Translations under genes and position numbers: made by a program
Source: a virus
IMG/VR virus record: IMGVR_UViG_3300025093_000080
Coordinates: 1-30,305 of that record
Length of the DNA: 30,305 nucleotides
Reading direction: 5' to 3' (one strand)
Notes under the pieces: generated by a model
Told to the model about the DNA's origin: nothing
Databases searched by the model: none
The model's input: the letters and a program-made list of their open reading frames with translations, nothing else
Shown: in pieces, positions 1 through 30,305 of the stretch
Layout of the letters: each line of letters starts with the position of its first letter
How positions within the stretch are numbered: the first letter of the stretch is position 1

Positions 1-149
1 TTCCAGTGTTCTACTCTTCCGCAACTGACACACTGTGTATAACCATAATCATCCGCAGCTTTCATGCGTACCAACTTTTGCAGAAGAACTGCTGCCTTAT
101 CGACTTCTTGCGCTATTGTTCTGCGCTTCTTAGTGCCTCGTTTCGCCAT
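1..149 (-). CDS. ninG: NinG-like recombination protein, N-terminal fragment (cut by window edge)
   Basis: Reading leftward from an ATG at 149 gives 49 codons that stay open to the window edge. The peptide starts MAKRGTKKRRTIAQEVDKAA and continues with a helix, a KAADDYGYTQC stretch and a CVSCG motif near residues 41-45. A basic N-terminus, then LVRxKAADDxGYxxCVxCG, is how phage NinG-type proteins begin. NinG family members are zinc-binding, HNH-like proteins placed next to NinB in lambdoid recombination regions, and NinB lies 1.4 kb upstream here. The start overlaps the 3' end of the preceding small gene by 20 nt, and a purine-rich GGATGAAG precedes it. The C-terminal catalytic part lies outside the window, so the call rests on the N-terminus and the context. 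Confidence 0.6.
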   Translation of the reverse strand, partial: MAKRGTKKRRTIAQEVDKAAVLLQKLVRMKAADDYGYTQCVSCGRVEHW

Positions 150-327
150 CATCTTCATCCGCTATCTTTACAAGTTCATCTCCAACACCTAGATGACATC
201 TTGTGCATAAACCATAGGCTGTATTATCGTTATCAACCCACATCTCTAAAACACCGCCACACTCACAATACTGTCTTGTTAGTATGTATTCTTCTTTATC
301 TATTGGAAACTTTATTACCTTGCTCAT
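130..327 (-). CDS. Small zinc-ribbon-like protein
   Basis: A 65-aa protein from the ATG at 327; an in-frame ATG at 339 would add four residues. It has a CEC pair around residues 20-22 and a CTRC pair about 22 residues later, an arrangement that suggests a small zinc ribbon (inference). The C-terminus is acidic. It overlaps the end of the metallophosphoesterase gene by about 32 nt and the NinG-like gene by 20 nt, so the three are probably translationally coupled. No specific family is recognised. By position between phosphoesterase and NinG it may act in nucleic-acid binding, but nothing in the sequence proves this. The start is uncertain because both ATGs have weak ribosome sites. Confidence 0.6.
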   Translation of the reverse strand: MSKVIKFPIDKEEYILTRQYCECGGVLEMWVDNDNTAYGLCTRCHLGVGDELVKIADEDDGETRH

Positions 328-1495
328 TGCGAAGTCCATCTATTGTTATTTTGACTCTACTATCTTCGCCATTCTTCTTGTGATAAACAATAGCTGTCAT
401 TGATCTTTCTGCACCGTATCCTGAATCGCTGTGCCATTGATCAGTTGCCGTCAGGCTTCCCCAATGACTAAACTGCATCGATCCCACTTCCTTACTCATG
501 TGGTGATGGATATGCCCTAAATGACAATATCTGTTCTTACAGCGCGACCACTCATCATCCAGGTTGGTTATCACAGCTTGGAGTATCTGCTCGTGCTTTA
601 TTCTATCCCCATGATGATAAACAAATAGATTATTCTCCCATTCCCAATGCAAGAACTTAGAGTAATTTTGTAAGACATTTACTCTTGGCTCTTTGTCATA
701 CAATAGTTCCAAGCAACTGGATAAGTGGCAAGCCATATCACTGTCGTGATTACCGCGAACATTGATCACCACAACTTCCTGATGCACTTCTAGCATTCTA
801 TCTATTAGTATTTGAAACAACCTACCAGCAAGTTTAAAAGTCTTACCAATGCGCGTATCAACGTCTACTGGTGTTCCTGCTGTCGTGGTGTTTGCACTGC
901 TATCTGCATGGAAAAAATCACCAACATTAACTAACACTCCTGTGTGTGCATTACCTACTCTGTTAAGTAATCTATCAGTAGCTTCTAGCAATGATTTAGT
1001 TGCTATTTTCACATCCCAATCAGCGTCATCTAATTTAGTTTCTGAGTCAGCAAGCATCCCGAAGTGATGGTCACCGATCAGAATCATGGAGCAGTAATCA
1101 GTATCTACTATCTTAGGCGGTGCTACAGGCTCTTTAAAGCCACTTAGATCATCACGCAATCCATCGACCATAGCATCAATCTTTTGCCTTAGATCGCGTT
1201 TTTCTGGTTCCTGGATAACCCATTGCAGGGCGATTGATCCATCTTCTTTGTATGCTGTTGAGATTCGCTTGGCATTGAATCCCTCTGCTGTTTGGTGGGT
1301 AAGGTCACGATGGGGAGCGACTCCCTGACTCGCAGCTTTTTCTTCTACCATCTTCAATACTCTATGAACGTATCGTCTGCTGGCATTAATATCTTTGGCT
1401 GCTTGCGTTATTGATGGGGCATCACTTACTGCTTGAATAATCTCTTTCTGTCTTTCAGTGCTACAAAACGGTATTAGTATTTCAGGGTTTAGCAT
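296..1495 (-). CDS. HTH-metallophosphoesterase fusion (calcineurin-like)
   Basis: A 399-aa protein with two parts. Residues about 15-52 form a helix-turn-helix-like segment (IIQAVSDAPSITQAAKDINAS, then RRYVHRVL) as in terminase-small or resolvase-type DNA binders. Residues about 135-380 carry the full calcineurin-like metal-site set: DHH at 142-144, GDFFH at 192-196, GNHD at 248-251, HHGD at 294-297 and GHIHHH at 327-332. These ligands bind two metal ions in phosphoesterases and nucleases such as Mre11/SbcD. Phage members are probably nucleases or phosphodiesterases of DNA metabolism; substrate unknown. An AGGAG site sits 8 nt before the ATG, which lies 2 nt after the ninB stop, so they share an operon. 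Confidence is high for the fold and low for the reaction. Confidence 0.85.
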   Translation of the reverse strand: MLNPEILIPFCSTERQKEIIQAVSDAPSITQAAKDINASRRYVHRVLKMVEEKAASQGVAPHRDLTHQTAEGFNAKRISTAYKEDGSIALQWVIQEPEKRDLRQKIDAMVDGLRDDLSGFKEPVAPPKIVDTDYCSMILIGDHHFGMLADSETKLDDADWDVKIATKSLLEATDRLLNRVGNAHTGVLVNVGDFFHADSSANTTTAGTPVDVDTRIGKTFKLAGRLFQILIDRMLEVHQEVVVINVRGNHDSDMACHLSSCLELLYDKEPRVNVLQNYSKFLHWEWENNLFVYHHGDRIKHEQILQAVITNLDDEWSRCKNRYCHLGHIHHHMSKEVGSMQFSHWGSLTATDQWHSDSGYGAERSMTAIVYHKKNGEDSRVKITIDGLRNEQGNKVSNR

Positions 1496-1497
1496 CT

Positions 1498-1956
1498 CTA
1501 ACTCTCCTGTTGGTTTTTTATTCCCGCGTACTCACTTTCTTTTGGTATAGATAATTTTATTCCCAAGTCCATTGCCCAATGGTAAACCTGATCCAAGTAA
1601 TGCGACATATCACCTTTACTAAGGCTACTCGTGCTTTTAACTTGCTCGGCTATTTCTTCCTTGCCTATTTTATATGTTGTAGTTCCTAGAAACCTTTTCT
1701 TTAACCAAAGTTTCCAGACCTCTTCAGGCTTGTCATATTCTACCACATTGCCACGCGCAATCATTTCTTGCGCTATCTCCCTGTACCATATATGGGATAA
1801 TGCATTTTGACTTAGACTTCTTGGGTTTTGGTAACGCTCTAGCTTTACAACCAGAGCATCACTGTAATCCCAATCATTAAACTGCTTGATCAAGTACGGT
1901 ATCTTTTTTTCTATATCGTACTTATCTCTTATCAGAGTATATGTCCCTTGACTCAT
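1498..1956 (-). CDS. ninB: NinB-like recombination protein
   Basis: A 152-aa protein. The NRSLxQN-type motif of lambda NinB is present as NPRSLSQNALSHIWYREIAQ near residues 44-63, followed by helical segments and an STSSLSKGDMSHYLDQV stretch matching the conserved C-terminal part of the family. Lambda NinB (Orf) binds single-stranded DNA and substitutes for RecFOR in loading RecA-type recombination. Length is close to the lambda protein (146 aa). An AGCGGAG-like site precedes the ATG, which lies one base past the stop of the PP-loop gene, so these are co-transcribed. It groups with the Erf, SSB-like and NinG-like proteins as the phage recombination set. Confidence 0.8.
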   Translation of the reverse strand: MSQGTYTLIRDKYDIEKKIPYLIKQFNDWDYSDALVVKLERYQNPRSLSQNALSHIWYREIAQEMIARGNVVEYDKPEEVWKLWLKKRFLGTTTYKIGKEEIAEQVKSTSSLSKGDMSHYLDQVYHWAMDLGIKLSIPKESEYAGIKNQQES

Positions 1957-1957
1957 C

Positions 1958-2740
1958 TTAATCTCCGCAGAAACAACTCATTGTTGTATCATCAAAGTCA
2001 AACAAGTTCGGTTGGTCTGTGGCGATAATCTTTAACTCTTTGTATGGCGGAGAGTCTTTTCTGAAGCGACCACCAATACGCTCTTCTTGCGCTGCCCACC
2101 AATCTGCAAGACTAGGATTGTGTTCAATAATAGACTTTCTAATCTTAGTTCCTTTCAGAAAGCATAAATCACAATTACTAAGTGTGTTGTGTTCTGCTTT
2201 AGGTAGTCTGAGGTCAAAGTTTTGCTTTTGCCAAAACTCAGATATATCAACCTCTGTGATTTTAGCGTCAGCTAAAGGTACATGATAACCATCCTTATTA
2301 CGCATTTTCACAACTCTGTTTGGTTCATCGCCCCTGATACCTACAGCAGTATCGAACTCACAATCCATAAAACGCTCTATGGTAAGCACCTTTAACTCAC
2401 TAGTGCAAAACCTAGCCATACTGTTTGGCACATATTTACGCTCAGTTATTAGGATTTCAAACGGCTCGCCATTCCTACTAGCAGTATCATAGTCAACTAT
2501 ATTGAACTTCTTTTTACCAGCATACTCTAGCCAAGTGATAGGCACTTGCCAATTAATGCTGCAATGCTCAACAAAATCTAGAGTTTGTGGCATTTCTTTT
2601 CCAGTATTACAGAATATAACTTTGATGTGATCAGGAAGTTCGAAGTCATAGGCTTCTAAAACTTTGTACAAGAGAAAAGCGGAACTTCTACCACCGCTAA
2701 ATGAAATTACAGTTGTATCTTTAAAGGTAAATGGATTCAT
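1958..2740 (-). CDS. PAPS-reductase-family PP-loop protein with clustered cysteines
   Basis: A 260-aa protein of the adenine-nucleotide alpha-hydrolase superfamily. The PP-loop SFSGGRSS is at residues 13-20, followed by an FCNTGKE strand-loop at 43-48 and RFCTSELK at 110-117, the family's substrate-side motif. Cysteines at 112, 190, 193, 256 and 258 could hold an iron-sulfur cluster (inference, by analogy with DndC/TtcA-type enzymes). True sulfate-assimilation reductases have a different catalytic C-terminus, which is not seen here. Phage relatives are common but their substrate is mostly unknown; nucleic-acid sulfuration or another adenylation-dependent modification is possible. The start overlaps the preceding gene by 4 nt (ATGA). 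Confidence 0.85.
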   Translation of the reverse strand: MNPFTFKDTTVISFSGGRSSAFLLYKVLEAYDFELPDHIKVIFCNTGKEMPQTLDFVEHCSINWQVPITWLEYAGKKKFNIVDYDTASRNGEPFEILITERKYVPNSMARFCTSELKVLTIERFMDCEFDTAVGIRGDEPNRVVKMRNKDGYHVPLADAKITEVDISEFWQKQNFDLRLPKAEHNTLSNCDLCFLKGTKIRKSIIEHNPSLADWWAAQEERIGGRFRKDSPPYKELKIIATDQPNLFDFDDTTMSCFCGD

Positions 2741-3051
2741 AGTGCCATCCTCAGATACTTGTTCATCATCTTCTCAGCATCTGTTTCACATCTATCTTCG
2801 AAAACCTGTTTGACAGCTTGCTCAACTGGTCTGCCGTCTAATCGTATGAATGGACTGTCACACTTAGTTTTTAACACTTCATCAGTAATAACTCTCTCAC
2901 CATCCTGATATGAAACCGACATCCTACTTCTAATACTGGTCATCAGCATACCGTTGATATTTTGTATATCTTGGTATGTGTAGTAACAACCTTTTTTCAT
3001 ATACTTGCTTTCAGTTCCAACATATTTAAACCTAGCAGCTTTTCTACCCAT
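2737..3051 (-). CDS. Small protein, paralogue of its upstream neighbour
   Basis: A 104-aa basic protein. The start chosen is the ATG at 3051, because an AGAGGAG site lies 6 nt before it and it overlaps the previous stop as TGATG; a start at 3072 would lack this. The N-terminal half (K-x-KGCYYTYQDIQNINGM, then SIRSRMS) matches the upstream neighbour's GKFYTYHQLREVIGA, then CIKGRLS, so the two are tandem paralogues. The YTYxxIxxxxG...IxxRxS pattern looks like a small helix-turn-helix, suggesting DNA binding (inference). The C-terminal part, with RLDGRPVEQAVKQVF, is unique to this copy. No named family is recognised. Confidence 0.65.
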   Translation of the reverse strand: MGRKAARFKYVGTESKYMKKGCYYTYQDIQNINGMLMTSIRSRMSVSYQDGERVITDEVLKTKCDSPFIRLDGRPVEQAVKQVFEDRCETDAEKMMNKYLRMAL

Positions 3052-3320
3052 CACAATCTCCTCTTTAACCATTTTTGCGATAAAAGCATAGACTCCGTTT
3101 CTAAGTTTGAAGTAATCCTTTCTTCTTGCTTTTTGTTTCCACTTTTTGAATAAGGCTCATACAAGTCATCTATAGTGCATTCTTTTTTTCCAGACAGTCT
3201 GCCCTTAATGCAATAGTAGCTTGCACCGATAACTTCTCTTAACTGATGGTAAGTATAAAACTTACCGTCAACTAACTCAGGATGTTTGCCCCTGAACTTT
3301 AGGTATTTTGTTTGAGCCAT
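3051..3320 (-). CDS. Small HTH-like protein, tandem paralogue
   Basis: An 89-aa basic protein. Its core, GKFYTYHQLREVIGASYYCI followed by KGRLSGKKECTIDDLY, resembles short phage DNA-binding proteins in which a helix-turn-helix follows a conserved FYTY strand. The same pattern recurs in the next gene. The start at 3320 overlaps the preceding gene by 44 nt; a GGGAAG element lies about 8 nt upstream. Expression as part of the leftward early operon is likely. Function is unknown; a regulator or DNA-binding accessory protein is the best guess. Confidence 0.6.
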   Translation of the reverse strand: MAQTKYLKFRGKHPELVDGKFYTYHQLREVIGASYYCIKGRLSGKKECTIDDLYEPYSKSGNKKQEERITSNLETESMLLSQKWLKRRL

Positions 3321-3687
3321 GTTCTAGCTTCCCATCAAAATAGTAGCCGTTTTTATTTAAGTAAAACTCTTTTGCTCTCTCTTTTGATTCAACATTCTGC
3401 ACCCATGAAACATCAGCTAACTTATGCTCAATAGGTATATCCCTAGAACTTTGCTTTCTTTGCTTTGCCATTGGAGAGCCACCAGATTCAGCAGCCCTCT
3501 TTAACCAAGAGTCAATAAACTTCTTCATTCCACGCTTGGTTTTTCTTCTGGATGGATTTGCGTCTAACCATGATTCCATAGACAACAACTCAATCCTTAC
3601 ATCGACACCTCGTTCTGAGTACGCTCGCTCCCAAGCAATCATGTCAGCTTGCTCAGGCTCGAATGCGCTTCCATCTTTACAGATCAT
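3277..3687 (-). CDS. Phage replication/accessory protein with ANPSRRKTKRG motif
   Basis: A 136-aa basic protein. The start at 3687 is preferred over 3696 because GGTGAAG sits just before it. Residues about 10-65 contain FEPEQADMIAWERAY and then WLDANPSRRKTKRGMKKFID followed by SWLKRA. This Trp-Leu-x-Ala-Asn-Pro-x-Arg-Arg-Lys-Thr block is a recurrent element at the C-terminal end of phage replication-initiator or helicase-loader-like proteins (general family knowledge; exact family not assigned). The remainder is basic and low in recognisable features. It could be a DNA-binding replication accessory. It overlaps its upstream neighbour by 11 nt and its downstream neighbour by 44 nt. Confidence 0.65.
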   Translation of the reverse strand: MICKDGSAFEPEQADMIAWERAYSERGVDVRIELLSMESWLDANPSRRKTKRGMKKFIDSWLKRAAESGGSPMAKQRKQSSRDIPIEHKLADVSWVQNVESKERAKEFYLNKNGYYFDGKLEHGSNKIPKVQGQTS

Positions 3688-3991
3688 TATCTTCACCGTA
3701 ATAGTATTCAGCTACAGAGCATTTTTCATCATAACGATTTGTAACCTTGATCATACGTTTAGCTATGGGATGCCCTTGCTCTTTTAACTCAAATATACGA
3801 CTAGCTACCTGTGTAATACCTAATTCATTAAAAGCATTCAAACAGGTCAGCTTCTTACCCTCTTGCAAATACGATAAAACTCTTTCTTGTTGCGTCATAG
3901 GTTTCTCCTTTGATTTATTAAATATAGCGTCATAGTTTGCATCAAACTTTGCTTGATTGGTTGGTCTTTGTTTACTACCTTTGCCACTCAC
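3677..3991 (-). CDS. Phage helix-turn-helix protein
   Basis: A 104-aa protein. The start taken is GTG at 3991, with GAGG six bases upstream, immediately after the stop of the ABC-GNAT gene; an upstream TTG at 4024 has no ribosome site. The N-terminus (GKGSKQRP, then FDANYDAIF) matches a short segment found at the front of many small phage proteins. Residues about 33-90 (MTQQERVLSYLQEGKKLTCL, then NAFNELGITQVASRIFELKEQGH) fit the phage winged HTH type in Pfam HTH_39 (from memory). It probably binds DNA. Tight coupling to the fusion gene upstream suggests co-expression, but a shared function is unproven. Confidence 0.75.
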   Translation of the reverse strand: MSGKGSKQRPTNQAKFDANYDAIFNKSKEKPMTQQERVLSYLQEGKKLTCLNAFNELGITQVASRIFELKEQGHPIAKRMIKVTNRYDEKCSVAEYYYGEDNDL

Positions 3992-3992
3992 A

Positions 3993-5060
3993 TTAAACCT
4001 CACATTTGTTATTTTGTTTGCCAATATATTCGTGACTATATGAAAATACTTCTCTTATTTTCCACCTGTTATTACCTGTTGCATCTTTTCTTGCAATCAT
4101 GTTTTTTGATGTTGCTCTCCATAATGGAGATTTATTTCTGTAATTACCCATTTTAGGATGAGTTGTTTTACTAAAATAACGCTGGTTATTTTTTATATGC
4201 ATCTCACCAACAGCATCACTTATTCTTACTCCGATACCTAATCCTTGATAATCAGGTAACACAACTGTTCTATGCCCTCTGTACGCATTTTTTATAGTTC
4301 CACTAGGCATACTCAATGTTGATGTAAATCCAACAATATCTGATCCCCACAAACATATCCAGTGTTTTGCACTTTTATTAAGGTTTCCTGTGAGATAGTG
4401 ATGGTCGCGGAATACTGTCCACGCTGATTCCCCACAAGGTAAGACTTGTATTTTGATTTCGGGTCTACAAAGTGACCCCCTTGCAAGATAAGTTTGCGAT
4501 AATGTGTCATAAACCCAATCAGGCTGTAGCCATTCAATAATATCTTTATGGCAAGATGCAAAAACAATAGATTTTAAATCATTTTCTTTTATGTATTTAC
4601 TGATTGCAGTTGAGCATGACTTAGCTACTGATCTATCCACTACACTTGTGAACTCGTCAACAACACAATTATCTGAAAGCTGCCTCGCAAGGTCGGCTCT
4701 ATATTTCTCCCCAGTTGATAAAACATTGTATGGTCTAAACCAAGTAGGTATAGAGTTAAGACCAACAGCAAATAATTTATTTTGAGCATCTTCTGCTGAT
4801 GCAAAATGTGAAACTATTGACTTGCTTTCTTTCCAATCTGGTTTTATTTCTGTGCCAAACCTTTTTAATAAAGTGCTTTTACCACTACCTGAATGACCAA
4901 CAATCAATCCTATATTAAAGCTGTCTTTAGGCATTTCCATTCTTGGAATTTTAAATTTTGTTTTACCATCAAAGTTATAATCAAAGTTACGACTAACTTC
5001 GTCAGTAATTTCATCTTGCATAATGTTTTCAGTTAATAACTCATCTTTAAAGAAATACAT
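3993..5060 (-). CDS. ABC-type ATPase fused to a GNAT/Mom-like domain
   Basis: A 355-aa protein from the ATG at 5060, preceded by AAAGGGG six bases away; a TTG at 5081 is less likely. Residues about 1-200 are a complete ABC ATPase without membrane segments: Walker A GHSGSGKST at 55-63, signature LSTGEKYRADLARQL from 114, Walker B CVVDEFTS at 132-139, D-loop VVDR and switch His171. Residues about 205-355 are a GNAT-type domain with the acyl-CoA-binding motif TVVLPDYQGLGIG at 265-277 and HHYLTG at 220-225. The order matches COG2401 (ABC-type ATPase fused to an acetyltransferase). The C-terminal half also resembles phage Mom-like proteins; Mu Mom modifies adenine in DNA and has a GNAT-like fold. 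DNA-base modification is plausible but not shown. Confidence 0.85.
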   Translation of the reverse strand: MYFFKDELLTENIMQDEITDEVSRNFDYNFDGKTKFKIPRMEMPKDSFNIGLIVGHSGSGKSTLLKRFGTEIKPDWKESKSIVSHFASAEDAQNKLFAVGLNSIPTWFRPYNVLSTGEKYRADLARQLSDNCVVDEFTSVVDRSVAKSCSTAISKYIKENDLKSIVFASCHKDIIEWLQPDWVYDTLSQTYLARGSLCRPEIKIQVLPCGESAWTVFRDHHYLTGNLNKSAKHWICLWGSDIVGFTSTLSMPSGTIKNAYRGHRTVVLPDYQGLGIGVRISDAVGEMHIKNNQRYFSKTTHPKMGNYRNKSPLWRATSKNMIARKDATGNNRWKIREVFSYSHEYIGKQNNKCEV

Positions 5061-5102
5061 TTTTTCCCCTTTATGGCTCAACTAAAGTTTCGCCCGATTG
5101 AT

Positions 5103-5144
5103 TTATTTATAAATATATACACATATTTGATTATATACAACCAT
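5103..5144 (-). other. 13-codon minigene with strong ribosome site
   Basis: ATG at 5144 opens 13 codons (MVVYNQICVYIYK) ending at TAA 5103-5105. AAAGGGG lies six bases upstream, nearly identical in sequence and spacing to the ribosome site of the ABC-GNAT gene (TAAAGGGG then ATG). It overlaps the candidate -10 elements of the leftward promoter, so it is translated only if transcription begins farther upstream. It could be a leader peptide or a chance product of a duplicated ribosome site. Confidence 0.3.
5112..5140 (-). promoter_or_regulatory. Candidate leftward promoter(s) for the ABC-GNAT operon
   Basis: On the minus strand a perfect TATAAT (5135-5130), preceded by TG two bases away, has a weak TTAAAG at the -35 position 18 bases upstream. 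An alternative is TTGTAT (5140-5135), 17 bases, then TATATT (5117-5112). Either would start RNA 40-65 nt before the ABC-GNAT start codon. The stretch is very AT-rich, so chance matches are possible. Confidence 0.4.
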
Positions 5145-5170
5145 TATTTACCCCTTTAACTTGTAAAAAG

Positions 5171-5245
5171 CTAAATTTTTCGTTCAAAGGGCTTATGCGA
5201 CTTTGCGGTTACATCGTAATCGTATCGAATATCTAATCTATCCAT
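5171..5245 (-). CDS. Possible 24-aa peptide or gene remnant
   Basis: ATG at 5245 reads MDRLDIRYDYDVTAKSHKPF, then ERKI and TAG. The same frame is open upstream to 5296 and would read SEVDPLGIAPEPDRFLV before the Met. The composition, rich in Asp, Arg and Lys, looks protein-like rather than random, yet the frame is closed by TAG just before 5296 and the ATG has no good ribosome site. It may be a genuine very small gene, the tail of a decayed gene, or chance. Confidence 0.25.
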   Translation of the reverse strand: MDRLDIRYDYDVTAKSHKPFERKI

Positions 5246-5268
5246 CACCAGAAACCGATCTGGTTCAG

Positions 5269-5334
5269 GGGCTATGCCAAGAGGGTCAACTTCGCTCTAG
5301 GGTTTTATTTAAGAGATTCCCTAGCCTCTAGCCC
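5269..5334. repeat. Nested inverted repeat (structured RNA or DNA element)
   Basis: Three consecutive arms on the right, CCCTAG (5319-5324), CCTCT (5325-5329) and AGCCC (5330-5334), pair in order with CTAGGG (5297-5302), AGAGG (5280-5284) and GGGCT (5269-5273). This is a 16-bp interrupted stem whose right arm is continuous and whose left arm has two bulges. It is noncoding and could form in RNA from either strand. A small ACCAG/CTGGT hairpin lies alongside at 5247-5264. Confidence 0.5.
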
Positions 5335-5382
5335 GATTACTTATGTACAAGAAAAGATGATAAAAGACGTTACTGGACAGTA

Positions 5383-5397
5383 AAGTATGATATACTT
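5383..5397. promoter_or_regulatory. 15-bp palindrome, candidate operator
   Basis: AAGTAT-GAT-ATACTT is a perfect inverted repeat with a 3-base centre. It covers a plus-strand extended -10 element (TGATATACT, 5388-5396). A further AAGTAT half-site occurs at 5423-5428. Placement beside an XRE-type regulator gene makes a repressor or Cro-type binding site likely, but the binding protein is inferred. Confidence 0.45.
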
Positions 5398-5402
5398 ACC
5401 TT

Positions 5403-5480
5403 TCTTGTTTTGTAGTAAATTCAAGTATAGTCTTTCCTGAGACTAAAAGTAAAGCCCCTTAATTGGGGCTTTATTTTTTT
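5403..5480 (+). ncRNA. Candidate plus-strand small RNA 2
   Basis: An extended -10 element TGATATACT (5388-5396) would start RNA near 5403. No good -35 is visible. The predicted 75-80 nt RNA has a hairpin TAGTCT-TTCCTG-AGACTA (5428-5445) and ends in an intrinsic terminator (5451-5480). No plus-strand coding frame explains the unit. The hairpin loop exposes a TTCCT stretch complementary to Shine-Dalgarno-type sequence. Existence of the transcript is inferred. Confidence 0.4.
5451..5480 (+). terminator. Intrinsic terminator, stronger on the plus strand
   Basis: AAAGCCCC, loop TTAATT, GGGGCTTT (8-bp stem, 5451-5472) followed by TTATTTTTTT on the plus strand. On the minus strand the stem is followed by ACTTTTAG, so it may also end the leftward regulator and membrane-protein transcript, whose last stop codon (5471-5473) lies inside the stem. 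Confidence 0.75.
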
Positions 5481-5701
5481 ATCCTTTCTTGGAAGTATCT
5501 TCTGATAATAAAAACTCTTGTATATGCTGCTACGGTCATAAAAGCAGTTATAGTAGTTCCTATTACAACAGATGATGTCATCCCTGCAATATCAATACAT
5601 ACAAACAAACCTATGATGTTTAATGGGTAGTTGATAATTAATCCAGTAAACACTGTAGTGAATGTTTCTTTATGTATTGACCTGTTATCTGCTTTACTCA
5701 T
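5471..5701 (-). CDS. Small phage membrane protein (DUF7220-like)
   Basis: A 76-aa protein starting at the ATG at 5701, which overlaps the end of the regulator gene by 8 nt; longer starts run out of frame through that gene. Two hydrophobic segments (about residues 13-33 and 38-58) are followed by the basic end RVFIIRRYFQERIKK. The pattern of a short polar N-terminus, two membrane helices and a terminal RxxxxRRxF is shared with a family of tiny phage inner-membrane proteins of unknown function (DUF7220, from memory). It is translationally coupled to the XRE regulator. Confidence 0.65.
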   Translation of the reverse strand: MSKADNRSIHKETFTTVFTGLIINYPLNIIGLFVCIDIAGMTSSVVIGTTITAFMTVAAYTRVFIIRRYFQERIKK

Positions 5702-5900
5702 ATTTCTGATAAAGTAAAAAATCATAGATAGACAAATCCATCGCAGCACATATCTTTTCTAATGTGTGCAACTTCATATTTTTTTGCTGTCTCCATCGCA
5801 CAACTTGTTGCGGTGTACTGTCAGCACGTTTAGCTAAGTCAACGCTAGATACACCTAAATCTATCTGAGCGAGCCTTAGACACTTTCCTGCATCAGTCAT
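5694..5900 (-). CDS. XRE-family HTH regulator (Cro/repressor-like)
   Basis: A 68-aa protein that is essentially a single helix-turn-helix domain: SSVDLAKRADSTPQQVVRWR (residues 18-37) forms the HTH, followed by LHTLEKICAAMDLSIYDFL, typical of the XRE/HTH_3 fold. There is no C-terminal cleavage or dimerisation domain, so it resembles Cro or a short repressor rather than a LexA-like CI. It lies downstream of Erf and the SSB-like gene, and palindromes occur at 5383-5397, 6912-6930 and 6942-6953 that it could bind (inference). The ribosome site is weak (GGATT about 10 bases upstream). Confidence 0.8.
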   Translation of the reverse strand: MTDAGKCLRLAQIDLGVSSVDLAKRADSTPQQVVRWRQQKNMKLHTLEKICAAMDLSIYDFLLYQKYE

Positions 5901-5919
5901 AATGTCAATCCGTCAAATG

Positions 5920-5993
5920 TGTTAAAATTGCTCCGTGAGATTCCCCACTCACAACTCCTATGGTTTAGCCCCCTCTCACGAGGGGGTTTTTTT
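5920..5993 (+). ncRNA. Candidate plus-strand small RNA 1 (OOP-like)
   Basis: An extended -10 element TGTTAAAAT (5920-5928) would start RNA near 5935. The predicted RNA of about 58 nt has a 5' hairpin GTGAG-ATTCCCCA-CTCAC (5935-5952), a free AACTCCTATGG stretch and a strong intrinsic terminator. It lies opposite the leader of the XRE regulator. The free stretch contains ACTCCTATG, complementary over 9 nt to the erf ribosome site. An alternative 7-bp pairing, CGTGAGA (5934-5940) with TCTCACG (5974-5980), would break the terminator. The transcript itself is inferred. Confidence 0.45.
5969..5993 (+). terminator. Strong plus-strand intrinsic terminator
   Basis: CCCCCTC, loop TCAC, GAGGGGG (7-bp GC-rich stem, 5969-5986) followed by seven T residues on the plus strand. 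On the minus strand the hairpin is followed by CTAAACC with no U-tract, so it is oriented against the direction of all protein genes here. The T-tract overlaps the stop codon of the SSB-like gene. Confidence 0.8.
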
Positions 5994-6255
5994 AGAACGG
6001 TATATCTTCCGACTCAAAATCAGGCTGCACAGCTTTCTTAACTTGCTGAACACCTTTCTTCTGAACTTCATCCTTTGGCGTAAACTTCATCGACAGATAC
6101 TGCTTGCCGTTCGCAGAAGTATTCACCCACCCAGCCATGCGATACATAACACCATCGATCATCGCATCACCAGTTCTGTCGGGGCGAGATTCGTTATCAC
6201 CCTTATCATTTACAAACAGCGCACCACTGTTATCTTTTTGCTCATAACCACTCAT
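5992..6255 (-). CDS. Small SSB-like protein
   Basis: An 87-aa protein. Residues about 1-60 (QKDNSGALFVNDKGDNESRP, then DRTGDAMIDGVMYRMAGWVN and GKQYLSMKF) follow the beta-rich pattern of a small phage family resembling DUF736. The last residues, DFESEDIPF, match the acidic DxxxxDIPF tip of bacterial single-stranded DNA-binding proteins, through which SSB recruits partners. Together with the adjacent erf gene this points to a single-strand DNA-binding or recombination accessory role. AGGAG lies 7 bases before the ATG, nine bases after the erf stop. Confidence 0.7.
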   Translation of the reverse strand: MSGYEQKDNSGALFVNDKGDNESRPDRTGDAMIDGVMYRMAGWVNTSANGKQYLSMKFTPKDEVQKKGVQQVKKAVQPDFESEDIPF

Positions 6256-6264
6256 ATCAATCTC

Positions 6265-6888
6265 CTACATTGCTTCTCTAAATTCAGGGCTTTTCATTAT
6301 TTCCCTTTCTTTAGTGGTGAATTTACCGCCCTTACTAGGGGCTTTCCATATCAACTGCTTCTCGGTATCACTAAGAGTTCGCCATTCTTCGTTAGCCGTG
6401 GAATAGTCTCCAGTAGCAATACCATCCTTAATAGCATTGATGACAGGCATAAGGTCAACAATCATGTCCTCATACTCGTCTTGCTTGGACTTCTCTGTGC
6501 GAAGCATCGCAGATTCAGCATCATCATCAGCAGTTGGTATCCCTGCAATAGATTGCAGTGCATAGCGTCTTGCGTAGGTAATTGCCGATCCTGCTGCTTG
6601 CGGATCACGTTTGACTAATGGAAGAACGTACTCGTTCTCCATGTACTCACCAGATGTATGCATAATCCGAGTTACAACACCAACACCAAACTCATTAGAT
6701 AATGGAAATTGCGTGTAACTTAGACCATGTTTAGCAAATGGCTCTTTGATAGCTTTAATAACGGATGTTAAGTCCGCGTAGCTAGATTTGAAAAAAGGGT
6801 TTGCAGAATCTTTTACTGCTCCCCCCATCTCAGATTGTGCCTTACATAATGCTTCAGCAAGGGCTTTTATAGACTCACTTGATTTCAT
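6265..6888 (-). CDS. erf: Erf-type single-strand annealing protein
   Basis: A 207-aa protein of the ERF superfamily. The N-terminal domain shows the family signature: LAEALCKAQSEMGGAVKDSA, NPFFKSSYADLTSV, EPFAKHGLSYTQFP, then GSAITYARRYALQSIAGI near residues 100-117. Erf of phage P22 anneals complementary single strands and supports recombination and genome circularisation. The C-terminal 70 residues are variable. AGGAG lies 9 bases before the ATG. It is the first gene after a promoter overlaid with palindromes, so it is probably an early, repressor-controlled gene. Confidence 0.9.
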   Translation of the reverse strand: MKSSESIKALAEALCKAQSEMGGAVKDSANPFFKSSYADLTSVIKAIKEPFAKHGLSYTQFPLSNEFGVGVVTRIMHTSGEYMENEYVLPLVKRDPQAAGSAITYARRYALQSIAGIPTADDDAESAMLRTEKSKQDEYEDMIVDLMPVINAIKDGIATGDYSTANEEWRTLSDTEKQLIWKAPSKGGKFTTKEREIMKSPEFREAM

Positions 6889-6911
6889 ATATCATCACTC
6901 CTATGTGAAGT

Positions 6912-6953
6912 AACAATATACTTTATTGTTGTTTGTCCATCAACAAATTTGTT
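6912..6953 (-). promoter_or_regulatory. Early promoter with two overlapping palindromic operators
   Basis: On the minus strand TTGATG (6943-6938), a 17-base spacer and TATATT (6920-6915) form a good sigma70-type promoter about 20 bases upstream of the erf leader. AACAAATTTGTT (6942-6953), a perfect 12-bp palindrome, covers the -35; AACAATA-TACTT-TATTGTT (6912-6930) covers the -10. Both are placed where a repressor would block polymerase. The erf start is 24 bases downstream. Confidence 0.7.
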
Positions 6954-7300
6954 TAGTATTCCCAAGCAACTGGGGTAGTTTCACGCATATCCACATGAAT
7001 GAATTTCTTGTGTACGCCTATGCCTGTAAAGCCTAAACGCAATGCATGGAATAGTATTATATGTCGCTGACTACCGCCTGTAACAGCTATGTCGCAAGCG
7101 ATACCTTGTGCATGAGTGCCTGGAGAAGTCTTACGTTTTTCAATGCTGTGATTAGGTGATCTGTAGCCACTAGTTATCCTGAACGGAAATCCACAAGCCT
7201 CGCGCAACTGATCAAGTGCATGGATAAAGTTTTCATCCATTCCGTTTTCGCCAGTCTCTTGGCAGTCAAATTCTTCTATACTGAAATACTTAAATGTCAT
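6953..7300 (-). CDS. M15-type peptidase endolysin
   Basis: A 115-aa single-domain protein of the Peptidase_M15_3 type. SGYRS at 44-48, GTHAQGIACDI with His63 and Asp70, and FIHVDMR with His102 and Asp104 form the zinc site and substrate loop of D-Ala-D-Ala-type carboxypeptidases and L-Ala-D-Glu peptidases. In phages such small proteins cut peptidoglycan cross-links during lysis. There is no signal peptide, so it needs a holin, and the 3TM holin gene directly precedes it with an ATGA overlap. It is the last gene of the late transcript; no terminator follows it. Confidence 0.88.
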   Translation of the reverse strand: MTFKYFSIEEFDCQETGENGMDENFIHALDQLREACGFPFRITSGYRSPNHSIEKRKTSPGTHAQGIACDIAVTGGSQRHIILFHALRLGFTGIGVHKKFIHVDMRETTPVAWEY

Positions 7301-7668
7301 TTTCTTAGACTCATTAGTTTGCTAACACCTTTGATGCCAAAACTACTAGAGATAGCTATGAACAACAAATACTGATACCACTCAGGCAGTTCAGACAAAG
7401 CATCAAAACCTTGCTTAACCCTGTCTATCACAGTCAGATCATTTACTACTATTGCATAACCAACCATGAAAACAGGTATGGATAAGACAATAGTCCAAAA
7501 CTCATCTTTCCAACTGTGTGCAGAAGCATCCACGGCTTTCGATTCCCATTCACCATCATTCTCAATGACGCGCATCTTGGCATCGTGTTTAGCTTTGCTT
7601 TGCTCTGCCTTGTTTTTTAAGTAGCCACCAGCAATGTCTGCAACTGGCTTAATTAGTGTCTGCCACAT
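7297..7668 (-). CDS. 3TM holin (GTA-type)
   Basis: A 123-aa protein resembling the holin family with three membrane segments first described in gene transfer agents. An amphipathic N-terminus (MWQTLIKPVADIAGGYL) precedes a basic helix containing RVIENDGEWE, then hydrophobic segments at about 54-75 (FWTIVLSIPVFMVGYAIVV) and 98-118 (YQYLLFIAISSSFGIKGV). Holins collect in the inner membrane and release the endolysin at a set time. It sits between the spanin-like gene and the endolysin, a typical lysis-cassette position. Confidence 0.8.
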   Translation of the reverse strand: MWQTLIKPVADIAGGYLKNKAEQSKAKHDAKMRVIENDGEWESKAVDASAHSWKDEFWTIVLSIPVFMVGYAIVVNDLTVIDRVKQGFDALSELPEWYQYLLFIAISSSFGIKGVSKLMSLRK

Positions 7669-7669
7669 A

Positions 7670-8071
7670 TTAGTTCAATGGATTACTTGTTAGGTAGTCC
7701 ATAGCTTCCCATAGTTCATTTAGATCAGTATCTATCATTTTAATTCGTTCATCAACATCCCCTATTTCTTTTGTTATTAGTTCTGCCTGAGTGACACTTG
7801 TCCTCATCGAGTCTACGTCTGCGCGTAGATCAAGCAGTTGTTTCTGCTGCTCCATTATCGTATCTAAGTTTGTGCCTAGCTTCACCAGGTTATTCTGTAT
7901 GTCTGTAGTGTCAGGAATCTTTCTTGCCTCTACTGCTTCTAAACGTGCGTAAAGGCTACTAGCTGTCCATATAACGCCTGATAGCGATGTAGCTAGGGAT
8001 AAGACTATGGCAATATAAACGCCCTTAAAAGACGTTTTACCAATCTTTAACTCAGTTTCCGATAGACTCAT
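7670..8071 (-). CDS. Membrane-anchored coiled-coil protein, i-spanin-like
   Basis: A 133-aa protein with one hydrophobic segment at about residues 17-41 (GVYIAIVLSLATSLSGVIW) followed by a roughly 80-residue charged heptad-rich region (LVKLGTNLDTIMEQQKQLLD onwards) predicted to form a coiled coil. An N-terminal anchor plus periplasmic coiled coil is the plan of inner-membrane spanins such as lambda Rz, which complete lysis by fusing the two membranes. No embedded o-spanin lipoprotein with a Cys lipobox was found, so the call stays tentative. The start overlaps the preceding gene by 20 nt. Confidence 0.5.
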   Translation of the reverse strand: MSLSETELKIGKTSFKGVYIAIVLSLATSLSGVIWTASSLYARLEAVEARKIPDTTDIQNNLVKLGTNLDTIMEQQKQLLDLRADVDSMRTSVTQAELITKEIGDVDERIKMIDTDLNELWEAMDYLTSNPLN

Positions 8072-8900
8072 AAGAACAATCCGTACCGTACATAAAACAG
8101 TTATATCCTTGTGCAGTTGGGCCGCTTAGATAAAACTCAGATTCACTTCCTGCTGTCAGTATATCAGATTCTGTTACATATAGGTCTAAGCCAAAGTTCT
8201 GACCATTAAGAAATACAGCAGTAGCATTGCTTGTTCCTGCCCATGACATCTTCACCCACTGGTTATTCGCGGAATATGAAAGAGTAGCCAAATCAGCGCG
8301 AGTGTTATTGTTCTCTGCCCCCTGCTGTAAAAAGTCAACAGCATCTTGGTTTCCTGCAACCGCTAGATAAGCTGATGCATTGTTAGCATGGGTTTCTATG
8401 TCATCAAGAGATTGGTTATATGTATCCACATCAGATTGCTCGATGGTAAGCAGTTCTATGTTGTCAGCTACAAATGTCTGTACATCAGCTTCTTCTTGTG
8501 GGCTAGATGCAGTCTCTGCTTTCTCTGCTACTTCTTGCACAGATATAATCTGGACAGTTGTCTCTGCAAACTGCTCTATAGCAGTCTCCATCAAATTAAG
8601 TTCTACCTGTGCTTCTTCTTCCAGTATCTGTTGGACTGAGCCAAAAGGTAAGTAGTCTGACATTCCTGATAGAGCATTGTTATACGCTTCTAGTTGCTCA
8701 GAAGATATATGTGCTGATGCAGAAACAGTACCATCGGACAACGCATCTCCCTGATAAGCATATTGTGATGCTGCGCCTACCATTAAGATACCTTTGTTTA
8801 TTTGATCGACAATCGCACTAGACGAATCAATCAAGTTGTCTAACTCATTTGCTCCTACTGCGGAACTTATCGCTAATAGAGCGATTATCATCTTCTTCAT
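8052..8900 (-). CDS. Exported protein of unknown function
   Basis: A 282-aa protein with a clear signal peptide (MKKMIIALLAISSAVGANE, probable cleavage after Ala17 or so). The mature part is acidic and mostly helical, with a segment rich in Glu and Gln (residues 95-150) and a beta-rich end (NQWVKMSWAGTSNATAVFLN onwards) with two cysteines close to the C-terminus that could form a disulfide in the periplasm. No lipobox is present. It overlaps its upstream neighbour by 56 nt. The function is not recognised; its place in the lysis cassette suggests a role in the envelope, at lysis or in superinfection control. Confidence 0.7.
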   Translation of the reverse strand: MKKMIIALLAISSAVGANELDNLIDSSSAIVDQINKGILMVGAASQYAYQGDALSDGTVSASAHISSEQLEAYNNALSGMSDYLPFGSVQQILEEEAQVELNLMETAIEQFAETTVQIISVQEVAEKAETASSPQEEADVQTFVADNIELLTIEQSDVDTYNQSLDDIETHANNASAYLAVAGNQDAVDFLQQGAENNNTRADLATLSYSANNQWVKMSWAGTSNATAVFLNGQNFGLDLYVTESDILTAGSESEFYLSGPTAQGYNCFMYGTDCSYESIGN

Positions 8901-9459
8901 CTATCGGTTCTCCAATTTTAAGTACGCTGTCATACCACTCTTCATTACCTGTGTAATCAGGTATGTACAAGCTAGGGTTCATTTTCATTGCCATATAGCT
9001 TCTTTTCCCCACTAACAGCTTCCCATTGGATAGAATTGGGCATGGTGTCCCTGATATAAACATAGACTTCCATACCGATATAGATTCACACATACGAGCC
9101 ACCGCAGCAACTTTCATGCCTAAATCACTAAGAGTCTTAGAGTCGCGTCTGCGATTACACTCTTCATCGATCTTGTATTTACCTTTAGACCAGCCGACAA
9201 CGACAGTCTGTATAGACGAGCCAATGCCCTGGAGACAAGTCTCTACACCGTTAGACATATAACTAGGGGTCATGGCAGAACCAACAGGTATTTCTGACGA
9301 GCTTCCTGCTCCGTTATAGGTATTGCTTACAGACTTATCTTCCGTGTTATTGTTTGAGTTGTAATTACTGCCATCGCCATTATATGTATTGAGCGATCCA
9401 TCTTGCTGATTAGCACTAGCAAAAGAACTAACTAGCAAGGCTAGTAATAATACTCTCAC
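8845..9459 (-). CDS. Exported protein of a phage family of unknown function
   Basis: A 204-aa protein. The start used is GTG at 9459, which overlaps the holin-like stop as GTGA and gives a signal peptide (VRVLLLALLVSSFASA); the frame is open farther upstream, but that part is out of frame with the holin-like gene and not protein-like. The mature N-terminus is Asn/Ser/Gly-rich, followed by PVGSAMTPSYMSNGVETCLQ, a DEECNRRRD motif, LGMKVAAVARMCES and SGTPCPI. Four or more conserved-looking cysteines suggest disulfides. Similar exported proteins occur beside lysis or tail genes of marine phages (from memory, unnamed). There is no lipobox. Confidence 0.7.
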   Translation of the reverse strand: MRVLLLALLVSSFASANQQDGSLNTYNGDGSNYNSNNNTEDKSVSNTYNGAGSSSEIPVGSAMTPSYMSNGVETCLQGIGSSIQTVVVGWSKGKYKIDEECNRRRDSKTLSDLGMKVAAVARMCESISVWKSMFISGTPCPILSNGKLLVGKRSYMAMKMNPSLYIPDYTGNEEWYDSVLKIGEPIDEEDDNRSISDKFRSRSK

Positions 9460-9623
9460 TTTTTGCCACGAAGTTCCTTTACAGTGTCGCTTTCCCATAT
9501 ACGGATACCGTACCAAACGATTGTAAATATAGCTGCAATAGGTGGAAGCCAAGCGGCAAGTGCTGCTATACCTGTTGATGCTGCGGCTAAATCTAAAACT
9601 TGCTTTGGTTCTTCTGTCATCAT
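9456..9623 (-). CDS. Small holin-like membrane protein
   Basis: A 55-aa protein, starting MMTEEPKQVLDLAAASTGIA. A single hydrophobic segment at about 18-41 contains AAWLPPIAAIFTIVWYGIRI and is followed by a charged tail ending ELRGKK. A short acidic start, LDLAAASTG, AxLPPIAA and IVWYGIRIWE match small class-II/III-type holins of T7-like and marine phages (family memory). The start codon overlaps the subtilase stop as ATGATG/TGA, and the stop overlaps the next start. This fills a gap that would otherwise look noncoding. It would give the phage two holin candidates. Confidence 0.65.
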   Translation of the reverse strand: MMTEEPKQVLDLAAASTGIAALAAWLPPIAAIFTIVWYGIRIWESDTVKELRGKK

Positions 9624-11674
9624 GTTATACCTATTACATTGTTAGTGAAGCCACTGTAGTCAAAAATCCCCTGTGTTGTTGCATCGTCATAATCAAAACT
9701 TTCCCAGTAAAAGGTCTGCTTTACAGGATCAAAATCTGCATCATGCCTACCTAGCTTAACTAGCGTTTTATTCTTTTTATTATAAAGTTCTAATGCAATC
9801 CAATTATGTGCATTAATATTGTTAGGATCGCCATTCAATCCCAACTCAACTGTAATCTTATCTGCAAACGAATCAAATATAAGGTGCTTTAGCTTGAACC
9901 CATTATACAACATATTTGCATCAACATTTTGAAAACTACTCGAAACACCATAATTTTCCGCCAAACCTTTTGGCAAAACTCCGCGACCAGAAAATGTAGT
10001 TGATTCTGGTTTATATTGTGTTTTTAATTTGTATGGTGTTCCTAAATTAACACATTTTATGCTTGCAGAATTATTGATTGTAAACGTGTTATCTTGGTTA
10101 AATTTGCTATATAAAAGTCTGTTTGGCGTATCTAGAAAAGAATTTAAAGTTGTGTAATCACCAGTGCTATTAATAATATCTTTTGTGCTATCTTCTATTA
10201 TTATTTCTTTCAGTGCGTCAGCAGATAAATGGGGTCTATGACTTAAATACAATGCCATTACACCAGCAGTTTGCGGTGCTGCACAACTTGTACCGCCAAA
10301 GCTATGTATTTTTTCATTGGGATACTCTGGATGCGCCCTTAATTCAGCTAAGTTTGTTGCTAATTTTGAAGCAGCGCAAAATGAGTTGTTAGCCGCAGCC
10401 ATAATATCTATAGCTTTGCCTCTATTGCTGTAATTTGCAATAATTTCTTTATCGGTAGTGCCATCTAGGTAGTTATCTAATGCTCCACAATATAAAGCAG
10501 AATCGCTATATGGAGTTCCAACTCTATTAGGGTAGATTGTTCGTGTTGTTCCATTTTGGCTTACAGTTAAAAAATTATCATATTCTGGATCATCTGGCTT
10601 TACATTTCTAATTCCACTATTGCCAGAAGATATGGCAAAGTGACAGCCTAAATCTATCAATTCGTCAACTTTTGCATTAATTGAAGTTAAAATTGCGTTT
10701 ATATAATTGGATGGAGTCAATCTGTAGTTGTTTAATAATTCATCATCTGTTAATGCACCGCGATTCCAGCTTGCTCTTTCAGTGTTTTCATCGGCATAGC
10801 TACCACCAAGCACATCTTCTAAATCATATCCTGTGGTAACAAATCCAAAACTGCAATTAATAACTACTTGTCTATTTATTCCTTGCGATTTTCTTGTCTC
10901 TACAAAATCTTTAATTAAACTGAGCCAAGTTCCAGTTGTTGGATGATTAAAGTTAAAATCGCCTATTTTAGCCTTGCAAGAATATATGTGCGCGTTTTTT
11001 GCCCAACCGTATCTTAATCCTGCTGAAATGCTTGCACATTGCGTACCATGAAAACCCTCATCTTCAATATAGTAATTTTCAGGTCGTAAGTTATTTCGTC
11101 TGGCTTGTTCACCAGCTTCGCTAAAAAAACCAGTTTCTTCAACGTAAGGTGTCCAATCTATTTTTTGTACTCTGCTGTTTCCATAAGCATCGTTAAAGTC
11201 AGGATGATCTGCTTGAACGCCTGTATCTATAATAAATATATCAACACCATGACCAGTGTTATTATATGTGTAAGTGTCACTAAATTCTGTATTGACATCA
11301 CCTGAAAGATCGTCATACAAAAACTCTTCTCTGCTTGTGTGTCTGATTAGACCATAATTTGTAAGTTCTAGGTTGGTGCTTGTTGTGTCTTTTCTATTAA
11401 AGTCGTGATTCGCCTGTGCTGTATGAACGCAGAATACGTCATCTCTTTCTTCAAGGTCTAACTCAACATCAAAAACCTTACTGTTATTTTTTAAGGCTAC
11501 CGCCTCTTCATGCGTCAAGTAGCACTGACTAACTCTCTTAGACGTTTTGCATTCATCTGTAATCTGAACCGATCTTTCAGGAACTGTATCATCACCAAGA
11601 TCAGATTTTAATTGATCTTCGATCTCTGTAACATCTTCGCCTTTATAAGAGATAACATTGTATTTATATTTCAT
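9620..11674 (-). CDS. Subtilisin-like serine protease (S8) in the tail module
   Basis: A 684-aa protein. The catalytic triad is visible: Asp150 in DIFIIDTGVQADHPDF, His209 in GFHGTQCAS and Ser463 in GGTSCAAPQTAGVMALYL, with the oxyanion Asn352 in SSGNSG. Residues 1-110 include YLTHEEAVALKNNSKVFDVE, which resembles the propeptide or structural N-terminus of phage-encoded subtilases. The C-terminal 180 residues form a separate beta-rich domain. There is no signal peptide, and the start overlaps the 852-aa fibre gene by 11 nt, so it is probably a virion-linked protein that may cut surface proteins of the host or process tail proteins (inference). Subtilases occur in other marine phages' structural regions. 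Confidence 0.9.
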   Translation of the reverse strand: MKYKYNVISYKGEDVTEIEDQLKSDLGDDTVPERSVQITDECKTSKRVSQCYLTHEEAVALKNNSKVFDVELDLEERDDVFCVHTAQANHDFNRKDTTSTNLELTNYGLIRHTSREEFLYDDLSGDVNTEFSDTYTYNNTGHGVDIFIIDTGVQADHPDFNDAYGNSRVQKIDWTPYVEETGFFSEAGEQARRNNLRPENYYIEDEGFHGTQCASISAGLRYGWAKNAHIYSCKAKIGDFNFNHPTTGTWLSLIKDFVETRKSQGINRQVVINCSFGFVTTGYDLEDVLGGSYADENTERASWNRGALTDDELLNNYRLTPSNYINAILTSINAKVDELIDLGCHFAISSGNSGIRNVKPDDPEYDNFLTVSQNGTTRTIYPNRVGTPYSDSALYCGALDNYLDGTTDKEIIANYSNRGKAIDIMAAANNSFCAASKLATNLAELRAHPEYPNEKIHSFGGTSCAAPQTAGVMALYLSHRPHLSADALKEIIIEDSTKDIINSTGDYTTLNSFLDTPNRLLYSKFNQDNTFTINNSASIKCVNLGTPYKLKTQYKPESTTFSGRGVLPKGLAENYGVSSSFQNVDANMLYNGFKLKHLIFDSFADKITVELGLNGDPNNINAHNWIALELYNKKNKTLVKLGRHDADFDPVKQTFYWESFDYDDATTQGIFDYSGFTNNVIGIT

Positions 11675-14222
11675 ACACTGCGACCTTGATCATACCTGCT
11701 TGATCTGGCGGATTATCATCACTGCCTTGTGCTAATCGTATTTTAATTGTTGTTTCTGATTTATGAACACCAATGCGAACAGGATCATTATACATAGTGA
11801 GACTATTGTTATTTTGAGTTACTTCGACAAAGTAATCATCGCCAACTACATAACCAAAATCATTAATTCTAATTTCGCGCTGTGAATCACTACCAACTAC
11901 TGATGTCACACTTGGTGTACCTGTTGCACCATGAAACTTAGTCCCTCTAAAAGTTAATGTTCCAGGCAATAGGAAATTAGCAGTGTAAGGTATGTAAAGG
12001 ATGAAAGTCGGAGATTCTAAACCTACTTGCACTGAATTGCAGTATACTCCATCATCAGCATTTATATGAAATGCTCCAGTAGTTTCAATAGATGGCGTTC
12101 CTGCTCCATTAATATCTAGCCTGTCAGCATCAAGAGTTCCTTGTACATTAAGATTGTCATTGATATTAACTGTATCACTACTAGATGCACTTATTGTATT
12201 AGTGTTAAATGTTATATCGCCTGTAGTGCCAGCAGTATTAATATCAACCCAATCAAGGCTAGTTCCATCTGTTGTCAAAAACTTCCCTGACTCGCCAAAC
12301 TGTGACGGAATGCTTGTATTAGGAACGTGCCAATACGCTTCATCTCCATTTGATGCTAAAAACTTACCGCTTGTGTTTGCATCTTGTGTAGGTAAAGCAT
12401 CAACCTCTGCCCATGATACGGATGAACCATTGGTAGTTAAAAACTTACCATCATTACCGCTTTGACTTGGATAAGCGTCAACATCAGCCCATTGCACTGT
12501 AAGCCCATTACTTTGCAAAAACTTACCAATAGTATCTGAACCCTGAGTAGGAAAGGCTGCAGTGGTAATTGGCAGCCATGTTGCTGTTGAGTTATTGCTT
12601 GTTAAAACATATCCGTCTGTGGATGCGCTTTGGTCAGGCAATCCATCAGGGCTTGCAGATATTGTGGCTTCAGTATTGCCACTGGTCAATTCTATTGTTA
12701 TGCCTGTGCCGCCAACTAATCTTGCGCCACCTGGAGTTTGTGCGGTTGTGCCAGTGTTATAATCGAAGCTTAAAAACCTTATTCCGTTATTTACTGTTTC
12801 AGGTGAATCCATCAAAACTATAGTATTAAATTCTGATGCTATATACCCATTGTTTCCTGCCATCAAATAACGGTAATCTGCGATTTGGTTACTTGAAACA
12901 GTTGGCAAAACAGGTACGTTTAAAGCGTCTATCAAGTTATCAACATAACCTTTGTTTGCTATATTTTGATCTGTTGTATTTCCACCAGAGTAATCTGGAT
13001 TGACCTGCATAAATGGGCTTAAATATGAACCGCTAGTGAAATCGTCAGCTACATTGTAGGAATTACGCTTATCATCTGTTGTGATACTACTTACTGGCAA
13101 AATTGCTCGCCCACCACCTACTTTTAATTCGGTTTGGCAATTAAATTCACCAGCTATTTGAAAGGTAGTTTCTGTGATAGCACCTATTAAAGAAAATTGG
13201 TTAGAATTAGGATCATCAAAGTAAATGCCTAAACCCTCACCAACATCAAACGCTTGATCCTCGTTTGGAAATGCTTTAAGCAATACTCCATTAAACAAAC
13301 CAGTATTGTCTTTAAATCTCACTTCATCAAACACTGGTGTAGATACAGTGTCTAGAACATTACTATCACTTAGAACAAGATTGCCACTAGCAGTGAAACT
13401 TGTACCACCTCCACCGCCACCAGTTGCAGATATTACATTAGCCTCGCTTATAGAAATGCCAGTTCCTGCGGTGTAGGTTGTGTTTATATAGTTGTCTGCG
13501 TGTATGTCTAAAGATACTGATTCTTGGCTAACAGTCCAATCTATAAATTCATTCGCGGAATAGTCGCTAAGATTAGACTTGCCAAAAGTAACAACGCCTG
13601 TTGCGTCATTGATAGACTGTACGCCATTTGTATTAGAAGCCAACTCTGTATAGTCAGCCATAGTCCCTGCCGTACCGCCATTATGAATGTAGGTTTTATT
13701 CTCATCTGAGCGTATAACTACATCGCCTTGATCGGGAGCAGGGTCTAAAGATAGGTGTTCTGATTCATTAGCCGCAGTATAAACATCTGTAAGCGACACA
13801 GAACTAGCAGATATTGTGCCGTCATCACCTATGCTTATATTTGTTCCTGCCGTTAAAGCACCTAGAACATTAGCGTTTACTGTGCCATCAGAATCTATAG
13901 ATATGTTAGTTCCTGCTGTAAGCGCACCTACAACATTTTCTGTGTCAGTTACATCTGCTTCAGCTTCAATATCTTCTAGCTTTGATCTTTCATCAGATGT
14001 TATTTCATTACGCGCAGCAAGCGTTTCTATTGCTGCCTGAACATTAGTAGAAGATATGTCATCGTTTGGCGTAACGCTGATGCTTCCTGCTGATGTTGAC
14101 TGACCAATACTTAATTCAGCAACCTCAACCGTAGTAACTCTCGGAGATACATCAACTGTTGTGGTGTCTCCGCTTACTGATACTGACGTTACATTCTGGC
14201 TAATAGTTACTGTAGTAGACAT
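11664..14222 (-). CDS. Large tail fibre protein with tandem repeats
   Basis: An 852-aa protein, low in charge and rich in Thr, Ser, Asn and Gly. Residues about 98-140 hold two copies of GALTAGTNISI followed by DGT. A glycine hinge lies at 268-273. Residues 528-664 carry five tandem copies of a roughly 26-residue unit with the consensus PTQ-GKFLTTNG-S-WAEVDA. DQNIANKGYVDNLIDAL near 418-434 is the phage-fibre-type motif for trimer assembly. Such proteins form elongated trimers that contact host receptors. The start codon overlaps the previous stop (TAATG). No chaperone or cleavage signature was seen at the C-terminus. Confidence 0.85.
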   Translation of the reverse strand: MSTTVTISQNVTSVSVSGDTTTVDVSPRVTTVEVAELSIGQSTSAGSISVTPNDDISSTNVQAAIETLAARNEITSDERSKLEDIEAEADVTDTENVVGALTAGTNISIDSDGTVNANVLGALTAGTNISIGDDGTISASSVSLTDVYTAANESEHLSLDPAPDQGDVVIRSDENKTYIHNGGTAGTMADYTELASNTNGVQSINDATGVVTFGKSNLSDYSANEFIDWTVSQESVSLDIHADNYINTTYTAGTGISISEANVISATGGGGGGTSFTASGNLVLSDSNVLDTVSTPVFDEVRFKDNTGLFNGVLLKAFPNEDQAFDVGEGLGIYFDDPNSNQFSLIGAITETTFQIAGEFNCQTELKVGGGRAILPVSSITTDDKRNSYNVADDFTSGSYLSPFMQVNPDYSGGNTTDQNIANKGYVDNLIDALNVPVLPTVSSNQIADYRYLMAGNNGYIASEFNTIVLMDSPETVNNGIRFLSFDYNTGTTAQTPGGARLVGGTGITIELTSGNTEATISASPDGLPDQSASTDGYVLTSNNSTATWLPITTAAFPTQGSDTIGKFLQSNGLTVQWADVDAYPSQSGNDGKFLTTNGSSVSWAEVDALPTQDANTSGKFLASNGDEAYWHVPNTSIPSQFGESGKFLTTDGTSLDWVDINTAGTTGDITFNTNTISASSSDTVNINDNLNVQGTLDADRLDINGAGTPSIETTGAFHINADDGVYCNSVQVGLESPTFILYIPYTANFLLPGTLTFRGTKFHGATGTPSVTSVVGSDSQREIRINDFGYVVGDDYFVEVTQNNNSLTMYNDPVRIGVHKSETTIKIRLAQGSDDNPPDQAGMIKVAVYEI
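12231..12641 (-). repeat. Five tandem about 78-bp coding repeats in the fibre gene
   Basis: Translated units begin near residues 528, 557, 584, 610 and 638 with LPDQ, FPTQ, YPSQ, LPTQ and IPSQ, each followed by 9-11 residues and then GKFL-(S/T)NG-(S/T)-x-WxxVD. Protein similarity is clear while DNA divergence is moderate, so this is an old expansion of fibre modules. Confidence 0.75.
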
Positions 14223-14566
14223 TAGTTAGTGACCTCTGCTCTAAGATTTATACGCCCCTCAATGATTCTTTCTACATAGCTTTCTGAGCCAGCAGAGCCA
14301 AGAAATATCTCTAGATCGTACAGGTAGTATCCAGGGGTTAAATCTGTTGAAGCACCATGCCCTAACTCCATCACAAGTATTCCGCTTGCAGCCTGTGTGG
14401 TGTTTACCGTAAAGTCAGCAGTTTCTGACGAGTTGGCTACTGATCGCATCTTTGCTCTAGCACTATATGCGCCAAGATTTTTTGGCTCGCCATTCTCGCT
14501 TATAGTCAAGGACATACTAAAAAAAGAGCCTTGATCCATATCAAAATCGTGTTTACCAGCAGTCAT
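14222..14566 (-). CDS. Small beta-rich tail accessory protein
   Basis: A 114-aa protein. The pattern DQGSFFSMSLTISENGEPKN then LGAYSARAKMRS, a run of alternating strands, and GYYLYDLEIFLGSAGSESYV followed by ERIIEGRI resembles the small Ig-like or BppU-like beta domains found ahead of tail-fibre genes in phages. The N-terminal half of the connector protein at 27475-28059 has a related plan. The start has GGAG seven bases upstream and follows an extended -10 promoter, so it begins the fibre transcript. Function is inferred as fibre attachment or baseplate accessory. Confidence 0.6.
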   Translation of the reverse strand: MTAGKHDFDMDQGSFFSMSLTISENGEPKNLGAYSARAKMRSVANSSETADFTVNTTQAASGILVMELGHGASTDLTPGYYLYDLEIFLGSAGSESYVERIIEGRINLRAEVTN

Positions 14567-14586
14567 TTTATTTCTCCAAAGTGTGT

Positions 14587-14601
14587 ATCCTAATTATATC
14601 A
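14587..14601 (-). promoter_or_regulatory. Extended -10 promoter for the fibre genes
   Basis: On the minus strand TGATATAAT (14601-14593) is a perfect -10 with a TGn extension. The -35 region is weak (TGTCTG at 17 bases). The start would be near 14586, about 20 bases upstream of the ATG at 14566. The region 14567-14630 is otherwise noncoding. Confidence 0.55.
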
Positions 14602-14630
14602 TCAAGCCGTTTAGTCAGACACAATCTCTA

Positions 14631-14834
14631 CTATATGCTTTCTATGTATACAATTTTATATCTAGTTTCATCTACAGGTCTTGCATAAAATACAGATACA
14701 ACAGAGTCATCATCTGCATATTGTGCTTTTAATTCCTCTATCCTTGACTCGACATCTTCGAGTGCATCTATTGTGCTGTCTATAATTTCTTCAGGATAGC
14801 CATCTGTATTTAATCTTTCGTACCCTACTTTCAT
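14631..14834 (-). CDS. Small acidic protein of unknown function
   Basis: A 67-aa acidic protein. Residues about 15-40 (EEIIDSTIDALEDVESRIEE) form one amphipathic helix that could be a coiled coil, followed by a short beta hairpin (VVSVFYARPVDETRYKIVYI). It lies between two tail genes, one base after the preceding stop, with only a weak GGGA element as a ribosome site. No family is recognised. It could be a fibre chaperone or a small tail accessory. Confidence 0.55.
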   Translation of the reverse strand: MKVGYERLNTDGYPEEIIDSTIDALEDVESRIEELKAQYADDDSVVSVFYARPVDETRYKIVYIESI

Positions 14835-14835
14835 A

Positions 14836-15702
14836 TTAATCCCACTTTGTATCTATCATAGTTGCAGTGATTTCATTAATAGTAATACTATCATAGCTGC
14901 CAAATTCACGCGCTCGTAACCTATATCTAACCTCATCAGAAGTTACCCCTATTGCACATTTCAAAATTGCTGAGTGCCCTGTTGTTGAAGTTGTACTTTG
15001 GTAAGTATCAAGATTAAAGTATTTGACAACTTTCCATATACTTGAATTAGTAGTAAATTGATTCCAAGAGACATAAACAGTAAGCGTTCCAGATGCCATT
15101 AATTGTCCGTAAATTGTGCTGTATTCAACAAAAGTTTTGTCTGATGATGGATCGTAATATGTCTTTGCAGGGAATTTGTGAGAATAGGTATTTGTTGTAA
15201 GTGATGCTGAGATTGCAACACCTTCAGCAAAATACCCAGACACATCTCCATCAAAACTTATTGTGTGAAAGCCAGTCCTAAAAGTTCCTACATGAGTAGC
15301 AGTGAATGTGCTATAACGATAACTAGTTAAGCCAGAATTTACCTCTAATGAAAATTGCACATCGTTTACTACGCTAGCAGGTATACCGCCATAGTTATAA
15401 TCTATCACAAATTCTATTTCTCGAAATCGATCTGTACCATTTGGCGTTTGGGATGAATGTATTGTGTCAGTAAGGTTGGTGTAACCATTAACAAGAGATA
15501 CGGTAACGTCTCTGTAAAAATAACTTTTTCTTGGCTTATTATCATCTACATAGGCTTTGACCGATTGTTGTGTAGGCAAATGTGTTGCACTGTCAGATGC
15601 CATATCATCTTCATCTTTAGTACAGCCCAAGTTGTCAAACGAGATGCTAGAATCAATAATCTGCTTAGAAGATATAGTCTTTTCTTTTTGCTTCCAACTC
15701 AT
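14836..15702 (-). CDS. Tail fibre/tip-associated protein
   Basis: A 288-aa protein. Near residues 33-54, MASDSATHLPTQQSVKAYVD is the motif found at trimerisation joints of phage fibre proteins. The remainder (RKSYFYRDVTVSLVNGY through the C-terminus) is beta-rich with Ser/Thr and aromatics, as in fibre shafts or receptor-binding heads. The start overlaps the stop of the J-like gene by one base, with GAGGAA upstream. It probably attaches to the tail tip or acts in receptor binding; the exact role is inferred from position and composition. Confidence 0.65.
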   Translation of the reverse strand: MSWKQKEKTISSKQIIDSSISFDNLGCTKDEDDMASDSATHLPTQQSVKAYVDDNKPRKSYFYRDVTVSLVNGYTNLTDTIHSSQTPNGTDRFREIEFVIDYNYGGIPASVVNDVQFSLEVNSGLTSYRYSTFTATHVGTFRTGFHTISFDGDVSGYFAEGVAISASLTTNTYSHKFPAKTYYDPSSDKTFVEYSTIYGQLMASGTLTVYVSWNQFTTNSSIWKVVKYFNLDTYQSTTSTTGHSAILKCAIGVTSDEVRYRLRAREFGSYDSITINEITATMIDTKWD

Positions 15703-18623
15703 TATATGTTCCTCGCTATCAGATTTATTCTTCTTGTAGCAGATTTATCAATGTTGTTATTTGTTCCGCCAAAGTTAGACACTTCAGTCCATTCAGCAGT
15801 CACCTCAACATTAAATAACGAGTAACCAATAGTTGTATCATCTCTTTCTAATGATAATTCAATAGATTTTCTGCCATTAATTAGCGTATTAGTGCCTGTA
15901 GTATAATTGGTAGTCAGTGTTGCATCTGATGGGTTACTACTAGATATTGTGGTCACAGTCCATGTTACATCGTCTGTTACAGAAGCTGGCAGACTCATCA
16001 ATACAGAGTGCTTGGCTTTCTCATCCTTTCTTGTAAAAGTCATGTCATCGAAGCTAACAGTACCGTCTGCTGAAGTTGAAATAAATGCAATGAATACTTC
16101 ATCAGTTGTAGCTGTGAAATCATGGCTAAATGATCCATTTTGATCCACTTCAAATGTTTCTAACACAGCACCTGTTACACTGTCTAGAAAACCGATATAC
16201 ATTAGGTTGCCACCTGTCATGGCAAAGTTACTTGCAACCCCTGTGAGTGTGTAAGTTTTATTAACAACCAGACCATTAACTAGTGTATATAAATATCCTA
16301 ACCCAGCAGTATAATCAAAGTTTGCCTTACCGCCTGATATGTCCCAGTTGCCTGAGTCACCAGAAAATATCCAATCGTCTGAATTAGTAAATGTTCCATT
16401 TGGCATTATGTCGCTAAAAGTCTGTGCAAAAACTTCAGTGTCTGTAACCTGTGGGATACTTGATAGATCAATCTTCTCAAATACAAAATCAGTTGAATCA
16501 ATGGGATTGCCACTACCATCTGTTCTTATATAAGTAACCTCTACACCAGTATCTAAATCAATTCCAGACTCTTTAGACAAATTTGTAAGTGTATCCACGG
16601 TAGGATTAGCATCTGTGCCTCTGATAACTCTAGTTGGATTATCTTTAGGTATGTTAGCAACAACACAAGTTCCACGAAGCTGTGCGCTTGTAGTGCCGTA
16701 TGATTCAGACACTGCATTAACTACAATTTCTATCTCTTCGTCTTGATAGCCCTCGTAAATTTCAAACACAGCATTCGTACCGTATGTGATTGCTTGCGGA
16801 AACGGTCTGTAATTGTCTGCATTGCGTCTATAGAAAGACTTATATTTTATCGTTCCCTGACCAGTGCTTGCTGTCCAAGATGCTTTCACATAAGACCTGC
16901 CATCTTCAGAGTAAGGCTCTAAAACCAAGTTTGTTGGTGCTGGCAAAGTTCCATCATATAAAGACACTTCTCCACCAACTGTAAAATCTTTCTGATCCGA
17001 TGTATTCCACACATAAGCACTACTAGCGTTTTCTGTTGCGCTAATTTCTACGACCAATCCATCTTCTGCACTAGGAACTAATCTAAAAGCATTTATCTCA
17101 AATATCTTTTCGCTCCACCCAAAGCGGTCATAAGTCAGCTTTATGTTATCGCCAACCTTGTATTTCATTGCTTTGAGATTACAGGTTATTTGGATTACTT
17201 GCTGCAACCTAGATTTAAGCATCGTTAGCCTAGCTACTCTCTGCGCCATAATGTCATGTGTAGTGAACGGAAGATCAACATCTAGAAAAATAGTTTCGCC
17301 ATCATTAGTAGCATAAGTATCACTAACCTGTGCAGGATAATCAGTAATTTGATAATTATGTATATCAGAGTTGAATCTGCCTTTAACAGCATTGTATAAG
17401 GTTCTACGGCTTGTTTTAGTCGTTACCTGTATAGGCGCAACTAGCATATCTTGATCTATAACATCAGTCTGCGGTGTCTTATAGCTGTAGGCATTGATGT
17501 GAAATTTTCCGTTAGCATACTGTAGCGTTCCCACCATGCTTGTCAGAATGTTCTCGATGTTATCCTTGATTGGATTTGCAGTATTGATTACGCCATCACA
17601 AGTATAGTTTTGCGTGTATTGTCTAGCCTGTCCGCTACCGCCAATAGCAGAACCATCGCCAGTAGCAATAAAACGCTCATCTACTGTATTACTATCTGCG
17701 CCAATACTAGTAAAGTTACTGCCAGCTACTAGGGTTATTTGGTATTCCCTGCCGATCTTAAACTCACCAACATCTTCTACCGCGCCAAGCAAAGCATTTT
17801 CACAAACGTCTGCTGAATCTGTCAGTGCTGTTTCATCAAACGCATCATAACTCTCACCTAATCCATACTTTGAGTCTCTCATGTAATCGAGCAAGACTAA
17901 CGCAGGATTATTTGAATACTCCCATGTAGTGTCATCATCAGCATCTTGATTAGAATCTCTAGGGTCATAAATCTTTTTGCCCTTAATCACACAGGATATA
18001 TTAGGAACACCATTAGGGTAAAATTCAGTGTCGTATACCATTGTGCAGTAAAGATACGCACAATCTAGTAGCTTATTACCTGCATCCCATGTAGAAGAAT
18101 GAGCCGCATCAACGTCATAAGTTGTTTGAGTTCCATCATAAAAAGTGAACCCAAACTTCTCATCTGTGTCACTTCCTATCCATCCATCTCCCACACCATC
18201 AGAACTCCATATCTTACGGTCATTTAAATATATCTCTTCTAATGACTCTACCTCATGCGGAGCAAGGACTATAATCATATCTAGATATTCATTGTCGGCT
18301 GTGCGAGTTGTGTCTAGACCGTTTCTGTATGTGCTGTTTTCATTATTTCTACAGCTATCTTTAGTTTCGTACCATGCAATAACGCCACCAACTCTTTGCT
18401 TGCCGTAAACAACTTTTCTGGATGCATCACTGGCTCTAACATTTTGCGTAATTCCTTGCATACTGTCGAGTTCAGTTTTTCCGCCTAGCAATGCCCTAGA
18501 CACCGCACCAAGCGCAGCAAAAGTGACAGTAAGCGCCATAAAGGTTTTCCAGCCAATCCAGCCAGCACCAAGTGCCAACTGTGTTGCTGCGTAAGTTACC
18601 GCTCCAAAAATTGCTACACCCAT
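15702..18623 (-). CDS. J: J-like central tail tip protein with two inserted modules
   Basis: A 973-aa protein. A hydrophobic N-terminal 45 residues are followed by the conserved J/tip core: VYGKQRVGGVIAWYET near 72-87, LDMIIVLAPHEVESLEEIYL at 114-133, and KIYDPRDSN. Later come LTYDRFGWSEKIFEI (496-510) and an FN3-like domain (about 560-655). Two segments look inserted: residues 286-335, with GREYQITLVAGSNFTSIGA then a GDGSAIGGSG turn, and residues 735-867, a beta-sandwich resembling a carbohydrate-binding module. Lambda J forms the tip and binds the receptor. The gene follows the GNAT gene by one base. Confidence 0.85.
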   Translation of the reverse strand: MGVAIFGAVTYAATQLALGAGWIGWKTFMALTVTFAALGAVSRALLGGKTELDSMQGITQNVRASDASRKVVYGKQRVGGVIAWYETKDSCRNNENSTYRNGLDTTRTADNEYLDMIIVLAPHEVESLEEIYLNDRKIWSSDGVGDGWIGSDTDEKFGFTFYDGTQTTYDVDAAHSSTWDAGNKLLDCAYLYCTMVYDTEFYPNGVPNISCVIKGKKIYDPRDSNQDADDDTTWEYSNNPALVLLDYMRDSKYGLGESYDAFDETALTDSADVCENALLGAVEDVGEFKIGREYQITLVAGSNFTSIGADSNTVDERFIATGDGSAIGGSGQARQYTQNYTCDGVINTANPIKDNIENILTSMVGTLQYANGKFHINAYSYKTPQTDVIDQDMLVAPIQVTTKTSRRTLYNAVKGRFNSDIHNYQITDYPAQVSDTYATNDGETIFLDVDLPFTTHDIMAQRVARLTMLKSRLQQVIQITCNLKAMKYKVGDNIKLTYDRFGWSEKIFEINAFRLVPSAEDGLVVEISATENASSAYVWNTSDQKDFTVGGEVSLYDGTLPAPTNLVLEPYSEDGRSYVKASWTASTGQGTIKYKSFYRRNADNYRPFPQAITYGTNAVFEIYEGYQDEEIEIVVNAVSESYGTTSAQLRGTCVVANIPKDNPTRVIRGTDANPTVDTLTNLSKESGIDLDTGVEVTYIRTDGSGNPIDSTDFVFEKIDLSSIPQVTDTEVFAQTFSDIMPNGTFTNSDDWIFSGDSGNWDISGGKANFDYTAGLGYLYTLVNGLVVNKTYTLTGVASNFAMTGGNLMYIGFLDSVTGAVLETFEVDQNGSFSHDFTATTDEVFIAFISTSADGTVSFDDMTFTRKDEKAKHSVLMSLPASVTDDVTWTVTTISSSNPSDATLTTNYTTGTNTLINGRKSIELSLERDDTTIGYSLFNVEVTAEWTEVSNFGGTNNNIDKSATRRINLIARNI

Positions 18624-18624
18624 A

Positions 18625-19077
18625 TCATTTACCTATATACTTAGAAAATATACGCTCTATGCAATTATACTGCATCTTTTCTAATAGCTTATCGAATGGC
18701 GCATGAATTTTTGTGTTTATATGTATGCAAGAAACACCTATCTTTTTTAGATGTTCTTCAGCGAATCTTATCAGCTTATATCCAACCATACCTTTTCTAT
18801 GATCTGGATGAACAAATATAATATCGCAAGTAGCAAACTTGTGATCTACATAGTGCAATGAGTCCATGACTATAACTATGAAATAGCCTACAAGAATGCC
18901 TTTATCACGCGCTATATACGCAAATAATACGTTATTTTCATTTAATGTTATGTATTGATCCCAAGCAGGGTTTAGCTTGATTTTGTCTTTGTTTAGAGCG
19001 ATTTGCTCCCAATGCATTTCAAGCAAAGGCTGTATTTCGTCTTTAAAGTCTGCAACCTTTTCAATAGTAAATTCCAT
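18625..19077 (-). CDS. GNAT-family acetyltransferase in the tail module
   Basis: A 150-aa protein with GNAT features: a long N-terminal helix (DEIQPLLEMHWEQIALNKDK), the motif A strand-turn CDIIFVHPDHRKGMVGYKLIR near 97-117 with RKGMVGYKL as the acyl-CoA pyrophosphate loop, and a C-terminal motif B region with IHINTKIHAPF. It would transfer an acyl group from CoA to an unknown acceptor. It is embedded between a minor tail gene and the tip gene with one-base gaps, so it is made with late genes. Such GNAT genes recur at this place in phages with this tail type; a role in tip maturation is possible but unproven. Confidence 0.75.
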   Translation of the reverse strand: MEFTIEKVADFKDEIQPLLEMHWEQIALNKDKIKLNPAWDQYITLNENNVLFAYIARDKGILVGYFIVIVMDSLHYVDHKFATCDIIFVHPDHRKGMVGYKLIRFAEEHLKKIGVSCIHINTKIHAPFDKLLEKMQYNCIERIFSKYIGK

Positions 19078-19078
19078 A

Positions 19079-19636
19079 TTACAATCCCCATTTGATTTGC
19101 TTTTCTTGTATGTCTGTTACGAACTCAAACCCAGAATCACTTGGATGATCTATTTTCTGATCAGCGTCAGTGTATCTACGATGATTTGCGCTTTCTAATC
19201 TTATTAACTTGTTCTCTACGCTCAACGTAATCGTTGATGTGTTGCCATCTTCCGTAATCTGCATAACATCCATAAATCCCTCGAAAACTACAACAGGGTC
19301 AGCTACAACATTGCCTGACGTATTAAACGCACCCAATTTAATTGTAACGCTTTTCCCCTGATACTCTTGCTGTAGGGCTGCGGTGAGTATGTTTGTGCCT
19401 GTAAGCCCTGATAATTGCATTCTAACGCCTACCGCACCAATATCCTGAGTTTCTTGCGGTATTTCTACTGTCATCAAATCACCAGTGCCAAGATAGCTTT
19501 TGCTGTCATGGGATAGCGTATAAGTGCCTGACCACAAATAAACAGGACTGCTAAACATCAGGTCAACTAAGAAAAAAGGTTTTACCTCAGATGCGCTTAA
19601 CGCGCTATCCATTGCACTTGTTATTCCTCTAGCCAT
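19079..19636 (-). CDS. Minor tail protein
   Basis: A 185-aa protein. SPVYLWSGTYTLSHDSKSYL then GTGDLMTV, a beta-rich middle and the end SVENKLIRLESANHRRYTDA then DQKI...FEFVTDIQEKQIKWG resemble a minor tail protein (DUF2163-like) that links the tape measure or distal tail to the tip in lambda/GTA-type phages. The start overlaps the previous stop by one base (TAATG-type) and has GAGG upstream. A role in distal tail assembly is inferred from family resemblance and gene order. Confidence 0.65.
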   Translation of the reverse strand: MARGITSAMDSALSASEVKPFFLVDLMFSSPVYLWSGTYTLSHDSKSYLGTGDLMTVEIPQETQDIGAVGVRMQLSGLTGTNILTAALQQEYQGKSVTIKLGAFNTSGNVVADPVVVFEGFMDVMQITEDGNTSTITLSVENKLIRLESANHRRYTDADQKIDHPSDSGFEFVTDIQEKQIKWGL

Positions 19637-20220
19637 TAAAGAGCCTCAATACAAGAAAAAGTGAATCCGTATAAACCAGCAACATCTGTTGAATAGCCAA
19701 TATCGTTTGCCGCTAAACGCCAAGTGCCTTTAGGTGCTGATAGTTCTATCTGTGCAGCATGACTTGGAGCAGTTCTTAGTGGCGGTGCTATGTCCTTTGC
19801 TCCATCTGCACTACCTTGTGCCTTATCTTCTAGTAGCATATAAAGTCTATTGTCGATAGAAAAGTATGTACCAGCATCTACTGCTGCGCCATCTAAAGTT
19901 ATAGTAGTGTTTCCTATAGCTGGTGTATTACCACTATTAGCGTCTACATAAACACTACCTGTAGCAGTGTGTAAAGGATGTCCCATAGTAAATGTTTTTG
20001 ACATCCCATTTAAGCCAAGTAAAAACACTTCTACTTCTCTAGCTTGTGCATAAGTCAATGGTGGCAAGCTAACTTCTGCTTCCCATATTGCACCACCAAA
20101 GTCATGTGTTTGTTGCTGATAAGAAAATGGACTTTGCGACACTGCAACTGATCGCTTTAGACGCATATCGATTCTGGTTATGCCAACATCAGGAAAACTT
20201 AAAGGATATGATAAAGCCAT
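19636..20220 (-). CDS. Minor tail (distal tail-like) protein
   Basis: A 194-aa beta-rich protein. FPDVGITRIDMRLKRSVAVS with SPFSYQQQTHDFGGAIWEAE, then a conserved LPPLTYAQAREVEVFLLGLN and GTWRLA...GFTFSCIEAL, resemble the minor tail proteins that follow the tape measure in many siphophages. The middle 40 residues look like an added loop. AGGAG lies six bases before the ATG, one base after the tape-measure stop. Placement right after the tape measure supports a distal-tail role, such as a ring protein. Confidence 0.65.
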   Translation of the reverse strand: MALSYPLSFPDVGITRIDMRLKRSVAVSQSPFSYQQQTHDFGGAIWEAEVSLPPLTYAQAREVEVFLLGLNGMSKTFTMGHPLHTATGSVYVDANSGNTPAIGNTTITLDGAAVDAGTYFSIDNRLYMLLEDKAQGSADGAKDIAPPLRTAPSHAAQIELSAPKGTWRLAANDIGYSTDVAGLYGFTFSCIEAL

Positions 20221-20221
20221 T

Positions 20222-21727
20222 TTATGCTCCTCTTACAGCTTTAGAGAAACTACCGCCACGCATTCTGCTATCAGCAACTGCTGCTTTAGCTGCTTCCTGT
20301 ATTTGTGGCATTAAGTTTTGTATCTCAGCGCGTACAGTTTGTTGAACGCCTGTAGTGACGTTTATTGTTTGATTGATTACATTACCTGCTTGCTGTCCTT
20401 GATGATGATCGATAACTGTTTCTCGTGGGTGTAGAACACTAAGAAAACCGCCCTTACCGTCAATTCCACCAGAACGCGCTCCCATTCCTGTAAAGCCACC
20501 GCCCTCATTGCTAGGCAAGCCAAAAGTCCCTGGAGCAAAGTCTGGTATTGCAAAATCAGTTGGCAGTTCAGGCAAATCTAGCGGGACATTAATTTCTGCG
20601 GCTTTTACTGGATTAGCTACTGTTTCAGGCTTAAAGGTTGTTGCGTTCATAATCACGCCAAATATCTGATCAGTTATATATTTCTTAACAATCATTCTTG
20701 TTAAGTCATCAACTACAGACTTAGCAACATTTCTCATTGCATCCTTAAACGACATCGCGCCAGTGATAGCATTAACAAAACCGTCACCAATAGTATCAGC
20801 AAATTTTTGCGCTGTTCTTTCTTGTTGTTTAAGGGCTTTTTCTATATCTTTTTGATCTTTATTGAACCTATCTTTCTTTTCCTTTTCACGTTTTTTGTCA
20901 GCGTCAGCAGCATCTTGTTTTGCCTGTAGAGTATTGTTTAAGGCTAACAGTTCGCCAGCTTCTTGCTCACTTATTGCGCCTTTTACTGCCAACATTCCAA
21001 TTTCATACGCTCTTAATGCTGAACCAGCTAACCCAAAAGTGTTAATTTGCCTTTCTAGCGATTCCTTTTGTTTTTCAAAAGCTGTTGAAGTGTCATCGAT
21101 ACTTTTAGCTAAATCTTTATTTTCTTTTTTAAGGTTTTCAATGCTTGCTTCTAATTCCTTAATTCTTTGTTGTCTTTCTTGCTCATTTCCACCAAAGAAA
21201 ATTCTATTAAAAGATAAAGTGATTCTAGTAAGGTCATTCAGTTCTCTTTGATTATCTTTTATCAAGTCTTTATTATCATTCATTAATTTGGTGACTTGCG
21301 TTCTGACTAGTGCTTTCTGAGCATCACCTAATTCATCAAACCTTTCTTTAAGGGTTTTCATTCTATCTTCTAACCCTTTAGCTGCTTCAGTCGCACCAAA
21401 AAACTTAGGTGCTAAACCCATAGCTAAAGCAGCACCAAGCGCGATTACAGCACCAACCATTGCACCTTGCGGCCCAAATAAAGATGCAATCTGTGAACCT
21501 TGCTGACCAAAAATGATCATTGCATTTGTTCCCATTTGCGCCTGAACAGCAATATCCTGAAACTGATGACCTACCTGACCTAGACCACCACGCATGAATC
21601 GAAATTGATTGTTAAGAACCTTTCCTTGCCTTTCGGTTTTATTCATCTCACTACGGAACTTGCCCATACCCTGAGATGCTTTGTCCCTAAATTCTGTTTC
21701 AATTACTGCTTTTGCTGTTTTAGCCAT
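20222..21727 (-). CDS. Tail tape measure protein (short)
   Basis: A 501-aa protein from the ATG at 21727 with GAGG upstream; a TTG at 21739 is less likely. The N-terminus is basic and helical, then comes FGPQGAMVGAVIALGAALAM, a hydrophobic segment near residues 80-100, a long charged helical region with coiled-coil potential (about 110-330), and a Gly/Thr-rich end with NVINQTINVTTGVQQTVRAE. That set is typical of siphophage tape measures, which set tail length at roughly 0.15 nm per residue; this length predicts a tail of about 75 nm (estimate from a known rule). It follows the chaperone pair. Confidence 0.85.
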   Translation of the reverse strand: MAKTAKAVIETEFRDKASQGMGKFRSEMNKTERQGKVLNNQFRFMRGGLGQVGHQFQDIAVQAQMGTNAMIIFGQQGSQIASLFGPQGAMVGAVIALGAALAMGLAPKFFGATEAAKGLEDRMKTLKERFDELGDAQKALVRTQVTKLMNDNKDLIKDNQRELNDLTRITLSFNRIFFGGNEQERQQRIKELEASIENLKKENKDLAKSIDDTSTAFEKQKESLERQINTFGLAGSALRAYEIGMLAVKGAISEQEAGELLALNNTLQAKQDAADADKKREKEKKDRFNKDQKDIEKALKQQERTAQKFADTIGDGFVNAITGAMSFKDAMRNVAKSVVDDLTRMIVKKYITDQIFGVIMNATTFKPETVANPVKAAEINVPLDLPELPTDFAIPDFAPGTFGLPSNEGGGFTGMGARSGGIDGKGGFLSVLHPRETVIDHHQGQQAGNVINQTINVTTGVQQTVRAEIQNLMPQIQEAAKAAVADSRMRGGSFSKAVRGA

Positions 21728-22207
21728 TTCTTGCCTCAAATTTCTCGTGTTTTAGACGCAAATAGGTGAACCAATGATTAAACTCATCGGGTGTCATAGC
21801 TAAGATGGTTGAGAGTGGCTGACCAAGATGTTCTGCCAACTGAAACATAAAATAAATCTCAGTTGGCTCACCTTGATCATTTGTTAGTTTTTTTCGCGTT
21901 CCTCTTCATCGTCTATTTCTAGAACGAAGTTAGCAACCCTACTTAAAACCTCTGGATCAACCTGATTTCTTAACTTAACCTTGTCACCCACATCAAATAC
22001 AGGATCGCCATTTTCATCTGTTATGCCATAGATTAAAGCATAAACAAGATAGTCTGTATTGTTGCCATCGGCTCTGGCGAACCATTTGGCTTTATCTTCC
22101 AAAGATAGGTTCTTCGAGTAGAGAGTGCAATCCCACTCATCTACCCGAATACTTCTAATCTCTTTGTTACTAAAGTGCGCTACTGCGCTGTCAATCAATT
22201 TTCCCAT
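21720..22207 (-). CDS. GT tail assembly chaperone fusion by -1 frameshift
   Basis: A predicted 162-aa product in which ribosomes slip by -1 at A-AAA-AAC (21893-21887), reading the 107 residues of the G-like part and then 55 residues of a T-like part. The T part contains FQLAEHLGQPLSTILAMTPD then EFNHWFTYLRLKHEKFEA and ends at a TAA at 21722-21720, overlapping the tape-measure start. The lambda G/GT pair binds the tape measure and delivers tube subunits. A 9-bp stem downstream (21835-21843 with 21859-21867) could stimulate slippage. Without the frameshift the T frame has no good start of its own. Confidence 0.8.
21835..21893 (-). promoter_or_regulatory. Programmed -1 frameshift signal (slippery heptamer and stem)
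   Basis: The slippery heptamer A-AAA-AAC is at 21893-21887 in the zero frame, directly before the TAA of the G frame. After a 19-base spacer comes GCCAACTGA, a 15-base loop and TCAGTTGGC, a perfect 9-bp stem at 21867-21859 / 21843-21835. The spacer is longer than the canonical 5-9 bases, so a pseudoknot or a weaker stimulator is possible. Confidence 0.75.
21884..22207 (-). CDS. Tail assembly chaperone, G-like
   Basis: A 107-aa acidic protein ending VLEIDDEEEREKN, whose last lysine codons are the slippery tract. It sits between the tail tube gene and the tape measure gene, as G does in lambda. Residues 20-80 (IRVDEWDCTLYSKNLSLEDK through YLVYALIYGITDENGDPVFD) match tail assembly chaperone families of siphophages. 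It binds the tape measure during tail assembly and, by frameshift, also forms the GT version. Expression in a G-to-GT ratio is expected from the frameshift signal. Confidence 0.8.
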   Translation of the reverse strand: MGKLIDSAVAHFSNKEIRSIRVDEWDCTLYSKNLSLEDKAKWFARADGNNTDYLVYALIYGITDENGDPVFDVGDKVKLRNQVDPEVLSRVANFVLEIDDEEEREKN

Positions 22208-22228
22208 AGTTTAATCCCCATTAACTAT

Positions 22229-22630
22229 TTAGATAGTTTGCTCATCAATGTGACCGTTACCAGTTACAGTGATAGATGCTTCTACTAGACCGTCTACAGC
22301 AACTGTCTTAGATACGCCTGTTACTATAGCAGCACCTTCCCAGATTTCGTACCCACTGTCAGTACCTCGTGGGTATAGCTTAACAGTTACAGAAGAACCC
22401 TCTGTCAATGCACCTTGTCCTGCGTCTGAGTCATCCCAGATTAGGTTTAGTGAAGCTGTCCATGACTTTAGAGTCAATGCAACTTTCGCCCAACCAGCAT
22501 CATCACCTGACGCATTTAGAGTTGATGTATCAGCAGTGTTAGCTGTGATGTCTAGTGTAAAATCTTTAACTTCGGCTACAGCGTCTGTACCAACGAAAAC
22601 TGCGCCACCATATCCTGCATGAGTTGCCAT
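22229..22630 (-). CDS. Major tail tube protein
   Basis: A 133-aa protein. MATHAGYGGAVFVGTDAVAE, then FTLDITANTADTSTLNASGD, then WTASLNLIWDDSDAGQGALT, and TGVSKTVAVDGLVEASITVT, follow the beta-sandwich of siphophage tail tube subunits, which stack as hexamers around the tape measure. The size is typical for the shorter tube proteins. AGAGG is about nine bases upstream of the ATG. Gene order (terminator, tube, chaperones, tape measure) fits lambda-type tails. Confidence 0.85.
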   Translation of the reverse strand: MATHAGYGGAVFVGTDAVAEVKDFTLDITANTADTSTLNASGDDAGWAKVALTLKSWTASLNLIWDDSDAGQGALTEGSSVTVKLYPRGTDSGYEIWEGAAIVTGVSKTVAVDGLVEASITVTGNGHIDEQTI

Positions 22631-22676
22631 ATTATATACCTCTGCTCTTAGAGCGTTAATTTAGGCGCAATCGCCA

Positions 22677-23120
22677 TTAAATAATAACATCAGGATTGTT
22701 TTCACGCACCTGATACGTTACTTCAACTGCAATGCGAGCAACCGCAACTGGTTGATCACCATCACCGTTAAAATCTATGTCATAAGAGATAATGCGTGTA
22801 TCTTTTGCATTGCCGCCTCTAGTTGTATCTGTAGCTAGTGCTTCTTCTACCTCTACAGATATTTTATCTAAATCATTGTCATAGTTCTCGGTAGCCATGA
22901 CATAAATTTCTACATCATACGATGCAGTTCTATGCTGTAACCTCGGACTAGTAATTGCTCTGTACTCGATCTCTTCTGCTTTATTGTAGATAAGAAGTCC
23001 AGGCAATTTACTTCTATGCATGGGATAGACTCTACTTTGAAACACATTGCTTCCAGTAGTGGTTAGCCCTGTCAAAGTAGTCTTAATGTTATCCCTAATA
23101 GTTTTTCTAGCATGAGCCAT
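22677..23120 (-). CDS. U: Tail terminator protein (U-like)
   Basis: A 147-aa protein. AHARKTIRDNIKTTLTGLTT, PGLLIYNKAEEIEYRAITSP and RLQHRTASYDVEIYVMATEN then LDKISVEVEEALA are features of lambda gpU-type tail terminators, which cap the tube and form the tail side of the head-tail joint. Position between the joining protein and the tube gene agrees. GAGG lies eight bases before the ATG. Confidence 0.75.
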   Translation of the reverse strand: MAHARKTIRDNIKTTLTGLTTTGSNVFQSRVYPMHRSKLPGLLIYNKAEEIEYRAITSPRLQHRTASYDVEIYVMATENYDNDLDKISVEVEEALATDTTRGGNAKDTRIISYDIDFNGDGDQPVAVARIAVEVTYQVRENNPDVII

Positions 23121-23426
23121 TTATTGTGCCTCTAATACTATTTCAGTAATGCCTGTTCCATCATCCATGAGTATCTTAACATCGTACAGCTTATCACGAA
23201 TGATAAACACATCATCTTCTGCTGCGTTTGGTATGTCACTCGTTCTTACAGTTAGTCTTGGCTCAACTGCAATGAAATTGACTGTTCCACCAGCATCAAC
23301 TGCTCTATACTCATTATCAAATATAGCTGTAATGTTTGCTTGCGAGCCTACCTCTGGTATGAAACTAACAGTCTCACCAAAGTCAGTAAGCATTAACAAT
23401 CTATCATCAGCAGTTTCTACTGGCAT
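23121..23426 (-). CDS. Head-tail joining protein (FII-like)
   Basis: A 101-aa beta-rich protein. DFGETVSFIPEVGSQANITA, an EYRAVDAGGTVNFIAVEPRL strand and TSDIPNAAEDDVFIIRDKLY then DVKILMDDGTGITEIVLEAQ match the small Phage_attach/FII-type joining proteins that bind the head connector and the tail. It overlaps the preceding stop by one base (TAATG). The family call rests on length, composition and place before the U-like gene. Confidence 0.7.
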   Translation of the reverse strand: MPVETADDRLLMLTDFGETVSFIPEVGSQANITAIFDNEYRAVDAGGTVNFIAVEPRLTVRTSDIPNAAEDDVFIIRDKLYDVKILMDDGTGITEIVLEAQ

Positions 23427-23623
23427 TATTTCTTCGCTCTAGTTCTAGGCTTAACGTCATCTAAGCCGATACTTCTATCTTCTATCTTAGGCTCTTCAGC
23501 AACAGGTACAGCCTGACCGCCATTAATTAGCTTTTCTGCCGAAGCATCATCTACTACAGCTACAGTGCCTGACTTGTAACGCGCAGCACCTACAGCACAA
23601 TCTAACTTAAATTCAACTTTCAT
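23426..23623 (-). CDS. Small protein after the capsid gene
   Basis: A 65-aa protein. The middle, YKSGTVAVVDDASAEKLING, followed by GGQAVPVAEEP, resembles a short beta domain found in small phage structural or head accessory proteins. The C-terminus is basic (VKPRTRAKK). GGAG lies six bases before the ATG. It lies behind the capsid terminator hairpin at 23682-23700 and in front of the joining protein, so it may be a head decoration or completion protein, but no family is recognised. Confidence 0.55.
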   Translation of the reverse strand: MKVEFKLDCAVGAARYKSGTVAVVDDASAEKLINGGQAVPVAEEPKIEDRSIGLDDVKPRTRAKK

Positions 23624-23669
23624 AATCGTCTCCTTTAGTAAAAGCTACTACGCAACAACCACGGAATAG

Positions 23670-23700
23670 CCTTTAGTAAAAGAGGGGGGCAAGCCCCCTC
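23670..23700 (-). terminator. Terminator or attenuator hairpin after the capsid gene
   Basis: GAGGGGG (23682-23688) pairs with CCCCCTC (23694-23700) with a GCAAG loop. On the minus strand the stem is followed by TTTTACTAAAGG, a U-rich tract. It stands nine bases past the capsid stop at 23709 and probably reduces read-through into the tail genes, giving more capsid than tail message. The CCTTTAGTAAAAG sequence beside it recurs at 23632-23644. Confidence 0.65.
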
Positions 23701-23708
23701 AGTATTAC

Positions 23709-24965
23709 TTATGCAGTTTGCTTACAGAAGCTACCGCCATGACGTACAGCAGCATCAACAGACTGTAGTGCAACAACGCGCACTGTACCAGTAGTAGAAG
23801 CTGTGTATGGGTCAACTACGATGTCTAGTCCACCGAACATACCAATTAGTAAGTCGCTGAAGTTACCGAAGTAAGCGTGTTGTGCAGACGCTTGGTTAGT
23901 AACAATCGCTCTGTAACCATTGATTTGACCGTTTTCTAGTACGAAAGAGCCAGAACCTGTGTCTTTAGCAGTGCCTTTCAAAACGCCAGCCATGCTTGGT
24001 GGCAAGATGTAAGACAAGTTGCCAAGAAGAGCATTCTCAGTAGCAACTTCAGTTTCCATCTCAATCATTTCTGCAAAAGTTGGAGCAGTTGCATCAGCGA
24101 AAGTGATAGCCTGAACACCATTAGCATTCTCAATACCAGTTGGCTGACCAGAAGCACCTGTACCCTCTAGACCAGCTTTATCAATAGCGATTGCCATTGC
24201 TTTAGTAAGGTCATCACGGATTAGGCTTTCAACGTCTAGGCTAGATTGAATCAAAAGCTGACGAGTAACGTCTGTGAATGCACCTAGAGTTTTAGGTGAA
24301 AGACTTACATTACCAATAGTCATTTCTGATTCAGTTGCAGCACCACCCTCAGCAGAAATCCAAGAAGCAGATGCAACAGCAGTTTTCTTAGGAATCTTAA
24401 CGTCACCGCTTAGACCACCTAGCATAGTTGCACCAGCAGCCATCACAGATGAAGAGTTGCGTAACGCATCAATGAAATCACCGCCACGGAAATCTTCACC
24501 AATCAAATCGCCATCACCTTTGATAACTACAGGGTCTGCGCCATCAGCAGCAGCACCGAGATCACGCTTGTTCCAAGTGCGTAGAACTTCAGCAGGAAGC
24601 ATAATGCCTTGTGCAGTTTTACCGTACTGTTCCGCAGCAGCCCGTGAACATTCAAATTCGAATGCAGCAGCTTCTTGTGCCTTACGATCAGTTGGGTTAG
24701 CTAGAGCGTGAATTGCTCTCATCATGCTGAAACGCTTAGTTTCTGCTTTGCTCATGCCGATGTCTTGGCTTTCAAGAGCGTTTGTAGAGCCAATAGACTC
24801 TAGTAGTGCGCCACGGAACTCATCGATAGACTGACCAGAAGCGATTGCTTCACGAGCCATATCTGATTTGTTGTGACGTGCGCCTAACTCAACAATTTGA
24901 GCGGCATTTTTTTGTGCGGCTTGCTGGGCTTCAGCTTTTACCGCTTCTAAATTAACTTCTGACAT
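23709..24965 (-). CDS. Major capsid protein from an internal start
   Basis: The in-frame ATG at 24965 (Met346 of the fusion) is preceded by AGAGGA (24978-24973) with a 7-base spacer, one of the better ribosome sites in the window. Translation from it would give a 418-aa HK97-fold capsid protein without the protease. A helical delta-domain-like start (VKAEAQQAAQKNAAQIVELG) occupies about 90 residues before the shell fold. Capsid is needed in hundreds of copies and protease in few, so an internal start makes biological sense. The alternative is that all capsid arises by self-cleavage of the fusion. Confidence 0.6.
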   Translation of the reverse strand: MSEVNLEAVKAEAQQAAQKNAAQIVELGARHNKSDMAREAIASGQSIDEFRGALLESIGSTNALESQDIGMSKAETKRFSMMRAIHALANPTDRKAQEAAAFEFECSRAAAEQYGKTAQGIMLPAEVLRTWNKRDLGAAADGADPVVIKGDGDLIGEDFRGGDFIDALRNSSSVMAAGATMLGGLSGDVKIPKKTAVASASWISAEGGAATESEMTIGNVSLSPKTLGAFTDVTRQLLIQSSLDVESLIRDDLTKAMAIAIDKAGLEGTGASGQPTGIENANGVQAITFADATAPTFAEMIEMETEVATENALLGNLSYILPPSMAGVLKGTAKDTGSGSFVLENGQINGYRAIVTNQASAQHAYFGNFSDLLIGMFGGLDIVVDPYTASTTGTVRVVALQSVDAAVRHGGSFCKQTA

Positions 24966-26000
24966 AATATTGTCCTCTTTAAGGGAAGTTCTAATTACGG
25001 GTTTATTTTCAGCTTTGCCTGAACGCCCAACGCCAACTGTCATATCGGCAGGTATAGACACCAAACTTGCTTCAACAGGTTTCCATGACTTAGCGCGATA
25101 AGTTTCCTTATCATCGCTGTCTCTTTCCATCTTGCCAATAGAATAACCAACAGAAATGTTAGCTTTGATTCCATCAACAACATCAGAGAAAGCCTCACGA
25201 GCCAATTCACCTTTTCCAAAGCGAACTTCTGCGCGGAGTCTACGCGCATTCTCGTCTAGCTTAACTGATTTGATAACACCGATTTGCTTTTCAGGGTCAT
25301 GGTCTAAAAGCAATGGTGCGCGACCTGATGCAAGGAATGACAAATCAATCGACTCCTTACCGTGGTCTAATACCTCATTACCAAATGAACGAGCAACAGG
25401 CTCTTCACTGGATAACGCTATTTTAACTGTTCTAGTCTCTTCATCTATTGGAGACATTTCCATCTCCATAGCACGATGCTGTACTTCAGGACTAGCTGAA
25501 CGATCAGTTTCTTCTACCACTTCATCTGTAGTCTCTTCTACAGCTTCAGCAGTTTCTTCTACTGTCTCTTCAACTACTTCTTCAGCACGAACCTCATCAA
25601 CAGACTCAACAGTAGCTTCTACTTCTACTTCATTGTCCATATTTACAGCCTCTTCGTTTCTATCATCGTCTAACATACCAGCAATCTTCCTAGACCAAGA
25701 AAACCCAGCATCGCCACCCCATAATGCCCAAGCAATACGCCCTGCACTAGGATAACCATCTTCACCAGGGCTGAAGCCCTCTGCTTTCTTGTCTACTTCA
25801 TGCCGACTAAAGAAAGAGTACATTCTTTTTACTGTATCGAATGACAACTCTTTTCTATTCTTAATGTCTCTAGCCCTAGCAACACCAACTTCAGTGCCAC
25901 CACGACCAAACTCTTTACGCCATTCTAAACCTTTCTCGGCTTCTGACACCATTCCGTCAGTTGGCTTAGTGTTTATGTCCTTACCCTTGTACTTCGGCAT
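23709..26000 (-). CDS. Prohead protease and major capsid protein fusion
   Basis: A 763-aa protein from the ATG at 26000, six bases after GGAG; the two ATGs just upstream are too close to that site. Residues 1-105 form a conserved domain (GVARARDIKNRKELSFDTVK then GYPSAGRIAWALWGGD) seen before phage proteases. A Glu/Val-rich linker spans about 120-165. Residues about 175-330 are an S78-type prohead protease with His234 in LLLDHD and Ser283 in ISVGYS. From about 346 to the end is an HK97-fold capsid protein, with ISAEGGAATESEMTIGNVSL then SPKTLGA, and the C-terminal strands. A ribosome site and ATG at 24965 (Met346) would yield free capsid. Cleavage at that junction is expected. Confidence 0.9.
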   Translation of the reverse strand: MPKYKGKDINTKPTDGMVSEAEKGLEWRKEFGRGGTEVGVARARDIKNRKELSFDTVKRMYSFFSRHEVDKKAEGFSPGEDGYPSAGRIAWALWGGDAGFSWSRKIAGMLDDDRNEEAVNMDNEVEVEATVESVDEVRAEEVVEETVEETAEAVEETTDEVVEETDRSASPEVQHRAMEMEMSPIDEETRTVKIALSSEEPVARSFGNEVLDHGKESIDLSFLASGRAPLLLDHDPEKQIGVIKSVKLDENARRLRAEVRFGKGELAREAFSDVVDGIKANISVGYSIGKMERDSDDKETYRAKSWKPVEASLVSIPADMTVGVGRSGKAENKPVIRTSLKEDNIMSEVNLEAVKAEAQQAAQKNAAQIVELGARHNKSDMAREAIASGQSIDEFRGALLESIGSTNALESQDIGMSKAETKRFSMMRAIHALANPTDRKAQEAAAFEFECSRAAAEQYGKTAQGIMLPAEVLRTWNKRDLGAAADGADPVVIKGDGDLIGEDFRGGDFIDALRNSSSVMAAGATMLGGLSGDVKIPKKTAVASASWISAEGGAATESEMTIGNVSLSPKTLGAFTDVTRQLLIQSSLDVESLIRDDLTKAMAIAIDKAGLEGTGASGQPTGIENANGVQAITFADATAPTFAEMIEMETEVATENALLGNLSYILPPSMAGVLKGTAKDTGSGSFVLENGQINGYRAIVTNQASAQHAYFGNFSDLLIGMFGGLDIVVDPYTASTTGTVRVVALQSVDAAVRHGGSFCKQTA
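24966..24980 (-). promoter_or_regulatory. Internal ribosome binding site before the capsid domain
   Basis: AGAGGA at 24978-24973 on the minus strand, then seven bases to the ATG at 24965, all inside the coding sequence of the protease-capsid fusion. It is located at the boundary of protease and capsid domains. Confidence 0.6.
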
Positions 26001-27474
26001 CATCATCTCCGATTATATCAGGATTTACACTGTTAAAGTTAGCCCCATAAGGCTCTAATGCGTAGGATATGCCATATTGTTCCGCTATATCCTTATCTCT
26101 TGCGATCTGAGACACTAACTCTTCTACATCCTTACCATACTGACTAGCAACGTCAGATAGGCTTAGAACGCCTGATTTAAGCCCTAGAATCGCTGCATTC
26201 ATCTCTTTCTGTGGGTCTACCCAGTTCCAAGCCTTGCCACGGAACTCAGCAGCATCAGAGAATCGGTCATACTGGCGAACAGGTATGCCAAAACTATTAA
26301 CTTCCATAGCTGCTGAAAGCCATTCATCATAAACAACTCGCACGAAGTGATCAGTAACGAACTTCTGTAAATTCTTGTAGGAATCGCGCTCTTCTAGCGC
26401 ACCTTGACGGATAGAACTGTAGGATACCGATTCTAGATCATTAGATAGAGCAAAGTAGCTAACACCTAACGCTGAAGCTATACCTTTTAGTACCGCCTTG
26501 TGGAATGAGTCAAACTCATTATTTGGATACTGTGGGTCGAATGACTTAAAGTCTACGCCATTTGGTAGCTGATGGAAAGTGCCAGGCTGTGCTTCCATGA
26601 TAGGCATATTGCCATCTAGGTCATCAGCGACAAATCCATCACCGCTAGGCGAAGTGAAGAAGCCCATCTTGCTCGCACCAATACGAGCATTTACAACCGC
26701 AGCTTCTCTTAATGCACCTAATTGCTTCATAGCAGAAATAGCTGGTGTCATCCACGGCTCACCGCGAGTTTGTCCTGCTCTGCTTGGGTCATACAAGTGA
26801 ATCATTCTTTCAGCAGGGATTCTAACGTGCTTTGGAGACTTTCCTGTTGTTGTATAGTCGTAATCGCCTGGATGATAGGTAAGAACATGATAAGCAACAG
26901 GCTTTCTGAAGCGATCTAGTTCGACACCCATGCGTACTTCATTGCCATTGGATAGTCTTTCGTTCTTCTGCTCATCAATCTGATCAGGCTCTAGGAACTC
27001 TAAAGCGAACGAATCATGGAAGTTAGCACCACGATGCTTAACAATAAACACTTCACCGTCACGCGCTAGGCACTCAATAGCTAGTTTCTGTGCATCTACC
27101 CACGACATACTGCCGTCTACAGTACAATTACCTAGCTTACCCCACTTGCGGAACGCTGACTCAACGCGCTGATTACCGTCTTGATCTAATCTGCCTACAG
27201 AATCTGTTGCTTTTACCTGTAATCCAAAGCCTTTTTCGCCAATGACGTTATTTTTAAGCAGATTTAGGTATTTTTTAGCATATTCATTGTTTCTAGCTAA
27301 ATCTCGTGATCTAGAGCGTATTTTGCGTAGTGCAGGGCGTAATTCTGAGTCTGCTGACCTTTCTGAACCCTTAAAATCAGCAAAAATGTGTCCAGTATTA
27401 GCCGCAGCGTATGATCTCTTGAAGATTTTGCCTTTATTCTCGGTTTTTGGCTTAAATATGTCAAAAAGAGCCAT
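25981..27474 (-). CDS. Portal protein (lambda gpB family)
   Basis: A 497-aa protein of the Phage_portal_2 type. RDLARNNEYAKKYLNLLKNN followed by VIGEKGFGLQVKA is the conserved N-terminal block. Later DEQKNERLSNGNEVRMGVEL and the GIASALGVSYFALSNDLESV then SYSSIRQGALEER block are the diagnostic portal motifs. Portals form the dodecameric ring through which DNA enters the prohead and which binds the terminase and the joining proteins. GAGG is six bases upstream of the ATG. The gene abuts the connector stop and overlaps the next gene by about 20 bases. Confidence 0.92.
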   Translation of the reverse strand: MALFDIFKPKTENKGKIFKRSYAAANTGHIFADFKGSERSADSELRPALRKIRSRSRDLARNNEYAKKYLNLLKNNVIGEKGFGLQVKATDSVGRLDQDGNQRVESAFRKWGKLGNCTVDGSMSWVDAQKLAIECLARDGEVFIVKHRGANFHDSFALEFLEPDQIDEQKNERLSNGNEVRMGVELDRFRKPVAYHVLTYHPGDYDYTTTGKSPKHVRIPAERMIHLYDPSRAGQTRGEPWMTPAISAMKQLGALREAAVVNARIGASKMGFFTSPSGDGFVADDLDGNMPIMEAQPGTFHQLPNGVDFKSFDPQYPNNEFDSFHKAVLKGIASALGVSYFALSNDLESVSYSSIRQGALEERDSYKNLQKFVTDHFVRVVYDEWLSAAMEVNSFGIPVRQYDRFSDAAEFRGKAWNWVDPQKEMNAAILGLKSGVLSLSDVASQYGKDVEELVSQIARDKDIAEQYGISYALEPYGANFNSVNPDIIGDDDAEVQG

Positions 27475-28059
27475 TTAAAACCTCACTTGTATTGTAGATG
27501 AGTTTTTTCGCCCATGTTTTATGTCTATTTCGTTAGTTTCTTGCTTAACTTCTCTTCTGTAGAAGTCTCTAGCATTAACCAACTCTTCGAACGTCATCTT
27601 GTTGAGCGATCTACCAGCTATTGAGTAGCTTGCCACATCAGAATCAGCTTTACCACTAAGCAGACTTTCAATCTTACCAAGCATAATTTCAGCATGAGAG
27701 CGTGGATCAGCCTGATTCACATCAAGATCAGGGACAACCATGAAATGTCCGCGATCAACGACTATTCTTTCGTTATCTGAATTGCGCTCAATTTCAAGTT
27801 GATAGTAGTAGTGTCCTGATGCGAAGCTATCGCTGTCATCGCTAGATACTGTAAATAAGTAATGTGAAGTTTGACCAGTGCCAGTAACCGTTATTTCGTT
27901 ACTACCGCCACCGCTAATGCGAGCAACGTATCTTACTGTGTAATCTGCTGATGGGTAATCCGCTATGAAGTCTGAACGCTTCCACTGAACGAAATCGCCA
28001 ACAACTATTGTTTGGGGTTCTCCCTCTGGAGCGTTACTAGCATCAAATAGGTTTGCCAT
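27475..28059 (-). CDS. gpW-like head connector with N-terminal beta domain
   Basis: A 194-aa protein from the ATG at 28059 (AAAGG seven bases upstream; a GTG at 28080 lacks a site). The first 120 residues form a beta-rich, Ig-like domain ending in GHFMVVPDLDVNQADPRSHA. The C-terminal 60 residues, SYSIAGRSLNKMTFEELVNA then RDFYRREVKQE, have the SIxGRSLxxxxxxELxxxRDxxRxEV pattern that occurs in gpW-like connector proteins. In lambda, gpW closes the DNA-filled head and lies at this same place between terminase and portal. The two-domain form is larger than lambda gpW (68 aa). Confidence 0.7.
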   Translation of the reverse strand: MANLFDASNAPEGEPQTIVVGDFVQWKRSDFIADYPSADYTVRYVARISGGGSNEITVTGTGQTSHYLFTVSSDDSDSFASGHYYYQLEIERNSDNERIVVDRGHFMVVPDLDVNQADPRSHAEIMLGKIESLLSGKADSDVASYSIAGRSLNKMTFEELVNARDFYRREVKQETNEIDIKHGRKNSSTIQVRF

Positions 28060-28070
28060 TAAAGTTACCT

Positions 28071-29915
28071 TTATCGCCACGAATTAACAAAACTTTTCCC
28101 TGTCTTTGGTACAAATGACTGCTTTGGTCTAACAGGCTCTTCGACCTGTTTAGGTTGTTTGTCCCTATTATCAGCCAATGTATTAATATCTACGTTCAAT
28201 ATAGCATAAGCTGCAATAGAGTAAACAAAACAGTCTAATGCTTCGTTCCTCGGTCTAATCTTTTGGAATACTCTCTTTTTGTATCCCCTTGTAAACTTTG
28301 TTACAATCTTTTCTGCGGTCAACTGACGAAAATACTCGTCATTAAGATCATCGTGAAAGTGTATGTAACCAGCACCCTCATCTTTGATCCGCAATCTTGC
28401 AAACAATAAGTCTTTAGCAGTATCAACACCAACAGGGAATAACAAGCATTTACCTATGTTATTCTTGCTTGGTCTGCCTACTATAGCCTTGCCCTCGCCA
28501 CCAACACCTTTGATAGCGAATACTCTTCTGGCATAGTTCTTCTTAGCGTATGAGTATACCGTATTTGTGAAGTGACCACCACTGTCTATGCATGTTGCGC
28601 GTATAGGTAATTGTCTACCATCATTGCATAGATAGGTAGTAAATAATTTAGTGTCTAAAGCTGTCCATAATTGCGGAGTAGATGGATCGCCATATAGGAC
28701 TTCATGGGTAATAACCCAAGATTCATCATCTCTTCCCCAACCAATGATAGAAAGTTCCAAACGGTCATCCTGAACGTCAACACCGCAAGTAAGAAATATC
28801 ACCTCATCAGGGATTCCCTCGCCATAGGCTTCTCTGCGTTCAGCTAGTGAGTAATCATCGATTGTCTCGCCCTGATCTTCCCATGTCTCACCAAGATAGG
28901 TGTTTGTCCACACTCTAAGCTGTTCAGGGTTTTTACGCATGGATAAGAAATCTCTTACGCCATCAGATAAAGGTGTCCACGGTGAGTACAGACCGTTAAT
29001 AGCAAATCCTGCCACACCATTAAACTCTTTGTCTGCTTTCCACTTGCCATTACGGATAGCCCATCTTCTGTCAGAGTCAGTCCATAACACATCACAGCTT
29101 TCACATTGATACATTGCAGTATCAGGATCATTATCTGTCCATTGTACGTTAGACCACTTCAGCTTCTGTTCATGGTGACAATGTTTACAAGGTACATGGT
29201 AGTATCGCATATCAGAGTTCTCAAACGCCTCTTCAATACGACTAGCATCTTTATTCGTGGGTGTCGAAACCATCACGATCTTTCTGTTCCAGAATGTTGC
29301 AGCACGTTTCCTTGCCAACTGGATAGGATCACCCTCTGAACCAGCACTAGCAGGATAACGATCAACCTCATCACACAGAACCAGACGTATGGGTCGTGAA
29401 GCAAGACCTGATGGACTGTTTGCACCTACGAGCGTCAAACTACCACCAGGGAATAATTTATGTAATGTTGTGTTTCCGCTATCTCTTGCGCGAGGGTCTT
29501 TGACTTTACCTCTTAGGCAGACTGTTGCTTTAAGCAGTCCGTTAGCAACTCGATCCTTAGAAAACGCTTGCGCCATTTCCAATGTTGGTTGCAAAACAAG
29601 TATGGGTGATGGATCGTTATCTATGTGATAACCGATAATGTTAAGCAGGGCTTCCGACTTTCCTAACTGCGCTCCTGCCATAACGACAACTTCTTTTATC
29701 TTAGGGTCAGAGCAAGCATCCATAATGCCACGTTGATATTCAGCGCGAGCAGTATGCCATCGACCTGGTTCAGCACTACTTTGTGAGTCTAGCCGCCTTT
29801 TTTGGTCTGCCCACTGACTTACGCTTAGTCTTGGTGGTGGCTTTAGAGTCTGTATTGCTGTCCTCAGATGTTTCTTCAGTTCCTTTCGTTTCTGTCGCGT
29901 TGACACTTGGGTCAT
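28071..29915 (-). CDS. terL: Terminase large subunit (GpA family)
   Basis: A 614-aa protein. SVSQWADQKRRLDSQSSAEP near 31-50 is the start of the GpA ATPase family. Walker A is GAQLGKSE (81-88) and Walker B LVLCDEVD (178-185). A zinc ribbon has Cys243, Cys246, Cys271 and Cys274. The nuclease part has GVDVQDDRLE (378-387) and CIDSGGHFT (442-450), with Asp380, Asp383/384 and Asp444 as probable metal ligands. It packages DNA into the prohead and cuts the concatemer. The first 140 bases overlap the small-subunit gene in another frame; AGGAAC lies 9 bases upstream of the ATG. Confidence 0.93.
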   Translation of the reverse strand: MTQVSTRQKRKELKKHLRTAIQTLKPPPRLSVSQWADQKRRLDSQSSAEPGRWHTARAEYQRGIMDACSDPKIKEVVVMAGAQLGKSEALLNIIGYHIDNDPSPILVLQPTLEMAQAFSKDRVANGLLKATVCLRGKVKDPRARDSGNTTLHKLFPGGSLTLVGANSPSGLASRPIRLVLCDEVDRYPASAGSEGDPIQLARKRAATFWNRKIVMVSTPTNKDASRIEEAFENSDMRYYHVPCKHCHHEQKLKWSNVQWTDNDPDTAMYQCESCDVLWTDSDRRWAIRNGKWKADKEFNGVAGFAINGLYSPWTPLSDGVRDFLSMRKNPEQLRVWTNTYLGETWEDQGETIDDYSLAERREAYGEGIPDEVIFLTCGVDVQDDRLELSIIGWGRDDESWVITHEVLYGDPSTPQLWTALDTKLFTTYLCNDGRQLPIRATCIDSGGHFTNTVYSYAKKNYARRVFAIKGVGGEGKAIVGRPSKNNIGKCLLFPVGVDTAKDLLFARLRIKDEGAGYIHFHDDLNDEYFRQLTAEKIVTKFTRGYKKRVFQKIRPRNEALDCFVYSIAAYAILNVDINTLADNRDKQPKQVEEPVRPKQSFVPKTGKSFVNSWR

Positions 29916-30207
29916 AGTTACTCAGTTCCTCTAATGCTTCATTGAGCAAATCTTCGAGAATGTTCTGACACATACCAGCTTCAGTTTCTGCTGAGACAAC
30001 TGGAGCAGCTTTAGTCGGAATAGATAGCAGTTTCCCCTTTAACGCACCAAGCACATCTTCCCATGCTTTTACGACATCTTCAGCAACAACCAAAGTGCCG
30101 TGAACTTTAGCTAATTCCAGTTCGGCAATTTCTGCTTCTGCATTAACTTTTCTAGTTCTAGCTTCGTCATAACTAGAACCAATCTTAACTCCGCCTGTAG
30201 ATGGCAT
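29776..30207 (-). CDS. terS: Terminase small subunit (Nu1-like) with basic AT-hook-like tail
   Basis: A 143-aa protein starting at the ATG at 30207, five bases after AGGAG; upstream ATGs are out of this context. The YDEARTRKVNAEAEIAELEL and VVKAWEDVLGALKGKLLSIP blocks are those of small terminase subunits that bind packaging sites with the large subunit. The last 40 residues are charged: an acidic Glu/Ser/Thr stretch and then KTKRKSVGRPKKAARLTK, whose GRPKK is an AT-hook-like core that could bind AT-rich DNA (inference). This tail lies in the 140-base overlap with the large-subunit gene. Confidence 0.8.
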   Translation of the reverse strand: MPSTGGVKIGSSYDEARTRKVNAEAEIAELELAKVHGTLVVAEDVVKAWEDVLGALKGKLLSIPTKAAPVVSAETEAGMCQNILEDLLNEALEELSNYDPSVNATETKGTEETSEDSNTDSKATTKTKRKSVGRPKKAARLTK

Positions 30208-30234
30208 AACATCTCCTATGTGTATACAAAAGTC

Positions 30235-30243
30235 ACTATAACA
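30235..30243 (-). promoter_or_regulatory. Extended -10 promoter for the late operon
   Basis: On the minus strand TGTTATAGT (30243-30235) is a -10 with TGn extension, with no convincing -35. It would start RNA near 30228, about 20 bases before the terS ATG. This is the only promoter seen upstream of the head genes. The same extended -10 type precedes the fibre genes. Confidence 0.5.
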
Positions 30244-30270
30244 CATATTGATAATTAGTTTTTGGAAATT

Positions 30271-30303
30271 CTATCTCTAGAAAAAGATTGCGCTCAGCGC
30301 GAA
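30271..30303 (-). terminator. Possible terminator at the right edge
   Basis: GCGC-TGA-GCGC (minus strand) is followed by AATCTTTTTC. The stem is only 4 bp with 3-base loop, but GC-rich and with a T-rich tail, and would end a leftward transcript entering from beyond the right edge. An alternative is part of a packaging site near the terminase, since such sites lie close to terS in lambda. Confidence 0.3.
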
Positions 30304-30305
30304 CC

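Follow-up and report, generated by a model that had tools for sequence, protein, structure and literature searches.

The gene at 3993-5060 of the window (the whole 30,305-nucleotide stretch of viral DNA that was analysed) rather likely encodes a phage DNA-modifying enzyme with an anti-restriction role, in which an ABC ATPase half would engage DNA in an ATP-dependent manner and a GNAT half would acylate a base at one of its exocyclic amino groups. The idea of DNA acylation by ABC-GNAT fusions of this kind is already in print (PMC7824862). What is new here is the support coming from the exchange of its genomic slot with a C5-methyltransferase gene, and from the ParB-like, methyltransferase and formyltransferase neighbours of the family. 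An earlier note on this DNA had put the protein forward as a DNA-modification candidate, and the published prediction, the slot exchange and these neighbours all back that proposal.

ABC-GNAT and a PP-loop protein (1958-2740) are encoded in one tightly packed gene run on the minus strand, separated by four small genes (3677-3985, 3277-3696, 3051-3320 and 2737-3072). The two reading frames lie at the coordinates described earlier, and the operon-like arrangement is borne out. The phage itself is of a marine type. The features referred to below are the following:

296-1495, minus strand: calcineurin-like phosphoesterase (SbcD/exonuclease type) of the recombination block (phrog_704, E 2.5e-84)
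1498-1956, minus strand: NinB-like recombination mediator adjoining the PP-loop gene (phrog_72, E 6e-28; PF05772, E 6e-5)
1958-2740, minus strand: PP-loop/PAPS-reductase-like relative of NinC (phrog_424, E 3e-45), regarded as lying outside the modification unit
3677-3985, minus strand: winged-HTH (HTH_39) gene bordering the exchangeable slot on its downstream side (PF14090, E 3e-12)
3993-5060, minus strand: ABC ATPase-GNAT fusion, 355 residues (full-length match to phrog_11143, E 3e-112; two domains in the AlphaFold2 model)
4011-4463, minus strand: GNAT acyltransferase domain, residues 200-350 (Acetyltransf_7 and structure matches)
4230-4247, minus strand: acyl-CoA-binding motif QGLGIG, residues 272-277 (Q272, G273, G275 and G277 invariant in 39 sequences)
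4395-4403, minus strand: HHY motif, residues 220-222, the sole local likeness to Mom
4467-5060, minus strand: ABC ATPase domain, residues 1-198 (MJ0796-like cassette with invariant ABC motifs)
4548-4550, minus strand: H-loop histidine H171 (motif reading and alignment)
4653-4670, minus strand: Walker B stretch, residues 131-136, the last two being D135-E136 (motif reading and alignment)
4707-4721, minus strand: ABC signature LSTGE, residues 114-118 (motif reading and alignment of 39 homologues)
4872-4898, minus strand: Walker A GHSGSGKST, residues 55-63 (core invariant in 39 homologues)
5081, minus strand: possible earlier TTG start of the ABC-GNAT reading frame
5450-5473, minus strand: terminator-like hairpin upstream of ABC-GNAT (pattern match only)
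5694-5900, minus strand: Cro/C1-type HTH protein bounding the exchangeable slot on its upstream side (PF13443, E 2.5e-9; conserved in relatives L086, L087 and L089)

Since the hairpin (5473-5450 in the minus-strand direction) lies before ABC-GNAT, this gene is probably the first of its transcription unit.

The ABC ATPase motifs reported earlier are present at the residues then given. An alignment of 39 diverse homologues shows no variation at G55, S57, G58, G60, K61, L114, S115, G117, D135, E136 or H171, and in the other half the acyl-CoA motif Q272-G-x-G-x-G277 is likewise invariant. Chance falls far short of explaining this degree of conservation. Purifying selection acts on the gene (dN 0.225, dS 2.26 between the window and locus L007). 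In the AlphaFold model (mean pLDDT 88.5) two well-folded domains are seen: structure comparison relates residues 2-198 to ABC cassettes (MJ0796, Z 14.0) and residues 200-348 to GNAT enzymes (1y9k, Z 13.7; RimI, Z 13.2). Pfam Acetyltransf_7 matches the GNAT half at E 2e-4, which is under the curated cut-off; the GNAT-like domain claimed to follow the ABC half is upheld by the fold matches and the conserved QGxGxG.

A profile search places ABC-GNAT within phrog_11143 over residues 11-353, and by this homology it belongs to a family with a published DNA-modification prediction. Its best phage match, QAX98348.1 (47.8% identity), is the accession given in PMC7824862 (its ref. 136) for an ABC-ATPase/GNAT system that is predicted to acylate a base in DNA. 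The isolated phages Nonlabens P12024S and Aeromonas PX29 also carry an intact ABC-GNAT. The window protein has the same domain order, the invariant motifs and homology over its full length; it differs in its host phage, in its gene slot and in having no ParB-like, methyltransferase or formyltransferase neighbour. In the literature searched, nothing beyond PMC7824862 was found on N4-acetyl-deoxycytidine in phage or on the combination of ParB, GNAT and ABC, although the ParB link may have been reported previously; COG2401 was not mentioned there. Assignment to a known defence system was considered and rejected, as PADLOC returned weak ATPase matches alone (mad3, 1.7e-8; PtuA, 1e-4).

Elsewhere in the family, the surroundings of the gene are centred on DNA. 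A ParB-like gene lies directly upstream of ABC-GNAT in 62 of 80 bacterial and prophage genome loci (28 of 35 when clustered at 60% identity), typically overlapping it, with a modal overlap of 18 nt; 65 ParB matches were adjacent and 5 farther off. The ParB-like domain matches phage DNA methyltransferases over their N-terminal part (phrog_498, E 4.5e-45), and an N6/N4 DNA methylase adjoins ABC-GNAT in six further loci (L012, L013, L023, L026-L028). A Formyl_trans_N gene comes directly downstream in 11 of the viral loci and 7 of the genome loci. In many loci the TerS-TerL-portal genes come after ABC-GNAT, a site fitting for an enzyme that acts ahead of packaging. The clade to which the window protein belongs (24 leaves, support 0.99) is without the ParB and formyltransferase partners, and no ParB-like partner occurs in the window, so this context is carried over by homology from the other clade.

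The second line of support comes from the sister phages. In the two nearest relatives, L086 and L087, the gene order is that of the window (the PP-loop protein is 79-80% and the SbcD-like protein 81-82% identical), and a C5-cytosine DNA methylase (PF00145, E 2e-49) sits between the HTH and HTH_39 genes, in the position held by ABC-GNAT in the window. This methyltransferase is SAM-dependent, and its fold and chemistry are unrelated to those of ABC-GNAT. A second methylase, 27-30% identical and carrying a PCQ motif, is found in the slot region of L092, L096 and L097, and in other relatives an HNH gene or small ORFs occupy the slot. Methyltransferases are common accessory genes, and therefore the slot exchange is by itself no proof of a shared function.

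In the mechanism that we propose, the ABC half would form an ATP-dependent dimer, which may hold or remodel duplex DNA as a clamp, and the GNAT half would transfer an acyl group from acyl-CoA to the exocyclic amino group of a base; phage DNA acylated in this way could resist host restriction. More tentatively, the family might represent a distinct, ATP-driven acylation of phage DNA yielding a base not yet described, in which the ParB-like partner loads ABC-GNAT before packaging, a formyltransferase finishes the modification in some phages, and the window carries a stand-alone version in a cytosine methyltransferase slot. If the prediction is true, ATP-dependent DNA acylation would extend over Planctomycetota prophages as well as marine, T4-like and Gram-positive phages. 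Concrete test systems are offered by the swap with a methyltransferase gene and by the ParB-like and formyltransferase partners, and these also hint at action during packaging.

Proteins and small molecules are the commoner substrates of GNAT domains, and the fold matches to RimI and 1y9k fit such acetylation equally well. The enzyme could be a protein acetyltransferase for host takeover, acetylating RNA polymerase, a ribosomal protein or a defence protein, with the ABC half as a conformational switch. The structural proximity of the GNAT half to RimI and other N-acetyltransferases speaks for this reading, and some phage GNATs, such as Rac (cited in PMC7824862), are known to acetylate RNA polymerase. 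We nevertheless regard it as unlikely, given that the ParB-like and DNA-methyltransferase neighbours, the terminase-side position and the methyltransferase exchange all indicate DNA. Action on RNA would be another option: TmcA, an ATPase-GNAT that makes N4-acetylcytidine, is a proven precedent for such a fusion acting on a nucleobase. By analogy with it, or with GNAT toxins, which acetylate charged tRNA (PMC7641849), the substrate might be tRNA or rRNA, and an NCBIfam screen gave weak ABC-F ribosomal matches (E 3e-7, far under the cut-off). Against this stand the DNA-centred neighbourhoods of the family and the window itself, in which no tRNA or translation genes were found, and we consider an RNA substrate distinctly unlikely. 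A scan of the window for RNA elements also gave none. The usual database label makes the protein the ATP-binding subunit of a transporter for small molecules, with the acetyltransferase as an accessory. This label draws on the ABC motifs and fold, and several family records are annotated as ABC or siderophore transporter. It is very improbable here: the conserved neighbour clusters of the viral and genome loci contain no transporter-like gene, and the nearby membrane protein (DUF7220, 5471-5749) is missing from that place in L086 and L087.

The earlier note had also proposed that ABC-GNAT and the PP-loop protein cooperate in DNA sulfuration or base modification. The SGGRSS loop on which this drew is present (S15-S20); the protein has eight cysteines, where five had been noted, and five of the eight (C112, C190, C193, C256 and C258) are invariant in 47 homologues. 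The fold resembles APS/PAPS reductases (Z 12.7), and the protein matches SspD at E 1.9e-16 and DndC weakly (6e-4), against a far better match to the PAPS reductase family phrog_424. It may share the PP-loop ATP pyrophosphatase domain with the DNA phosphorothioation proteins DndC and SspD but sits in a NinB block, and a scan of the remaining 34 window proteins, in a record that is possibly incomplete, detected no cysteine desulfurase, DndB/D/E or SspB/C. A DndC/SspD-type sulfuration role is therefore unsupported, despite the SspD match. Lambda NinC is 32% identical over 203 residues (E 1e-22; hhalign 99.8%) and is likewise a neighbour of NinB, although in the window the gene order is reversed (PP-loop before NinB) and a C-terminal CFCGD tail extends beyond the NinC-aligned part. 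We assign the PP-loop protein, as a relative of NinC, to the adjoining lambda-like recombination block and not to the ABC-GNAT unit.

A joint unit would be favoured by the shared strand and gene run, by the SspD and DndC matches and by the conserved cysteines. Searches found the two genes together only in the window phage and its 98-99% copies: the PP-loop protein in 0 of 35 other ABC-GNAT records and 0 of 80 genome loci, and ABC-GNAT, in a search with positive controls, in 0 of 36 other PP-loop records. With co-occurrence at background, the outcome set beforehand as refuting a joint role, with no further Dnd or Ssp gene among the window proteins scanned, and with the PP-loop gene staying in place where ABC-GNAT is swapped out (L086 and L087), we give the joint unit hardly any credence. 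The PP-loop link, suggestive from sequence alone, is now removed.

The suggested resemblance to Mom is weak: it amounts to the short HHY motif, and the profile match is not convincing. ABC-GNAT aligns with Mom by hhalign at E 0.011 over 30 residues, whereas an unrelated phage GNAT used as control scores 0.0016; the alignments compared show no PRNSES-type motif of Mom-like proteins in ABC-GNAT, which has the invariant QGxGxG instead. Mom (PDB 8bv8) is not among the 50 structure matches listed, a list filled by other GNAT and ABC chains, so that its absence by itself proves nothing; a single BLASTP match was obtained at E 5e-4. Membership of the Mom family is not established. The phage Mu methylcarbamoylase and ABC-GNAT have in common the GNAT superfamily, a short (H)HY at the start of the domain and, for ABC-GNAT as proposed, the modification of phage DNA before packaging, while ABC-GNAT differs by its added ABC domain and canonical QGxGxG. 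Phage PX29 carries a Mom-like gene and an ABC-GNAT gene as separate genes.

The window is a virus record of 30,305 bases with its main genes on the minus strand, and it carries a lambda-type set of terminase, portal, capsid and tail genes. A second GNAT, which stands alone (18625-19077, minus strand; PF00583, E 9.6e-8), is inserted in the tail gene block. The early/recombination block occupies the low-coordinate end and comprises, in transcription order:

5694-5900, minus strand: Cro/C1-type HTH gene
5471-5749, minus strand: DUF7220, membrane-type protein
5473-5450, minus strand: terminator-like hairpin
5060-3993, minus strand: ABC-GNAT gene, encoding an ABC ATPase-GNAT fusion
3985-3677, minus strand: HTH_39, winged-HTH gene
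between the HTH_39 and PP-loop genes, minus strand: three small ORFs
2740-1958, minus strand: PP-loop gene
1956-1498, minus strand: NinB
1495-296, minus strand: SbcD-like phosphoesterase

The ABC-GNAT and PP-loop genes are both real and conserved, and re-reading of the sequence confirmed the coordinates and motif positions assigned to them in the earlier note. The catalytic motifs of ABC-GNAT show no variation across 39 diverse relatives, and the protein is under purifying selection. Pfam detects it in fragments only (ABC_tran, E 1.2e-5; Acetyltransf_7, E 2e-4), while phrog_11143, annotated without function, covers its full length (E 3e-112). An AlphaFold2 model computed from 38 natural sequences has two confident domains (pLDDT 88.5, pTM 0.83); by structure comparison, residues 2-198 resemble ABC cassettes and residues 200-348 GNAT acyltransferases. 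Among 50,697 phage records there were 79 matches, 41 of which covered 80% or more of the protein. Separate genes are annotated for the two domains in Tenacibaculum phage pT24 and in several Streptococcus phages. The top matches are T4-like Aeromonas phages, including AsFcp_2, whose homologue QAX98348.1 is named for a predicted ABC-ATPase/GNAT system acylating a DNA base (PMC7824862). The family and its function class were thus predicted earlier by others, and the idea of DNA modification, central to the earlier note, agrees with that existing prediction. The literature consulted contains no description of the window's own member or of its slot between the HTH and HTH_39 genes.

This slot provides the context evidence for DNA modification that bears directly on the window. 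In L086 and L087, the nearest relatives by PP-loop protein, the order HTH, slot, HTH_39, small ORFs, PP-loop, NinB, SbcD-like is as in the window (identities of 79-80% for PP-loop, 68% for NinB and 81-82% for SbcD-like), and ABC-GNAT is replaced by a C5-cytosine DNA methylase (PF00145, E 2e-49). In L092, L096 and L097 the slot region contains another methylase of this superfamily, which shares 27-30% identity with the first along a stretch of about 100-150 residues. The region holds an HNH gene in L089, and small ORFs or none in other relatives. The ABC-GNAT gene has a G+C content of 34.2% versus 40.1% for the window, as one would expect had the gene been exchanged recently. In the viral loci L012/L062 and relatives, copies 67-69% identical lie in an early region whose gene content (helicase, RecA-like ATPase, nuclease) is quite unlike that of the window, indicating that the gene passes from one type of phage to another.

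Searching 84,980 bacterial and archaeal genomes gave 327 relatives. Of the best 80, which were analysed further, many come from Planctomycetota, and phage packaging genes adjoin many of them. A ParB-like gene lies directly upstream of ABC-GNAT in 62 of these 80 loci (28 of 35 clusters at 60% identity), the overlap most often being 18 nt, and 65 ParB matches in the genome stretches were adjacent to ABC-GNAT versus 5 elsewhere. The ParB-like domain matches phage DNA methyltransferases (phrog_498) in their N-terminal part, suggesting one module with two settings, either within a methyltransferase or encoded beside ABC-GNAT. An N6/N4 DNA methylase adjoins ABC-GNAT in six viral loci (L012, L013, L023, L026-L028); the methyltransferase of L027 (6323-8875) has a long intein-like insertion after its DPPY region. 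A formyltransferase (PF00551) is directly downstream of ABC-GNAT in 11 viral and 7 genome loci, an arrangement for which two-step base modification is possible. Start/stop overlaps between the two occur in L067, L070, L073-L075, L078, L079 and L081-L083. TerS, TerL and portal genes follow the ParB-type pairs, which would suit action just before packaging. In the ABC-GNAT tree, the window protein falls in a clade of 24 leaves (support 0.99) whose members have neither ParB nor formyltransferase genes beside them. Therefore, the ParB, methylase/formyltransferase and packaging-gene context bears on the window by homology.

Analogy with other soluble ABC ATPases suggests an N-terminal half that would act on DNA as an ATP-gated dimer. 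The GNAT half would transfer the acyl group of acyl-CoA to an amino group of a base. TmcA is an ATPase-GNAT fusion that acylates an RNA nucleobase, yielding N4-acetylcytidine, and this precedent makes base acylation by ABC-GNAT chemically plausible. RNA acylation, the reaction of TmcA itself, and protein acetylation are considered less likely than modification of DNA. Mu Mom is a GNAT-type enzyme of solved structure (8bv8), but the resemblance to it proposed earlier is confined to a short stretch around HHY (BLASTP of a single Mom/ABC-GNAT pair, E 5e-4); hhalign against a nine-member Mom-like alignment gave 0.011, no better than the 0.0016 of the window's unrelated stand-alone GNAT. Where Mom-like proteins have a P-R-N-S-E-S motif, ABC-GNAT has the standard QGxGxG, and phage PX29 has one gene of each kind. 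That ABC-GNAT is a Mom is thus not supported; that it works like Mom is possible.

The PP-loop protein is PAPS-reductase-like (phrog_424, E 3e-45) and is related to lambda NinC (32% identical, E 1e-22; hhalign 99.8%), which likewise adjoins NinB. Five cysteines are invariant across its family. The fold resembles APS/PAPS reductases (Z 12.7) and, at a slightly smaller Z of 11.2, LarE-type sulfur transferases; as the latter can carry a [4Fe-4S] cluster, the earlier suggestion that it could hold an iron-sulfur cluster is a reasonable hypothesis. The PADLOC SspD profile also matches (E 1.9e-16), but no sulfuration partner gene was found in the window. A joint unit with ABC-GNAT, as had been proposed, is not borne out by co-occurrence. 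In the records searched, the two genes occur together only in the window's phage and two near-identical copies, that is, in 1 of 39 ABC-GNAT clusters. The PP-loop gene was found in 0 of 35 other ABC-GNAT records, each searched whole, ABC-GNAT in 0 of 36 other PP-loop records, and the pair in 0 of the 80 best genome loci, with searches that recover the known positives. Since the 402 PP-loop and 79 ABC-GNAT matches in the 50,697 phage records lead one to expect less than one chance co-occurrence, a single lineage with both is background. Since many of these records are fragments, each negative taken alone carries less weight; the pattern as a whole is not weakened, because L086 and L087 keep synteny across the region.

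Two further ORFs of the window may also be mentioned. A subtilisin-like protease of 684 aa (9620-11674, minus strand; PF00082, E 9e-24), an unusual enzyme in a virion gene block, adjoins a tail-fibre-like ORF of 852 aa, and a single ORF of 765 aa (23709-26006, minus strand) apparently combines the prohead protease (PF04586) with the major capsid protein (PF05065).
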